A stretch of 64,000 nucleotides of DNA from Tahibacter amnicola (GTDB lineage Bacteria; Pseudomonadota; Gammaproteobacteria; Xanthomonadales; Rhodanobacteraceae), in assembly GCF_025398735.1 (NCBI RefSeq), contig NZ_CP104694.1, positions 4,551,001 through 4,615,000 of the forward strand, written 5' to 3'. A program made the translations under genes and the position numbers. Below the pieces are notes generated by a model. The model made no database searches, was not told the origin of the DNA, and saw only the letters and a program-made list of their open reading frames with translations. Each line of letters begins with the position of its first letter. The stretch's first letter is position 1. Below, one piece after another: positions 1-64,000 of the stretch.

Positions 1-1284
1 CCCTGGACCAGGGAACGGATGGCGATAGACCATCTCGCGTGGCAGTCCGAGTTCGACACCCATGCGGCGGACTTCATCCTTGAACAGTTCACGCAGCGGT
101 TCGACGAGGCCGAGCTTCATATGCTCGGGCAGGCCACCGACGTTGTGGTGGCTTTTGATGACATGAGCCTTGCCGGTCTTTGATCCGGCCGATTCGATCA
201 CGTCGGGGTAGATGGTGCCCTGGGCGAGCCACTTCACGTCGGTGAGCTTGGCCGATTCTTCTTCGAAGATCTCGACGAAGAGCTTGCCGATAATCTTGCG
301 CTTGGCTTCCGGATCCTGCACGCCGGCCAGCGCCGCGTAGTAGCGGTCGGCCGCGTTCACGCGGATGACGTTGACGCCCATGTTCTGGGCCATCGTCGCC
401 ATGACCTGGTCGCCCTCGTTCCAGCGGAGCAGGCCCGTATCGACGAAGACGCAGATCAGCTGGTCGCCGATCGCCTTTTCGAGCAGCGCGGCAACGACCG
501 ACGAATCAACGCCACCGGAGAGGCCGAGCAGCACCTTGTCGGTACCGACCTGGGCGCGGACGCGCTCGACGGCATCCTCGATGATGTTGGCGGGTGTCCA
601 GAGCGTCTGGCAGGCACAGATGTCGACGACGAAGCGGCGCAGCAGCTCCGCGCCCTGCTTGGTATGAGTGACTTCCGGGTGGAATTGCACGCCGTAGTAG
701 CGACGCGATTCGTCGGCCATGGCGGCAAGGTCGAGCGAATCGGTGGAACCGACCGCCGAGAAACCCGCCGGCAGCCGGGTGACACGATCGCCGTGGGACA
801 TCCAGACATCGAGCGCGACGCGATCCGGCGTCGCGGCCACCGGCGTGCCACCCTGATCGCCCATCCAGCTTTCGCCTTCGCCGAACGTCGGCGAGCCCTC
901 GGCATCGTTCACCAGGCCCTTGAACAGGCTGCAGTGAGTCTGCGCGGTGAGGCGGGCATAGCCGAACTCGCGATGGTGTCCGCCTTCCACGCGGCCGCCG
1001 AGCTGTTCAGCCATGGTCTGCATGCCATAGCAGATTCCCAGCACCGGCAGGCCGCTATCGAAGACTTCCTTCGGCGCACGCGGGGAATTGGCTTCGGTCA
1101 CCGACTCGGGGCCGCCGGAGAGAATGATGCCTTTCGGCGCAAACGCGGCGATGTCGGCCGGATTGTGGTCCCACGCCCAGATCTCACAGTAGACGCCGAT
1201 CTCGCGGATGCGACGGGCGATCAGCTGGGTGTACTGGGCGCCGAAATCCAGGATGAGAATCTTATCGTTGTGAATATTCTGCAT
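1..1284 (-). CDS. guaA: GMP synthase (glutamine-hydrolysing), 3' end cut by window edge
   Basis: Converts XMP to GMP with glutamine and ATP in the cytosol, the last step of guanylate synthesis. The frame opens at an ATG at 1284 and stays open to base 1, giving 428 residues of a family usually about 525 long, so roughly the last 97 residues lie outside. The N-terminus reads as a class I glutamine amidotransferase ([18 protein letters not shown], then the LSGGPESV motif). The last residues in the window are the conserved RHPFPGPG of the dimerisation domain. It follows guaB on the same strand after a 92-base gap holding a perfect hairpin, so the pair is probably one guaBA unit. Identification is firm; only the C-terminus is unseen. 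Confidence 0.96.
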
Positions 1285-1343
1285 GATCGGGGTTTTTCGC
1301 TGGACGTTGCTGCTGGAGAGGTTGCCGGGCCTGGCCCTTAAAG

Positions 1344-1371
1344 CACTTGGGGACCCGCAGGTCCCCAAGTG
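1344..1371. repeat. Perfect 12-bp inverted repeat between guaB and guaA
   Basis: Arms CACTTGGGGACC (1344-1355) and GGTCCCCAAGTG (1360-1371) pair perfectly around the loop CGCA. In the guaB-to-guaA direction the hairpin is followed by CTTTAAGG and not by a run of T, so it is not a textbook intrinsic terminator. It could be an intercistronic mRNA-stabilising hairpin, a partial terminator that sets the guaB/guaA ratio, or a copy of a dispersed palindrome. Confidence 0.7.
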
Positions 1372-1376
1372 TGGTG

Positions 1377-2891
<1,515 letters not shown>

Positions 2892-3003
2892 ACTGAAATG
2901 CCGAAGGCTCTGGCCGTACAGCGCGGAATGGTACCGCGACGCCCGACCAGGCCGGCCCGTTGCGCCGATCCGCCGCGGAGGAATCCCCCGCGGCCACACG
3001 GGT

Positions 3004-4287
3004 TTATCGCGCCAGCCAGAGCGAGAGCCCTGGCCAGTAGGTGATCACCAGGGTCGCCGCCAGCATGATGAGGAAGAACGGCACGGCGGCGCGAACCAGG
3101 GTCATCACGGGCTGGCGGAAGCGCGCGCTGGCGATATAGAGGTTGATGCCCAGCGGCGGCAGGAAGATGCCCAGCTGCAGGTTGGCCAGGAAAATGATGC
3201 CCAGGTGTACCGGATCGACCCCATAGCGCAGGGCAACGGGCAACACGAGCGGCACCAGCAGGATGATCGCCGGGAAACCCTCCAGCAGCATTCCGAAGAC
3301 CAGCAGGAACAGGTTCAGGGCCAAAAGGAACAGGAACGGCTGGCTTTCCGGGATCTGCGTGCGCAGGAACTGGAACAGTTTGTCCGGCACCTCGGCATCG
3401 ATCAGCCAGTTGGTCAGCGCCAACGAGAAGCCCAGGATCACCAGGATGCCGCCCACCAGCACCATCGCGTGGCGAATCACCCGCGGCAGCTGCCCCAGCG
3501 GAATTTCGCGACGAATCAGCACTGTCACCACCAGCACGTACAGCGCCGTGGCCGCGGCTGCCTCGGAAGCCGCCAGCGCGCCGGAATAGATGCCGATCAG
3601 CACCACGAACGGCAGCGGGATTTCCCAGGCTGCCGCTTTCACCGCCGCCCACACCTCGCGCACACCGGCACTGGGCGGACGCGGTACCTTGCGCACGTGC
3701 CAGGCGCTGTACGCACCGAGCATCACGACCATCAGGAGGCACGGCAGCACACCGGCCTTGAACAGCGCATCGATTGTGACCGGCGGCGTGGTCTGGAACT
3801 GCTGCGCGACGACCCCGTAGAGGATCAGCGGCATCGAAGGCACCAGCAGCAGGCCGAGGCTGCCGGAAGCCGTCAGCAGGCCCAGGGTGAAACGCTGTTC
3901 GTAGTGCGCCTGGCGCAGCGCCGGATACAGCACCGCCCCGAGCGCGATGATGGTGACGCCCGTGGCGCCCGTAAACGCCGTGAACAGCGTGCACGCAAGA
4001 ATGGCCACGATAGCGAGCCCACCCGGCATCCAGCCGACCAGGGCGTTGGTCAACCGCACCAGTCGCTGGGGCGTCTGGCTTTCCGCCAGCAGATAGCCGG
4101 CGAGCGTGAAAAGCGGAATCGCGATCAGCGCCGGCATGTCGGAGAGGCGGTAGAACTCGACCGCCACCGCGATACCCTCCTGCCCTGCGCTGCTGAAACC
4201 CAGCAACGCGATCACGCCGAGCAGCGCGAACAGCGGCGCGCCGAGCGCCGCGAGGATCAACAGCGCCCCCACGATGACCCAGATCAT
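3004..4287 (-). CDS. TRAP transporter large permease subunit (DctM family)
   Basis: The 427-residue, strongly hydrophobic protein starts MIWVIVGALLILAALGAPLF and has about 12 predicted membrane spans, the size and hydropathy of DctM. In TRAP systems this subunit carries substrate with Na+ across the inner membrane, using ligand delivered by the periplasmic DctP protein. Its ATG overlaps the end of the small-subunit gene by four bases, so the two are translationally coupled. It ends the run tatT-dctP-dctQ-dctM. The lipoprotein TatT in the set points to a TPAT-type transporter; the substrate cannot be read from sequence. Confidence 0.9.
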   Translation of the reverse strand: MIWVIVGALLILAALGAPLFALLGVIALLGFSSAGQEGIAVAVEFYRLSDMPALIAIPLFTLAGYLLAESQTPQRLVRLTNALVGWMPGGLAIVAILACTLFTAFTGATGVTIIALGAVLYPALRQAHYEQRFTLGLLTASGSLGLLLVPSMPLILYGVVAQQFQTTPPVTIDALFKAGVLPCLLMVVMLGAYSAWHVRKVPRPPSAGVREVWAAVKAAAWEIPLPFVVLIGIYSGALAASEAAAATALYVLVVTVLIRREIPLGQLPRVIRHAMVLVGGILVILGFSLALTNWLIDAEVPDKLFQFLRTQIPESQPFLFLLALNLFLLVFGMLLEGFPAIILLVPLVLPVALRYGVDPVHLGIIFLANLQLGIFLPPLGINLYIASARFRQPVMTLVRAAVPFFLIMLAATLVITYWPGLSLWLAR

Positions 4288-4790
4288 GCGGCCGCTCCCG
4301 GTTCTTCACCGTGACGGTCGTGGGGCGGCATGAACGCGCGGATCAGAAAACGGATGGCCATCAGCCCAAAACCGATCGGCAGCACCAGCTCCAGGCCCCA
4401 GGCGGGAATTCCCAGGACGCCGGGCGTTCCGCCTTCCTTGTCCAGCTGGACCAGGGCGAGGCTGTGCCAGGTCATTGCGGCGCACAGGCCACCGGCGAAG
4501 GCCAGCGCAAGAAAGCGCGCGACGCGGAGCTTCCAGCCGCTGACGAAACGGGCGATGAAATCCAGACCGATGTGCTGGTCTTCGCGCGTGGCGATGACGG
4601 CGCCAAGCATGGCGCTCCAGAGCACCAGGGCGCGCAGCAGCGGCTCGGCCCAGGCAAAGCCGCTATCAAACACGTTGCGCAGCAGGATCTGCGCACCGGC
4701 CAGGACAACCAGTACGAGCACGAACGCCGTCAGCACCCAGTCTTCGATCAGGTGCACACGCGTCACAAGGCGCCGAAGGCGATCGGTCAC
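4284..4790 (-). CDS. TRAP transporter small permease subunit (DctQ family)
   Basis: The 168-residue protein has four hydrophobic segments, beginning with TAFVLVLVVLAGAQILLR, and the family feature LVLWSAMLGAVIATREDQHIGLD between spans 2 and 3 that is typical of DctQ. It pairs with the large permease to form the membrane part of the transporter. It overlaps that gene by four bases and begins 15 bases after the dctP stop, which fits one operon. Confidence 0.88.
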   Translation of the reverse strand: MTDRLRRLVTRVHLIEDWVLTAFVLVLVVLAGAQILLRNVFDSGFAWAEPLLRALVLWSAMLGAVIATREDQHIGLDFIARFVSGWKLRVARFLALAFAGGLCAAMTWHSLALVQLDKEGGTPGVLGIPAWGLELVLPIGFGLMAIRFLIRAFMPPHDRHGEEPGAAA

Positions 4791-4805
4791 GAACAGGGCT
4801 CCTGG

Positions 4806-5810
4806 TTACTGCCTGGCGCGTACGGCCGCCAGCTCGTCATTGAGCACTTTGTACAGCTCGGCCGAAAACGCCTTCTCGCCCTCCAGTTGCCTGGAGGCGT
4901 CCTGGCCGACGGTCTGCCAGGTTTTCTGTTCCTCGGCACTGGGCTGATAGATCGTGATGCCCTGCCCCTTCAGCGTTTCCAGTGCGGCCTTGTTGTCTTC
5001 GATGCTGACCTTGTCCAGGCGCGCGAAGGCCTTGGCCATTTCATCCTTCACGGCGGCCTGGTCATCCGGCGTCAGCTTGTCGAAGGCTTTCTTGTCGACG
5101 GTGAGCACGCCGACGACGTAGCTGACCGGCAGATCGACCACGTGCTTGATCTTGGTGTGCCACTGGAACGCGATGCTGCCGGCCATGGTGTTGGCAGCCG
5201 TATCGATCAGGCCGGTCTGAAGGCTGGTGAACACGTCGGCGAGCGGCAGCGAGATCGGCGTCACGCCAGCCGCCTTGAACGCCACTTCGGCGATGTAGTC
5301 GCCCTGCGGCACCCACACCTTGGAGGCCTTGAGGTCATCGCGGTTCTTGATCGGCTTCGTGCTCATGATATAGGCGAAACCGCCTCCGGACAGACCCAGC
5401 GCGACGAAACCCTTCGGTTCAAAGCCAGCCTTGATCTTTTCGTCCAGCTTGGCGCGGACGGCGTCGACTTCCGCCTGGCTGCGGAAGATGAACGGCAGGC
5501 TGTAGATCTGGACATCGGGATTCACGCCGGAGATCTCGCCACCGGTGAAGGCGCCGCCGTGCAGCTGGCCGATCTTGATCTTGCGCAGAACCGTGGCCGG
5601 ATCGCCCATCACGCCGCCCGGGTAGTACTTGATCTCGACACGGCCTTCCGTGCGCGTCTTGACCGCGTCTGCACCCGCGCGCATTTCGCGCATCCAGGCG
5701 GTGCCGTCCGGCGCTACGGTCGCGATCTTGAACACTTCCGCCGCGGATGCGACGCCCGACAGCAGCGCCAGCGCGAGCAGACTCCACCGTCCCATCTTTC
5801 GGATCTTCAT
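4806..5810 (-). CDS. TRAP transporter periplasmic solute-binding protein (DctP/TatP-like)
   Basis: This periplasmic receptor hands its ligand to the DctQM permease. The 334-residue product has a Sec signal peptide (MKIRKMGRWSLLALALLSG, cleavage near ASA-AEVFK). The body is a standard DctP fold, with ATVAPDGTAWMREMRAGADA near the mature N-terminus and VQIYSLPFIFRSQAEVDAV after it. The ATG at 5810 is preferred over one four codons upstream because GGAG lies six bases before it. The upstream neighbour encodes a TatT lipoprotein, so this is probably the TatP partner of a TPR-associated TRAP system. In the studied Treponema pair, TatT trimers dock on TatP and hydrophobic ligands were proposed. Confidence 0.88.
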   Translation of the reverse strand: MKIRKMGRWSLLALALLSGVASAAEVFKIATVAPDGTAWMREMRAGADAVKTRTEGRVEIKYYPGGVMGDPATVLRKIKIGQLHGGAFTGGEISGVNPDVQIYSLPFIFRSQAEVDAVRAKLDEKIKAGFEPKGFVALGLSGGGFAYIMSTKPIKNRDDLKASKVWVPQGDYIAEVAFKAAGVTPISLPLADVFTSLQTGLIDTAANTMAGSIAFQWHTKIKHVVDLPVSYVVGVLTVDKKAFDKLTPDDQAAVKDEMAKAFARLDKVSIEDNKAALETLKGQGITIYQPSAEEQKTWQTVGQDASRQLEGEKAFSAELYKVLNDELAAVRARQ

Positions 5811-5853
5811 GATGTGCTCCACGTTCCGGTGCCTGCGAGCGGCACGCGGTTGT

Positions 5854-6717
5854 CTAGAAATAATCTTTGCCGGTCTGCAGCAGGAGTTTTCCGCGCTCCT
5901 GCGCCAGCGTGTTCATCAGCGTGAGCGTGGGCGCCTCGGCCGGCGCGGCGATCACTTCGTTGAGAAGCCGGTCGTGCAGCTCCTGGTCGAACACCAGCCG
6001 CGCGTAGTACTGCGCGTAGAGTGTCTTGGCCATGAGGTTCTTGCCGCCGGACATGGCAATGGCTTTCTCGAAATAGGTCTTGCCCAGTTCCGGCTTGCCG
6101 CCGAGCGACTCGGGGCGGAGCGAGTGCAGCACCCCCATCACCATGTTCGGTGCACCCGCTTCATAGTCGGGACTGAGCGCCAGAATGCGCTCGAAGATCA
6201 GCTGCACCTTGGGAAGATCGGCAATGGCGTTCCAGTCGCCACTGTCCTGCTGGATGCGGCCAGCCCAGGCAGAACCCAGCCCGTACAAAATGTCGATCTC
6301 TTTTGCCCCGGCCCTGTTCACCGCCGCCGCGAAGGTTTCATAGGGCTGCGCCAGCACATCGCACAGCGGCTTTGAACGAATGCAGGTGGCGCGCCTGGCG
6401 TAATCGAAGGCCTTGAGCGAAAGACGCTTGCCGCGCTCGGGCTCGGTCACGAAACCGCCAGCGTAAGCGCCGTAGAGTTTCGCACCGGCCAGCAGGGTAC
6501 CGGTATTGTTCGGATCACCCTGTATCAGCGCGTCGAGCAACAGCAGGTACGCGGGCACGCCATCGCGCACCGTGGCGGGATCGTTCTCGTTGAGAATGGC
6601 GGTACCGAGATTGTCGGCAAAGCGTTGCGTCGCCTTGTTGACGATCCCGGCGCAGCCGCTCAGGGCGACCGCGGCCAGGCACAGTCCGGCGAACTTCCGT
6701 GGGAGCGAAGTCTTCAC
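5854..6717 (-). CDS. tatT: TatT-type TRAP-associated TPR lipoprotein
   Basis: The 287-residue protein has a lipobox (LSGC, Cys22) after a hydrophobic stretch and an all-helical body with TPR-like pairs. It resembles the TatT family (Tp0956 of Treponema pallidum): a lipid-anchored periplasmic trimer that works with the TRAP binding protein. The gene starts four bases after folD stops and lies 43 bases before dctP, so it reads as the first transporter gene of the operon. Family assignment rests on recognisable stretches such as GVPAYLLLLDALIQGDPNN and on context. Confidence 0.8.
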   Translation of the reverse strand: MKTSLPRKFAGLCLAAVALSGCAGIVNKATQRFADNLGTAILNENDPATVRDGVPAYLLLLDALIQGDPNNTGTLLAGAKLYGAYAGGFVTEPERGKRLSLKAFDYARRATCIRSKPLCDVLAQPYETFAAAVNRAGAKEIDILYGLGSAWAGRIQQDSGDWNAIADLPKVQLIFERILALSPDYEAGAPNMVMGVLHSLRPESLGGKPELGKTYFEKAIAMSGGKNLMAKTLYAQYYARLVFDQELHDRLLNEVIAAPAEAPTLTLMNTLAQERGKLLLQTGKDYF

Positions 6718-6721
6718 GTGA

Positions 6722-7582
6722 TTATCGTCCGTCGAAGAAGGTTTCGGCCGCTTCGAGGGTGTTCTCGATCAGCGTCGCCACGGTCATCCGCCCGACACCG
6801 CCGGGAACCGGCGTAATCCACGACGCGCGCTCGGCTGCGACATCGAATTCCACGTCGCCCACCAGGGTTCCATCGTCGAGCCGGTTGATGCCGATGTCGA
6901 CCACGATGGCACCGGGTTTGATCCATTCGCCCTTGACCAGCCCTGGACGTCCGACGGCGACCACGACGATGTCGGCCTGGGCAACGAACCCCGCGAGATC
7001 GCGCGTGAATTTGTGGCAGGAGGTGGTGGTGCAGCCCGCCAGGAGCAGCTCGAGCGCCATCGGCCGGCCGACGTGGTTGGAAACGCCGACGATGACGGCA
7101 TGTTCGCCACGGATTGGTTTGTCGGTGTGGGCCAGCAGGGTCATCACGCCCTTGGGCGTGCATGGGCGCAGGCCACGTTGGCGCAGGACGAGGGAACCCA
7201 CATTGGCGGCGTGGAAGCCATCCACGTCCTTGCGCGGATCGATGCGATTGATCAGCGCCGTCGCGTCGATATGCGGCGGCAACGGCAGCTGCACCAGGAT
7301 GCCGTGAACCTTCTCGTCGGCATTGAGTTTGTCGATCAGGGCGTAGAGATCGGTCTGGCTGGTGTCAGCGGGAAGGTCGTAGTCGAACGAGCGGAAGCCG
7401 ACCTGCTTGCAGGCCTTGCGCTTGTTCTTCACGTAGACGCCGGACGCCGGGTCGCTGCCAACGAGCACGACAGCCAGTCCGGGACGTGATTTGCCGAGGG
7501 TGGCCCGTTCGGCGACCCGGGCCTGGATCCGGGCGAGCAATTCGTCGGCGATGCGTTTGCCGTCCAGGATGCGGGCGGTCAT
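6722..7582 (-). CDS. folD: Bifunctional methylenetetrahydrofolate dehydrogenase / methenyl-THF cyclohydrolase
   Basis: Interconverts 5,10-methylene-, 5,10-methenyl- and 10-formyl-tetrahydrofolate with NADP+. The 286-residue product has the catalytic [14 protein letters not shown] (Tyr and Lys), the nucleotide-binding [17 protein letters not shown] and the C-terminal [16 protein letters not shown]. In Escherichia coli FolD the last motif has proline where this one has arginine (codon CGG, one base from CCG). It is the first gene downstream of a good promoter and is followed at four bases by the TRAP operon, so it may be cotranscribed with it. Confidence 0.95.
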
Positions 7583-7678
7583 GGTCTAGCAAATCCCGTA
7601 CCGGCCCGCGGCCGATCAGATGAGTGCATACGATGCGCCACGCTTCGAAGACGCCGAAGGGCGGCGGGCAAGGCGCGC

Positions 7679-7707
7679 ATTATCCACGGTCGGACGGGGG
7701 GCCTCAA
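7679..7707 (-). promoter_or_regulatory. Predicted sigma70 promoter of folD
   Basis: TTGAGG (7702-7707) and GATAAT (7679-7684) on the minus strand are spaced 17 bases apart, matching consensus at four and five of six positions. A transcript from here would have a leader of about 90 bases before the folD ATG. No riboswitch fold was recognised in the leader. Confidence 0.55.
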
Positions 7708-7804
7708 ACCGCCCCGACACCTCGACATGGCTGGAGGAATCGTTCGCAGGCGGCTTCGCGGCCTACAATTCCCGCTCTTCTGCCCCCTGGACGATCCCAC
7801 CGAC

Positions 7805-8098
7805 ATGAACACCACTGAACTGGAAGCTGCCGCGTTCCGTCGTCTCCTGGCCCATCTGCGCGAACGCAGTGATGTGCAGAACATCGACCTGATGATCACG
7901 GCCGGCTTCTGTCGCAACTGCCTGGCTGACTGGTACCGCGACGCCGCCGCCGAGCGTGGCGCGGACCTGTCCAAGGACCAGGCGCGCGAGCACATCTACG
8001 GCATGCCTTTCGGCGAGTGGAAAAGCCGGTACCAGAAAGACGCCACGCCGGAGCAGCTCGCCGCGTTCGAGCGCAGCCAGAAGAAAACGCACGGCTGA
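7805..8098 (+). CDS. Small conserved DUF1244 protein
   Basis: The 97-residue protein has the conserved core GFCRNCLADWYRDAA with two cysteines, followed by HIYGMPFGEWKSRYQ, which identify the DUF1244 family. These are small, mostly helical cytosolic proteins of unknown function, common in proteobacteria. The start MNTTELEAAAFRRL fits family N-termini; no strong ribosome binding site precedes it. A possible -10 box TACAAT is at 7764-7769. It stands alone on the plus strand, divergent from folD and convergent with moeB. Confidence 0.85.
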   Translation: MNTTELEAAAFRRLLAHLRERSDVQNIDLMITAGFCRNCLADWYRDAAAERGADLSKDQAREHIYGMPFGEWKSRYQKDATPEQLAAFERSQKKTHG

Positions 8099-8114
8099 GG
8101 GACAGCGTGGCGCT

Positions 8115-9269
8115 TCAGTGCGCCGCGCAGATCTGCTCGATATCGACATAGGGCACGAGCCCGGGTGCGCTGCAGCCGGGACACTGTGGATCGCGCCCCA
8201 GGCGCAGCGTCCGGAAGCTGGCTGCCAATGCGTCGTAGCACAGCAGCCGCCCGACCAGGGGATCGCCCCGCCCCAGCAGGAGCTTGATCGCCTCGGTCGC
8301 CTGGAGCAGGCCGATGACGCCCGGCAGCACGCCCAGCACGCCCGCCTCCGCGCAATTGGGTGCTTCCGCCGCTGACGGCGGTTCCGGAAATAGACAGCGA
8401 TAGCACGGCGACGCGGCGTCACGCGGGTCAAACACGCTGACCTGGCCCGTGAAACGGTGCACCGCACCGTAGACCAGCGGCTTGCCCAGGTTCAGGCAAG
8501 CGGCATTGAGAAGATAACGGGTCGGGAAATTGTCCGCGCCGTCGATCACGACGTCGGCGTCGGCGAGGACCGACTCCACGTTGCCCGCCAGCAGGCGCTC
8601 GTTGACGACGTCCACCTGGATGCGGGGGTTGAGGCCGGTCAGCGTCATTCGCGCCGACTCCGTCTTGAGCATCCCGACACGGGCATCGGCGTGCAGGATC
8701 TGGCGCTGGAGATTGGACCGCTCGACGTGGTCGTCATCCACCAGGCACAACCTTCCAACACCGGCCGCGGCAAGGTAGTACGCCGCCGGAGACCCCAGGC
8801 CGCCAGCGCCGATCAGCACCACGGTCGACCGGGCCAGCCGCGCCTGCCCTTCGGCGCCGACTTCCGGCAACAGCAGATGGCGCGAATAGCGTTCGGCGCT
8901 GTCCGTATCCAGCGCGCTGCGCTCGATCGGCAATGCGCCGGCAAGCCACGCCGCGTAGCCACCCGCGACGGACGCGACAGTGGCGTAGCCGAGCTGGCGC
9001 AGGGTGTCGGCCGCAAACAAGGAACGCGTGCCGCTGCCGCACAGCGCGTATATGGGCGTCGCCCGGTCGGGTACCTGCTCGCCGACGCGCAGCTCCAGGA
9101 AACCGCGGGAAATACCCAGCGCGCCGCGGGGCATGCCGGCGGAACGTTCGCCGTCGTCACGCACGTCGATCAGCACCGCACCGGACTGCGTGGCCTCCCA
9201 GGCCTGGACCGGCGTCACTTCGCGAACGCGCGTCCGCAATTCGGTGAGCAGTTCTTCGCGGCTGGGCAT
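8115..9269 (-). CDS. moeB: Molybdopterin-synthase adenylyltransferase with N-terminal rhodanese domain
   Basis: The C-terminal two thirds is a ThiF/MoeB E1-like domain that adenylates the C-terminus of a small sulfur carrier. It shows the ATP loop LIGAGGLGSPAAYYL, GADNFPTRYLLN, and the zinc pairs CYRC and CPGC. Residues ~10-115 form a rhodanese domain with the active loop CGSGTRS. In the better known MOCS3/MoeZ proteins the rhodanese is C-terminal, so the order here is reversed. The ATG at 9269 is two bases after the moeA stop. A ThiF role in thiazole synthesis is possible, but the moeA-mobA context favours molybdopterin. Confidence 0.88.
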   Translation of the reverse strand: MPSREELLTELRTRVREVTPVQAWEATQSGAVLIDVRDDGERSAGMPRGALGISRGFLELRVGEQVPDRATPIYALCGSGTRSLFAADTLRQLGYATVASVAGGYAAWLAGALPIERSALDTDSAERYSRHLLLPEVGAEGQARLARSTVVLIGAGGLGSPAAYYLAAAGVGRLCLVDDDHVERSNLQRQILHADARVGMLKTESARMTLTGLNPRIQVDVVNERLLAGNVESVLADADVVIDGADNFPTRYLLNAACLNLGKPLVYGAVHRFTGQVSVFDPRDAASPCYRCLFPEPPSAAEAPNCAEAGVLGVLPGVIGLLQATEAIKLLLGRGDPLVGRLLCYDALAASFRTLRLGRDPQCPGCSAPGLVPYVDIEQICAAH

Positions 9270-9271
9270 GA

Positions 9272-10534
9272 TCAGCAATTCTCCGGCAGGGGAAGGATCG
9301 GGACACAGGACCCTTCCGGCAGGTGTTCGTCGCTTTCAGACAGCACAATCAGGCAGTCGGCTTCGGCGACGCTGCGCAGGACCCCTGAGCCCTGGCGCAA
9401 GAACGGCGTCACCCACACGCTGCCGTCGCCACGGCTTTCCCAGCGCGCACGCTGGAATTCGGCACGGCGGTGATTCTTCACGATAGCGCGGGACAACCGC
9501 GCGTGCCACGGCCGTGGTGGCGGGCGCCCCGCCAGGGCATCCAGCGCCGGCCGCACCAGGGCGAGGAAGGTGGCCATGCTCGATACCGGATTACCCGGCA
9601 GGGCGAATACCAGGGCCTCGCCGACGCTGCCAAAGAGCATCGGCATGCCGGGTTTCATGCGCACTTTCCAGAAATCGACCGTCCCGACCTGCTGCAGCAG
9701 GCGTGGCAGGAAATCAGCCTCCCCGGCCGACACGCCGCCCGAGCTGATCACGATATCGGCCTCGGCGGCGGCGTTCCGGAGCGCCACGCGCAGCGCCTCC
9801 GGATCGTCGCGGACGTGCTGGTGGCGCAGCACCTGGGCGCCGGCCTGTTCGAGCAGGGCCGACAGGGTGAACTGGTTGGAGTTGTAGATCTGTCCGTGGC
9901 CCAGCGGGAATCCGGCGGCGGCGATCTCGTCGCCGGTGGTCAGCACGATGGCTCGCACAGGCTCAACCACCTCGACGTGCGACATCCCGAAGGAGGCCAG
10001 CACGCCGAGCCGAGCCGGCGTCAACACCGTGCCGGGTGCGAAGGCCAGATCGCCAACGAGGTAGTCCTCGCCGGCCGGGCGCACATGCGAACCGGCGGTC
10101 TCGCCGGCCGCGATCCACACGGTGTCGCCGTCGACGCGCACGTTTTCCTTGATGACGATGGTGTCCGCGCCAGGCGGTACGGGCGCGCCGGTCGTCACCC
10201 GGACGCACTCGCCCGGCTCGACGCAAATGGGTGACCCATCACCGGCCAGCCGGGTACCCCGCAGATGCAGGGCCCGTTCGCCCAATCCCGGCAGGTCGCT
10301 GCCGCGCACTGCAAATCCGTCCATCGCGGAATTGGCAAAGGGCGGAACCGACAGCGGGGCATGCACCGCAACCGCCAGGATGCGGCCACGCGCCTGCCCC
10401 AGCGTCAGTTGCGCAGTACGCGGCGGGCAGCCGCCTGCCCGGCGGAGGATGCGCTCGCGCGCATCGTCGACACTGATGCCCGTGGCGAACCGGGACGTTT
10501 CTGTCGATTCGGTGCCCCCCTGCGATGAACTCAT
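9272..10534 (-). CDS. moeA: Molybdopterin molybdenumtransferase
   Basis: Inserts molybdate into adenylated molybdopterin. The 420 residues carry the family motifs NSAMDGFAVRGSDLPG, TGAPVPPGADTIV, TTGDEI, SSGGVSAGEADFL and ALPGNPVSSMATFLALVRP, followed by the C-terminal MoeA domain IV. It overlaps the end of mobA by four bases and is followed at two bases by moeB, so mobA, moeA and moeB form a tight unit. No moaA-E genes are in the window. Confidence 0.95.
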   Translation of the reverse strand: MSSSQGGTESTETSRFATGISVDDARERILRRAGGCPPRTAQLTLGQARGRILAVAVHAPLSVPPFANSAMDGFAVRGSDLPGLGERALHLRGTRLAGDGSPICVEPGECVRVTTGAPVPPGADTIVIKENVRVDGDTVWIAAGETAGSHVRPAGEDYLVGDLAFAPGTVLTPARLGVLASFGMSHVEVVEPVRAIVLTTGDEIAAAGFPLGHGQIYNSNQFTLSALLEQAGAQVLRHQHVRDDPEALRVALRNAAAEADIVISSGGVSAGEADFLPRLLQQVGTVDFWKVRMKPGMPMLFGSVGEALVFALPGNPVSSMATFLALVRPALDALAGRPPPRPWHARLSRAIVKNHRRAEFQRARWESRGDGSVWVTPFLRQGSGVLRSVAEADCLIVLSESDEHLPEGSCVPILPLPENC

Positions 10535-11175
10535 CGATTCCCTCCTCCCAACGGTTGGTCGCCGGCGGGGGCGCTGCCGGTTGCGGCGCTGGCCGCAAAG
10601 GCGCGCAGCTCTTCCAGCGTATTCAGGTTATGGAATCGGCCAGGCGTATCGGCAAAGGACACTTCCCGGATACCCAGCGCATCCTGCCATTGCCACACGG
10701 ATCCCGATTGCGCCGGGAGCGCCGCGGCGCGCAGCGCGGGCACGTGGTAGAGCGCGAACAATGGCTGGCGGCGAACGCCGTCAAACGCCACCGTGCCGGC
10801 ACACCCCGGGACGACGGCGCTCGCCAGGCGCGAAGCCAGGTCGCTGCCGGGACGCGGGCAGTCGACGGGAACGGTGAGCATCCACGGTGTGAGGACTGCG
10901 CCAAGAGCGGCGCGAATGCCTTCCAGTGGCCCCGGAAAACCGGCTTGCGCGTCAGCGACGACGGGGCCGAGCTCCGCGTAGCGGTCCAGGTTGCGGTTGG
11001 CGACGATCAGCAGCGCCTGGCACTGTGGCCGCAGCGCCTGGGTGACCCAATGCACCAGCGGGCGACCACACAGGTCGACCAGTCCCTTGTCCTGCCCACC
11101 GAACCGGCTGCCGGCGCCCCCCGCCAGGATGGCGGCGGTCACTCCGCCCCGGGGCTCGGCTGGCGTCGTCGTCAC
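10531..11175 (-). CDS. mobA: Molybdenum cofactor guanylyltransferase
   Basis: Transfers GMP from GTP to molybdopterin to give the bis-MGD cofactor. The nucleotidyltransferase signature TAAILAGGAGSRFGGQDKGL opens the protein, followed by LVHWVTQALRPQ and VPVDCPRPGSDLA. The GTG at 11175 overlaps the der stop (GTGA), implying coupling. A second GTG at 11142 lies directly before TAAILAGG and is an alternative start. Length from 11175 is 214 residues, normal for MobA. Confidence 0.9.
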   Translation of the reverse strand: MTTTPAEPRGGVTAAILAGGAGSRFGGQDKGLVDLCGRPLVHWVTQALRPQCQALLIVANRNLDRYAELGPVVADAQAGFPGPLEGIRAALGAVLTPWMLTVPVDCPRPGSDLASRLASAVVPGCAGTVAFDGVRRQPLFALYHVPALRAAALPAQSGSVWQWQDALGIREVSFADTPGRFHNLNTLEELRAFAASAATGSAPAGDQPLGGGNR

Positions 11176-12563
11176 TGCTTCTTGGCGCGCCGGATCATCC
11201 GCTGGCGTTTGCGCTGCTGGCTGTCGGTCAGCTCGTTCTTGCGCCCGGCAAACGGATTTTCGCCGTCGCGGAACTCCAGCCGCAGCGGCGTGCCGACCAG
11301 TTTGAAGCGCTTGCGGAAAAAGTTCTCCAGGTAGCGCTTGTAGCTGTCGGCCAGATGTTTGGTGCGTGAGCCATGGATGACCACGGTCGGCGGGTTGGTG
11401 CCACCTGGGTGCGCGTAGCGCAACTTGGGCGCATGGCCGCGGACCAGCGGTGGCTGGTACGACTGGTAGGCCGTTTCGAGCGCGCGATTGAGTTCCGAAG
11501 AGCTGAATTTCTTGATCGCGGACGCGTAGGCGCGATCGACGGCTTTCATCAGTTCGCGCAGACCCGAGCCATGCTTGGCGGAGATGAAGATGCGCTCGGC
11601 CCACTGCACGAAGTCCAGCCGTCGCTCGAGCGAGACTTCGCATTGCTCGCGCTGGTACTTGGTGAGGTTGTCCCATTTGTTGGCGACAACGACCAGGGCA
11701 CGCGATTCATTGAGGACGTGCCCGATCAGCGTGGCGTCCTGCTCGGACACGCCTTCGGAGGCATCCAGCAGCAGGATCACGACCTGCGCCGCGGCGATCG
11801 ACTGCAGCGTCTTGATGATGCTGAATTTCTCGATCGCTTCTTCGACGCGGGCGCGGCGACGGACGCCGGCCGTGTCGATCAGTGTGTAACGCTTGCCGTC
11901 GCGCTCGATCGGCACGCGGATGGAGTCGCGCGTGGTGCCGGCAATATCGGAAACGACCACCCGGTCTTCACCCAGCAGGCGGTTGACCAGGGTGGACTTG
12001 CCCACGTTCGGGCGACCGACGATCGCGACGCGGATGCCCTCTTCCGTCGCGGGGACTTCCTCGGGCGCTTCGTCAGGCAGGTGCGGCTCGATGGCATTCA
12101 TCAGGCCGTCGACGCCACGACCGTGCGAAGCGGCGAGCGGGACGAGCCGATCCACGCCCAACGCGGCGAAGTCGGCCAGGCTGGCGTGTTCATCGAGGCC
12201 ATCGGTCTTGTTGACGGCAACGACGAAGGGTTTGCCGCGTTTGCGCAGGTCGCCGAGGATCTCGCGATCCTGCGCCATCAGGCCCGCGCGCGCGTCCGTG
12301 ACGAAAACGACGATCGTCGCCTCGCCGATGGCCAGTTGCACCTGCCTGGCCATGAGGACATCGATGCCCTCGTCTTCCCCGGAAAGACCGCCGGTATCCA
12401 CGACCACAAACGGCCGCGAACCGTGATGGCAAATACCGTAGTGACGGTCGCGGGTGAGGCCCGGTTGGTCGGCGACCAGGGCGTCGCGGGTGCGGGTGAG
12501 CACATTGAAGAGTGTCGACTTGCCGACATTGGGACGACCGACGAGAGCGACGACGGGCAACAT
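11172..12563 (-). CDS. der: Ribosome-associated GTPase Der (EngA)
   Basis: An essential double GTPase for 50S subunit assembly. Two tandem G domains each carry a P-loop GRPNVGKST (residues 9-17 and near 181), each followed by its own switch and NKxD-type motifs (NKTD, NKWD), then a KH-like C-terminal domain. The ATG at 12563 gives 464 residues and the standard MLPVVALVGRPNVGK start. Two intrinsic-terminator-like hairpins separate it from bamB, so it may have its own promoter or rely on readthrough. mobA overlaps its end. Confidence 0.95.
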   Translation of the reverse strand: MLPVVALVGRPNVGKSTLFNVLTRTRDALVADQPGLTRDRHYGICHHGSRPFVVVDTGGLSGEDEGIDVLMARQVQLAIGEATIVVFVTDARAGLMAQDREILGDLRKRGKPFVVAVNKTDGLDEHASLADFAALGVDRLVPLAASHGRGVDGLMNAIEPHLPDEAPEEVPATEEGIRVAIVGRPNVGKSTLVNRLLGEDRVVVSDIAGTTRDSIRVPIERDGKRYTLIDTAGVRRRARVEEAIEKFSIIKTLQSIAAAQVVILLLDASEGVSEQDATLIGHVLNESRALVVVANKWDNLTKYQREQCEVSLERRLDFVQWAERIFISAKHGSGLRELMKAVDRAYASAIKKFSSSELNRALETAYQSYQPPLVRGHAPKLRYAHPGGTNPPTVVIHGSRTKHLADSYKRYLENFFRKRFKLVGTPLRLEFRDGENPFAGRKNELTDSQQRKRQRMIRRAKKQ

Positions 12564-12650
12564 GCGCAGGACCTGTTTCGTGTGGCGCACCGGCGCGATG
12601 CGGGTGCCTGCCACGATGGACCGACGGGGCGCTGGAGCGCGGATGTCGGT

Positions 12651-12684
12651 GAAGAAAACGAAGGGGCCCGACGCGAGCCCCTTC
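12651..12684 (-). terminator. Terminator-like hairpin before der (second of two)
   Basis: Arms GAAGGGGC (12660-12667) and GCCCCTTC (12677-12684) pair perfectly around a nine-base loop. Reading leftwards the transcript continues GTTTTCTTC. It lies 23 bases below a first hairpin, both between bamB and der. Confidence 0.6.
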
Positions 12685-12691
12685 CAGCTAC

Positions 12692-12724
12692 AGAGAAAGG
12701 ATACCGCGATCTGCCGCGGTATCC
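12692..12724 (-). terminator. Intrinsic terminator after bamB (first of two)
   Basis: Arms GGATACCGCG (12699-12708) and CGCGGTATCC (12715-12724) form a perfect 10-bp stem with a six-base loop, followed on the minus strand by TTTCTCTG. It starts 24 bases after the bamB stop. Confidence 0.65.
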
Positions 12725-12747
12725 GAAGTTGTCAGGCTTGACCCGGA

Positions 12748-13917
12748 TCAGAGCTGGGCGCGATAGGCGCCAAGCTTGCCTTCCACGTCTTCCACGTAGA
12801 CCACGTCACCGGACACAACGGGGGTTGCCCGGATCGGGTCCTTGGACAGGCGCTCGCGGGCCACTTCGGTGCCATCGGCGATTGCCAGCCAATGGACGAA
12901 GCCTTCCAGGTCGCCCACGACCACGTAACCGCCCTGGACCGCCGGGCCGCTGAGCCAGCGATGCTGGAAGGCGTCCTGTTTCCACATCGAGGAACCGCTG
13001 GTGCGGTCCAGCGCCCAGACCTGGGATTCTTCGTCCACGGCGTAGACCTGGCTCGCCGATACGTCGACGTTGGTGTAGCTCGACAGCGGGCGATTCCACA
13101 ACGGACGGCCGTTGGCCGCGCCAAGGGCCACCACCTGGCCATGATTGGCAACGCCGAAGACGACATCCGATTCCACCGCCAGGGTGCCGTCGGCGTCGCT
13201 CAGGCGCTCCACTTCACTGCGGCCTTCGCTGGCGGCCAGGGCCTGTTCCCAGACCGGGGCCCCGTCGCTCAGGCGCAACGCCACCACCTTGCCGGCGTCC
13301 GTGCCCGAGAGCACGAGGCCGTTGTTGATGACGGGCGCACTGTTGCCGCGCAGGCTCAGGAGCGGAACGGTGGGACGGTCGTAGATCCAGCGCTGCTTGC
13401 CATCGGCAACATCAAAGGCGTAGATGCGGCCGTCGTTGCAGCGGACCACGGCAAGGCCGTCGCCGATTGCCGGTGCAGTGATGACTTCGGCCGAAACCCG
13501 GGCGCGCCAGCGTTCCTTGCCCGTACTGGCGTCGAGGGCAAGAACGTCGCCGTCCAGTCCGCCGATCACGAGCAGGTCACCGCTAACACCAGGACCACCG
13601 GTAAAGCGCAGCTTGAAGTCTTCGTTCCAGAGGGTGCGCCCGGAAGCGGCGTCGATCGCCGTGATCTCGCCGTCGACGCCGGCGGCGTACAGCTTCCCGT
13701 CCGCGACAGCCGGACGAATACGCACGCCTGACTTGCCAGCGCCTTTGCCGGTGCCCTTGGTCCACAGCTCGGTCACGCTGAGCGTCGGTGTCAGTTCACG
13801 CAACTCCTTCGGAGCGGCGATGTTTTCTTTCTTGGTGGAGCGATCTTTCATCCAGTCGCAGCCACCGAGCAACCCCACGCTGATGGCGAAGGGAAGAATC
13901 AACGCGGCTTTCTTCAT
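12748..13917 (-). CDS. bamB: Outer-membrane assembly lipoprotein BamB
   Basis: An accessory subunit of the BAM complex that folds beta-barrel proteins into the outer membrane. The 389-residue product has a lipoprotein signal with lipobox LLGGC (Cys20) and eight PQQ-type beta-propeller blades, seen in repeats such as GGLDGDVLALDASTGKERWR and GRIYAFDVADGKQRWIYD. It overlaps yfgM by four bases (ATGA), the usual yfgM-bamB pairing. Confidence 0.94.
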   Translation of the reverse strand: MKKAALILPFAISVGLLGGCDWMKDRSTKKENIAAPKELRELTPTLSVTELWTKGTGKGAGKSGVRIRPAVADGKLYAAGVDGEITAIDAASGRTLWNEDFKLRFTGGPGVSGDLLVIGGLDGDVLALDASTGKERWRARVSAEVITAPAIGDGLAVVRCNDGRIYAFDVADGKQRWIYDRPTVPLLSLRGNSAPVINNGLVLSGTDAGKVVALRLSDGAPVWEQALAASEGRSEVERLSDADGTLAVESDVVFGVANHGQVVALGAANGRPLWNRPLSSYTNVDVSASQVYAVDEESQVWALDRTSGSSMWKQDAFQHRWLSGPAVQGGYVVVGDLEGFVHWLAIADGTEVARERLSKDPIRATPVVSGDVVYVEDVEGKLGAYRAQL

Positions 13918-14585
13918 GAGCTTTTGGTCTCCGTCGCCGATGCAGATGCACCCGGCTGGAGCAGGTCATCACGCTTCATCTCAAGCGTTGCGCGGTTCGG
14001 GGCGGTGGCGTCCAGTGCGTCAATCGACGCCTGGTAGGCCGTGCGCGCTTCGTCGCGCTTGCCCAGGGCAACGAGGATATCGCCGCGCAGCTCGGCGATC
14101 GCCGCGGCGTAGGCGCCTGCCGGGAGCTTGTCGAGCAGGGCGAGCGCATCCTGGCCCTTGTCCATCGCCACCTTGACCCGGGCCAGTCGCTGGCCGACCA
14201 GGGTTTTCATCGCGTCCGAGGATGCTTTGTCCAAGGCGCTCTGGAGCTGGGTTTCCGCTGTGGCGAGATCTTTCTTCGTCACCGCATTGTTCGCTTCACG
14301 CAGCAAGGTCAGCACCGCATAGGCAGACTTGCCGAAGTCGCGTTCGATACGACCGGCGGCGGCTTTGGCCATCTCGTCGTTCTTTGCCTCGAGGGCGGTG
14401 GTGAACAGACGAAATTCTTCCGCCGCACGCGCCTTGCTGAGCGCCTGGTGGCCCCAGTACTGATGCAGGCCGAAAACCAGCAGCAGGCCCAGGACAATCC
14501 CGACCGCGATCGATGCGTAGTTTTCGCGCATCCATTTGCGGACTATTTCGCCTTGTTCGTGTTCGTCGAGTTGGTCGAAAGCCAT
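13914..14585 (-). CDS. yfgM: YfgM-family membrane-anchored TPR protein
   Basis: The 223-residue protein has a short cytosolic N-terminus (MAFDQLDEHEQGEIVRKWMR), one membrane span (SIAVGIVLGLLLVFGL) and a periplasmic TPR-like domain. In E. coli YfgM is an ancillary SecYEG partner linked to periplasmic chaperones. Gene order yfgM-bamB-der is conserved here; ispG and hisS, which precede yfgM in E. coli, are not between it and rodZ. The 230-base gap upstream (14586-14815) probably carries its promoter, though no strong match to consensus was found. Confidence 0.88.
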   Translation of the reverse strand: MAFDQLDEHEQGEIVRKWMRENYASIAVGIVLGLLLVFGLHQYWGHQALSKARAAEEFRLFTTALEAKNDEMAKAAAGRIERDFGKSAYAVLTLLREANNAVTKKDLATAETQLQSALDKASSDAMKTLVGQRLARVKVAMDKGQDALALLDKLPAGAYAAAIAELRGDILVALGKRDEARTAYQASIDALDATAPNRATLEMKRDDLLQPGASASATETKSS

Positions 14586-14815
14586 GTTGCGATATCCGTT
14601 CCACGCCCGCCGGATGGCGAGTCAGTTCTAGAAAGTAAATCCGCGTCCGTCGGCGCGAGCCGGAGGCTCCAGGGGATGCCGTGCGGACAGGCCCGGCGGT
14701 GCACGCTCGCTGACGAGGGAACACCGCACTTGCCCCCGGCCATCGGCAGGGGCGGCGTAGAGTAACAGGAAGCAGAGGCCGCGGACGCGGGGTACCGGCG
14801 GCAGCCGTTTGGTGT

Positions 14816-16057
14816 TCAGTTATCCGACGTGACTGTCGGCGCCTGGGCAGCGCCGCCCACCAGCTTCAGGTGCGCCACGTTGGAACGGCGGAACGCCGCG
14901 AGATCAACGGGCTTTCCGTCCACGACCAGCTCGGCCCCGATCGCATTGCCCAGACGGATACTGACGATCTGGTCGGTGGTATAGGACTTTTCCGTACCCG
15001 CTGCCAGCAAACCGTATTCCAGCTTGCGGCCGTCCGCTCCCACCAGCTCAACCCAGCTGGCGTCCTTGAGCTTGAGCTGAACCCGGTGGCTGCCAGCTGG
15101 CGCAGCCGGCATCGGCTCGTGCTTTATGGAAGGAACCATCGAGGCCATCAGCGGCGACTCGACGCGCGGCGATGGCTGCGCGGGCGCCGCCGACTCAGCG
15201 GCAGGCGGCACGGTATCCACCATCGACGTGGCCGGCGGAGCAGCCTCCGCGGTGCTGGGGGCATCGAGCGGCACAGTCGCACCCGGCGTCGGACCGGGGG
15301 TCGTCACAACCGGTTGTTCCACGCGGGCGGGTTTGTCGTCCAGCGGCGCCAGACGCGCAAGGTTCTGCTCGAACCGGCCATGGCTGGCCAGCCACACGGC
15401 TGGCGCGACGATCAGGCCGGTCAGCACGACATAGACGGCGGGAACCGAATACCGTTCGTATAGATAGCGAGAGCGCGAGATCCGGCCAGTGGCCACGAGG
15501 GCCGGCTGGTTCTGCCCCCGGTCACGCAGCAGGCTGTCGACGTCGGTCGTCGGAACGCCGAGCAGGCGGGCGTAGCTGGCGAGGTAGCCACGCAGGTACA
15601 CGTCGTGTTCGATGCGCTCGAAATCGCCACGCTCCAGCGTCGCAAGCACGCGCTGCGGCAGGCGCAATTTCAACGCGGCTTCGTCGACGGTCCAGCCGCG
15701 GGCTTCACGCGCGGCGCGCAGGCGCGAGCCAAGGCTGGGAGCAACTTCCACCGAGGTGGTCGATGCCGGCATGACGAACAACTCGCGACCGTGGTCGACG
15801 TCGCGGGGATCTTCCGGCGAGGCAGGCTCGTTGCTCTGCACATCTACGGCCAGGGACATATCGCTTGCCACATCGTCACTGCGGTTGTCGTCGTGCGGGT
15901 TGGCGGTCATCGGCAACGATTCTTCGGCGAGGTCGAGAGGGAGTTGGCTGGCTGGGCCAACTGGGGCTGGTTCAGGGCTCGCGTGCAGTGGGCTTGCTGG
16001 CGGATCGTTGGCGGAGGCCGCGGTGCCAGCTTGCTTGGGTTTACTCCGTCGTTTCAT
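14816..16057 (-). CDS. rodZ: RodZ-like cytoskeletal/HTH membrane protein
   Basis: Residues ~108-175 form the HTH_25 domain (LGSRLRAAREARGWTVDEAA), which in RodZ binds MreB instead of DNA. Next comes one membrane span (VPAVYVVLTGLIVAPAVWLA), a Pro/Ala-rich periplasmic linker, and a C-terminal DUF4115 beta domain (VQLKLKDASWVELVGADGRK). The 413-residue length exceeds E. coli RodZ (337) because of an acidic, low-complexity N-terminal extension of about 100 residues. The ATG at 16057 overlaps the pilF stop (ATGA); a later ATG at 15910 is possible. Confidence 0.86.
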   Translation of the reverse strand: MKRRSKPKQAGTAASANDPPASPLHASPEPAPVGPASQLPLDLAEESLPMTANPHDDNRSDDVASDMSLAVDVQSNEPASPEDPRDVDHGRELFVMPASTTSVEVAPSLGSRLRAAREARGWTVDEAALKLRLPQRVLATLERGDFERIEHDVYLRGYLASYARLLGVPTTDVDSLLRDRGQNQPALVATGRISRSRYLYERYSVPAVYVVLTGLIVAPAVWLASHGRFEQNLARLAPLDDKPARVEQPVVTTPGPTPGATVPLDAPSTAEAAPPATSMVDTVPPAAESAAPAQPSPRVESPLMASMVPSIKHEPMPAAPAGSHRVQLKLKDASWVELVGADGRKLEYGLLAAGTEKSYTTDQIVSIRLGNAIGAELVVDGKPVDLAAFRRSNVAHLKLVGGAAQAPTVTSDN

Positions 16058-16812
16058 GACGGAGTGCTCGATTCGAGTTCTCTGGCCTGGGTCGAATCCG
16101 GGAACTCGGTCTTGAGGCGTTTGGTATATTCGTTGGCTTCACGCGTATTTCCCAGTTTCTCCTCGATGTCGCGCCCCAGCAGCAGCGCATCGGGACTGGC
16201 CTGCCCCAGCGCATCGAATCGCTGCAGGAAGGCCCGGGCACGCAGGTAGTCATTTTTCTGGAACAGCACGCGCGCCAGCTGGTACAGCGCCTCGGCATTG
16301 GTCGGGTTGATCTCCAGCGCCTTGCGGAACTGCTGCTCCGCCGGATCAAGGCGCTCACCCTGGAGGTAGCAGGTTCCTGCGTTGGTGCGCGCGACGTCGG
16401 GCGTCTTGTAGAACGGATCGGCCAGCGCCTTTTCGAAGTAGCGCGCCGCGTCATCCAGCTTGCCCGAACGGCACAGAAAGGCGCCGTAGTTGTTGTTCAC
16501 GGCGCCCAGCTTGGGCGACAACTCGGACGCCCGGCGATAGTGCTGCTCGGCCCGTTTCGGGTCGTTGATGCGCTCGTACAGGACGGCGATCACGGTGTGC
16601 GCGTTGGTATTGGACGCATCGTATTCGAGCGCCTTCTGCAGTTTTTCCAACGCGAGTTCGAGCTTGCCCTGTTCCAGGTAGCGCTGGCCGAGGCTGACGT
16701 TGACCTCTGCCGCAGCGCGTGCTTTCTCCGCCGACTTGGACCGGGACCCCGCCGCCGACGCATCGACGGCAAGCATGGTCAGGAGGAGCGCCAGGGCGAA
16801 CTTACGCGGCAT
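16054..16812 (-). CDS. pilF: Type IV pilus biogenesis protein PilF/PilW (TPR), without lipobox
   Basis: The 252-residue protein has a signal peptide ([20 protein letters not shown]) and about five TPR repeats, for example [20 protein letters not shown]. The known PilF of Pseudomonas is a pilotin lipoprotein that takes the secretin PilQ to the outer membrane. Here no cysteine follows the signal sequence, so lipidation is not expected and cleavage by signal peptidase I is more likely. It overlaps rlmN by 11 bases and rodZ by four, in the order typical of Xanthomonadales and Pseudomonas. Confidence 0.87.
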
Positions 16813-17914
16813 CAGCCTGCCCTTTTTCCAGCGAGCGCCGGAATTCGGCCTGGCGGCGCGTGCGGTCGAGCACCTGGCCCTTCAGCTGGCCACAGGCAGC
16901 ATCGATGTCGTCGCCGCGCGTGCGGCGAACCGTGGTCAGTACCCCAGCGTCGAGCAGGATCTTCTGGAACGAGCGAATGACGGCTTCATCGGAGCGCTCG
17001 AAACGCGTGCCGGTGAAGGGATTAAAAGGAATCAGGTTGACCTTGGACGGCACCTTGCGCATCAGCTTGACCAGCTGTCGCGCGTGCTCGGGTTTGTCGT
17101 TCACGTCCTTGAGCATGGTGTATTCGAACGTGATCGACGTGCGCGGACGGCGCGCGGCGTAGCGCTGGCAGGACGCCAGCAGCTCGGCAATCGGGTACTT
17201 CTTGTTGAGCGGCACCAGCTCGGTGCGCAGCTCGTCATTGGGGGCATGCAGCGACACCGCGAGCGAGACGTCGCTCTCTTCGCTCAGCCGGTCGATCATC
17301 GGAACGAGGCCTGCCGTGGACAGCGTGACGCGCTTGTTGGCAAGGCCGAATCCGAGGTCATCGCGCATGACGCTCATGGCGCGCACGACGTTGTCGAAAT
17401 TGAGCAGCGGCTCACCCATGCCCATCATGACGACATTGGTGAGCTTGCGCTGGTGGTGCGGCACATTGCCCAGGTGCTTGGCGGCAACCCAGACCTGGCC
17501 GACGATCTCGGCCGTCGACAGGTTGCGGTTGAAGCCCTGGGTGGCCGTGGAACAGAACTGGCAGTTGAGGCCGCAGCCCACCTGGGAGGAGACGCACAGC
17601 GTGCCGCGCGTCGCCTCGGGGATGAAGACGGTCTCGATGGCGTTGCCGCCATCCATGCCGATCAGCCACTTGTGGGTGGCATCGGAGGACTGCTTCTCGA
17701 AGAGGGTCTTGGGCGGCACGATGTCGACGGCGGCGCTGAGCTTGTCGCGCAGCGCCTTGCCGACATCGGTCATTCCACCGAAGTCGGTGACATGACGGTG
17801 ATACATCCATTTCATCACCTGGTCGGCCCGGTAGGGCTTCTCGCCGAGGGACGCAAAGAGTTCTCGCAGTCCCTTGCGATCAAAATCGAACAGGTTGGGT
17901 TTCACCGTCGTCAC
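16802..17914 (-). CDS. rlmN: Dual-specificity rRNA/tRNA (adenine-C2)-methyltransferase
   Basis: A radical-SAM enzyme that methylates C2 of A2503 in 23S rRNA and A37 in some tRNAs. The [4Fe-4S] motif CGLNCQFC follows QVG, and [14 protein letters not shown] and a conserved resolving cysteine in AACGQLKG are present. A GTG at 17914 is chosen because AGGGA lies seven bases upstream and KPNLFDFD follows closely; TTG at 17929, overlapping the ndk stop, is an alternative. It is cotranscribed with ndk, pilF and rodZ by spacing. Confidence 0.93.
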
Positions 17915-17925
17915 CAGTACATCCC

Positions 17926-18351
17926 TCAACGCGGGCAGAGCTCAGTGGTGGAGAAGAAGTAGGCGATCTCGACCGCGGCCGTTTCGGCAGCGTCGGAACC
18001 GTGCACCGCGTTTGCGTCGATCGAGTCAGCGAAATCGGCGCGGATGGTGCCGGCTTCGGCCTTCTTCGGATCGGTGGCGCCCATCAGGTCGCGGTTCTTG
18101 AGAACGGCGTTCTCGCCTTCGAGGGCCTGGATCATCACCGGGCCGGAGATCATGAATTCAACCAGGGCATTGAAGAACGGACGCTCGCGGTGCACCGCGT
18201 AGAAGCCCTCGGCTTCCTTGCGCGACAGCTGCTTCATTTTCGCGGCGACGACCTTGAGGCCGGCCTTCTCGAAACGCGAGTAGATCTCGCCGATCACGTT
18301 CTTGGCGACGGCATCGGGCTTGATGATGGACAGGGTGCGCTCCAGCGCCAT
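17926..18351 (-). CDS. ndk: Nucleoside diphosphate kinase
   Basis: Balances NTP and dNTP pools through a phosphohistidine. The 141-residue protein shows [18 protein letters not shown] and the active-site motif NAVHGSD. Its ATG has GGAG eight bases upstream. It is the first gene of the ndk-rlmN-pilF-rodZ run, transcribed from the large intergenic space shared with the tetR gene. Confidence 0.96.
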
Positions 18352-18739
18352 GTCAAATACTCCAAATTGTAAGAAAATCGAATCCCGGCACCGCGCGCGA
18401 TGGTAGCACCAAACTCACGCAGAAATACGGGGTTAGCGGACAATATCCTTTTGAATTCTAGCTGATCCGGGGCCGGTATGCAGCTATCGGCATAAGCCGG
18501 TCCGAACGGGCCTCGGCCGGGACCGGGCCACGGCCGCCGAATGACCGCTCCCGCCCCGGCCAACGGCGGTTCACGCCCTTGTCCGGCAGTCTTGCAGCCC
18601 CCCACAGTGCTCGCGTCCGCCGTTTGACCCGGTCGGGTCCGTTTCGTAGCATTCAAACGCTCGTTTTACCTACGATCCGACGCGGACCAGCACCTGGCCG
18701 GGCACCAGGCAGCCCCACCGACCGGACAGCAAGGATTTC
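18352..18739. other. 388-base divergent intergenic region between ndk and the TetR gene
   Basis: No convincing gene was found here. The right part holds the predicted promoter and nested dyad of the tetR gene. The left part must contain the ndk promoter, but only a TACAAT at 18366-18371 stands out, and it is too close to the ndk start to leave room for its ribosome binding site. The middle (about 18470-18600) is GC-rich with several short GGCC-type inverted repeats and no recognisable RNA family. Confidence 0.6.
18624..18675 (+). promoter_or_regulatory. Predicted promoter and PsrA-like operator of the TetR gene
   Basis: TTGACC (18624-18629) and TAGCAT (18647-18652) are 17 bases apart. Directly downstream, over the expected start point, is CAAAC-GCTC-GTTTT (18654-18667), whose core AAACG-CT-CGTTT is perfectly symmetric. 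It matches the PsrA site of Pseudomonas as I recall it, (G/C)AAAC-N2-4-GTTT(G/C), except for the last base. Outer arms TCGTAG (18644-18649) and CTACGA (18670-18675) extend the dyad, offset by two bases. The layout fits autorepression. Confidence 0.6.
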
Positions 18740-19360
18740 ATGAACACGCAGCATTTCTCCACCAAGGAACGCATCCTCGGCGCCGCCGAGCAGCTGTTCG
18801 CCCAGCACGGATTCGCCGGAGCGTCGCTGCGCCAGGTCACCGCCGCAGCCAACGTCAACCTTGCAGCGGTCAATTATCACTTCGGATCGAAAGAAAATCT
18901 TATCAACGAAGTGTTCCGGCGACGCCTTGACGAGCTCAACAGCCACCGGATGCACGCGCTGGAACAAGCGGCCCAGCGCCCGGAAGCCGACCTGGAAGAC
19001 CTCCTCGCCGCGTTCATCCGTCCGGCCCTGGACCTCTCTCTCGACCGCGGTGGCGGTGGCGCTTTCGTCCGCCTGCTGGCCAGGGCCTACGCGGAGCACA
19101 ACGACGCCCTGCGCAAGTTCCTGTCCGACAACTACGGCTACGTCCTCAAGCGATTCCATTCGGCCTTCGCCCAGCGCCTGCCCAACCTGGACAAGGAAGA
19201 GCTGTACTGGCGCCTGGATATCGTCGCCGGCGCATTGACCTACGCCATGGCCGATTTTGGCGTGATCAAGCGCAAGACCGGCGTGACCGAACAGCAGCAT
19301 CGCGAGCGTGCGGTCGAACACCTGATCCGCTTCGCCGCCGCCGGCCTGCGCGCCCCCTGA
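18740..19360 (+). CDS. TetR-family regulator, PsrA-like (fatty-acid responsive)
   Basis: The 206-residue protein has an N-terminal TetR HTH (TKERILGAAEQLFAQHGFAG, then VNLAAVNYHFGSKENLINEV) and a ligand-binding C-terminal half with the helix FVRLLARAYAEHNDALR. Its length, sequence flavour and position directly before fadN/fadA genes fit PsrA, which in Pseudomonas senses long-chain fatty acids or acyl-CoA and represses beta-oxidation genes. A PsrA-type dyad lies over its own promoter. The ligand remains inferred. Confidence 0.82.
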   Translation: MNTQHFSTKERILGAAEQLFAQHGFAGASLRQVTAAANVNLAAVNYHFGSKENLINEVFRRRLDELNSHRMHALEQAAQRPEADLEDLLAAFIRPALDLSLDRGGGGAFVRLLARAYAEHNDALRKFLSDNYGYVLKRFHSAFAQRLPNLDKEELYWRLDIVAGALTYAMADFGVIKRKTGVTEQQHRERAVEHLIRFAAAGLRAP

Positions 19361-19406
19361 CCTACCCGCTTCCCGCACCGGAGCTGAGCCGCCGGTGGAT
19401 GGAAAA

Positions 19407-19422
19407 CCGAGCAATAACTCGG
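19407..19422. promoter_or_regulatory. Short dyad upstream of the beta-oxidation genes
   Basis: CCGAG (19407-19411) and CTCGG (19418-19422) flank the AT-rich spacer CAATAA, 60 bases before the fadN-like ATG. It could be an operator or a small hairpin; it does not resemble the PsrA-type site, and no T-run follows, so it is not an evident terminator. Confidence 0.3.
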
Positions 19423-19482
19423 GCGGCCGCGGCCTAGAGTCGTGGCCCGCTTGTCTACCCAATCCCTGCCATCGAGGTCTAC

Positions 19483-21852
19483 ATGAGCTTCAAACCGCTA
19501 CGCATCCGCAAGGCTGCGGTGCTCGGCGCCGGCGTCATGGGCGCACAGATTGCCGCGCACCTGACTAACGCCGATGTCGAAACCGTGTTGTTCGACCTGC
19601 CCGCCAAGGAAGGCGACAAGAGCGGTATTGCCCAGAAGGCCATCGCCAACCTCGCCAAGCTTTCCCCCACCCCGCTCGCGGACAAGTCACGCCAGGCCGC
19701 GATTGTTCCGGCCAACTACGACGAACACCTGGATCTGCTGCGCGGCTGCGACCTGGTGATCGAGGCGATTGCCGAACGGATGGACTGGAAGCTCGACCTC
19801 TACAAGAAGATCGCGCCCTACCTGCCGGAAAACGCGGTCGTCGCCAGCAACACTTCCGGCCTGTCGATCAACGCATTGGCCGAAGCGCTGCCCGAATCGC
19901 TGCGCCCCCGTTTCACCGGCGTGCATTTCTTCAACCCGCCGCGCTACATGCACCTGGTCGAGCTGATCCCCAACCGTTCCACGGACAGCGAGATCCTCGC
20001 CGGCCTCGAGGCCTTCCTGACCACCACCGTCGGCAAAGGCGTGGTGTATGCCAAGGACACTCCGAACTTCATCGGCAACCGCATCGGCGTGTTTTCCATC
20101 CTCGCCACGATGCACCACACCCAGCAGTTCGGCCTGGGCTTCGATGCGGTGGACGCCCTGACCGGCCCCGCCATCGGCCGCCCCAAGAGCGCGACTTACC
20201 GCACGGCCGACGTGGTCGGCCTGGACACCATGGCCCATGTCATCAAGACCATGGCCGACACGCTGCCGGAAGACCCCTGGCACCGCTACTTCCAGGCACC
20301 GGCATGGCTCTCGGCGCTGATCCAGAAGGGTGCGCTCGGCCAGAAGACCGGCGCCGGCGTGTTCCGCAAGGTCGGCAAGGACATCGTCGTGCTGGACCTT
20401 GCCAGGCAGGACTACCGCGCCGCCGACCAGGCTGCGTCCGAGGAAGTCGCCGGCATCCTCGCCATCAAAGACCCGAGCGAGAAATTCGCCAAGCTGCGGG
20501 CCAGCGCCGATCCGCAGGCCCAGTTCCTCTGGGCCGTGTTCCGCGACCTGTTCCATTACACCGCGTTCCACCTGGCTGACATCGCCGACACCGCGCGCGA
20601 CGTCGACTTCGCCATCCGCTGGGGCTATGGCTGGCAGCTGGGCCCGTTCGAAACCTGGCAGGCGGCCGGCTGGCAGCAGGTCGCCCACTGGATCGCCGAA
20701 GACATCGCCGCCGGAAAGGCCATGAGCAACGCCCCGCTGCCCGCCTGGGTACTGGACGGTCGCAAAGGCGTCCATGGCAAGGACGGCTCGTTCTCGGCCA
20801 GCCAGAACAAGGCCCTGCCGCGTTCGTCGCATCCGGTCTACCAGCGCCAGCATTTCCCGGATCCGATCCTGGGCGAGCAGTTCGAGCAGGGCACCACGGT
20901 CTTCGAAAACGATGGCCTGCGCCTGTGGCACCTGGGCGACGACGTCGGCATCGTGTCGTTCAAGACCAAGATGAACACGGTCAACGATTTCGTCCTGGAC
21001 GGCCTGCAACAGGCCGTGGACGAAGCCGAGCGCCGCTTCAAGGGCCTGGTGCTGTGGCAGAGCAAGGAGCCGTTCTCCGCCGGCGCCGACCTCAAGGGCG
21101 CGATGGGCCTGCTCAAGGAAGGCAAGCTCGCTGCGTTTGACGCGATGATCGCCAACTTCCAGGCGACCAGCATGCGCCTGAAGTATTCGCTGGTGCCGGT
21201 GGTGGCCGCCATTCGCGGCATGGCCTTTGGCGGCGGCTGCGAATTCCAGATGCACTGCGCCAGGACCGTCGCCGCGCTGGAAAGCTACATCGGCCTGGTC
21301 GAAGCCGGCGTGGGCCTGCTGCCGGCCGGCGGCGGCCTCAAGGAGATCGCCGTCCGCTGCGCCCGCCAGAACCCGGCGGATCCGTTCAACGCCATCAAGG
21401 GCATGTTCGAGACCGTTGCCATGGGCAAGGTGTCCGGCAGCGCCCTGGAGGCGAAGGAAATGGGCCTGCTGCGTGCGAACGACACGGTCGTGTTCAACAC
21501 GCACGAAGTGCTCTGGGTGGCCAAGCGCGAGGCTGCCGCCCTCGCCGACACCGGCTACCGCCCGCCGATGCCGGCCCGCCAGGTGCCGGTCTGCGGTGAC
21601 GTCGGCACGGCCAGCCTCAAGATGATGCTGGTGAACATGCTCGAGGGCCGCTTCATCTCGCCGCACGATTTCGAGATTGGCGCCCGTATCGCCGATACGC
21701 TCTGCGGCGGCGTGGTCGAACGCGGTTCCCTGGTGGACGAACAGTGGCTGCTGGACCTGGAGCGCAAGCATTTTGTCGAGCTCGCCCAGATGCCCAAGAC
21801 CCAGGAACGCATCGTCCACACCCTGACCACCGGCAAGCCGCTGCGCAACTGA
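19483..21852 (+). CDS. 3-hydroxyacyl-CoA dehydrogenase / enoyl-CoA hydratase fusion (FadN type)
   Basis: A two-step beta-oxidation enzyme: hydration of enoyl-CoA and NAD+-dependent oxidation of 3-hydroxyacyl-CoA. The 789 residues start with the Rossmann motif VLGAGVMGAQIAAHL and the HAD signature (NTSGLSINALAEALP, FTGVHFFNPPRYMHLVELI). The hydratase lies C-terminal (GADLKGAMG, FGGGCEFQMHCAR, LVEAGVGLLPAGGG, with the two catalytic glutamates present). This order is the reverse of E. coli FadB/FadJ and matches Bacillus FadN. GAGG precedes the ATG, and the thiolase gene follows after 19 bases. Confidence 0.92.
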   Translation: MSFKPLRIRKAAVLGAGVMGAQIAAHLTNADVETVLFDLPAKEGDKSGIAQKAIANLAKLSPTPLADKSRQAAIVPANYDEHLDLLRGCDLVIEAIAERMDWKLDLYKKIAPYLPENAVVASNTSGLSINALAEALPESLRPRFTGVHFFNPPRYMHLVELIPNRSTDSEILAGLEAFLTTTVGKGVVYAKDTPNFIGNRIGVFSILATMHHTQQFGLGFDAVDALTGPAIGRPKSATYRTADVVGLDTMAHVIKTMADTLPEDPWHRYFQAPAWLSALIQKGALGQKTGAGVFRKVGKDIVVLDLARQDYRAADQAASEEVAGILAIKDPSEKFAKLRASADPQAQFLWAVFRDLFHYTAFHLADIADTARDVDFAIRWGYGWQLGPFETWQAAGWQQVAHWIAEDIAAGKAMSNAPLPAWVLDGRKGVHGKDGSFSASQNKALPRSSHPVYQRQHFPDPILGEQFEQGTTVFENDGLRLWHLGDDVGIVSFKTKMNTVNDFVLDGLQQAVDEAERRFKGLVLWQSKEPFSAGADLKGAMGLLKEGKLAAFDAMIANFQATSMRLKYSLVPVVAAIRGMAFGGGCEFQMHCARTVAALESYIGLVEAGVGLLPAGGGLKEIAVRCARQNPADPFNAIKGMFETVAMGKVSGSALEAKEMGLLRANDTVVFNTHEVLWVAKREAAALADTGYRPPMPARQVPVCGDVGTASLKMMLVNMLEGRFISPHDFEIGARIADTLCGGVVERGSLVDEQWLLDLERKHFVELAQMPKTQERIVHTLTTGKPLRN

Positions 21853-21871
21853 TAGCGACGAGGAAACCCCA

Positions 21872-23068
21872 ATGACCAAGCAAGTCCAGGATGCCTACAT
21901 CGTCGCCGCCACCCGCACCCCCGTGGGCAAGGCTCCGCGCGGCGCCTTCCGCAATACCCGTCCCGATGACCTCCTGGCGCACGTGCTGCGCCAGGTCGTC
22001 GCCCAGTGCCCGGGCATCGACACCTCGCGCATCGACGACGCCGTGATCGGCTGCGCCATGCCCGAAGCCGAGCAAGGCATGAACGTGGCACGCATCGGCA
22101 CGCTGCTGGCCGGCCTGCCCAACATCACCGCCGCGGTGACCATCAACCGCTTCTGCTCGTCCGGTGTGCAGGCCATCGCCATGGCGGCCGATCGCATCCG
22201 CCTCGGCGAAGCAGATCTGATGCTCGCCGGCGGCACCGAGTCGATGTCGATGGTGCCGATGATGGGCCACAAGATCGCCATGAACCCCGGCGTGTTCCAG
22301 GACGAGAACGTCGCGATCGCCTATGGCATGGGCATCACGGCCGAGAAGGTGGCCGAGCAGTGGAAGGTCAGCCGCGACGAGCAGGACGCCTTCGCCCTCG
22401 CCTCGCACCAGAAGGCGCTGGCGGCCATCGCCGCCGGCGAATTTAAGTCCGAAATCAGCCCGTACACGCTGGCAGACAACTATCCCGACCTGGCCCGGCG
22501 CAATACCGTTTCGGACGCGCGCGTCATCGACACCGACGAAGGCCCGCGCAAGGACACCAGCGCCGAGGGTCTGGCCAAGCTCAAGCCGGTGTTCCGCGCG
22601 GGCGGCAGCGTCACCGCCGGCAATTCCTCGCAGATGTCCGACGGCGCCGGGGCCGTGATGCTGGCCAGCGAAAAAGCCGTGAAGGAATTCGGCCTCACCC
22701 CGCTGGCGCGCTTTGTCTCCTTCGCCGTTGCCGGTGTGAAGCCGGAAATCATGGGTATCGGCCCGATCGCCGCGATTCCCAAGGCATTGCAGCAGGCCGG
22801 CCTTACCAAGGACCAGCTGGACTGGATCGAACTCAACGAAGCGTTCGCGGCGCAGGCACTGGCAGTGATTCGCGACGTGGGCCTTGATCCCTCCAAGGTG
22901 AATCCGCTGGGCGGCGCCATCGCCCTGGGCCATCCGCTGGGCGCCACCGGCGCCATCCGCGCGGCGACGCTGGTCCACGGCCTGCGCCGTCGCCAGCAGA
23001 AGTACGGCATGGTGACCATGTGCATCGGTACCGGCATGGGCGCGGCGGGCATTTTCGAAGCGCTCTGA
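21872..23068 (+). CDS. fadA: Acetyl-CoA acyltransferase (thiolase)
   Basis: Performs the thiolytic last step of beta-oxidation, releasing acetyl-CoA. The 398 residues contain the acylated cysteine in NRFCSSGVQAIA, the GGGTESMS-like loop (AGGTESMSMVPMMGH), the histidine motif GGAIALGHPLGATGA and the second cysteine in CIGTGMGAAG. It follows the FadN-like gene closely and is closed by a strong terminator, so the two form a fadNA-type operon. Confidence 0.94.
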   Translation: MTKQVQDAYIVAATRTPVGKAPRGAFRNTRPDDLLAHVLRQVVAQCPGIDTSRIDDAVIGCAMPEAEQGMNVARIGTLLAGLPNITAAVTINRFCSSGVQAIAMAADRIRLGEADLMLAGGTESMSMVPMMGHKIAMNPGVFQDENVAIAYGMGITAEKVAEQWKVSRDEQDAFALASHQKALAAIAAGEFKSEISPYTLADNYPDLARRNTVSDARVIDTDEGPRKDTSAEGLAKLKPVFRAGGSVTAGNSSQMSDGAGAVMLASEKAVKEFGLTPLARFVSFAVAGVKPEIMGIGPIAAIPKALQQAGLTKDQLDWIELNEAFAAQALAVIRDVGLDPSKVNPLGGAIALGHPLGATGAIRAATLVHGLRRRQQKYGMVTMCIGTGMGAAGIFEAL

Positions 23069-23088
23069 TTCACCGGAAGCGGCACGGG

Positions 23089-23113
23089 AAAAGGCGCCTC
23101 GCGGCGCCTTTTT
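23089..23113. terminator. Intrinsic terminator after fadA (possibly bidirectional)
   Basis: AAAAGGCGCC (23089-23098) and GGCGCCTTTT (23103-23112) form a perfect 10-bp stem with loop TCGC. T residues follow on the plus strand; the A-rich left arm gives U residues in the other direction, so it can also end the convergent exporter transcript that stops at 23131. Confidence 0.85.
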
Positions 23114-23130
23114 CATGCACGTGCGAACGC

Positions 23131-24345
23131 TCAGCGCTCCGCTGTCTGCGTTTCCGCATCACCGGACAGTGCGCCACCGCTGCGCGGCGCGGCGAGCCTG
23201 GCCAGCCAGAGTGGCACCGCCAGCGAAACACCGATCGCAAGCAGTCCCAGCCAGAATGTTCCCGTCAGACGCTGGTTTTCCGTGGCCAGCACCAGCGACG
23301 ACACGAGCGCAGCGACGGCGATCGACACGTCCTCGACAACCCCCTTGAGCGCCATGAAACCACCCCGCTCGTGCGGCGACGGAACGTTGCTCAGGGCCGC
23401 GGCGAGGCTGACATTTCTGGCCGCATTGCCTGCCATGAAAGCCACGAACAGCAGCAGCGGCGGCAATACGGACTCGCCCAGGAAGGCCGAGGCACCCACG
23501 ACGACCGCCCCGGTTGCGCCCACCACCACGCGCATCGGGCCGATGCGATCCACCAGCCACCCACCCGCCTGCATCACCAGGAACGCCGCGATGCCGCCAA
23601 CGAGGTAGAGCGTCCCGAGCCGGTCGCGCGGAACGCCCAGGTTCAGCAGAAAGAACGTGGCGAACACGGGCACGATCAGGAACGAGGCAAAGTGACTCAA
23701 TCCCTGCACCAGGCACGCCAGCCTGACCGGACCACGCCGGAGCAAGGTACCCATCGATACGTCGGGCGAATCTTCGCCGGCGCTGCACGTGTGCGGAAAC
23801 CACAACGCCATCGCCACGACCAGTACGCCGCCCAGCGCGGCCACGACGGCGAACGGCGCGGCCCAGCCAGCCAGCCGTGACAACTCCAGCATCGCGGGAA
23901 CACCCACAATCGCGGCGAGCGAGAAACCGGCCATCACGCGCCCCATCGCCGTACCGCGCTGCGCTGGCGGCGTAAGATCCACGACGGCCGCCAGCGCCGC
24001 CGCGACCACCGGTCCGCCGAAAAACCCCGTCGCCAATCGCAGTGCAAGCAAAGTGGGTAAATCCTTCGCCGCGATAACGGCGAGCGTACTCAGCGAGAAC
24101 AGGATCATCCCCCAGAGCATCACCGGCTTGCGCGGCAGACGGTCGATAAAACCCACCGCCAGCGTGCCGGACAGAATCGAGCCCACCATGTACGCCGTCG
24201 ACGCCCATCCCAGCTGGTCCGGCGGAAACGCCAGTGCGGCGGCCACATCCGGGCCCAGCGGCATCAGCATGAGAAAGTCGAGGATATAGACAAACTTCAG
24301 CAGTGCGATCCAGAGGATCGTCCGTGGCAACGGCGGTAGGGTCAT
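23131..24345 (-). CDS. MFS transporter, probable catecholate siderophore exporter
   Basis: The 404-residue major facilitator has about 12 membrane spans. The first hydrophobic block is WIALLKFVYILDFLMLMPLG, and the loop motif GFIDRLPRKPVMLWG after span 2 is the MFS motif A. It lies 47 bases below the TonB receptor gene, in the divergent half of a siderophore locus. This is the position of the EntS-type exporter in comparable ent loci, so export of the catecholate to the periplasm is the likely job. Sequence alone does not fix the substrate. Confidence 0.82.
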   Translation of the reverse strand: MTLPPLPRTILWIALLKFVYILDFLMLMPLGPDVAAALAFPPDQLGWASTAYMVGSILSGTLAVGFIDRLPRKPVMLWGMILFSLSTLAVIAAKDLPTLLALRLATGFFGGPVVAAALAAVVDLTPPAQRGTAMGRVMAGFSLAAIVGVPAMLELSRLAGWAAPFAVVAALGGVLVVAMALWFPHTCSAGEDSPDVSMGTLLRRGPVRLACLVQGLSHFASFLIVPVFATFFLLNLGVPRDRLGTLYLVGGIAAFLVMQAGGWLVDRIGPMRVVVGATGAVVVGASAFLGESVLPPLLLFVAFMAGNAARNVSLAAALSNVPSPHERGGFMALKGVVEDVSIAVAALVSSLVLATENQRLTGTFWLGLLAIGVSLAVPLWLARLAAPRSGGALSGDAETQTAER

Positions 24346-24392
24346 CGTGCTTTCCTGGCAGTAGCAGTGGGAGCGCGCGGCGCGGACGACGC

Positions 24393-26333
24393 TCAGAAGT
24401 CGTAGGCGACGCCGAGGCGGATATCGCGGCCCGGCTCAGGCAGGCCGGCAATGTCGCCCCAGCGCGGGTGATAACCGAAGCTTCCCTGGTCGTAGAAATG
24501 GCGATCGAAAAGGTTTTTCGCCGTCAGGGTCACGCGCAACGGACCATCAGCCTGTGGATGCCATTGAACGTAGGCATCGTGCACGGCATACCCGGGCTTG
24601 GTACGCGCTCCGGCGGGAACGAAATCGAGTTCTTCCACCATGCGGCCCGTCCAGCCGAATGTCAGGCCATGGGACGGCACTGCGTAGTCAACCTGCGCCA
24701 CCCAGGTATGTCCGGTCGCGTTGCCCAGCAGCAGTGCGCTATCGTCAGCCAAAGGCTCGCCGTTCAATTCGGGCCTGGCGTGCGCCACGCCCAGACTCAC
24801 TGACAGCGCATCCTGCTGGAACCCGATGCTGGCGTTGTAGCCTTTCACGCGAACATCGCCCAGGTTGTCGCGGACTTCGTCATAGCCAATGTAGTCATCG
24901 ATGCGCTGGCGGAACACACCCGCCGTCGCGCGCCAACCGTCCCGCTGCCACTGCAGAACGGCCTCGGTATTGCGCGCCTTCTCCGGATCGATGTGCGCCG
25001 CGTTGTCCTGATGCTGCTTGAGGAAAGGCTCGACCACGCCCACGCCGCGCAGGGCGCGCGCGTGACTCAGGCGCACCGTCCACTCCGGTGACAACCGCAC
25101 GCCGATGCTGGCGCCGGGGGAGAACCCGTTGGCGGCAAAGCGTTGCTGCGCGGGGTCGCGGTAGGTGTAACGGTCGTAGCGGGCACCGATGCCGACCAGC
25201 CATCGTTCGGCGAAGGTCATGTCATCCTGCAGGTAGGTACCGGCGACGCGCGCGCGGTCATCCGGCAGCATCGCCCCGGAAACATCCGAATAGCCGACAT
25301 CCTGGCGATAGTCGATGCCATAGGCGATCTGGTGCACGCCGACGGTCGACACGTTGCTCAGATTCACTCCGTGACTGCGCGTGCCGTGGCGCTCGCCGGC
25401 CGGCTGGCCGATGTCGAGCCGGACGGCGTTGTCGTTGGCGTAGGCCACGGCGTGAAGATTCAGTAGTGCATTGCCGGGCGCATAGTCGTAGTTGAATGTC
25501 GCCGACTCCCGCTGGGTACGCTGGCGCTGGGCCGGGTTGAACGGAGCCGGGCCGAGGTTCGTGCGCTTGTTGCGCAGCCCTTCGTCCTCGTTGCCTTCGA
25601 CGGCGAGCGCGAAGGCGTGACCGCCCTCCCAGTCGCCGTTGAGCTTGATGAAGGCGTTGCGCGCATCGATCGCGCTGTTGGGAACCGTCTTGCCGTCGCC
25701 GCCACGGTAGTCGTCGGCATCCAGGCGGCTGGCGCTGGCCACCAGTCCCAGGTTCTCGCCCAGGTGGCCGTATACCGCCGAGGAAACCTTCCGTCCGTCG
25801 CTATTTCCGAAGTAGCTGCCCTTGGCCAGCACGCCGAAGTCGCGGCCCGGGCGCAACAGATCATCCGCTGTCTTGGTGGTGAAACGCAGCGCACCAGCCA
25901 GGGCGCCGGGGCCCGCCGTCGCGGCGGCAGTGCCTGCCTCGATTTCCACGCGCTTGAGCAGTTCCGGCTCCACCATCACCTGGCCGGTATGGTGGTAGGC
26001 CGACTCCGGCTGGGCGGCGCCGTCGATGGTTACCGTCAGCATGCGTTCGGCGATGCCCCGCACATAGAGCTTCTGCGCCACGGGCAAGCCACCAGCCACG
26101 TTGACTTCCGGCGTCTGCTTGAAGAGATCGCGCAGGCTGCTGGCCAGTTCGACGTCGATGCGATTGGGACGCACGACCGTATTGGTATCCGGGCCACGGT
26201 CGGCCGTCACGAGCACGGGATCCAGTTTCTCTTCCGCTTCTTCCGACAGCGCGGACGCCGCCATGGCCCCCTGGCTGAGGACGAACGCCACCATCAACGG
26301 CAGCGGCCGTTGCCTCAGAAATCCATACGACAT
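24393..26333 (-). CDS. TonB-dependent outer-membrane receptor (ferric siderophore)
   Basis: The 646-residue product has a signal peptide (LMVAFVLSQGAMAAS), a TonB-box-like stretch near LDPVLVTADRG, a plug domain (ELASSLRDLFKQTPEVNV, KLYVRGIAERMLTVTIDGA) and a 22-strand-type barrel that ends in phenylalanine (RLGVAYDF). The ATG at 26333 has GGAGA upstream; the frame stays open further upstream but without support. The Fur-like dyad lies 80 bases before the start. It is the natural receptor for the ferric form of the siderophore made by the divergent genes. Confidence 0.9.
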   Translation of the reverse strand: MSYGFLRQRPLPLMVAFVLSQGAMAASALSEEAEEKLDPVLVTADRGPDTNTVVRPNRIDVELASSLRDLFKQTPEVNVAGGLPVAQKLYVRGIAERMLTVTIDGAAQPESAYHHTGQVMVEPELLKRVEIEAGTAAATAGPGALAGALRFTTKTADDLLRPGRDFGVLAKGSYFGNSDGRKVSSAVYGHLGENLGLVASASRLDADDYRGGDGKTVPNSAIDARNAFIKLNGDWEGGHAFALAVEGNEDEGLRNKRTNLGPAPFNPAQRQRTQRESATFNYDYAPGNALLNLHAVAYANDNAVRLDIGQPAGERHGTRSHGVNLSNVSTVGVHQIAYGIDYRQDVGYSDVSGAMLPDDRARVAGTYLQDDMTFAERWLVGIGARYDRYTYRDPAQQRFAANGFSPGASIGVRLSPEWTVRLSHARALRGVGVVEPFLKQHQDNAAHIDPEKARNTEAVLQWQRDGWRATAGVFRQRIDDYIGYDEVRDNLGDVRVKGYNASIGFQQDALSVSLGVAHARPELNGEPLADDSALLLGNATGHTWVAQVDYAVPSHGLTFGWTGRMVEELDFVPAGARTKPGYAVHDAYVQWHPQADGPLRVTLTAKNLFDRHFYDQGSFGYHPRWGDIAGLPEPGRDIRLGVAYDF

Positions 26334-26412
26334 TTCACGTTCTCCATCTATTGGCAATGGCACGACTGGCCGGCGAACGGGCAGAAATGGATTCCTTCCG
26401 GCCGTCAATCTA

Positions 26413-26431
26413 ATTGCGAATCACTCGCATT
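26413..26431. promoter_or_regulatory. Predicted Fur box shared by divergent siderophore operons
   Basis: The 19-mer ATTGCGAATCACTCGCATT is an interrupted dyad with perfect inner arms TGCGA and TCGCA. It agrees at 15 of 19 positions with AATGAGAATCATTCTCATT, a Fur-box-type sequence. It sits in the 214-base gap between the receptor start (26333) and the entC start (26548), so one site could give iron repression of both directions. Confidence 0.7.
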
Positions 26432-26547
26432 TGCGTTAGCGTATTGGCTTGACGCACGGACCGCAAGCATCCCGCGACACGACAGATCTCTCGTCAGTCG
26501 CCGCCAGCGCAGCCCCCACCCGTCTCTGGATTGCCAGGAGTGGAACT

Positions 26548-27753
26548 GTGAACAACCCCGGTTTGTCGCTCGCCCGCGAAAACGCGGCGAGCGAACTCGT
26601 ATCGCATTGCCGGCACGGCACGTCATTCTTCGCCTCGCCGACGCGCACGTTACTCGCGCAGGGTGCCGACGCCACCTTGCATGCCGTAGCTGACGGCGAT
26701 CTTTCGGCCCGCGCGGCCACCCTGCTGTCCGCAGTCCGCCGTGACGGCTGGACATCACCGCTGCTGATCGGCGCAGTGCCGTTCCGGCACGACGGCCGCG
26801 CGCACCTGATGGTGCCGTCGAGACTGAACGTCGCTGCCGCCATGACAGCGGCACCTGACCGGCACACGTCCGCCACGCCATCGGCACGGGCAAGGCCAGA
26901 GGTCATTCGCATGGCCCCCACGCCGGACGGTTATCGCGGCATCGTCGCCGACGCCGTTGCGCACATCCGGGCCCGGCGCATGGAGAAAGTCGTGCTCTCG
27001 CGGTCGGTCACGCTCGACGCCGATATCGACGTGCAGTCGCTGGTCGCGCGTCTGGCCCAGCGCAATCCCACCGGATACACCTACAGCATCGACCTGTCGG
27101 GCCGCGCCGGCGAGCAGCGCACCCTGGTGGGCGCAAGTCCCGAACTGTTGCTGGCCAAGAATGGAGCAAGTGTCTATTCCAATCCGCTGGCGGGCTCGGT
27201 TCCGCGTAGCAGTGATCCGATCGAGGACCAGCGCCGGGCACAGGGTCTGCTGCGTTCGGCCAAGGATCTGCACGAGCACGCCGTTGTCGCGGACGCCGTC
27301 GCGGAACGGTTGCGTCCCTATTGCCGGCACCTGGAAGTACCACTGACGCCGAGCGTCGTCGCCACGCCTACGATGTGGCATCTGTCCAGCGAAATCCGCG
27401 GCCAATTGCGCGACGCACACATCCCGTCGCTCCACCTGGCGATGGCACTGCATCCCACACCAGCCGTCTGCGGAAACCCGCCCGACTCCGCCCGCGCCTT
27501 CATCGACGAGGCGGAAGGGTTCGACCGCGATCTGTTCACTGGACTGGTCGGCTGGTGCAACGCCGAGGGTGACGGTGAGTGGGCCGTGACGATCCGCTGC
27601 GCAACCGTACGCCAGGGCGAAGTCACGCTGTACGCCGGCGCGGGCATCGTCGCCGGATCCGACCCGGCGCTGGAACTGGCTGAAACCACCGCAAAACTTC
27701 GCACCATGCTCGGTGCGATGCAGCTGGATGCGGTCCTGGACGGCGCCGCATGA
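26548..27753 (+). CDS. entC: Isochorismate synthase (siderophore type)
   Basis: Converts chorismate to isochorismate, the first step to 2,3-dihydroxybenzoate (DHB). The 401-residue length matches EntC/DhbC. Motifs of the chorismate-binding domain are present: [38 protein letters not shown] (Mg-binding Glu) and ELAETTAKL near the end. A GTG at 26548 with AGGAG seven bases before it is preferred to the upstream ATG at 26449, which has no ribosome binding site. It overlaps entE by four bases. Confidence 0.93.
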
Positions 27754-29375
27754 ACAGCACCCTGTTACCAGGCTTCACGCCCTGGCCGGCGGAACTCGCG
27801 GCCCAGTATCGTCGCAACGGCTGCTGGGCCGGCCAGACGCTGTCAGCCGCATTTCGCGAGGCAGCCATGCGCACACCCGATGCCGTCGCCCTGGTCTGCG
27901 GCGAGCGGCGGTGGCGCTACGGCGAACTCCAGGCCGACATCGACGCCCTCGCCGGCGGCCTGCACGCGCTCGGCCTGCGCGCGCGCGACCGGATCGTGGT
28001 CCAGCTACCGAACATCGCCGAGTTCCTCCTCGTCTGCTTCGCGGCGTTTCGCATCGGCGTCATTCCGGTGATGGCGCTGCCGGCGCACCGGCGTTCGGAA
28101 ATCCGCCACTTCCTGCAGATCAGCCAGGCCTGTGCCTGGATCGTGGCAGACCAGGACGCCGGGTTCGACTATCGCAACCTGGCGCGCGAGCTCACCCCGC
28201 AGACACCGGATCTGCGCCACCTCATCGTCGTCGGCGATGCGCAGGAGTTCATTGCACTGGACTCGCTCTATCGCCCGACCGAACCATTGCCGCAGGAACC
28301 GCCCGCCGACGCCGTGGCCCTGCTGCAGATCTCCGGCGGTACCACCGGCCTTCCCAAGCTGATCCCGCGGACGCATGACGACTACCTCTACAGCATCCGC
28401 ACCGCGAGCGCGATCTGCGACCTCCATCCGGACAGTGTCTATTTGTGCACACTGCCGGCCGCGCACAACTTCCCGATGAGTTCGCCGGGCACATTCGGTG
28501 CGCTGTGTGCGGGAAGCCGCGTGGTCATGGCGCGGCGTCCCAGCCCGGACGTGGTGTTTCCGCTCATTGCCCGGGAAGGCGTGAGCATCACGGCTGTGGT
28601 TCCGCCCTTGGCCATGGCCTGGCTGGACGCCGCAGCGCGCAATACGCACGACCTCAGCACGCTTGCGCTGCTCCAGGTGGGTGGCGCCAAACTCGGCGAA
28701 GAAGTCGCGCGCCGCATCCGACCCGTGCTCGGCTGCCGTCTGCAGCAGGTGTTCGGAATGGCCGAAGGCCTGGTGAACTTCACCCGGCACGACGACAGCG
28801 ACGATGTCGTCGCGATATCGCAGGGCCGTCCGATGTCGCCGTGGGATGAAGTCCGCATCGTCGATGACGACGACGAGGACGTTCCCGTCGGCCAGACCGG
28901 TCACCTGCTGACGCGTGGCCCTTACACCATTCGCGGCTACTACTGCGCCGGCGATCACAATCGCCGCGCCTTCACGCGCGATGGCTTCTACCGGACCGGC
29001 GACCTCGTGCGCCAACTGGCGGGCGGTCATCTCGTCGTCGAAGGACGCGCGAAGGACCAGATCAACCGCGGCGGCGACAAGGTGGCCGCCGAGGAAGTCG
29101 AGAACCACCTGCTGGCGCATCCGTCGGTGCACGATGCCGCACTGGTCGCCATGCCAGATGCGTTCCTCGGCGAGAAGTCCTGCGCGTTTGTGATCGCGCG
29201 GGAAGCGTCTGTGCGCGCCGTGGACTTGCAGCGGTTCCTGCGCAGCCGCGGGCTGGCGGATTACAAGATTCCCGACCGCATCGAATTCGTCGGACAGTTC
29301 CCGACGACGGGCGTGGGAAAGGTCAACAAGCGCGAATTGCGCGAGCACATCGCGCGGCGCCTCGGCACGCGCTAA
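27750..29375 (+). CDS. entE: 2,3-dihydroxybenzoate-AMP ligase
   Basis: A stand-alone adenylation enzyme that activates DHB and loads it on the aryl-carrier domain of EntB. The 541 residues show the P-loop [17 protein letters not shown], the aryl-acid pocket segment [16 protein letters not shown] in which DhbE/EntE have HN-P-SSPG, and [11 protein letters not shown] and [10 protein letters not shown] at the C-terminus (catalytic Lys). The start ATG overlaps the entC stop. Confidence 0.94.
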
Positions 29376-29389
29376 CAAGGACATCACCC

Positions 29390-30265
29390 GTGAGCATTCC
29401 CCGAATTGCCGGCTACACCATGCCGGCGTTGCCCTCTGTCACACCCCGCGTGACCTGGCAGCCTGATCCAGCGCGCGCTGTACTGCTGATCCACGACATG
29501 CAGCGCTACTTCCTCGATTTCTACGCCGCGGACGCTGAGCCGATCCCCTCACTGCTGGCCGCCATCACCCGACTGCGCGACGCCTGCGATGCCGCCGGCG
29601 TGCCCGTGTTCTACTCGCGTCAACCGGGACATCAGACGAGCGAGCAGCGCGGTCTGCTGCAGGACTGGTGGGGCCCCGGCGTTACCGCATTTCCCGATCG
29701 CGCCGACATCGTCCACACGCTGGTGCCGCGCCCCGGCGACCACGTGCTGACGAAGTGGCGCTACTCGGCATTTGCGCGGACCGATCTTCGCCAGCAGTTG
29801 GACCTGCTCGGCCGCGACCAGATCCTCATTTGCGGCGTCTACGCCCATATCGGCTGCCAGATGACCGCCGCCGACGCCTTCATGCAGGATATCCAGCCAT
29901 TTCTGGTTGCCGATGCGGTCGCCGACTTTTCCGCTGCCGAGCACCTCCAGGCACTGCAGTGGGTCGCGGCGCGTTGCGGCGTCGTAGTGACAACCGCCCA
30001 CGTCGAATCCAGTCTGTCAGGCCATCCTTCACTGCCCGCTTCCCTGCATGCCCTGCGCGACGAGATCGCTTCGCTGGCCGACATCCCCGTCGACCAGCTG
30101 GAGGCGGATGACAATCCTTTCTATGCCGGACTGGATTCGATTCGCCTGATGGCGTTGATCGAGCGCTGGAACCGCGCCGGTTGCAGCCTCGGATTTGCCG
30201 ATCTGGTCGAACGTCCGAGCCTGCGTGCCTGGTGGGAGATGCTCGACCGCCAGAAGGCGGCGTGA
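29390..30265 (+). CDS. entB: Isochorismatase fused to aryl carrier protein
   Basis: Residues ~1-210 are an isochorismatase (LLIHDMQRYFLDFY with the catalytic Asp, LTKWRYSAF with Lys, CGVYAHIGCQ) that yields 2,3-dihydro-2,3-dihydroxybenzoate. Residues ~215-290 are an aryl carrier domain with phosphopantetheine site GLDSIRLMAL (Ser250). The two functions are on one chain, as in E. coli EntB; I recall Stenotrophomonas maltophilia splitting them into entB and entB'. A GTG start at 29390 has AAGGA upstream. Confidence 0.94.
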   Translation: MSIPRIAGYTMPALPSVTPRVTWQPDPARAVLLIHDMQRYFLDFYAADAEPIPSLLAAITRLRDACDAAGVPVFYSRQPGHQTSEQRGLLQDWWGPGVTAFPDRADIVHTLVPRPGDHVLTKWRYSAFARTDLRQQLDLLGRDQILICGVYAHIGCQMTAADAFMQDIQPFLVADAVADFSAAEHLQALQWVAARCGVVVTTAHVESSLSGHPSLPASLHALRDEIASLADIPVDQLEADDNPFYAGLDSIRLMALIERWNRAGCSLGFADLVERPSLRAWWEMLDRQKAA

Positions 30266-30266
30266 C

Positions 30267-33200
30267 ATGGCGACCGGTACCTCTGGTGCGGATCCGTCCG
30301 AATGGCTTCCCCTGTCCGCGGCGCAGCACGGGATCTGGCTGGGCCAGCAGCTTGATCCGGAATCACCGGCCTATTGGGCCGCAGAGGCGGTGCAGCTGAG
30401 CGGTGCATTGGACGTCGAACACCTTGTCACCTGCATCGCCGACGTACTGGGCGAATGCGATGCGTTGCACTACCGTTTTCGGGAAGTGAACGGGCACGTG
30501 GTGCAGCTTCGCGACGCAACGGCGGCCGTCACGCGACAGGTCGACTTTTCCGATGCGGCGGACCCGCAAGCCGCAGCCGACCACTGGATGGCCCGGCAGG
30601 GCCGCGATCCCGTTGACCTGGCCAACGGCCCGCTCTTCGCCAGCACACTGCTGCGGCTGGGGCCGCAACGGCATGCCTGGCATCTGCGTGCCCACCATAT
30701 CGCGCTCGACGGCCTGGGGTTTCACCGTGTTATCCGGCGCGTAGCGCAGCACTATGGCGGCCGCGTCGCGACAGACACCGCATGGCACCTGGGGCCGGTC
30801 ATCGCGGAGGACCTGGAATACCAGCAATCCGCCGCACGCCAGCGCGATCGACAGTTCTGGATGAGCGTGCTGCAACACGCGACGCCCGCAGCAACCGTGC
30901 GTCCGGCGGCACCATTGGCACCGGATGTACGACGCCTGCGCGCCAAGCTCGACCAGGCCATGGCGCAGCGTTGGCAGGCCGCGTCGCGCGATGCGGGTGT
31001 CGACTGGCCCGCCTGGGTGATCGCGGTGATCGCCACGTGGGTCCAACGCGTCAGCGGCATCTCGCACGTCACATTCGGCCTGCCGGTGATGGCGCCGCCC
31101 GGGTCACGCGCTGCCAGCGTGCCATGCATGGCGATGAACATCGTGGCCGTGCCGGTGCACATCGATGCCCGCGACACCGTGCACACGCTGGCACGCCAGG
31201 TGGCTCAGACCCTGCGTCGCATCCGACCCCACCAGCGCTATCGCTATGAACACCTGAAGAACGATCTCGACGCGGGCCCCGGCAGGCAGCGACTGTTCGG
31301 ACCGGTGATCAACGTCCTGCCGTTCGCGGATGTTCCCGATTTCGGCGAAATCGCTGCTGTTCCGCAGCCGCTAAATGCGGGCCCGGTCGAGGACATCGCG
31401 ATCACCGTTGCCATGCATCGGCATGGGCTCCGACTGGATCTGGAGGCCAATCCCCTGGCCTACTCGGACGCTGATCTGTCCGGCCTGCACAGCCATCTGC
31501 ACGCCCTGTTCGACGACGCGTGCGGAGCGGCAGGACTGGCGGTCGCATCTGATGGCCGCCGGCTTGCCGTGTCGGCCGGAACGACGCCTTTCAGCGCGCC
31601 GCCCGTCCTTGACCGGCTGCGCCAGAACGCGGCGCAAACCCCGTCGCACCGCGCGATCGAACAGGCCGGAACGGACAGCATCTCGTATGCCAGCTTGGTC
31701 GACCGCGTGCGGAACGTTGCCGGGCATCTGCACACTGTGGGCATCACGAAAGATTCCCTTGTCGCGGTACTGTTGCCCCGGAGCATCGACGCCATCGTCG
31801 CGCAACTGGCCGTGTTGTGGGCCGGCGGCGCGTACCTGCCGCTCGATCCCGACGGTCCGCCGGAACGGATCGCGACTGTCCTTTCCGATGCCCGCCCCTC
31901 CGTCAGCATCACGTATGTGGCATTCCAGCATCGATGGGCAATGCCAGGGACGCCAATACTCATCGACACATTGCCACCACAGCCGGCGGCAATGCTTCCG
32001 GAACCCGTACCCGCCGGCACGGACGCGCTGGCCTACGTCATTTACACCTCCGGCTCGACCGGCAGACCCAACGGCGTCATGGTCGATCGCGGCGCCCTGG
32101 ACCACTTCGTCGCCGCCGCCGCGGACCGCTACGCCATCCGCAGCGACGACCGCATTCTTCAATTTGCGCCGCTGCAGTTCGATGCGAGCGTGGAAGAGAT
32201 CTACCTCGCCCTCACCGTCGGCGCGACTCTGGTACTGCGGCCGCCGGACCTGCTGACGTCGCTCGATGCCTTCGGCGAACGCGTGGAGGCGCTCGGCGTC
32301 ACGGTGCTGGACCTTCCCACCGCGTTCTGGCACGAGTGGGTGGCCGCACTGGACGGCAGGGCGCCACCGGCTTCACTGCGCGGCGTAATCATTGGCGGCG
32401 AAGCGGCCCTGCCCGCCCGGGTGAGCCAATGGCGGCGCTTCGCAGGAGCGGTGCGGCTGGTCAACAGCTATGGACCGACCGAGTGCACCGTGGTCTGCAC
32501 CACGGCGACGCTTACCTTGCCACACCGCGATGAACACGCCGACGCGGTTCCCATAGGCCAGCCGCTTCCGGGCGTGACGCTGGCGGTGGTCGACGACTTC
32601 CTCCAGCCCGTGGAGATCGGAGAAGCCGGCGAACTGTGCATCGTCGGCCCGACGCTCGCGCGCGGCTACCACGACCGCGCGACGCCCCAGCGCGAACGCT
32701 TCATCACGCTGTGCGCCTTGCCGGGAGCGCCCCGCGCCTATCGGACCGGCGATCGGGTGCGGATGGCTGAGGATGGCACCGTGCACTATCTCTGCCGTCG
32801 TGATGATGAGCTCAAGATCAGCGGGCACCGCGTCGATCCGCGCGAGATTGAGGCCGCGCTGGCCGCGATTCCAGGCGTTCACGAAGCGGCCGTCGTCGCG
32901 CTGGATACCCGGATCGGCAAGATGCTGCACGCTTTCCTGACCGGCCCTATCCCCCTGGCCACGGCGACGCTGCGCGCCGCGCTGGGACAGTGTCTACTGG
33001 ATGCGGCAATGCCTTCCGCCTTCCACTGGGAGGAACGGTTGCCGCGCGATGCCAACGGCAAGATCGACCGCCGCACGCTGCGCGCGCTGGCGAGCCGGGC
33101 GTCGGAGCCACCGTCGGCCGCCACAGATAGCGGGATCCAAACTCAGGTGCTCGACGCCTGCCGCGCCGCGCTGGGCCACGCGCAATTGGGCATCGACGAC

Positions 33201-34172
33201 GATTTCTTCGCGGCGGGCGGCAGGTCGCTGCACGCGCTGCGCGCCGCGCACGACATCGCGCGACGACTGGCCCTGAAGGTATCTGCCGCCCAGCTCTATC
33301 AATTTCCGACACCGCGCCAGCTGGCCCAACACCTGGTCTTGCACGACGGTACGACCGTACCGGGCAACGATCCCCTCGCGCCCCTGCTGACATTGCGCGA
33401 CGGCAAAGGGGCCGCCTTGTTCTGCATCCACCCGGCTGACGGCCTGGGATGGTGCTACTTCGGATTGTTGCGCCACCTGCCGGACGTCCCCATTCACGCC
33501 ATCCAGGCGCGTGGACTGAGCGGCGAACTGCCCGGCACCTATGAGGCAATGGTCGAGGATTACGTGCGCCACGTCCGCCACATCCAACCGTCCGGACCGT
33601 ACCACCTGCTTGGCTGGTCATCCGGCGGCGGCGTCGCGCATGCCGTGGCCTGCCGGTTGCGCGCGCTGGGCGAACCGGTCGCGATGCTGGCCATGCTGGA
33701 TGCGTATCCCTCGGAAGCATTTCAGAGCCAACGCGCACCGACGCGCCAGGACGCCCTGCTCGCCATGATCGACAACCCCGATGCCACCCTCGTCACGCCC
33801 GACGGCACGCCCCTGGACGATACGCAACTGATGGCCCAGGTCCGCGCGGCGGACAGTTCACTCGCCGGATTCGATATCGACCAGCTGCAACGCATGGCCG
33901 ACGTCGCGCTGCACCACATGCAGCAGTATCGGACAGCACGGCACGAGGTATTCGACGGCGACCTGCTGCACTTTCGCGCCGCACGACGTCCGCCCGGATC
34001 GCCCGACTGGGAGCAGTGGCGACCCTACGTGCGCGGCACGATGGCCTGTATCGACGTCGACTGCACGCACCGGGCTATGTGCCAACCGGCATCGCTGACC
34101 CGGATCGGCGCGTGCCTGCTCGCATCACTGCGTAACGCTGCCCGTGCCGGGGCAGGAATGGTGTCCGCATGA
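30267..34172 (+). CDS. entF: Single-module siderophore NRPS (C-A-T-TE) with lysine-type adenylation pocket
   Basis: The 1301-residue synthetase is the size of EntF (1293). Domains in order: condensation (~10-440, catalytic HHIALDG at 143-149), adenylation (~465-960, YTSGSTGRP from 593), thiolation (Ser987 in GGRSL) and thioesterase (~1040-1301, GWSSG with Ser1118). Manual alignment with GrsA and EntF gives the pocket D-A-E-D-I-G-S-V-V-K. EntF (serine) is D-V-W-H-F-S-L-V-D-K. The acidic E239 and D278 and the overall fit (8/10 to the lysine code of bacitracin synthetase as I recall it, D-A-E-S-I-G-S-V-C-K) point to lysine or another basic residue. The domain layout is EntF-like while the chemistry is probably not. 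No epimerase or reductase domain is present. It begins one base after entB ends and overlaps entA (ATGA). Confidence 0.93.
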   Translation: MATGTSGADPSEWLPLSAAQHGIWLGQQLDPESPAYWAAEAVQLSGALDVEHLVTCIADVLGECDALHYRFREVNGHVVQLRDATAAVTRQVDFSDAADPQAAADHWMARQGRDPVDLANGPLFASTLLRLGPQRHAWHLRAHHIALDGLGFHRVIRRVAQHYGGRVATDTAWHLGPVIAEDLEYQQSAARQRDRQFWMSVLQHATPAATVRPAAPLAPDVRRLRAKLDQAMAQRWQAASRDAGVDWPAWVIAVIATWVQRVSGISHVTFGLPVMAPPGSRAASVPCMAMNIVAVPVHIDARDTVHTLARQVAQTLRRIRPHQRYRYEHLKNDLDAGPGRQRLFGPVINVLPFADVPDFGEIAAVPQPLNAGPVEDIAITVAMHRHGLRLDLEANPLAYSDADLSGLHSHLHALFDDACGAAGLAVASDGRRLAVSAGTTPFSAPPVLDRLRQNAAQTPSHRAIEQAGTDSISYASLVDRVRNVAGHLHTVGITKDSLVAVLLPRSIDAIVAQLAVLWAGGAYLPLDPDGPPERIATVLSDARPSVSITYVAFQHRWAMPGTPILIDTLPPQPAAMLPEPVPAGTDALAYVIYTSGSTGRPNGVMVDRGALDHFVAAAADRYAIRSDDRILQFAPLQFDASVEEIYLALTVGATLVLRPPDLLTSLDAFGERVEALGVTVLDLPTAFWHEWVAALDGRAPPASLRGVIIGGEAALPARVSQWRRFAGAVRLVNSYGPTECTVVCTTATLTLPHRDEHADAVPIGQPLPGVTLAVVDDFLQPVEIGEAGELCIVGPTLARGYHDRATPQRERFITLCALPGAPRAYRTGDRVRMAEDGTVHYLCRRDDELKISGHRVDPREIEAALAAIPGVHEAAVVALDTRIGKMLHAFLTGPIPLATATLRAALGQCLLDAAMPSAFHWEERLPRDANGKIDRRTLRALASRASEPPSAATDSGIQTQVLDACRAALGHAQLGIDDDFFAAGGRSLHALRAAHDIARRLALKVSAAQLYQFPTPRQLAQHLVLHDGTTVPGNDPLAPLLTLRDGKGAALFCIHPADGLGWCYFGLLRHLPDVPIHAIQARGLSGELPGTYEAMVEDYVRHVRHIQPSGPYHLLGWSSGGGVAHAVACRLRALGEPVAMLAMLDAYPSEAFQSQRAPTRQDALLAMIDNPDATLVTPDGTPLDDTQLMAQVRAADSSLAGFDIDQLQRMADVALHHMQQYRTARHEVFDGDLLHFRAARRPPGSPDWEQWRPYVRGTMACIDVDCTHRAMCQPASLTRIGACLLASLRNAARAGAGMVSA

Positions 34173-34978
34173 TCGCCCGCGCAATGCCCATCGACTGCGC
34201 TGGCGAATTTTCCGGAAAGACCGTATTGATCACCGGCGCGGCGCAGGGGATCGGCGCAGCGGTCGCCACCGCGTTCGCCGCGACCGGTGCGACGCTGTCG
34301 CTACTCGATCAGCAGCATGTACCACTGGAGCAGACCGCTCGTCGCCTTCGCGCCGGCGGCACGGTGGTGCTCACCACGGCGCTCGACGTGACACTGCGTA
34401 CCGACGTTGACGCAGCCGTTTCGGCGACGGAAGCGACGCTGGGTCCGGTCGACATTCTCGTCAACGTCGCCGGTATTCTGCGCACCGGACAGGTGCTGGC
34501 GCTCGACACGCAGGACTGGGCGGACAGCTTTTCTGTCAACACGCACGGCGTGTTTCATGTGTGCCAGAGCGTTGGCCGGCGCATGGCGGAGCGCCGCCGC
34601 GGCAGCATCGTGACGGTTGGCTCCAATGCCGCGGGCGTACCGCGCATGGGCATGGCGGCCTACGCGGCATCCAAGGCCGCCGCCACGCAATTCATGCGTT
34701 GCCTGGCGCTCGAACTCGCGCCGTTCGGCATACGCTGCAACACGGTGTCACCCGGATCCACCGACACCGCGATGCAGCGTGCCCTGTGGACGTCCGGCAG
34801 CGACGCGGAACGGGTGATCAAGGGCAGCCCCGAAACGTTCCGCCTGGGCATCCCGCTGGGACGCATTGCCGATCCGCCCGATATCGCAGCGGCCGTCTGC
34901 TTCCTGGCGTCGGACCGCGCGCGGCATATCACCATGCACGATCTGCGCGTGGACGGCGGCGCCACTTTCGACGCGTAG
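34169..34978 (+). CDS. entA: 2,3-dihydro-2,3-dihydroxybenzoate dehydrogenase
   Basis: An NAD+-dependent short-chain dehydrogenase that aromatises the EntB product to DHB. The 269 residues carry the cofactor loop LITGAAQGIGAAVA, NVAGIL, the catalytic Ser in VTVGSNAA and the YAASKAA Tyr-Lys pair. The first ATG overlaps the entF stop; a second ATG five codons later is possible. It ends the biosynthetic operon, which has no PPTase gene; the needed Sfp/EntD-type enzyme must be elsewhere. Confidence 0.93.
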   Translation: MIARAMPIDCAGEFSGKTVLITGAAQGIGAAVATAFAATGATLSLLDQQHVPLEQTARRLRAGGTVVLTTALDVTLRTDVDAAVSATEATLGPVDILVNVAGILRTGQVLALDTQDWADSFSVNTHGVFHVCQSVGRRMAERRRGSIVTVGSNAAGVPRMGMAAYAASKAAATQFMRCLALELAPFGIRCNTVSPGSTDTAMQRALWTSGSDAERVIKGSPETFRLGIPLGRIADPPDIAAAVCFLASDRARHITMHDLRVDGGATFDA

Positions 34979-34986
34979 AAACGCAA

Positions 34987-35012
34987 ACGGCGCCGGACGA
35001 ATCCGGCGCCGT
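34987..35012. terminator. Convergent terminator hairpin between entA and the RTX gene
   Basis: ACGGCGCCGGA (34987-34997) and TCCGGCGCCGT (35002-35012) make a perfect 11-bp stem with loop CGAA. The minus-strand exit reads TTTGCGTTTCT, the plus-strand exit CGTCACGC, so it works better as terminator for the RTX gene but probably serves both. Confidence 0.65.
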
Positions 35013-35029
35013 CGTCACGCTGCGGGGTT

Positions 35030-38000
35030 TTACAGGCAGTTCATGTTTCCGGTCCAGCTCACCGAGAACAGGGAGGCCGGCACGAGGGTCTGGTTCCACA
35101 CCTTCGTGTTGCTGCCATTGCCGCCCAGACGGAAGTCCCGCTGGTGGTTGCTGTTGCCCGAGATGGTGTCGTTGCCATCGTTACCGCACAGGAAATCGCG
35201 CGGATCGCTGGAGCTGCTCGACGCGGCAGGGTCGTAGCCATCGACGCGGTCGTTGTCCTTGCCGCCGAAAGCGTAGTTGGTACCCTCGACAGTACGCAGC
35301 TGGTCATCGCCCTTCAGGCCGAACGTGAAGTCCGTGTTGTCGCCGGCATTGAGCGTGTCGTTGCCCTCGCCACCGACCGTGACGTCCAGGCCGGACGCAC
35401 CGTTGATGGTGTCGTTGCCGTCACCGCCGAAGGAGAGATCGCTGTCGTTGTCACCGCGCACGAAGTCATCGCCGGATCCGGCCAAGGTCACGTCGGCTCC
35501 GCTGCTACCGACCAGATAGTCATTGCCATCGCCACCCGTGATCAGGTCGATCGCGTCGCCGCCGTCAGCATAGTCGGCGTCGTCCTGGCCAAAGATGAAA
35601 TCGTTGTTGGGGCCACCGACGATGTAGTCAGTGTCGGTGCCGCCCAGCAACACATTCAGACCGTCGCCGCCGTTGATACGGTCTTTGCCCTTGCCGCCGA
35701 TCACCAGGTCGCCCTGTTCGTCGCCGTTGAGCACGTCGCAGCCTTCGCCACCGATGATCAGGTCATTGCCCGTGCCGCCGCCCACGATATCCGGGCCGTC
35801 CATGCCCAGCAGGAGATCGGCATCCTCATTGCCCTTGATGGCGTCGGCGCCACCGTCACCCGACACGATATCAATGCCCTGGCCGCCGGACATCGTATCG
35901 TCGGCGCCGCTGCCGAACATCAGATCCGTCGCGCCGTTTCCTTCCATGTAGTCATTGCCGGCGCCGCCGAACATCAGATCGATCTCGCCATCGCCGAAAA
36001 GCATCTCGCGTTCCTGGCTGTTGTCCTGGCCGAGGATGATGTCGGTCGCATCGCCGCCCCGCATGTAGTCGCTGCCCGGGCCACCGAGCAGCAGGTCGAG
36101 GCCTTCGTCGCCAAATACGCGGTCTTCGCCGGCATCGGCCAGCACGATGTCGATGCCGGCGTTGCCGTTGATGACGTCGGATTCGGTGCCTCCCTTGATG
36201 ATGTCGATAACTCCATCGCCACCCTGGATGACGTCGGCGCCGCTGCTGCCGAAAATCAGATCGATTCCATCGTCGCCATAGATCTTGTCGCTGCCGATTC
36301 CGCCGAACAGCAGGTCGACCAGGCCGTTGGAACCGTGAATGGTGTCGTCGCCGGCACGGCCGGTAATCAGGTCCATGTCGTCGTCGCCGGTGAGGCTGTC
36401 ATTGCCGTCCCGGCCGAACAGGAAGTCGATGCCGGTGCCGCCGCTGACAATGTCATTACCGATGCCGCCATCCACGATGTCGGCACCGCCCGCCGCGGAG
36501 ACCGTGTCATTGCCGCTGCCACCGATCAGGGTGTCGCCCAGAGTCGGAATAGCGCCGAAGCCGGTTGTGCTGCTGCCGGTCATGGCATCGTTGTGATTGC
36601 CGCCGCTGAAGAAGCTGCCCAGGTTCACGGACGCCCCCGACACCAGCACGATGCCGCCGGGACCGGCGTTGCTGAGACTGTCGTTGGCATCCTGGCCGAA
36701 CAGGAAATCCACGCCGTTTTCGCCGACGATCACGTCGCCGCCAGCGGGATGGCCGAACAACAGCGAATCGCCCAGGATCAGGTCCGTATACGCCTGCGCA
36801 TCGACCGCACCGTCCTCGCCGGTGTCGCCACTGAGCTCGCCACCGAAGAGCCGGTCGTTGCCGCCCTGGCCCACGATCAGATTGCCCAGGTGGAAGGTGA
36901 CGGCGCCAAGCACGGGCACCGTGTTGCCTGCGCCGCCATGGGCCTCGTCGTCGCCGGCACCCATCAGCGCCACGTCGATGTCATCCCCGAGAAACGCCTT
37001 GTCACTGCCCGGGCCAGTGAACACGAAATCCACGCCCGCGTGCGTTTCGACGCAGTCGTTGCCCTTGAAGGTGAACACGATGTTGGGGTTATTGCCTGTG
37101 ACCACCACGTCCGACCACGGCGTGCCCAGCACGATGCCGACGCTGCCGAGATTGAATTCCAGGTTCCAGGATTCGTTTCCGCAGAACGTGCCGGTGGAGA
37201 GCGTTCCCACGCTGCCGTCCTTTTCGGAGACACCGGCGCGCTGTTCCGTACGCGCCGTCGGATCCGCGCTACTGGCATCGATGGATTCGCTGGTGTACTG
37301 CGGGCTGGCCCATTCACTGAAATAGCTGCCGTATTCGGACAAGCGCACCAGCCGCGGATTCGTTTCGATGCGGTCTGCCTGGAATTGCAGCCGGCCGACA
37401 AGCGTCTCTTCCCACTGCTCGATCGCCGGTTCGGGCGTCGCGACCAGGGCATCCGCCGACGCGGCCAGGCGCGGGTAGGCGCCCCCCTCTTCGCCCAACG
37501 GTGCTGCCGGCTCGAACGCCTCCAGTTCAGCCGTACCGAGGCACTTGGCGATCGCCGCTTCGGACGCTACCAGCCCATCTTCCGTCGCGGTGATCGACTG
37601 CTCGAGCGCCGGCGTGGAATTTTCGTCGTCCGTATGGCTTTCGAGCTTGGCCTGCAGGGCCGCCAGCGAGGCATCGATACGGCTGCGTTCACCGGCCACG
37701 CACTTGCTTACCGACGACTCGAAGCGGCCCAATTGCTGCGCGTTGAACGTGGTGAACTTCGAGACGGCGGCCTGGACGGCGACCAGATCGGTCGACGCCT
37801 GTCGAACCAGGCGTTCGCGCACGGTTTCGGCGCCGTTGTACGCGGCCTCCAGGGTATTGCGGCCCGTCGGTGTCTCGCTGATCTGCGTCTCGTAGAAGGC
37901 CACGACCTCATTCTGCATGTCGGCCTGGAACAGGTCGCGCTCCTCGGCCTGCATCTGGCTGATCTGGGCAGCACGCTGGTAGATCGCCGTCTGCGCCGAC

Positions 38001-38548
38001 AACACGCCTTGCAAGGTGGCATCGCCCGGCGGCACGGTCACGATGTCGCCGGGAATCGCCACGGCGTAGAGGGGATCGACCGCGCGCTGCGGCAGCGGTA
38101 GCGCAATCTTGCCGTCGGCCAGCTCACCCCGGAAGGCGATCCGGTAACGGTCACCGTCCTGGCGGATGTTGTCGGCGAAGAACAATCCCTTTGTCTGTGG
38201 GCCCAGCTGGATGACGACGGTCTGGTCCGACAGGGGTTCGATGGCCAGCGAGTTCCTGCGCGCAACCGTTCCGGCGCTTTCATCCACCTCCCAGAAGTGC
38301 AGTTGGTTGTTGCGACGGCTGATGTAGACGGCGGCTGTCGCATCGAGGGTGATGCCGGTTTCGTTCAACGGCGTGGCGATCGCTTTCGCCGACTTCGGCG
38401 AAGGTGCGCTCGCAACGGGCGGCAGGTTCGCCGCGGACGTCGCCGTCACGCTGGCAATCGCCACGGCCAGGAGGGTCTGGCGCAGGCGCGGGTATCGTGC
38501 CGATGGAGTGGAAAACCGCGTTTCGGCAGACGTATGGGAGGTGTGCAT
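35030..38548 (-). CDS. Large RTX-repeat (calcium-binding beta-roll) protein with Sec-type signal peptide
   Basis: The 1172-residue protein starts at an ATG with GAGAG before it. An extended n-region leads to a hydrophobic core (LLAVAIASVTATSA) that looks like a Sec signal. Residues ~125-320 are rich in charged residues and Gln with coiled-coil character. From ~515 to ~1110 the chain is almost entirely RTX-like repeats of the GGxGxDxhxG kind in an 18-residue double period (for example GGDGNDTINGASGLDVTVGG). Such repeats bind Ca2+ and fold outside the cell. Classic RTX proteins use type I secretion without a signal peptide; no type I genes are nearby. Four cysteines (near 457, 505, 1115, 1171) could form disulfides. 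No catalytic domain was recognised. Confidence 0.85.
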   Translation of the reverse strand: MHTSHTSAETRFSTPSARYPRLRQTLLAVAIASVTATSAANLPPVASAPSPKSAKAIATPLNETGITLDATAAVYISRRNNQLHFWEVDESAGTVARRNSLAIEPLSDQTVVIQLGPQTKGLFFADNIRQDGDRYRIAFRGELADGKIALPLPQRAVDPLYAVAIPGDIVTVPPGDATLQGVLSAQTAIYQRAAQISQMQAEERDLFQADMQNEVVAFYETQISETPTGRNTLEAAYNGAETVRERLVRQASTDLVAVQAAVSKFTTFNAQQLGRFESSVSKCVAGERSRIDASLAALQAKLESHTDDENSTPALEQSITATEDGLVASEAAIAKCLGTAELEAFEPAAPLGEEGGAYPRLAASADALVATPEPAIEQWEETLVGRLQFQADRIETNPRLVRLSEYGSYFSEWASPQYTSESIDASSADPTARTEQRAGVSEKDGSVGTLSTGTFCGNESWNLEFNLGSVGIVLGTPWSDVVVTGNNPNIVFTFKGNDCVETHAGVDFVFTGPGSDKAFLGDDIDVALMGAGDDEAHGGAGNTVPVLGAVTFHLGNLIVGQGGNDRLFGGELSGDTGEDGAVDAQAYTDLILGDSLLFGHPAGGDVIVGENGVDFLFGQDANDSLSNAGPGGIVLVSGASVNLGSFFSGGNHNDAMTGSSTTGFGAIPTLGDTLIGGSGNDTVSAAGGADIVDGGIGNDIVSGGTGIDFLFGRDGNDSLTGDDDMDLITGRAGDDTIHGSNGLVDLLFGGIGSDKIYGDDGIDLIFGSSGADVIQGGDGVIDIIKGGTESDVINGNAGIDIVLADAGEDRVFGDEGLDLLLGGPGSDYMRGGDATDIILGQDNSQEREMLFGDGEIDLMFGGAGNDYMEGNGATDLMFGSGADDTMSGGQGIDIVSGDGGADAIKGNEDADLLLGMDGPDIVGGGTGNDLIIGGEGCDVLNGDEQGDLVIGGKGKDRINGGDGLNVLLGGTDTDYIVGGPNNDFIFGQDDADYADGGDAIDLITGGDGNDYLVGSSGADVTLAGSGDDFVRGDNDSDLSFGGDGNDTINGASGLDVTVGGEGNDTLNAGDNTDFTFGLKGDDQLRTVEGTNYAFGGKDNDRVDGYDPAASSSSSDPRDFLCGNDGNDTISGNSNHQRDFRLGGNGSNTKVWNQTLVPASLFSVSWTGNMNCL
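35150..37010 (-). repeat. Coding tandem RTX repeat tract
   Basis: About 1.9 kb of degenerate repeats with a nine-codon unit, often paired to 54 bases, encoding Gly/Asp-rich turns alternating with hydrophobic positions. In the outer half the second unit of each pair frequently reads G-x-D-L/I-x-x-G, giving an alternating pattern. The DNA is diverged between units, so recent expansion is not evident. Confidence 0.8.
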
Positions 38549-38845
38549 GGGTGGCTCTCTCGTAAGTGGGATTTCGCCACACACGAGGAACGGGGTCTGA
38601 TTCCCGGCATGCGGCCATCGCCATAAGCCGCACACAGGCTCACCGGCGCCAGGAACAAGGCGGGGCGCCGCCGGGCAGTCGGCGGGCGCAAATTGTTGGC
38701 AACCCAATGATTTTACAAATGTATTCCGAGGCGTACGGCGCTTAGAAAGCCCCCTTTGTCGTGGGGACGTGCGCGCGCCTTGCTGGCGGCGCTGTCGTCG
38801 ACAAGCCGCCCGGTGCGCGAAAGGGACAGTCCGGCAACGCGGGCC

Positions 38846-40132
38846 TCAGCCCTCGCGCCAGGCCTTGTACCAATCCTTTGCCTGGTACCACCAGTAATTC
38901 GCCTGCGCCCCGAGGAAACCCATCGGACGGAAGCTAGATACCAGGCCGAACGGAGCGAACGCCTGCCAGGCGGTGTCGTCCTTGGCGATGGCGGCGGCCA
39001 GCAGTTCGCCGGCGACGGTGGTCGGCGCGACGCCGTGCCCGCCAAACGCCTGCGCATACCACAGCCCCTTGTCCTTCTGGCCAATCTGCGGCATCTGGTG
39101 GCGGGCGTAACTCATCAGACCCGACCAGGCGAAATCCACCCGCACGCCGTCGAGCTGCGGGAAGACCTTGTGCAGGTCGCGCAGCAGCACGTCGCGAACC
39201 TGCTCGGGCGACCGGTCAAGCACGGAAATGCGCCCACCCCAGAGCAGGCGAGAATCGGGCAAGGGGCGGTAGTAGTCGAAGGCAAAGCGCGTGTCGTAGA
39301 TGGCGGCGCGCGTATTGATGGCCTCGCGCAAGCGCACGCCAAGGGGTTCGGTCACCATGACGTAGGTGGCGATCGGCAGGATGGAACGGTCGATACGACG
39401 GTCCAGGCCAGCCAGGTAACCGCCGCAGCTCAGGACGACGTGCTCGGCCTGGATCTGGGCCAGTTCCGTCCGCACCAGCCAGCCGTTGCCTGAGCGTTCG
39501 ATCGAGCGCACGCCGCTGTGTTCGTGAACCGCTACGCCCTGGCCGGCCGCAGCCTGGGCAATGCCGATGGCGTAATTGAGCGGGTGCAGGTGCAGGGCGT
39601 TGCGCTCCCACACCCCTTCCGAATAGCGGTCGGTACGCAGCAGTTCGCGCAAGGTCTGGCGGGGCAGCCACTCCCATTGCACGCCGAAGCGTTCGGCCAG
39701 GAATCGCTGCCGGTCGCGTAGCACGGCCGGATCACGGAACCAGTTCGCCCAGATCACGCCTTCGTCGACCGCAGCGCAGGGAATCTTGTACTTGGCCACG
39801 CGGGAGCGGATCAGCTGCACGCCGCCGACCGTGCTCAGGAATAGCGCCTTGGCGCGCTCGGCGCCGAGGGTGCGCACGAGCGAGTGCTCACCCAGCGAAT
39901 AGCCGGCAAAGACGAAACCGCCGTTGCGGCCCGAGGCGCCAAATCCCACCGTTTCACGTTCGAGCACGCACACGCCGTCCATGCCACGTTCGGCCAGGCC
40001 GAGCGCAGTATTGAGGCCGGCGTACCCTCCCCCGACGATGACGACGCGTTTCTCGTGCCGCCCCTCGATTGGCGCAAATCCGCCATAGGCGGTGGCCGTC
40101 GCACGATAGTAGCTCGTCGTTTCCTGCGTCAT
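38846..40132 (-). CDS. FAD-dependent amino-acid/amine oxidoreductase (DAO family, PuuB-like)
   Basis: The 428-residue protein has a Rossmann FAD motif VVIVGGGYAGLNTALGLAERG, the covalent-flavin-family loop GFGASGRNGGFVFAG, and the C-terminal FGGHGVAPTTVAGELLAAAI. These fit the D-amino-acid-oxidase fold and most closely gamma-glutamylputrescine oxidoreductase-like proteins. None of the other putrescine-pathway genes (puuA, puuC, puuD) is nearby, so the substrate is unknown. It overlaps the lipoprotein gene upstream by four bases. Confidence 0.82.
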   Translation of the reverse strand: MTQETTSYYRATATAYGGFAPIEGRHEKRVVIVGGGYAGLNTALGLAERGMDGVCVLERETVGFGASGRNGGFVFAGYSLGEHSLVRTLGAERAKALFLSTVGGVQLIRSRVAKYKIPCAAVDEGVIWANWFRDPAVLRDRQRFLAERFGVQWEWLPRQTLRELLRTDRYSEGVWERNALHLHPLNYAIGIAQAAAGQGVAVHEHSGVRSIERSGNGWLVRTELAQIQAEHVVLSCGGYLAGLDRRIDRSILPIATYVMVTEPLGVRLREAINTRAAIYDTRFAFDYYRPLPDSRLLWGGRISVLDRSPEQVRDVLLRDLHKVFPQLDGVRVDFAWSGLMSYARHQMPQIGQKDKGLWYAQAFGGHGVAPTTVAGELLAAAIAKDDTAWQAFAPFGLVSSFRPMGFLGAQANYWWYQAKDWYKAWREG

Positions 40133-41106
40133 CGCGATCGTGGATCCTTGCTCAAACCTTCTTCTTCCAGGCCCACCTGGATCCAGCCCAGGTTGAGCCC
40201 GATGCGGCGGGCCTGCGGATCGGCCCAGACATAGCTGATGGTCTTGCCCGTGGCGTCTTCGACGATGCCCAGGCGCAACACTTCGGTACCACTTTCGCGG
40301 TAGGTCAGGCGCGCCAGCTCCAGCGTGTAGCCGGAGGCCGCACCATCCCGGAACCGCAGCGGCACGCGCCCGCCTTCCGTGTGCAGGCGCAGGTCCCGAT
40401 TGAGGTGCCAGTCGTTGTTCTCCGGCGAGGCTTTCGCGCCACCGCCGTTGAGCGCATCCCAGCCCGTGAACCAGCGCACGCGCTGCGACAAGGTGGCCGC
40501 GTCTACGCCCCGGGCCTGGTCGGCCACGGTCACGACACGCAGGCGGTCGTTGATCAGTTCGAAACGCAACGGCAACAGCGCACCAGCAGCGCCGATTCCG
40601 GGCAACAGCGCACTGCAGGCCGTTGGATCGGCCGCGAAAGCCAGCCCGTTGCGTGAAGCCGCCGGTTTCAGCGTGCAGGCCTGCAAGGGTGCCCAGTTCT
40701 TGTCATCCACCGCAATGCGGCCCGCGTTCTTGGCCTGGAAAACGGCCTCCGCCTCCGCGGTGAGCGGGCGGTATGGCACGTAGCCGTTCCGCTCGTTGCG
40801 CAGCAACAGCCAGCGCCCTTCCTTGACCGGCGAGGTGTCCGGCAGCACCGTGCGCCACAGCAACATGCCCGCGTCGCCCCCCGGATGCGACAGCCAATGG
40901 TGAATGGCAGGTGTCGAGGTCGCGACGGGCGGTGCCCTGCCGCCCTCGCTCGCTGACCAGCGCTCGGCGTGATTGTCGTATTCCCCGGCCAACTCCGCCG
41001 GCACGCTGCTGGGCGTGACCGCCGATTGCCGTGACGGCAGTGCCTGGCAAGCGGCCAGCCCCAGACTCAGCAGCACCACCAGGACTCGCGAAGAACGTTT
41101 GCGCAT
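40129..41106 (-). CDS. Lipoprotein of unknown function, possible CpcT/CpeT-like domain
   Basis: The 325-residue protein begins MRKRSSRVLVVLLSLGLAAC, a clear lipobox (LAAC, Cys20), with GGAGG upstream. The body has LAGEYDNHAERW near the mature N-terminus and a later WAPLQACTLKPAASRNGLAF with a second cysteine in PTACSALLPG. The arrangement recalls the CpcT/CpeT (DUF1001) fold, known from phycobilin lyases but also present as uncharacterised lipoproteins in non-photosynthetic bacteria. That similarity is from memory and weak. It is translationally coupled to the FAD oxidase. Confidence 0.65.
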   Translation of the reverse strand: MRKRSSRVLVVLLSLGLAACQALPSRQSAVTPSSVPAELAGEYDNHAERWSASEGGRAPPVATSTPAIHHWLSHPGGDAGMLLWRTVLPDTSPVKEGRWLLLRNERNGYVPYRPLTAEAEAVFQAKNAGRIAVDDKNWAPLQACTLKPAASRNGLAFAADPTACSALLPGIGAAGALLPLRFELINDRLRVVTVADQARGVDAATLSQRVRWFTGWDALNGGGAKASPENNDWHLNRDLRLHTEGGRVPLRFRDGAASGYTLELARLTYRESGTEVLRLGIVEDATGKTISYVWADPQARRIGLNLGWIQVGLEEEGLSKDPRSR

Positions 41107-41136
41107 GCATCCTCCGTTGAAAACCATCACTGCACC

Positions 41137-42312
41137 CTACACGCGATCCAGGGCCTGCGCGAGATCGGCGATCAGCACGTCCGCCTCTTCCAGGCCGACG
41201 GAAAGCCGCACCAGATTCACCGGTACGCGATCCGCACGATGCGCGGCCACCGGCGTGTCCGGCGGGTAGACCGCCGCAACGGGAAACAGGAGCGACTCGT
41301 AGCCGCCCCAGGACACCGTCATCAGACAACGCGTGAGCGCGTTGCAGAACCGCTCGACCCCCGCCGTGGTATCGGTGCGGATCGTGAATGAGAACAGGCC
41401 GCTGGCCCCCTGCAGCTGGCGCTGCGTCAACGTGAACTGGGGATCGTGCGGGGCATGCGGATACCACAGCCGTTCCACCACGGGATGCGCCTGCAGGAAC
41501 GCGATGACCCGGGCTGTCGTTTCGGCGATCTGGCGCATGCGCACCGGCAGGGTCCGCAGACCGCGGATCATGAGCCATGCATCGTGCGGCGACATCATCG
41601 CGCCCAGTGTCATGTACGGGCCCTTGAAGACATCGCGGATCAAGCCCTTGCTGCCGCAAAGCACCCCGGCGACGACATCACTGTGGCCGTTGAGGTATTT
41701 CGTCGCCGAATGGGCGACCAGGTCGATGCCCAGAGCGATCGGCTGCTGGTGCAGCGGCGTGGCATAGCTGTTATCGAGCAACGTACGGATACCCCGGGCG
41801 CGCGCCAGCGCGGCGACCGCAGCCAAATCCTGTTGCTCGAACGTCATGGTGTTCGGGCTCTCCAGCACGATCAGGCGCGTCGACGGCGTGATCGCCGCTT
41901 CGACCGCCGTTGTGTCCGTCGCATCGACAAACGTGTGGGTGACACCGAACTTCGCCAGCAGCTCGCGCAGCAGAGTCCGCGTCCAGGAATAGGGTTTCTG
42001 CACGCAAACGATGTGATCGCCCTGTGCAACCACCGCCACGACGCCAGCGGCGATCGCCGCTGCACCCGAACCGAACAGCAGCGCGTCTTCCGCTCCTTCC
42101 AGCGCTGCGACCTTCTTGCGCAGGATTTCAACCGTCGGATTATTGCCGCGCGTGTAGACCGTGCGATCCAGTTCGTCCCGGAAACCCTCGCGCATCGCAG
42201 CGACGGTATCAAAGGCAAAAATGGAACTCTGGTAGATTGGCGGAGAAACGGCGCCGCGATGTTTGCCGCGGTCTTCTTCGCCCAGGTGATTGAGGATGTA
42301 GCTCAGGTCCAT
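41137..42312 (-). CDS. PLP-dependent Cys/Met metabolism enzyme (cystathionine beta-lyase-like)
   Basis: The 391-residue fold-type I enzyme has PPIYQSSIFAFDT, the cofactor loop GSGAAAIAAGVVAV, LDNSYATPLHQQP and the PLP-lysine motif HSATKYLNGHSDVVAG. This is the cystathionine gamma-synthase/beta-lyase group; the closest reading is MetC-type beta-lyase, though assignment inside the group is uncertain. It heads a unit with the lipoprotein and FAD oxidase genes, 30 bases upstream of the lipoprotein start. Confidence 0.87.
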   Translation of the reverse strand: MDLSYILNHLGEEDRGKHRGAVSPPIYQSSIFAFDTVAAMREGFRDELDRTVYTRGNNPTVEILRKKVAALEGAEDALLFGSGAAAIAAGVVAVVAQGDHIVCVQKPYSWTRTLLRELLAKFGVTHTFVDATDTTAVEAAITPSTRLIVLESPNTMTFEQQDLAAVAALARARGIRTLLDNSYATPLHQQPIALGIDLVAHSATKYLNGHSDVVAGVLCGSKGLIRDVFKGPYMTLGAMMSPHDAWLMIRGLRTLPVRMRQIAETTARVIAFLQAHPVVERLWYPHAPHDPQFTLTQRQLQGASGLFSFTIRTDTTAGVERFCNALTRCLMTVSWGGYESLLFPVAAVYPPDTPVAAHRADRVPVNLVRLSVGLEEADVLIADLAQALDRV

Positions 42313-42361
42313 GGGACGCCGTCGGCGATCTCAGATAGGCCATGCAGGTGGGCCTGGTGCA

Positions 42362-42388
42362 CGATGCGCCGGCCGCGCCGGCGCATCG
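42362..42388. repeat. Perfect 12-bp hairpin downstream of galU
   Basis: CGATGCGCCGGC (42362-42373) and GCCGGCGCATCG (42377-42388) pair perfectly around CGC in the 93-base space after galU. There is no T-run on either side, so it may end transcription only with Rho or protect the galU 3' end. Confidence 0.5.
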
Positions 42389-42405
42389 AACAGGCCGTCG
42401 AACAA

Positions 42406-43275
42406 TCAGTGTGACGCGACGAAATCGCGGGTCGCCGCGGCCAGCGCCGGATCCTGCAGGGCAAAATGCATCGTCGCCTTCACCAGCCCCAGCTTGTTGC
42501 CGCAGTCAAAGCGCTCGCCCTCGAAACGGTAGGCCAGCACGCGTTCCTGCTTGAGCAGGGCGTCGATCGCGTCCGTCAGCTGGATCTCGCCACCGGCGCC
42601 GGGCTTGGTGCTCTCCAGCAGCTGGAAGATGCGACCCGGCAACACGTAGCGGCCCACGACGGCCAGGTTGGACGGCGCCTCTTCGGGCTTGGGCTTTTCC
42701 ACCATCATCCTGATCAGCGCGGCGCGGTCGCTGACCGGTGTTGCATCGACGATGCCGTACTTGTTCGTCTGCTCGCGCGGCACTTCTTCCACGGCAATGA
42801 CGCCGGAATTTTCGAAGGCAGCCAGCTCGGCCATCTGGCGCAGGGCGCTTGCGCCGCTGTTCCAGATCAGGTCGTCGGGAAGAATCACACCGAACGGCTC
42901 ATCGCCCACGACTGCCTTGGCGCACAGCACCGCGTGACCCAGGCCCAACGCTTCGGGCTGGGTCACGAAGACGCAGCGCACATTCTTGGGCAGCACATTC
43001 TGGACGACGCGCAGCAGCTCCTTCTTGCCCGCCTGCTCCAGCTTCGTCTCCAGCTCGTAGGCCTTGTCGAAGTAGTCCGCGATCGCATGCTTGTAGCGGT
43101 TGGTCACGAAGATCAGCGTATCGGCGCCGGCGTCGACGGCCTCGTCGACGGCGTACTGGATCAGCGGACGGTCGAGCACGGGCAGCATTTCCTTGGCCAC
43201 GACCTTGGTCGCCGGCAGGAAACGCGTGCCCAGGCCAGCGACAGGGAAGACGACCTTGCGAAGGCGTTGCGACAT
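42406..43275 (-). CDS. galU: UTP-glucose-1-phosphate uridylyltransferase
   Basis: Makes UDP-glucose for LPS, exopolysaccharide and osmolyte synthesis. The 289 residues include the nucleotide-binding GLGTRFLPATKVVAKEML and PDDLIWNSGASALRQM, the uridylyltransferase core. It follows the WbpM-like gene by 18 bases on the same strand, closing a run of surface-polysaccharide genes. Confidence 0.95.
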   Translation of the reverse strand: MSQRLRKVVFPVAGLGTRFLPATKVVAKEMLPVLDRPLIQYAVDEAVDAGADTLIFVTNRYKHAIADYFDKAYELETKLEQAGKKELLRVVQNVLPKNVRCVFVTQPEALGLGHAVLCAKAVVGDEPFGVILPDDLIWNSGASALRQMAELAAFENSGVIAVEEVPREQTNKYGIVDATPVSDRAALIRMMVEKPKPEEAPSNLAVVGRYVLPGRIFQLLESTKPGAGGEIQLTDAIDALLKQERVLAYRFEGERFDCGNKLGLVKATMHFALQDPALAAATRDFVASH

Positions 43276-43293
43276 CGGAACTCCTGGAGGTTT

Positions 43294-45183
43294 CTACTTG
43301 TTGCGTGCAAAGGCGACGACGGTCGGTTCGTCCGTCTCACGCCAGGCAAAATCGGGCAGCAGCGACGAAATGCAGCGACGCAGGGCCTCTTCGTCGAAAT
43401 CGTGTACCGCCTGCGTGGCACGGCCGAACTGCGCGGTCAGCATCTCCCAGCCCATGCTGCGCGGCTGGGCGAGGAAGATCTTGGCATGCGACGTGCTGCG
43501 GTAATTTTCCAGCGGATGGAACAGCTCTTCGAAAAGTTTCTCGCCGGGACGCAAGCCCGTGTAGATGATCTGGATGTCACGCCCGGGCACCTTGCCGGTC
43601 AGGCGGATCATCTGTTCGGCCAGATCGCGGATGCGGATCGGCTCGCCCATGTCCAGGGCGAAGATCTCGCCGCCCTCGCCCAGCACCTCGGCCTGCAGGA
43701 TCAACTGGCAGGCTTCGGGAATCGTCATGAAGTAGCGGGTGATTTCCGGGTGCGTCACCGTGACCGGACCGCCAGCACGAATCTGGTCCCGGAACAGCGG
43801 CACCACGGACCCGGCCGAATCCAGCACGTTGCCGAATCGCACGGTGATGAAACGCGTGCGCGAGCGGCTCGCCAGGTTCTGGCAATAGATTTCCGCCAGA
43901 CGCTTGCTGGCACCCATCACACTGGTCGGATTGACGGCCTTGTCGGTGGAGATCAGCACCATGCACTCGACACCATGGCGATCAGCAGCATCGGCCACCG
44001 TGCGCGTGGCGAGCGCGTTGTTGCGGACCGCTTCGCGCAATTGCCCTTGCAGCAGCGGGACGTGCTTGTAGGCCGCCGCATGGAACACCACCTGGGGCCG
44101 CACGTCGGCGAACAGGCGCTCGCACGTGGCGGCATCACCGGCATTGCCGATGCGCATGTCGAGCAGGAGATCGGGCCAGTTGGCGCGCAGTTCCTGTTCG
44201 ATCTTGTAGAGGTTGAATTCCGACAGTTCCAGGATCGTCAGCGAACTGGCGCCCAGGCGCGCCACCTGCCGGCACAGCTCCGAACCGATCGAGCCGCCAC
44301 CACCGGTGACCAGCACGCGCTTGCCGGTCAAGCCGCTGCGGATGGCCGTCCAGTCCAGCGTGACCGGGTCGCGGCCGAGCAGATCTTCGATCGCCACTTC
44401 CTTTAATTCGTTGAACTGCGAGCGGCCGGAGACGACGTCGTCCAGACGGGGTACCGTGCGGAAAGGCAGGCCGGTGGACTCGCACAGCTCCACGACCTTG
44501 CGCATCAGCGCGTTGGTCGACGACGGCATCGCGATCAACAGCATTCCCGCGGCCACCTCACTGGCAATCTCGGGCAGCTTGTCCAACATGCCCAGCACCG
44601 GGATGCCGTGCAATTTGGCGCCACGCAGTTGCGGGTTGTCGTCGACGAAGCCGACGACGCGGTAGCGGTTCTCGCGCTTGAGATCGCGCACCAGCGCTTC
44701 GCCGGCACGCCCCGCCCCGATCACCAGCACGCGTTGACTGGGGCTGGTCTGGAAGAGGTCCAACCGGGAGTCCTTCCAGAACCGGTACGCCAGTCGCGGG
44801 GCGCCCAGCAGCACGACCAGCGCAGCAGGATAAATCAGGAGTACCGCACGCGGCACCGTTGCCAGGCGGTTATAGAGAAACAGGGTGATGGCGATCAGCA
44901 GGGCTCCGCTGATGCCGGCGCGCACGATGTTCCAAAGGTCCGGCAGGCTGGCGAATCGCCAGAGGCCCTTGTAGAGGCCGGTCCACCAGAACACCACGGC
45001 CTGGACAGCCAGGACCAGTATGACCTCGGGGCCAAACCAGATGACGGGCTGGGGTTCGGGCAGGAGCGAATAGCGGATGGCGTAGGTCAGGATCCAGGCC
45101 ATCCAGACCATGGCCAGGTCGTGCAGCACCACCGCCAGGCGCGGATGGATCGCCGCGATGCCGCGACGCAATGCCTCAGCCAC
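43294..45183 (-). CDS. Membrane-bound UDP-sugar 4,6-dehydratase (WbpM/CapD family)
   Basis: The 629-residue protein has four N-terminal membrane spans (from LAVVLHDLAMVWMAWILTYA), a CoA-binding-like domain (RVLVIGAGRAGEALVRDL) and a cytosolic SDR domain (VLVTGGGGSIGSELCRQ). The active site reads STDKAV...MGASK, the Met-x3-Lys variant typical of large WbpM-type dehydratases in place of Tyr-x3-Lys. These convert UDP-GlcNAc to a 4-keto-6-deoxy sugar for O-antigen. A GTG at 45183 with GGAGG seven bases upstream overlaps the previous gene by eight bases. Confidence 0.9.
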   Translation of the reverse strand: MAEALRRGIAAIHPRLAVVLHDLAMVWMAWILTYAIRYSLLPEPQPVIWFGPEVILVLAVQAVVFWWTGLYKGLWRFASLPDLWNIVRAGISGALLIAITLFLYNRLATVPRAVLLIYPAALVVLLGAPRLAYRFWKDSRLDLFQTSPSQRVLVIGAGRAGEALVRDLKRENRYRVVGFVDDNPQLRGAKLHGIPVLGMLDKLPEIASEVAAGMLLIAMPSSTNALMRKVVELCESTGLPFRTVPRLDDVVSGRSQFNELKEVAIEDLLGRDPVTLDWTAIRSGLTGKRVLVTGGGGSIGSELCRQVARLGASSLTILELSEFNLYKIEQELRANWPDLLLDMRIGNAGDAATCERLFADVRPQVVFHAAAYKHVPLLQGQLREAVRNNALATRTVADAADRHGVECMVLISTDKAVNPTSVMGASKRLAEIYCQNLASRSRTRFITVRFGNVLDSAGSVVPLFRDQIRAGGPVTVTHPEITRYFMTIPEACQLILQAEVLGEGGEIFALDMGEPIRIRDLAEQMIRLTGKVPGRDIQIIYTGLRPGEKLFEELFHPLENYRSTSHAKIFLAQPRSMGWEMLTAQFGRATQAVHDFDEEALRRCISSLLPDFAWRETDEPTVVAFARNK

Positions 45184-46210
45184 GACGAACCTCCGCCAGC
45201 AGACGCGACCGGGCGTGCACCCACACCCCGACACCGACGACATACACCGCGGCGGCCGCGACAAGCGCGGTCAATCGGTCTGCACGAGCGGCCAGTACAG
45301 CGACAGGGCTGACGACCAATAGATTCCACGCCATGTAATAGCTCACGACCCGGGCATGCGAGCGGTTCTTGCGAACCAGCCACTGGTAGAGATGTTCGCG
45401 GTGCGCACTATACCAGCGGCGCCCGCGCCGAAAACGATGAATCAGGGTGCAGCTGGCGTCGATGAGGAACGCCGAGCAGAGAATCAGACCTTCCAGCAGC
45501 CAGCGAAGATCCGACGTGGCGGCCGTGAAAAACGTCGCCGCCACGAGGAAGCCGATGGCGCCACTGCCGATATCGCCCATGAACACCCGGGCGCGCGGAA
45601 AATTGAATGGCACGAAGGCCATGGTGGCGGCTGCCATGACCCAGGGCGCCACACCCAGCGGATGTGCCAGGCCGAGCCAGGACAGCAGCCCCACCATCGC
45701 AAACAGCCAGGCCGCCTGCAGCCCCAGGAGGCCGTTGATGCCGTCCATGAAGTTATGGAAGTTGATCGACCAGACCGTACCGAGCGCGACGACGCCGATC
45801 ACGCCTACGCCTATCCCCGCCGCGACGCCGTCGACCGCCGGCAACCAGGGCACCAGAGCCCAGCCCAGCAGAAGGCCGACCGGCAACTGCACCGCCAGCC
45901 GCGGCAGCGCGCCGAGCGGCCGATGGTCATCCCAGGAGCCAATAAACGCCACGAGGACCAGGCCGGCGCCCCAGGCGACCAGGAGCGACGGCGGCAGGTA
46001 CGCCGCCAGCGCAATCAGGCCGAACACAAAGACCGCTACCACCAGCCCAAGGCCACCACCCCGTGGCGTGGGGTGCTCATGGGAGCGGCGATGCCCGGGG
46101 TGGTCAATGATGTCGCGGTATATCGCGTAGCGGATTGCCGCCTCGGTCACCGCGGCCGACAGCAGCAACGCCAGGAGCGGCGCCCACGGCACCAGCACGG
46201 GAATCGTCAC
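45176..46210 (-). CDS. Polyprenyl-phosphate sugar-1-phosphate transferase (WecA/WbpL-like)
   Basis: The 344-residue integral membrane enzyme transfers a sugar-1-phosphate from a UDP sugar to undecaprenyl phosphate, the first step in O-antigen or exopolysaccharide units. The family motifs are visible: DDHRPLG, NFHNFMDGINGL, VFMGDIGSGAIGF and the cytosolic HREHLYQWLV. About ten spans are expected. The GTG at 46210 shares a base with the lapB stop (TAGTGA). With the adjacent dehydratase it forms a WbpL-WbpM-like pair. Confidence 0.9.
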   Translation of the reverse strand: MTIPVLVPWAPLLALLLSAAVTEAAIRYAIYRDIIDHPGHRRSHEHPTPRGGGLGLVVAVFVFGLIALAAYLPPSLLVAWGAGLVLVAFIGSWDDHRPLGALPRLAVQLPVGLLLGWALVPWLPAVDGVAAGIGVGVIGVVALGTVWSINFHNFMDGINGLLGLQAAWLFAMVGLLSWLGLAHPLGVAPWVMAAATMAFVPFNFPRARVFMGDIGSGAIGFLVAATFFTAATSDLRWLLEGLILCSAFLIDASCTLIHRFRRGRRWYSAHREHLYQWLVRKNRSHARVVSYYMAWNLLVVSPVAVLAARADRLTALVAAAAVYVVGVGVWVHARSRLLAEVRRG

Positions 46211-47382
46211 TACTCGTTCGCCACGCCGTGAATCGGTCGGACCGAGCCCCAGCTCTTGCAACTCGGGCACTGCCAGTGGTGCGCCTTGGCGCCGAATCCG
46301 CAACGGCTGCACCGGTACATGGCCTGGCCTTCGACCAGCTTGCGGGTGAGATCCTGCAGGATGAGCAGGTTTTCGCGCGCCTCGCCGGCGGCCTTGTACA
46401 GCGTGGCGTTGATCAGCGCCATCAGGCCGCGCACCGACGGACGCAGGCGCAGTTGTCGCGTCAGGAAATCAATCGCCGCATCCTCGCCGCGCGTACGCGC
46501 GTAAAGCTTGGTCAGGGCAAGGACCGGCGAGATGCCCTGGTAGGTTTCGATGATGTGGGCCAGGAACCGCTCGGCGCGCTGCATCTGCTGGCTCTTGGCG
46601 TAGGCGTCGAGCAGCGGCGGCAGAATCTCCGGGACAAAGTCGACGTCGTGCTCGGCCACCTGTTCGAAGGCGTTGACGGCGTCTTCGTAACGTTCCTGGT
46701 CCGCCAGGACCAGGCCTTCCAGCATGCGCGCGCGCACGTTGCGCGGCTCGCACTCGATCGCCCGCCGGATATGCGCGGCGGCGTCTTCGAAGCGGCGCTG
46801 CGCTCTCGCCTCACTGGCCAGCTCGCACCAGAACTGCGCGACCAGCGAGGCCTGGGATTCGCCCGTCATTGTTTCCAGCAGCTGGGCGTGGGCGATGGCC
46901 TTGTCCCAATCACGTTCGTGCTGGTAGATCGCAATCAGGTGCTTGAGCGCAGAAGGTGCGTGCGCCTTCATCGCCACAAGATCAGAGAACAGCGTTTCCG
47001 CGCGATCCAGGAGGCCGGCACGCATGTAGTCTTCGCCCAGCTCCAGCAGGGCTACCGTCTTCATGGCATCGGTGAGGTCAGGCCGCGCGATCAGATTCTG
47101 GTGGACGCGGATCGCCCGGTCGACCTCGCCACGGCGACGGAACAGATTGCCCAGGGCCAGGTGCGTTTCAACCGTGTCGCGATTGACCTCGGCGAGCTGC
47201 ACGAAGACCTCGATCGCCTTGTCCTGCTGTTCATTCAGAAGGTAGTTCAGGCCCCTGAAATAGCTGGAAGAAAGCGCGTTGACGCGTTCGCCGGAGGTAC
47301 GCGCGCTGCTGCGGCGCGCCACCCACCATCCGGACATTGCTGCAGCCGGCAGCAGCAGGAACAGAAGGTACAGCGGATTCAT
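46210..47382 (-). CDS. lapB: LPS assembly regulator LapB (YciM)
   Basis: An inner-membrane TPR protein that in E. coli sets LpxC stability through FtsH and thus the LPS level. The 390-residue product has an N-terminal anchor (MNPLYLLFLLLPAAAMSGWW), about nine TPR repeats, and a C-terminal rubredoxin-type metal site with two CxxC pairs (CSRCGFGAKAHHWQCPSC). It overlaps lapA by four bases. Confidence 0.94.
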   Translation of the reverse strand: MNPLYLLFLLLPAAAMSGWWVARRSSARTSGERVNALSSSYFRGLNYLLNEQQDKAIEVFVQLAEVNRDTVETHLALGNLFRRRGEVDRAIRVHQNLIARPDLTDAMKTVALLELGEDYMRAGLLDRAETLFSDLVAMKAHAPSALKHLIAIYQHERDWDKAIAHAQLLETMTGESQASLVAQFWCELASEARAQRRFEDAAAHIRRAIECEPRNVRARMLEGLVLADQERYEDAVNAFEQVAEHDVDFVPEILPPLLDAYAKSQQMQRAERFLAHIIETYQGISPVLALTKLYARTRGEDAAIDFLTRQLRLRPSVRGLMALINATLYKAAGEARENLLILQDLTRKLVEGQAMYRCSRCGFGAKAHHWQCPSCKSWGSVRPIHGVANE

Positions 47383-47666
47383 GGGTCGATAACCGCTCCG
47401 GGTCCAGCGGAGGCCACCGGCTCACGCCGGACGGCCTCGCGCCGCAGGCGGGACAGGCGGCTCTTCAACGGCAGGACAACAGCCAGCCAGACGACTGCGC
47501 CGCCGGCGATCCATCCCAGCAGCAACCCGCCCAGCAAGGCCGCTCCCTTGGGCCAGGTGGACTGGAAGAAATAGAAGTCGAGTGCCACGGCGTCACTGTT
47601 GAGTGCGCCAAACAGTGCACCCGCGGCGAGGAAGACAAGTAATAGGACTATCCAGACAAAACGCAT
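47379..47666 (-). CDS. lapA: LapA family inner-membrane protein (DUF1049)
   Basis: The 95-residue protein has two membrane spans (WIVLLLVFLAAGALFGAL and LLGGLLLGWIAGGAVVWLAV) joined by a short segment containing DAVALDFYFFQ, the DUF1049/LapA pattern. It precedes and overlaps lapB, with which it acts in LPS assembly. GCAGG lies upstream of the chosen ATG. Confidence 0.88.
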   Translation of the reverse strand: MRFVWIVLLLVFLAAGALFGALNSDAVALDFYFFQSTWPKGAALLGGLLLGWIAGGAVVWLAVVLPLKSRLSRLRREAVRREPVASAGPGAVIDP

Positions 47667-47724
47667 GGGCCGTGTACCTGCAGGGTCCGGCGACCGGCGC
47701 CGCGACGCGGGCTTGGGATCGGGC

Positions 47725-48027
47725 TCAGGAAGAGGAAGCCGACCCGATCGCGTGATTGACGCGCTCGCGCAATTCCTTGCCTGGCTTGAAGTGCGGGACG
47801 TGCTTGCCCGGAAGGGCCACGGCCGCGCCGGTCTTGGGATTGCGTCCCATGCGCGGCGGGCGGAAATGCAGCGAGAAGCTACCAAATCCGCGGATTTCGA
47901 TGCGCTCGCCGCCAGACAGGGCCTGGCTCATCTGTTCGAGCAGATTTTTGACCGCAAGCTCAACATCGTTGAACGCCAGATGCTTTTGCCGGTCGGCCAG
48001 GGCCTCGATCAGCTCGGACTTGGTCAT
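47725..48027 (-). CDS. ihfB: Integration host factor subunit beta
   Basis: A DNA-bending HU-family protein that pairs with IhfA. The 100-residue sequence starts [14 protein letters not shown] and has [16 protein letters not shown] and the DNA-binding arm [18 protein letters not shown] with its intercalating proline. It lies downstream of rpsA across a strong terminator, the usual cmk-rpsA-ihfB order. Confidence 0.96.
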
Positions 48028-48120
48028 GGGTACTTCGGCTCCGCCGCATAGAGTTCCGTTACAGGACGGGAGCTTAGCGCAAAATTCGGTGTTTCGTTCA
48101 CGGAACTTATGACGCGCCGC

Positions 48121-48155
48121 AAAAAAAGCGCCGGCGACCCGAAGGCCGCCGGCGC
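48121..48155 (-). terminator. Intrinsic terminator of rpsA
   Basis: On the minus strand the arms GCGCCGGCGGCC and GGTCGCCGGCGC (48155-48144 and 48139-48128, one G-U pair) form a 12-bp stem with loop TTCG, followed at once by seven T (48127-48121). It begins 12 bases after the rpsA stop. Confidence 0.92.
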
Positions 48156-48166
48156 CGGCGTGACAC

Positions 48167-49831
<1,665 letters not shown>

Positions 49832-49848
49832 GTTGGGTTCCAGAATGG

Positions 49849-49940
49849 AAAAAAGCCGTAGCGCGGTACCAGGATTCCCGGCCCCGCCCACTTCGGCTTG
49901 CCTGTTGGGGTGCAATCGCACCGTTGAATTCCCCGCTACG
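49849..49940 (-). promoter_or_regulatory. rpsA leader with long-range pairing and U6 tract
   Basis: In the minus-strand leader CGTAGCG (49940-49934) can pair with CGCTACG (49863-49857), and the second arm is followed closely by six T (49854-49849). S1 synthesis is autoregulated through its leader in enterobacteria. Whether this structure attenuates transcription or is coincidental is open. Confidence 0.3.
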
Positions 49941-49979
49941 CGGGACCTTTCCCTTTTACACAAAGCAAAACGGCGGCAC

Positions 49980-50666
49980 TCAGGCCGGATGGATCAGGCT
50001 CAGCACCTTGTCCACCACAGCGTTGACGGGCATGCCGGTCGAGTCGATCAGCACGGCATCGGGTGCCGGCTTCAGCGGTGCCACCGGACGCGCCGCATCG
50101 CGGGCGTCGCGCGCTTCGATCTCGCGTAAAAGGGACATAAGTGTAACGGCCAGTCCCTTGTCCTTCAACTGCTTATATCGGCGCCGGGCGCGCTCGTCGG
50201 CGCTGGCGGTCAGGAAGACCTTGGTCGCGGCATCCGGGAAGATCACCGTGCCCATGTCGCGGCCATCGGCGACCAGGCCGGGCGCGCGCCGGAAGCTGTG
50301 CTGCTTGTCCACCAGCGCCGCGCGCACCGAAGGAATCACCGCAATGGCGGACGCGACAGCACCGACGGTTTCGGTGCGCAATTCGTCGGTGGAGTCGTGG
50401 CTATTGACGTAAACCCTTGTTTCACCACCATCTTTTGGATCACGAAAGGTGATCTTGGTGGTTTCGGCGCAGCGCGTCATCGCGTCCGCGTCGGACAAAT
50501 CCAGACCCGCCATGCTGGCCGCGTAGCCGACCGCCCGGTAGATGGCACCCGAATCGAGCAGGTGCCAGCCCAGCCGCTCGGCGACCAGCCGGGCGATGGT
50601 GCCCTTTCCGGAGCCGGAAGGCCCGTCAATCGTCAATACGGGAACCGGCTTGTGGGATGGGCTCAT
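49980..50666 (-). CDS. cmk: Cytidylate kinase
   Basis: Phosphorylates CMP and dCMP. The 228-residue protein has the P-loop [19 protein letters not shown] and the family segments [14 protein letters not shown] and [15 protein letters not shown]. The ATG at 50666 is preferred over an in-frame TTG six codons earlier. It sits between aroA and rpsA, the conserved arrangement. Confidence 0.95.
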
Positions 50667-50749
50667 GAGCACGCTTTGGGGCAATTAAACCGCCAGATCT
50701 TAGCAGGTTGCGGTCGAGTACCGCAGCGTCCGCCTGCAAAAAAGCGTGC

Positions 50750-52078
50750 TCAACCGGCAACGGCCGCGGCCTCGCCGACCCGCATGCCGCAACGGGCTGC
50801 CAGTTCCAGGAATCCCGGGAACGAGGTCGCCACGTTGGCGCAATCGGCAATCGTGACCGGGCCGCCCGCCACCAGGCCAGCGACTGCAAGGCTCATCGCG
50901 CAGCGGTGATCGCCGGCACTGTCGGCGGAACCGGCGTGAAGACGCCCGCCCTCGATGATCGCGCCATCGTCGGTCTCGGTGAGGGCGCACCCCAGGGCGC
51001 GCAGTCCCCGCGCCATGACGGCGATACGGTCAGATTCCTTCACCCGCAGCTCCGCCGCCCCGGTCACGCGCGTGGTGCCGCGGGCAGCGGCCGCCGCCAC
51101 GAACAGTGCCGGAAACTCGTCGATCATGTCGGGCACCAGCGCCACCGGCACGTCGATGCCCCGGAGCGGGCTGTAGCGTACGCGCAGGTCACCGACGGAT
51201 TCGCCCCCCAGCGTGCGCGGGTTTTCCACCGAAATGGACGCCCCCATCAACCGCAGGGCTTCCAGCAGGCCCGTGCGGCGTGGATTGAGACCGACATCGG
51301 TCAGCAGGACGTCCGAGCCCGGCACGATGCTGGCCGCCACCAGGAAGAACGCGGCAGACGAGAAGTCGGCCGGGACCACGACGTCAGTCGCCTGGAGCCG
51401 GTGCCCGCCCGAAAGGCGGGCATGCCCTTCGGAAAAGGTGATCGGCCATCCGAAGGCCGCCAGCATGCGCTCGGTGTAGTCGCGCGTAGGATGCGGCTCG
51501 ATCACCTGCGTTTCGCCGCTGGCGTACAGACCGGCCAGCAACACGGCGGATTTGACCTGCGCGCTGGCGACCGGCAAGGCGTATTCGATGCCCCTCAGGC
51601 GCTGCCCGCCGTGGATCCGCAGCGGCGGCAATCCGCCCTCTTCTGCCGAAATCCGAGCGCCCATGCGCGCCAGCGGTTCGATCACACGGCGCATCGGGCG
51701 CCGCGACAGGGATTCATCGCCCACCAGCCGGCTGTCAAACGACTGCGCGGACAACAGCCCGGCCAATAGCCGCATTCCCGTGCCGGCATTGCCGCAATCA
51801 ATGGCACTCGCGGGTGCGCTCAGTCCGTGAAGGCCGACGCCATGCACGATGCGCTCGCTATCCGACGGCCGGTCGATGCGCACACCCATCTGGGAGAACG
51901 CACGCGCCGTGGCACGCGTATCTTCGCCCTCGAGAAATCCACGGATGTGCGAAACCCCGTCAGCCAACGCGGCGAACATCACCGCGCGGTGCGAGATGGA
52001 CTTGTCGCCCGGAACGCGGATCGCGCCCTGCAGCGGGCCCGCCGGTTCGCTAGTCCAGGTCAGCGATGAACCGCTCAT
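50750..52078 (-). CDS. aroA: 3-phosphoshikimate 1-carboxyvinyltransferase (EPSP synthase)
   Basis: Joins shikimate-3-phosphate and PEP in the pathway to chorismate, which also feeds the siderophore genes. The 442 residues show PGDKSISHRAVMFAAL, the GNAGTGMRLLAGLL loop and LRVKESDRIAVMARGLRALG. In Pseudomonas the gene is fused to tyrA; here it is a single-domain protein. It overlaps hisC by four bases. Confidence 0.95.
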   Translation of the reverse strand: MSGSSLTWTSEPAGPLQGAIRVPGDKSISHRAVMFAALADGVSHIRGFLEGEDTRATARAFSQMGVRIDRPSDSERIVHGVGLHGLSAPASAIDCGNAGTGMRLLAGLLSAQSFDSRLVGDESLSRRPMRRVIEPLARMGARISAEEGGLPPLRIHGGQRLRGIEYALPVASAQVKSAVLLAGLYASGETQVIEPHPTRDYTERMLAAFGWPITFSEGHARLSGGHRLQATDVVVPADFSSAAFFLVAASIVPGSDVLLTDVGLNPRRTGLLEALRLMGASISVENPRTLGGESVGDLRVRYSPLRGIDVPVALVPDMIDEFPALFVAAAAARGTTRVTGAAELRVKESDRIAVMARGLRALGCALTETDDGAIIEGGRLHAGSADSAGDHRCAMSLAVAGLVAGGPVTIADCANVATSFPGFLELAARCGMRVGEAAAVAG

Positions 52079-53211
52079 GGCAACGCCTCCAGCAGCCGCT
52101 CGTTCTCCGACCGGACCCCCACGGTGACACGAAGACAGGTCGGCAGACCGTAGCCCGCCATCGGGCGGACCACCACAGCGTGCTTGAACAGTTCGGCTTC
52201 CACGGCGGTCGCGTCGCGCTTGAAATCCACCAGCAGGAAATTGGTCTGCGACGGAAACACCGTCAGCCCGCGGCCGCGCAATTGCGCGGCCAGCCATTCG
52301 CGTTCCGTCGCGGTGTGTTCACGGATCTGGCGTGCGTGCGCCTCGTCGGCGAGCGCCGCCTCGGCGCCGACCAGGGCCAGGTGATTGACGTTGAACGACT
52401 CGCGCAGCCGTTCAAACACCGCCGCCACTTCGACCGAACTGACAGCGTAGCCCACGCGCAACCCGGCCAGCGCATAGGCCTTGGAAAACGTCCGCGTGAC
52501 GATGAGATTCGGGTACCGCCCCAGCAGTCGCAAGGCACTGCTGACGCCTTCCACGCCGACATACTCGGCGTAGGCTTCGTCCATCACCACCAGCACGTGC
52601 GCCGGAATGCGCGCCATGAAGGCGTCCAGCGCCGCGTCATTGAACCAGGTTCCAGTCGGATTGTTCGGATTGGCGAGGTAAACGATCCGCGTATCGGCAC
52701 GCACCGCCGCTGCCAACGCGTCCAGATCATGGCCGAGCGGTGCCGTCGGATGGTCGGCCGGCAGCGCCGGCACGCGGACCGGTTGCGCGGCAGCCGCCGC
52801 GGTCGCAATCGCGAACACGGCGAAACCATACTGGGAGAACACCACGGACGTGGCCGGATCGGCGAAACACTGGGCGATGAGCATCAGCAGCTCGTGCGAG
52901 CCGTTGCCCAGGGTCAGCTGCTCCGGCCGCACGCCGAGCTTCTGCGCGAGCGCGGCCTTCAGCGAGCCGCCCTTGGGATCGGGATAACGGAACACATCGG
53001 GCAAGGCCTGGCGGATCGCCTCGGCGACACGCGGACTCGCGCCGAGCGAGGTTTCGTTTGATCCCAGCTCGACCAGCCGCTCGCCGTAGGAGATCCGCAA
53101 GGCGGGCAGGTCGTGGCCCGGATCATAGGCGCGCAGGTTCTGCGTTGCCGGATTGGCCAGTTTCACCGCATCGATTCGGACAGGACCGGAATTCATCGCA
53201 TCAGCACTCAT
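52075..53211 (-). CDS. hisC: Histidinol-phosphate/aromatic aminotransferase
   Basis: A fold-type I PLP aminotransferase of 378 residues. ELGSNETSLGASPRV, YLANPNNPTGTWF and the PLP-lysine motif TRTFSKAYALAGLRVGYA are HisC hallmarks. Its place between pheA and aroA suggests the HisC2 role, transamination of phenylpyruvate and/or hydroxyphenylpyruvate, more than histidine synthesis. The ATG at 53211 overlaps the pheA stop (ATGA); an ATG at 53196 is an alternative. Confidence 0.92.
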   Translation of the reverse strand: MSADAMNSGPVRIDAVKLANPATQNLRAYDPGHDLPALRISYGERLVELGSNETSLGASPRVAEAIRQALPDVFRYPDPKGGSLKAALAQKLGVRPEQLTLGNGSHELLMLIAQCFADPATSVVFSQYGFAVFAIATAAAAAQPVRVPALPADHPTAPLGHDLDALAAAVRADTRIVYLANPNNPTGTWFNDAALDAFMARIPAHVLVVMDEAYAEYVGVEGVSSALRLLGRYPNLIVTRTFSKAYALAGLRVGYAVSSVEVAAVFERLRESFNVNHLALVGAEAALADEAHARQIREHTATEREWLAAQLRGRGLTVFPSQTNFLLVDFKRDATAVEAELFKHAVVVRPMAGYGLPTCLRVTVGVRSENERLLEALP

Positions 53212-54314
53212 TGCAGGGCCACCGGGTAGGAACCCAACACCTTCACCTGCGCCGCATGTTTGCCCGCCAGTTCCACGGCGCGCACCATGCGTTCGTCCTC
53301 GATATGCCCTTCCACTTCGACAAAAAACACATATTCCCATTTACCGGTGCGGGCCGGACGCGACTCGATCTTGGTCATCGAAAGACCCTGCGCCGCAAAC
53401 GGGGTCAGGAGTTCATACAGCGCACCGGGCTTGTCCTTGACCGACATCAGCAGGGACGTCTTGTCGTGCCCCGACGGCGGAAACACCTCGCGGCCGATCA
53501 CGAAAAAGCGGGTGGTGTTGTCGGGACGGTCTTCAATCTGGTGCGCCAGTACTTTCAGGCCGTAGATGTGCGCGGCCGTCTCACCGGCGATCGCCGCCGC
53601 GTCGTCGGCGTTGCGCGCACGTCGCGCGGCTTCGGCGTTGCTGGAAACGGCGATGCGCTCGGCCTTGGGCAGGTTGGCGCGCAACCAGGCCTTGCACTGC
53701 CCCAGCGACTGCGGATGCGAATACACGCGTTCGATCTGGTCGAGGTTGGCGCTGCGCGTGAGCAGGTGCTGGTGCACGCGCAGCTCGATTTCGCCGCAGA
53801 TCTTCAACGGCGAGGTGACGAACTGATCCAGCGAGGAGTGGACGGTGCCCTCGCTCGAATTCTCGATCGGCACGACGCCGAAATCCGCGTTCCCCGCCGC
53901 CACTTCCTGGAACACTTCGTCGATCGTCGCCAGCGGCAGGCCTTTGATCGAGTGCCCGAAATGCTTGAGCACCGCCTGCTGGCTGAAGGTACCCTCCGGG
54001 CCGAGGAAGCCGATCTTGAGCGGCTCCTGCTGGGCCAGGCAGGCGGACATGATCTCGCGGAACAAGCGCACCATCTCTTCGTTGGAGAGCGGACCGCCGG
54101 CGTTGCGATCGATCACCATCCGCAGCACCTGGGCTTCGCGCTCGGGCCGGTAGTAGTCGACCGCCGCCTTGAGCGGCCCCTTGGCCTTGCCCACCTGCTG
54201 TGCCCAGCGTGCACGCTCGGCGATCAGGCGCTGGATATCGCGGTCGATGGCATCGATGCGCTCGCGCGTCTCGGCCAGATTGAGAGGGGCTTTTTCGTCT
54301 TCGGGCGCGCTCAT
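53208..54314 (-). CDS. pheA: Bifunctional chorismate mutase / prephenate dehydratase
   Basis: Makes phenylpyruvate from chorismate. The 368 residues hold an AroQ chorismate mutase (~10-95, ETRERIDAIDRDIQRLIAER), a prephenate dehydratase (~98-280, GFLGPEGTFSQQA, VVPIENSSEGTVHSS and the TRFFVIG signature) and a C-terminal ACT domain (SLLMSVKDKPGALYELL, ESRPARTGKWEYVFF) for phenylalanine feedback. It starts the pheA-hisC-aroA-cmk run; serC, often upstream in other gammaproteobacteria, is not in the window. Confidence 0.95.
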   Translation of the reverse strand: MSAPEDEKAPLNLAETRERIDAIDRDIQRLIAERARWAQQVGKAKGPLKAAVDYYRPEREAQVLRMVIDRNAGGPLSNEEMVRLFREIMSACLAQQEPLKIGFLGPEGTFSQQAVLKHFGHSIKGLPLATIDEVFQEVAAGNADFGVVPIENSSEGTVHSSLDQFVTSPLKICGEIELRVHQHLLTRSANLDQIERVYSHPQSLGQCKAWLRANLPKAERIAVSSNAEAARRARNADDAAAIAGETAAHIYGLKVLAHQIEDRPDNTTRFFVIGREVFPPSGHDKTSLLMSVKDKPGALYELLTPFAAQGLSMTKIESRPARTGKWEYVFFVEVEGHIEDERMVRAVELAGKHAAQVKVLGSYPVALQ

Positions 54315-54434
54315 GGAACTCTCTGTGTGCGTGGGTCCGATGCCATCAACCGATCACCGGACCACCTCTGAACCCTGTGTTATACGCCAGGAAGCCAGTC
54401 GCGCAGTTATGCCATTGCGCGATATTGCGAAGGC

Positions 54435-55835
54435 TTACGCCGGCGGCGTCGAATCGAACAACTTGCCCGGATTGAACACTCCCGCCGGATCGAGCACACC
54501 GCGGATGCCACGCATCAGGGCGATGTCGGCGGCACTGCGCACGGTGTCCAGGTAGGGCTTCTTGACCAGGCCGATGCCGTGTTCGGCGGAGATGCTCCCG
54601 CCGTGCTTCTCCAGCACCTCGCACAGCAGCTTGGTCACGCGCTCGCACTCGCTGATGAACTGCGCGTCCGGCATGCCCTCGGGCCGTAGCACGTTGATGT
54701 GCAGGTTGCCGTCGCCGATGTGGCCGAACCACACGCAGTCAAAGTGGGGATATTCCCGCGCGAGCAGTTCCTGCATGTCGTGCAGGAAGGCCGGCACCGC
54801 ACTGATGCGGACCGAGATGTCATTCTTGTAGGGCCGGTGCGGCGCAAGGCTCTCGGTAATGCCTTCGCGCAACCGCCACAGGGCACGCGCCTGTGCCTCA
54901 CTCTGGCTGATCACGCCGTCGGTGACCCAGCCGTTTTCCAGGCAGCGCTCGAAGACCGCCAGCGCGGCGTCCTGCTGGGCCTGCGAGCCCGCATCAAATT
55001 CCGTGATGACATAAAAAGGCGAATCGCTTTCGAAAGGCCGCTGCGCGCCATGACGGGTCACGTGATGCAGCGCGCGGTCGGTGAAGAACTCGAATGCGCT
55101 CACGGTGAGCTGTGCACGGCACGTGGCGAACACCTGCATCAGCGCGTCCATTGCGGGCACCGCGAACACCATCACGTTGGAGTCCGGCGGCGGGTCGGTC
55201 AGAAGCAGCGTCGCTTCGACGATCAGTCCCAGCGTGCCCTCCGAACCGATCATCAGGTGCCGCAGGTCGTAGCCGCTGGCGTTCTTCACCAGCGCACGGT
55301 TCAGGTCCAGCAGCTCGCCGGTGCCGGTCACGACCTTGAGCCCCGCCACCCACTGGCGGGTATTGCCGTAGCGGATCACACGGATACCGCCCGCATTCGT
55401 CGCGATGTTGCCACCGATCTGGCACGAGCCGCGCGCCGCGAAATCAACGGGATAGATCAAGCCGTGCTCGCGCGCGGCGTCCTGCACCGCCTGCAGGGTG
55501 ATGCCGGGCTGCACGGTCAGCGTGCGGTCCACGGGGTTGAACGCGATCACCTGTTTCATGCGGTCGAAACTGACCACCAGTTCGCCGGCCGCCGCCACCG
55601 CTCCGCCCGACAGTCCGGTGCGTCCACCGGACGGCACGATGGCAACGCCGCTTTCTGCAGCCCAGCGCACCAGTGCCCGCACTTCTTCGACGGACCCGGG
55701 CCAGGCAATCGCCAGAGGTTCCGGTGTCCAGCGACGGGTCCAGTCGCGGCCGAAGTGTTCCCGGTCTCCCGGTTCGGTAGAAAGCTTTAAATCGGGCAGG
55801 CGATGCTTCAGTGCGGCAAGCAGGGACGCGTTCAT
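54435..55835 (-). CDS. FAD-binding oxidoreductase, probable D-2-hydroxyglutarate dehydrogenase
   Basis: The 466-residue protein has the PCMH-type FAD domain (IVPSGGRTGLSGGAVA, RGSCQIGGNIATNAGG) and the C-terminal GlcD-like cap with metal ligands in WFGHIGDGNLHINV and SAEHGIG. D-lactate or glycolate oxidase activity is possible, but the position divergent from serA favours D-2-hydroxyglutarate dehydrogenase. In Pseudomonas stutzeri such an enzyme is known to recycle the 2-hydroxyglutarate made by SerA and drive serine synthesis. GGAG lies six bases before the ATG. Confidence 0.87.
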   Translation of the reverse strand: MNASLLAALKHRLPDLKLSTEPGDREHFGRDWTRRWTPEPLAIAWPGSVEEVRALVRWAAESGVAIVPSGGRTGLSGGAVAAAGELVVSFDRMKQVIAFNPVDRTLTVQPGITLQAVQDAAREHGLIYPVDFAARGSCQIGGNIATNAGGIRVIRYGNTRQWVAGLKVVTGTGELLDLNRALVKNASGYDLRHLMIGSEGTLGLIVEATLLLTDPPPDSNVMVFAVPAMDALMQVFATCRAQLTVSAFEFFTDRALHHVTRHGAQRPFESDSPFYVITEFDAGSQAQQDAALAVFERCLENGWVTDGVISQSEAQARALWRLREGITESLAPHRPYKNDISVRISAVPAFLHDMQELLAREYPHFDCVWFGHIGDGNLHINVLRPEGMPDAQFISECERVTKLLCEVLEKHGGSISAEHGIGLVKKPYLDTVRSAADIALMRGIRGVLDPAGVFNPGKLFDSTPPA

Positions 55836-56055
55836 GAAGGCTCCAGCGGCAAGACCTCCGGAGGGTGCCAGCGGCGCCGGGACTCGTCCAGTGTTGCATT
55901 GCGGCAAACGGCCGTGAATCTGGCATAGTGCGGGGCCTGTGTCCGAACCTGATGCCGGCGTCGGTGTTGGTCTGTCCCACTTGATGCGGGGGCTCCACGG
56001 AAGCCGCGCCGTCTCAGAAGCACCCTAATTTTTTCGATCACGATGGGCCAAGGCA

Positions 56056-57291
56056 GTGAAAAGAACCTCGTTTCCCAAGCAGGACATCCGCGTGTTGTTG
56101 CTCGAAGGCGTCAGCCGCAGTGCGGTCGAGACGTTCCAGAACGCGGGATATTCCCAGATCGAATTTCACGAGAAGTCGCTTCCCGAAGACGAACTCAAGC
56201 GCCGTATCGCTGAGGCCCACCTGATCGGCATCCGCTCGCGCACCCAGCTGACGGCAGACGTGCTCGAACAGGCCAAGCGCCTGATCGCCATCGGCTGCTT
56301 CTGCATCGGTACCAATCAGGTCGACCTGGCCAGTGCGGCCGGCCACGGCATTCCCGTCTTCAATGCCCCCTACTCCAACACCCGCAGCGTGGCGGAACTG
56401 GTGATCGCCGAAGCGATCCTCCTGATGCGCCGCATCCCGGAGAAAAATGCCCAGTGCCATCGCGGCGGCTGGTCGAAGTCCGCACTGGGCAGCTATGAAG
56501 TGCGCGACAAGGTGCTGGGTATCGTGGGCTACGGCCATATCGGCACGCAGGTGGGCCTGCTCGCCGAGGCACTCGGCATGCGCGTCATCTACCACGATGT
56601 CGAGACCAAGCTGGCCCTGGGCAACGCGCGTCCGTCCGCCAGCCTCAACGAGCTGCTGGAGCGCGCGGACATCGTCACCCTGCACGTGCCCGAAACCACG
56701 CAGACGAAATGGATGATCGGCGCCGAGCAGATCGCTCGCATGCGTGCCGGCAGCATTCTGATCAACGCTTCGCGCGGCACCGTTGTGGATATCGACGCCC
56801 TTGCGGCCGCGCTGCGTAGCGGGCACATCGCCGGTGCCGCCGTCGACGTGTTCCCGGTGGAACCCAAGGGCAATGACGACGCGTTCACTTCGCCACTGGT
56901 GGGAATGGACAACGTCATCCTCACGCCGCACGTCGGCGGCAGCACGCTCGAGGCGCAGGACAACATCGGCATCGAAGTCGCCTCGAAGCTGGTGCGCTAC
57001 AGCGACAACGGCTCGACGCTATCGGCCGTCAACTTTCCTGAGGCATCGCTGCCCGAACATTCGCAGAGCCGCCGCCTGCTGCACATCCACCGCAACGTGC
57101 CCGGCGTGCTGTCGCGCATCAACGACTTGTTCTCGCGCGAGAACGTCAACATCGACGGCCAGTACCTTCAGACCAATCCCACTATCGGCTACGTGGTCAT
57201 CGACGTGTCGATGCCCGAGGAACGCGCCGCCGAACTCAAGGATGCGCTGGCCACGATTCCCGGAACACTGCGGGCCCGCGTGCTGTATTGA
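56056..57291 (+). CDS. serA: D-3-phosphoglycerate dehydrogenase
   Basis: The first step of serine synthesis. The 411-residue product is close to E. coli SerA throughout: KRLIAIGCFCIGTNQVDL, the cofactor loop GYGHIGTQVGLLAEALGM, INASRGTVVDIDAL, and a C-terminal ACT domain (HRNVPGVLSRINDLFSRENV) for serine feedback. The start is a GTG with AAGG nearby. A possible extended -10 (GGCATAGT, 55922-55929) lies in the 220-base divergent space. The stop overlaps a TTG opening a truncated frame. Confidence 0.96.
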   Translation: MKRTSFPKQDIRVLLLEGVSRSAVETFQNAGYSQIEFHEKSLPEDELKRRIAEAHLIGIRSRTQLTADVLEQAKRLIAIGCFCIGTNQVDLASAAGHGIPVFNAPYSNTRSVAELVIAEAILLMRRIPEKNAQCHRGGWSKSALGSYEVRDKVLGIVGYGHIGTQVGLLAEALGMRVIYHDVETKLALGNARPSASLNELLERADIVTLHVPETTQTKWMIGAEQIARMRAGSILINASRGTVVDIDALAAALRSGHIAGAAVDVFPVEPKGNDDAFTSPLVGMDNVILTPHVGGSTLEAQDNIGIEVASKLVRYSDNGSTLSAVNFPEASLPEHSQSRRLLHIHRNVPGVLSRINDLFSRENVNIDGQYLQTNPTIGYVVIDVSMPEERAAELKDALATIPGTLRARVLY

Positions 57292-57434
57292 ACATCCGTC
57301 GCGCAGGCGGCGCGCTGGCGCTCGGCGGCTCGGTGACATTCACCGTCCTCGTCAGCGCGTTGCACCTGCTGCAGCCGGAATATGACGCCCGCTACCAGCT
57401 CATGAGCGGGCTGGCGCTGGGGCGGGATGGCTAG
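57288..57434 (+). pseudogene. Truncated DUF998-like membrane protein remnant after serA
   Basis: A TTG overlapping the serA stop (TTGA) opens a 48-codon frame: one hydrophobic span (ALALGGSVTFTVLVSALHLL) then QPEYDARYQLMSGLALG and a TAG at 57432-57434. This matches the first span and following conserved segment of DUF998 proteins, which normally go on for five more spans and about 200 residues. The frame runs into the 3' end of the convergent yegD-like gene, so the rest is missing. It is probably a decayed gene left by a deletion; a functional small membrane peptide is less likely. Confidence 0.6.
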
Positions 57435-58876
57435 GCCATCGCCGCGGCGGCAGCCAGCCCGGACACCACACCCAGCGACGCGTCACCGATCACCAGCGGT
57501 ACTGCCGGAAACATCGCCGAAATCGTCGACTGGATGGCCGGCGACCGGGACGATCCGCCGGTGAGGAAGATCGAGTCCGGCGTCTCGCCTATAGCCAGCC
57601 GGGCGCGATCGAGCACGGCACGCAGGCGGTCCAGGAAGCCGCCGTAGGCCGCATCGTGATGGGCCCGATCGAGGTCCGCCGTGAGCCCGTCTTCGATGAA
57701 ATCCAGGTCGACCCGGCCGAGGCGTTCGGCGCCCAGATGAATCTTCATCCGCTCCGCTTCGCGATTGAGCTGCGAGGTCGCACCCAGCCGCTGCAGCGCC
57801 ATCAGCCGGTGACGGAATGGCGCCGGTGTATTGCGATAGTTGTGACTGCGGAATTCCCGCTGCAGCGGCGGGCTCTGCACGCTGGCGGCCTCACGGAAAT
57901 GGTGCACCGGGATACCCGGCTCGCCGCGACCGAACAAGGGCATGAACGCGTTGAGGCTCATCTCGATATCGATGTCCGTACCGCCCTTGGGCAGGCCCCA
58001 GCTACCGAATATGCGCGGAGAGGCGGCGGGCCCGCCTACTTCGGCGTAGGCGATATCCGTCGTACCGCCGCCGACATCGACGATCAGGCTGCGCTCGGGA
58101 GTGGCGCGCTGGGTGTGGTAGTGCATGGCGGCCGCTGCCGGCTCTTCGAGGAACGACACCTGCTCGAATCCCGCCGCCTGCGCCGCTTCAGTGAGCATGG
58201 ACAGCGCCTGCGTCGTGCCTTCCGGCCCCATCGCGCTCTTGAACTCCACGGGACGTCCGAGGATGGCCGCACGCACCGGCACGCCCAGCTGCCGGGTGGC
58301 ACTGAGGCGGATATGCTCCAGCACATGTGTTGCAATGTGCAGGATGATCTTTTTTGCACCGGGCAGCAGGTTATAGCCGAGCATGGACTTGGGCGATTCC
58401 ACCAGATGCCCGAAACCGTCCGAGATGTAGGCATCGATGGCATCGTCGCCGAAGATGGCGTCGTTGACCTTCACTGACGCGCTGCGGGAATCACGCACGG
58501 AGCGCTCCATCCAGCTGTGGCGCACGGCACGCAGGGCGGCGGCCCGCAGATCCGATTCGGTCCGCTCCGCCGGTTCGGAGATGAGCGCCATGGCCTGGAC
58601 GCGCCGCTCTGCCGGCAGGGCTTGCGCTTCCGACAACCGTTGTTGCCAGTTGTCGAGCGCACGACGCTGCGCCGCCCGCGCCGAACGGATATGCGATTCG
58701 ACCTCAGCTTCCAGCGCATCGGTCAGTACGAAGTCGTCGGGATTGGGTACGGCAGCCGGAAAGAACACGGCCGTGCGGAATTGCGCATGGTCGCCGAAAC
58801 GCACCCCGTGCAGCTTGCCGTCGATGCACGCCGCGGCGGCCGAATAGCTGGTTCCAAAATCGATTCCAATCTGCAT
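57431..58876 (-). CDS. yegD: Hsp70-family protein, YegD-like
   Basis: The 481-residue protein is an actin/Hsp70-fold ATPase. It has MQIGIDFGTSYSAAAACIDG (phosphate 1), EEPAAAAMHY, SLIVDVGGGTTDIAYAEVGG (phosphate 2) and FLTGGSSRSPAIQSTI (adenosine). The substrate-binding domain of DnaK is missing, as in E. coli YegD, whose role is unknown. Its end overlaps the DUF998 remnant by four bases, suggesting that a deletion joined them. Confidence 0.88.
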   Translation of the reverse strand: MQIGIDFGTSYSAAAACIDGKLHGVRFGDHAQFRTAVFFPAAVPNPDDFVLTDALEAEVESHIRSARAAQRRALDNWQQRLSEAQALPAERRVQAMALISEPAERTESDLRAAALRAVRHSWMERSVRDSRSASVKVNDAIFGDDAIDAYISDGFGHLVESPKSMLGYNLLPGAKKIILHIATHVLEHIRLSATRQLGVPVRAAILGRPVEFKSAMGPEGTTQALSMLTEAAQAAGFEQVSFLEEPAAAAMHYHTQRATPERSLIVDVGGGTTDIAYAEVGGPAASPRIFGSWGLPKGGTDIDIEMSLNAFMPLFGRGEPGIPVHHFREAASVQSPPLQREFRSHNYRNTPAPFRHRLMALQRLGATSQLNREAERMKIHLGAERLGRVDLDFIEDGLTADLDRAHHDAAYGGFLDRLRAVLDRARLAIGETPDSIFLTGGSSRSPAIQSTISAMFPAVPLVIGDASLGVVSGLAAAAAMA

Positions 58877-59015
58877 GACACGGGCTCGGACATTCGCGGG
58901 GCGCGCGAGTGTAGTGGCTGGACCGCCGGCTGTCGCGCCGCCAATCCGGCAATCCCGCGCCGCCCGTCGTTCGGCCCCTGACGGGCAAAGCGTGACTTCC
59001 GGAATATTTAATCGC

Positions 59016-59024
59016 TTATATAAT
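59016..59024 (+). promoter_or_regulatory. Probable original -10 box of marR, now cut off by the IS
   Basis: TATAAT at 59019-59024 is a perfect -10 inside the palindrome TTATATAA (59016-59023), in an AT-rich stretch unlike its surroundings. If the insertion is removed, it lies 19 bases before the marR ATG. With the element in place it is about 1.2 kb away. The palindrome could also be part of a MarR operator. No good -35 was found. Confidence 0.45.
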
Positions 59025-59037
59025 CACTGATACGCTA

Positions 59038-60216
59038 GTGTGGTGTTCCATTAATACGCTTAACTAATTGCGCGCCCCAGCCGACCGACACTCGCGATGA
59101 TCTGGTCGGCAGTGCGTCGCCAAGTGAAAGGCTTTGGATCTTGGTTGTGTTGGTGCAGGTATTCGCGAATGGATCGTTCGAGGTCGGCGACGCTCACGTG
59201 TGCGCCACGCTTGAGCCAGCGCGTGGTCAACGTGGAGAAGAAGCGCTCCACGAGGTTGAGCCATGAAGCCGATGTCGGGGTGAAGTGCAGGTGGTAGCGC
59301 GGACGCTGAGCGAACCAGCTACGCACCGCCTCGGTCTTGTGCGTGCCGTAGTTGTCGAGGATGAGATGGATGTCGAGACCTTTCGGCGCATCGCGGTCGA
59401 TGGCATTGAGGAACTCGAGAAACTCGGCACTGCGATGGCGGCGCTTGAGGCGGCCAATCACCTTGCCGGTAGCCACATCCAGGGCAGCGAAGAGCGAAGT
59501 GGTGCCGTGGCGCTGGTAGTCATGCGTATGCGTTGCCGGCTTGCCGAAAGTCATCGGCAGGCCAGGCTGCGTGCGGTTGAGCGCCTGAATCTGGCTCTTC
59601 TCATCCACACACAGCACCAAAGCCCGGTCAGGTGGCGCCAGATACAAACCCACAATGTCACGCACCTTGGCCACGAAGTGCGGATCGGTCGACAGCTTGA
59701 AGGTCTTGGTCAGATGTGGCTTCAAGCCGAACGCACGCCAGATCCGATGCACGGAAGTCGCCGATACGCCGCTGGCCTGGCTCATCGAACGCACGCTCCA
59801 ATGCGTGGCTTTCGTGGGTTTGGCTTTGCGGGTGCGTTCGATCACTGCCTGCACGCACTCATCGTCGACCGAACGCGGACGACCAGGACGCGGGGCATCG
59901 GTAAGCCCGGCAAAACGATACGCCGCGTAGCGACGGCGCCACTTCGATACCGTCTGCTCCGAGACAGCGTACTTCTTCGCAATCGCTTCCCCACCAAGCC
60001 CATCTGCGCACGCCAGCACGATTCGAATCCGAAGCTTTTCGTCTTCGGGCGCTTTGCGTACTGCCAGCTGCGCCAGCAATTCGCGCCGCTCATCGGCAGA
60101 GATCTCGAGCTTGCTGATCGGTCGACCCATGCGCGCCATCTTCGCAGTCTCCGTCGGGGACTACGAGAGATTACTCCTTTGGCCAATTAATTCAATCTAT
60201 TAACGGAACACCACAC
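59038..60216 (-). mobile_element. Complete IS630-family insertion sequence, 1179 bp, TA target duplication
   Basis: Terminal inverted repeats begin GTGTGGTGTTCC at 59038 and, on the other strand, at 60216; over 33 bases they match at 27. Each end is flanked by TA (59036-59037 and 60217-60218), the target duplication expected for IS630/Tc1-type elements. The single transposase gene is intact. Restoring one TA gives the uninterrupted sequence ...GATACGC-TA-GCCTC-ATG of marR, so it landed between promoter and start codon of that gene. Confidence 0.93.
59060..60139 (-). CDS. IS630-family DDE transposase
   Basis: The 359-residue protein has an N-terminal HTH ([17 protein letters not shown]), a helix-turn-helix_Tnp-like second half ([20 protein letters not shown]) and a DDE catalytic core: [15 protein letters not shown] (first Asp), [12 protein letters not shown] (second Asp) and [16 protein letters not shown] (Glu). 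Both the length and motif spacing are normal for IS630, with no frameshift, so it is probably active. The stop codon lies inside the left inverted repeat. Confidence 0.95.
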
Positions 60217-60223
60217 TAGCCTC

Positions 60224-60742
60224 ATGAAGCGAACACTCGGCACCCAGTTGCGTCACCTGATCGAGCTCCTCGACGGCGCGGTCGAAGCCTCGTACGCCGA
60301 GGCCGGCCTGCGCTATCGCCCCCGATTCACGCCCATCGTGCGCGCGCTGACCCGCTCGGATGCCCTGACGATCGGACAGCTAGCCGCGGAAGCGGGCATC
60401 ACCCAGCCCGCCGCCACGCAGACGGTGGCCCTGATGCTCAAGGAAGGCCTGGTCGTTGTCGAAACCGCTTCCGGCGATGCGCGGCAGAAGCAGGTCAGCC
60501 TGAGTGCGCAGGGGCGCGCCCTGCTTCCGGCGCTCCAGACATGCTGGCAGTCCACCGAACGGGCCGCACGCGGGCTGGAGCACGACATCGGCGTCCCACT
60601 GTCCGAACTGATCGAACGCGCGATCCAGGCCCTCGCCGCCAAACCCTTCGCCGATCGGCTACGCGACGCCCGCGCACAGTTGGCTGACGAATCCCTTCCA
60701 TCCACCCCACCCCACACGGCGGCGCGCACACGTCGCCGCTGA
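60224..60742 (+). CDS. MarR-family transcriptional regulator
   Basis: The 172-residue winged-helix protein has LTIGQLAAEAGITQPAATQTV as recognition region and a wing with ETASGDARQKQVSLS, the MarR pattern. It begins six bases after the IS630 target duplication, with no Shine-Dalgarno visible between, so expression from the native promoter looks disrupted. The S41 protease gene follows after 35 bases and is probably its target or operon partner. Confidence 0.85.
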   Translation: MKRTLGTQLRHLIELLDGAVEASYAEAGLRYRPRFTPIVRALTRSDALTIGQLAAEAGITQPAATQTVALMLKEGLVVVETASGDARQKQVSLSAQGRALLPALQTCWQSTERAARGLEHDIGVPLSELIERAIQALAAKPFADRLRDARAQLADESLPSTPPHTAARTRRR

Positions 60743-60777
60743 CGCTACGCCCAACCCTTTCCACCACGAGGTTATCC

Positions 60778-61884
60778 ATGATCACGTCCCGTGAGTTGCG
60801 TTTGCACGCCTTTCGTCTGACGGGCCTGCTGCTTCTGGGCACGGCCACGCTGCCCGCCGCCGCCCAATCGGTTCCCGGCACGCCGGGCCAGGCTGATACA
60901 CCAATCGATGCCAGCCAATGCCGGCAGGTCGTGGAAAACCTCCGCCGCGAGTTGAACGCGCGCTATGTTTTTCCCGAACGCGCCGCCCAGGCCGACAAGG
61001 CATTGCGCAAGGCAACCGCCACCCTGTGTGCACAGAGCAGTTCAGAAAAGCTCGGCCAGGCGCTGACCGAACAGCTCAAGGCCGTCACCAAGGATGGCCA
61101 CCTTGAGGTGTTCTACAGCGAAGAACCCGTACCGGTGACGTCTCCGGACAGCCAGCCGTCCGCCGAAGAAAGCGCGGCAGAACTGGCCATGATCAAGACG
61201 CGCAATTTCGGCATCGAACGCGTCGAGCGCCTGCCGTTCAACATCGGCTTCCTGGATCTGCGCCTGTTCGCCAAGGCGGGCGACGCGGCGCCGTCCATCG
61301 CCTCGGCCATGACCCTGCTGGCCCACACCGACGCGCTGATCATCGACCTGCGCTTCAGTGGCGGCGGCGACACCAGCACGGTAGCGGCGTATGCCAGCTA
61401 TCTGTTCGATGAACGCACCCGGCTCAACGACATCTATTACCGCATAGACAACCGCACCGAACAGATGTGGACTGCGGAATTCGTTGCCGGCCCCCGCTAC
61501 GGCGCATCACGCCCCGTCTACGTGCTGACGAGCAAGGACACCTTCTCCGCCGCGGAGGATTTCACGTACGCGCTCAAGACGCTCAAGCGGGCCACGATTG
61601 TCGGAGAAACCACCGGTGGCGGTGCACATCCAGGCAATATCGTGCGTCTGCACGACCACTTCGCGGCGTTCATTCCGGACGGCCGGTCGATCAGCCCCGT
61701 GACGCAGACCAATTGGGAAGGCACCGGGGTTGCGCCCGATCTGGCGGTACCCGCGCCAGATGCCTTCAACAAGGCGCAGATCGCGATACTGGAACACATG
61801 CTGGCAGCGGAGAAGAATCCGGCGCGTCACAAGCGTCTGTCTGATCGGATCGCGCTGTTGGCCGGCGAGGCCGGTGCTCGGTAA
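60778..61884 (+). CDS. Periplasmic S41-family peptidase (C-terminal processing protease-like)
   Basis: The 368-residue protein has a signal peptide (LTGLLLLGTATLPAAAQS), an N-terminal helical S41 domain (residues ~45-105, QVVENLRRELNARYVFP) and the peptidase domain (NIGFLDLRLF, ALIIDLRFSGGGDTSTVA, TSKDTFSAAEDFTYAL with the nucleophilic Ser, VGETTGGGAHPG). No PDZ domain is visible between, so it is of the short S41 group. It follows marR and precedes a hairpin. Confidence 0.88.
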   Translation: MITSRELRLHAFRLTGLLLLGTATLPAAAQSVPGTPGQADTPIDASQCRQVVENLRRELNARYVFPERAAQADKALRKATATLCAQSSSEKLGQALTEQLKAVTKDGHLEVFYSEEPVPVTSPDSQPSAEESAAELAMIKTRNFGIERVERLPFNIGFLDLRLFAKAGDAAPSIASAMTLLAHTDALIIDLRFSGGGDTSTVAAYASYLFDERTRLNDIYYRIDNRTEQMWTAEFVAGPRYGASRPVYVLTSKDTFSAAEDFTYALKTLKRATIVGETTGGGAHPGNIVRLHDHFAAFIPDGRSISPVTQTNWEGTGVAPDLAVPAPDAFNKAQIAILEHMLAAEKNPARHKRLSDRIALLAGEAGAR

Positions 61885-61897
61885 TTCAGCTCCCTGG

Positions 61898-61923
61898 GGC
61901 CGCGTGACAGGAGTCACGCGGCC
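61898..61923 (+). terminator. Terminator-like hairpin after the S41 peptidase gene
   Basis: GGCCGCGTGAC (61898-61908) and GTCACGCGGCC (61913-61923) make a perfect 11-bp stem with loop AGGA, 14 bases after the stop. Only TT follows, so U-tract support is weak. It also lies between convergent genes. Confidence 0.55.
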
Positions 61924-61948
61924 TTCCGGAGCCCGCAACCTCGTGTAG

Positions 61949-62410
61949 CTACGGACCAACGCTGGCGTGCAACAGCATATGTTCCCGGTGCACCAGATCA
62001 AGGTTCATAGCGCGGGCGATCTGGACCATGTCACTGTCGTCGATCGGCACCAGCCCGAAACGGAACGGATAGGCCCAGTTCTTCTTGCCGGCAGAAAACA
62101 GCAGATCTGGCAGCAGCGGTCGAATCGATGCTGGCCGCACGGGCAACCAGTCCACATCCCGCCGGTAGGGCAGAAAACCCGGCGCCATCTCGACGCGATA
62201 GGGAGCGGCGTCACGGACGACGCCCAACGCCGTGAACGCCTGCAGCAGGTCGCGCCCACGAAACTGCCGCGTCGGTGAGTAATACACGACATGATCCCCG
62301 GCACTCATCCGTCGCAGCGGTCCCGCCTTGCCATGGCACACCTGCATGAACCCACCCGCACGCCCTACGGCCACATGCTCGGCCGACGCCACTGCGATCC
62401 AGCTACTCAT
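61949..62410 (-). CDS. EVE-domain protein
   Basis: The 153-residue single-domain protein has the PUA-like EVE pattern: [33 protein letters not shown] and [20 protein letters not shown] domains bind modified bases in DNA or RNA in several studied systems; no partner nuclease is beside it here. The ATG overlaps the VOC gene stop (ATGA), so the two are coupled. Confidence 0.82.
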
Positions 62411-62778
62411 CGCGCAGCAGCCGCGAACACACGCAGGCGGTGCCCGTCGGGATCAAGCGCCACGAAGGTTCGCCCGAAGTCCATGGATGTCGGCGATTGC
62501 ACGATGGGCAAGCCCTTGCGCGACCACGCCTCGTGCAGCGCATCGACCGTGGCATCGTCAGCCACAGGAAAAGCCAGTTCGCCATTGCGTCCGGCGCCGC
62601 GTGCCGCGGGTTCCACGGTCCGTCGCGACCAAAGGCCAAGCATCAGGTGGGTATTAAGCGGAAACATCGCGAACGTCGGCGAGAACTCGGCGGGCTCGAT
62701 CGCGAGGAGATCTTCGTAGAACGCCGCGCTGACCAGCGGGTTCCTGACGTAGAGGATCACGAAATGGGGGTTCGACAT
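62407..62778 (-). CDS. VOC-family (glyoxalase/dioxygenase superfamily) protein
   Basis: The 123-residue protein has two beta-alpha-beta-beta-beta units with [21 protein letters not shown] at the start and [20 protein letters not shown] at the end, the VOC pattern of small GLOD-like proteins. The catalysed reaction cannot be told. The ATG at 62778 has GGAG upstream. A 17-bp dyad 72 bases upstream may be its operator. Confidence 0.84.
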
Positions 62779-62849
62779 GGCGGTCTCCTGGGCAGCACAG
62801 CGGAACGACGCGGCTGGCCGTTCCGTTCCGGACACTCTAGGAGGTGCCA

Positions 62850-62866
62850 CTGACAGGATCTGTCAG
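62850..62866. promoter_or_regulatory. Candidate operator dyad upstream of the VOC-EVE genes
   Basis: CTGACAGGATCTGTCAG has perfect 7-bp arms (CTGACAG, CTGTCAG) around GAT. The size and symmetry are typical of a dimeric repressor site. No regulator gene is adjacent in the window. Confidence 0.5.
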
Positions 62867-62887
62867 CAGGGTTTCACGCCACTATCC

Positions 62888-62920
62888 AGAAAACAGCGGC
62901 GAAACGCGTTCGCCGCTGTT
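62888..62920 (-). terminator. Intrinsic terminator of the GT2 glycosyltransferase gene
   Basis: On the minus strand AACAGCGGCGAA and TTCGCCGCTGTT (62920-62909, 62903-62892) form a perfect 12-bp stem with a five-base loop, then TTCTGG. It starts about 20 bases after the gene stop. Confidence 0.75.
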
Positions 62921-62940
62921 GTCTTTCGAAAGTCCCGCGC

Positions 62941-64000
62941 TCAGCCGATCTGTTTCGCCGGTTCTGCCGCCACGGGCTTCTGATAGGTGCCATAGCGCTT
63001 CATCTCGCCCAGATCCGTGCGATGGCGGACCAGGTAGTCGAACGTGCCGACAATGCGATGGAACAGGTGGTACTGGTGGTAGCCGAAGTTCTCCACCAGG
63101 CAGGCAAACAGCAGCCGCCCCAGCTCCCGGGTGCCCGCAACGCGCATGCGTGTACGTTCCTGCAGCAGCACGGCGGAAATCGACAGGAACGTGCCCAGCA
63201 GCACCGCGAAGACCATGAACAGGCCAATTTCGTACCACCCGACCAGCCCCAGCACCAAGGCCAGCACCATGAAGACATAGCTGGCGCCTTCGATCACGCC
63301 CGAGAATGCCTCGAACAGCAGGAAGAACGGCATGCCGAAGAGGCCGGTGATGCCATAGCGCGGGTTGAACGCCATCTTGCGGTTCTTGAGCAAGGCCTGC
63401 AGCGTGCCGCGTTGCCAGCGATTGCGCTGGGCCGCGAAGACGCTCATGGATTCGGGCACCTCGGTGTAGCAGACCGGGTCCGGAATATAGGCAATCTCCA
63501 TTTTGGTCTTGACGTCAGGGCCGTAGACGTGCTCATGCAAGCGGACGGTGAATTCGATGTCATCGGTGATCGAGTCGGCATCGCACCCCTTCATGGCCAG
63601 GAACACGTCCCGCTTGACCACCATGAATGCGCCGGAGATACACAGCATGCTGCGCAGGCGTGCCAGGCCCAGCCGGGCCCACTGGAAACTGCGCAGGTAT
63701 TCGACAGTCTGCAACAGGCTGAGGAATGACTGGGGCAATCCGCACCGGATGATATGCCCGTCCTCCACCTCCAGGCCGTTGGCCGGACGCACGATGCCGC
63801 CGGCCGCCACCACACGGGAATTGCGAAGGAACGGCCGCACGGCACGCACGAGGGCATCGGTTTCCAGTACGCAGTCCGCATCAATCACGCACAGCATCGG
63901 ATAGCGCGAGAGATTGGCCGCCGCGTTGATCGCATCGGCGCGCTTGCCGTTCTCCTTGTCGACGACCACGAGATTGGGAAACTCGTACGACTCGTAGACC
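62941..64000 (-). CDS. GT2 family membrane glycosyltransferase, 5' end beyond window
   Basis: The visible 352 residues are the C-terminal part of a processive-type glycosyltransferase like PgaC/IcaA. MLCVIDADCVLETDAL carries the DxD, DDIEFTVRLHEHVYG the catalytic Asp region, and QRNRWQRGTLQALL the QxxRW motif. Three to four membrane spans follow (FFLLFEAFSGVIEG onward, VFMVLALVLGLVGWYEIGLF). The frame is open to base 64000, so the N-terminus and first span are missing. Product polysaccharide is unknown. Confidence 0.87.
   Translation of the reverse strand, partial: VYESYEFPNLVVVDKENGKRADAINAAANLSRYPMLCVIDADCVLETDALVRAVRPFLRNSRVVAAGGIVRPANGLEVEDGHIIRCGLPQSFLSLLQTVEYLRSFQWARLGLARLRSMLCISGAFMVVKRDVFLAMKGCDADSITDDIEFTVRLHEHVYGPDVKTKMEIAYIPDPVCYTEVPESMSVFAAQRNRWQRGTLQALLKNRKMAFNPRYGITGLFGMPFFLLFEAFSGVIEGASYVFMVLALVLGLVGWYEIGLFMVFAVLLGTFLSISAVLLQERTRMRVAGTRELGRLLFACLVENFGYHQYHLFHRIVGTFDYLVRHRTDLGEMKRYGTYQKPVAAEPAKQIG

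Follow-up and report, generated by a model that had tools for sequence, protein, structure and literature searches.

An EntF-sized synthetase with a lysine-type pocket in a predicted cepaciachelin/azotochelin-type siderophore operon

The 64,000-nucleotide stretch of DNA analysed here (the window) carries an NRPS gene that resembles entF in size and lies among genes for 2,3-DHB, raising the question of whether its enzyme uses serine, as EntF does, or another amino acid. Gene content, domains, pocket and kinship were read from the sequence, and on this basis we consider the operon, with a probability of about 85%, to be a cepaciachelin/azotochelin-type siderophore operon with bis-DHB-lysine as its product. 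The NRPS at 30267..34172 is predicted to load L-lysine and to acylate both of its amines with 2,3-DHB. The features discussed are as follows.

23131..24345, minus strand: MFS transporter (Pfam PF07690; best NCBIfam model the myxochelin exporter MxcK, 151 bits, below the cut-off of 525)
24393..26408, minus strand: TonB-dependent receptor, divergent (Pfam PF00593, PF07715; receptor genes also occur beside relatives)
26412..26435, no strand: imperfect inverted repeat between the divergent genes (11/19 to the Fur consensus)
26548..27753, plus strand: EntC/DhbC-type isochorismate synthase (Pfam PF00425; NCBIfam TIGR00543 above cut-off)
27750..29375, plus strand: EntE-type 2,3-DHB-AMP ligase (NCBIfam TIGR02275, 750 bits, cut-off 723.55)
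29390..30265, plus strand: EntB-type isochorismatase fused to an aryl carrier protein (Pfam PF00857 and PF00550, both above cut-off)
30267..34172, plus strand: NRPS gene, C-A-T-TE (ATG start, 1301 aa; MxcG-like with a thioesterase)
34169..34978, plus strand: EntA-type 2,3-dihydro-2,3-DHB dehydrogenase (NCBIfam TIGR04316, 353 bits, cut-off 300)

Genes for the synthesis and activation of 2,3-DHB were thus present in the operon by Pfam and NCBIfam; the start of EntC was chosen from the sequence as a GTG after AGGAG, the open reading frame list having a TTG at 26449. The EntB stop lies one base ahead of the NRPS gene, and the start codon of EntA overlaps the NRPS stop, an arrangement that fits a single transcript. 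The divergent TonB-dependent receptor is probably the receptor for the ferric siderophore, and the MFS transporter is probably its exporter. An ATG 75 bases inside the receptor frame is the likelier start of that gene. The inverted repeat could possibly be a Fur site, although the best match in a Fur-box search near the promoter, at 11/19, was not above chance (matches this good occur at 0.26 per 450 bases in the window). Among the window genes tested by Pfam we observed no ABC-transporter or siderophore-interacting genes and no esterase or DAHP synthase, and the operon contained no MxcL-like gene. The G+C content of the operon was 0.674 versus 0.655 for the window, and the operon may have been acquired by transfer. 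The genome is rich in NRPS genes; it encodes an isochorismatase domain in two further open frames, 210 and 197 aa long, and its two MbtH genes lie beyond the window.

Pfam resolved the NRPS into a single C-A-T-TE module, with Condensation (residues 14-418), AMP-binding (452-802), AMP-binding_C (860-932), PP-binding (960-1023) and Thioesterase (1051-1273) all above their curated cut-offs. A preliminary description, made from the sequence by eye, had given the same EntF-like domain order and a thioesterase with no reductase, and both were borne out. The best NCBIfam model was the myxochelin synthetase MxcG (NF038078; 979 bits), which matched the C-A-T part of the protein (residues 13-1025) with model positions 4-1043 of 1442, while the EntF model (NF007605) reached 538 bits over residues 12-1285. 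Both scores were below the respective cut-offs of 2300 and 2400, and a relative ending in a reductase, L045, was also below 2300 with 1258 bits; because neither protein reached the MxcG cut-off, the term myxochelin-type rests on architecture and neighbours. The earlier expectation that automatic annotation would call the gene enterobactin synthesis did not hold, with the EntF model at 538 bits against 2400, and a syntenic gene in Eleftheria terrae carries the annotation "amino acid adenylation domain-containing protein". An enterobactin-type enzyme, with a serine-activating A domain and a TE that forms a cyclic trimer, would share the order and length observed here as well as the end-to-end match to the EntF model, but the MxcG model scored 441 bits higher, and the pocket and the A-domain tree also argue against serine.

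The pocket code was read at the E. coli EntF positions after 93 A domains had been aligned with MAFFT, and was DAEDIGSVVK, identical to the code previously aligned by hand. As a control, EntF yielded its own code, DVWHFSLVDK, in the same alignment. This is the known serine code, and the NRPS pocket differed from it at 7 of 10 positions. The preliminary description had named a serine pocket from a proper alignment as evidence against its lysine reading; the alignment returned DAEDIGSVVK and not DVWHFSLVDK. In an A-domain tree of 38 rows, the NRPS and 17 relatives, all with DxEDIG, formed one clade of 18 rows (SH-aLRT 100), with EntF and the serine forms on the other side of the tree, so that the NRPS A domain lay outside the clade of EntF and the Stenotrophomonas-like EntFs. 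We therefore regard serine activation as highly improbable.

Relatives were collected by several searches. Across the 84,980 named species of the collection, a pattern search picked out 19 loci, and a plasmid search gave a match in Eleftheria terrae (43.5%), where the gene order was MFS, TonB / EntC, EntE, EntB, NRPS, siderophore-interacting protein, EntA, ABC transporter. Whole-genome searches gave matches in 4 of 369 genomes of the class (own genome included) and in 6 of 399 and 23 of 390 genomes of two other orders (E up to 1e-160 for these two), while L045 as query matched 2 of 264 genomes in the phylum of a myxobacterial MAG (E up to 1e-150). Of 42 loci, 30 had their codes read at first and 9 of the remaining 12 afterwards, with L091 (Roseomonas) left out and duplicates identified (L095 = L092, L097 = L094, L105 = L044, L096 = L093; L123 has the coordinates of L094). 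This left 19 distinct DxEDIG relatives, 18 with DAEDIG[ST][VI][VI]K and one with DTEDIGTVVK, and this recurrence makes the pocket code more than chance. The remaining matches outside the group mostly had serine or DILQ-type pockets. Eleven of the relatives ended in a TE (L043, L044, L088, L089, L098-L102, L104, L106) and eight in a reductase (L045, L093, L103, L107, L108, L111, L149, L150). These ends were assigned by Pfam for L043, L044 and L045 and, via the longer stretches L131, L132 and L096, for L102, L103 and L093; by motif alone for L088, L089, L098-L101, L104, L106, L107, L108 and L111; and from a near full-length match to a reductase-type query for L149 and L150, which were found later and stand outside the A-domain tree.

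DxEDIG was also observed in six rows of the 93-domain alignment from larger NRPSs (L046, L049, L050, L052, L053, L060), so this pocket alone does not mark the lysine group; L046, the only one of the six in the A-domain tree, fell outside the clade. The string DAEDIG was not found in the literature searched. The assignment to lysine comes from the reductase forms. A class-III aminotransferase resembling MxcL adjoined four of the eight (L045, L096, L151, L152), its likeness being established by Pfam for L045 and at 66%, 58% and 54% for L096, L151 and L152; no MxcL-like gene was observed in the 20 kb fetched for the other four, where the open reading frame pick can miss genes, as in L088. The NRPS pocket is one S/T exchange from the DAEDIGTVVK of L045, L149 and L150, and the fourth MxcL-adjacent form, L093/L096, reads DTEDIGTVVK. 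Since, by published description, MxcG joins DHB to each of the two amines of L-lysine (PMC8400222), the shared pocket points to lysine. The earlier claim of a lysine-type rather than serine-type pocket is well supported by the code and by the DxEDIG shared among relatives, and we infer from it that lysine is the substrate. Acidic residues 239 and 278 would fit any basic side chain, and positions 322, 330 and 331 are variable within the group, as might be expected if the enzyme took ornithine or arginine and made bis-DHB-ornithine or DHB-arginine. This we consider unlikely, given the single S/T exchange from three of the four MxcL-adjacent reductase forms and the lysine contained in myxochelin (PMC8400222).

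Trees of the flanking domains bear on what the enzyme does with its amino acid. In the TE tree all but one of the 11 TE-type relatives grouped with the NRPS (support 99), the exception being the cyanobacterial L089, which fell elsewhere, beside EntF on a long branch. The careful C-domain tree, calculated without five rows (L035, L008, L002, L036, L046) and without L042, which yielded no C domain, placed the NRPS with the same ten relatives (100/99). The wider lysine group, which adds L089 and the reductase forms, had 63/77 in this tree and 87 in a quick tree, and because this wider split is weak, the case for double acylation relies mainly on the A domain and context. A C domain acylating one amine would instead give mono-DHB-lysine or an epsilon-amide-linked oligomer. 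The weakly supported split would allow for this, as would the iterative working of the EntF TE. Cyclic trichrysobactin is described as a tris-catecholate with a lysine spacer, made by an NRPS with an epimerase domain (PMC13251462). Set against this, the NRPS C domain falls within the well-supported group of ten TE-type relatives, and the products described for such clusters (cepaciachelin, azotochelin, myxochelin) are bis-DHB compounds, making single acylation quite improbable.

We propose the following pathway, in which lysine as substrate, double acylation, the releasing nucleophile and transport are the conjectural parts. EntC, EntB and EntA would form 2,3-DHB, which EntE would load onto the carrier domain of EntB. 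The NRPS would load L-lysine, its C domain would place DHB on the alpha and epsilon amines, and the TE would release bis-DHB-lysine, with water giving azotochelin (m/z 419.14, calculated here) and putrescine giving cepaciachelin (m/z 489.234, PMC13251462). An EntF-like cyclic trimer is not expected because, with both amines acylated, the monomer would have no nucleophile. Export would then fall to the MFS protein, and re-uptake of the iron complex to the TonB receptor. The operon offers a simple test of TE choice between water and putrescine. There is a small chance that the TE uses an amine other than putrescine, or that DHB-lysine units are epsilon-linked, which would make the product an unreported member of the azotochelin/cepaciachelin family.

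The neighbourhoods of the relatives were similarly composed. Of the 11 TE-type relatives, 9 had EntC, EntE and EntB next to the NRPS and 8 had ABC-transporter or siderophore-interacting genes alongside, and the relative L129 carried a DAHP synthase gene, as do most published cepaciachelin clusters. Three of the four reductase loci without an MxcL-like gene (L135, L136, L139) also showed no DHB genes in the fetched 20 kb, where the open reading frame pick can again miss genes. Within the order of the window, no genome among the 397 others scored as well as the TE-type relatives: in the 398 genomes, 55 besides the window's own gave matches with E up to 1e-140, the strongest of them at 1.1e-178, versus 3.9e-190 (L043, a partial match) to 0 for TE-type relatives from other groups with the same query. 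For reductase forms the scores can be weaker, reaching 2.9e-165, so scores alone would still admit a reductase form in the order. A DxEDIG pocket was observed in none of the 55 loci fetched from other genomes of the family and order (domain read; these are part of the matches). Many EntF-sized matches in the family and order were rejected as other enzymes with DILQLGLIWK-like pockets; for the two such loci that were checked (L146, L147), the 17 kb retrieved contained no DHB gene. The operon adds a lysine TE-type synthetase to the order, with no second copy in the sample (0/397).

The preliminary description had also linked the lysine pocket to a catecholate of Stenotrophomonas maltophilia, and this link failed. 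In five genomes (L141-L145), all from a single genus that belongs to the same order as the window but to a different family, the genes ran entC-E-B-B'-F-A, with the isochorismatase and carrier protein split. The published gene order of S. maltophilia is entCEBB'FA (PMC12210187), from which we take the five genomes to be Stenotrophomonas. Their EntFs (L066, L070, L073, L083, L075) all read DVWHFSLVDK, and we rejected the Stenotrophomonas explanation on account of these serine pockets. The siderophore of S. maltophilia has been described, via a citing paper, as differing from enterobactin (PMC6240677); if the genomes are Stenotrophomonas, this difference is not due to a lysine pocket in EntF. 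Operons that look entABCEF-like therefore need a reading of the pocket, as this order holds one kind predicted to take serine and one predicted to take lysine.

Comparison with known systems shows that a lysine TE-type enzyme is not new as a kind. EntF was the sole product-proven enzyme in our sequence comparisons, and the named lysine-siderophore systems were compared by published description. In Burkholderia ambifaria, a known cepaciachelin producer (PMC13251462), a Cstarter-A-Te protein with a Lys code is described together with DHB genes and a TonB receptor, and cepaciachelin was detected (PMC4906002). Clusters with C, A, CP and TE domains are tied to cepaciachelin in Methylophilus, where azotochelin was also detected, and in C. 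violaceum (PMC13251462). The novelty implied by the preliminary description therefore falls away, while its lysine-type pocket, C-A-T-TE order, missing reductase and kinship with azotochelin and myxochelin chemistry stand, the last supported by the best model, MxcG, and by the pocket shared with reductase forms. No report of this particular operon was found in the literature searched, subscription journals being mostly beyond reach, and we regard it as a new example of an already known pathway.

Like the B. ambifaria cpc, Methylophilus and C. violaceum (chromobactin) clusters, the operon combines DHB genes and a Lys-coded C-A-TE-type enzyme with TonB and MFS genes. Besides the MFS gene, cepaciachelin clusters are described as holding ABC genes and an esterase, with DAHP synthase in most (PMC5681537), and by this description the window differs in having none of the last three among the genes tested. 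The gene IDs listed for the C. violaceum clusters comprise a run of five and a lone one (PMC13251462), and the DHB genes in the run of five suggest that it is the cepaciachelin cluster; if so, no extra amine-coupling gene would be needed there, and the five biosynthetic genes of the window would be the same set. EntF is alike in its DHB genes and C-A-T-TE order and unlike in its serine pocket, and the S. maltophilia-type entCEBB'FA operon differs in the split EntB, which is fused to its carrier protein in the window. The C-A-T part of the NRPS resembles MxcG, as does the pocket through the MxcL-adjacent reductase forms; unlike MxcG, whose reductase releases the product for transamination by MxcL (PMC8400222), the NRPS ends in a TE, in an operon with no MxcL-like gene. 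Lysochelin, from the Lysobacter lec cluster, is likewise a bis-DHB siderophore, but it has a spermidine backbone and is NRPS-independent (PMC11233812), and a lec-type cluster was rejected because the operon contains an NRPS. With azotochelin of Azotobacter vinelandii the likeness is at the level of the expected product, bis-DHB-lysine.

Three features lie beside the predicted catechol siderophore operon:

24393-26408, minus strand, TonB receptor, adjoining the operon
26412-26435, an imperfect inverted repeat, AATTGCGAATCACTCGCATTTGCG, located between EntC and the receptor gene, which run in opposite directions
35030-38707, minus strand, a 1225-aa protein with RTX calcium-binding repeats, the neighbour of EntA on the opposite strand

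The highest-scoring NCBIfam model for the receptor was a heme/hemoglobin receptor (250 bits, below the cut-off of 317), while a siderophore receptor model scored lower (145 bits, below its cut-off of 224). A receptor 63% identical to it was observed in a relative, adjoining that genome's own cluster (L127). The inverted repeat is a possible regulator site. A 985-aa open frame was also observed on the strand opposite the RTX gene, and is probably a by-product of G+C-rich repeats.

Outside the window, a 4557-aa open frame (G000:C1:4008505-4019076) contained two pairs of A domains, spaced 3207 and 3153 bases apart. The scores within the pairs were identical, suggesting a recent module duplication.

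Reading of A-domain pockets found a DILQLGLIWK-like pocket, of glycine-like type, in EntF-sized C-A-T-TE enzymes (L062, L064, L074 and L014, among others). Enzymes of this type were repeatedly present in the family and order of Tahibacter and also occurred in another order. No DHB genes were observed near the enzyme in the two 17 kb neighbourhoods examined (L146, L147). Such C-A-T-TE enzymes could be confused with EntF.
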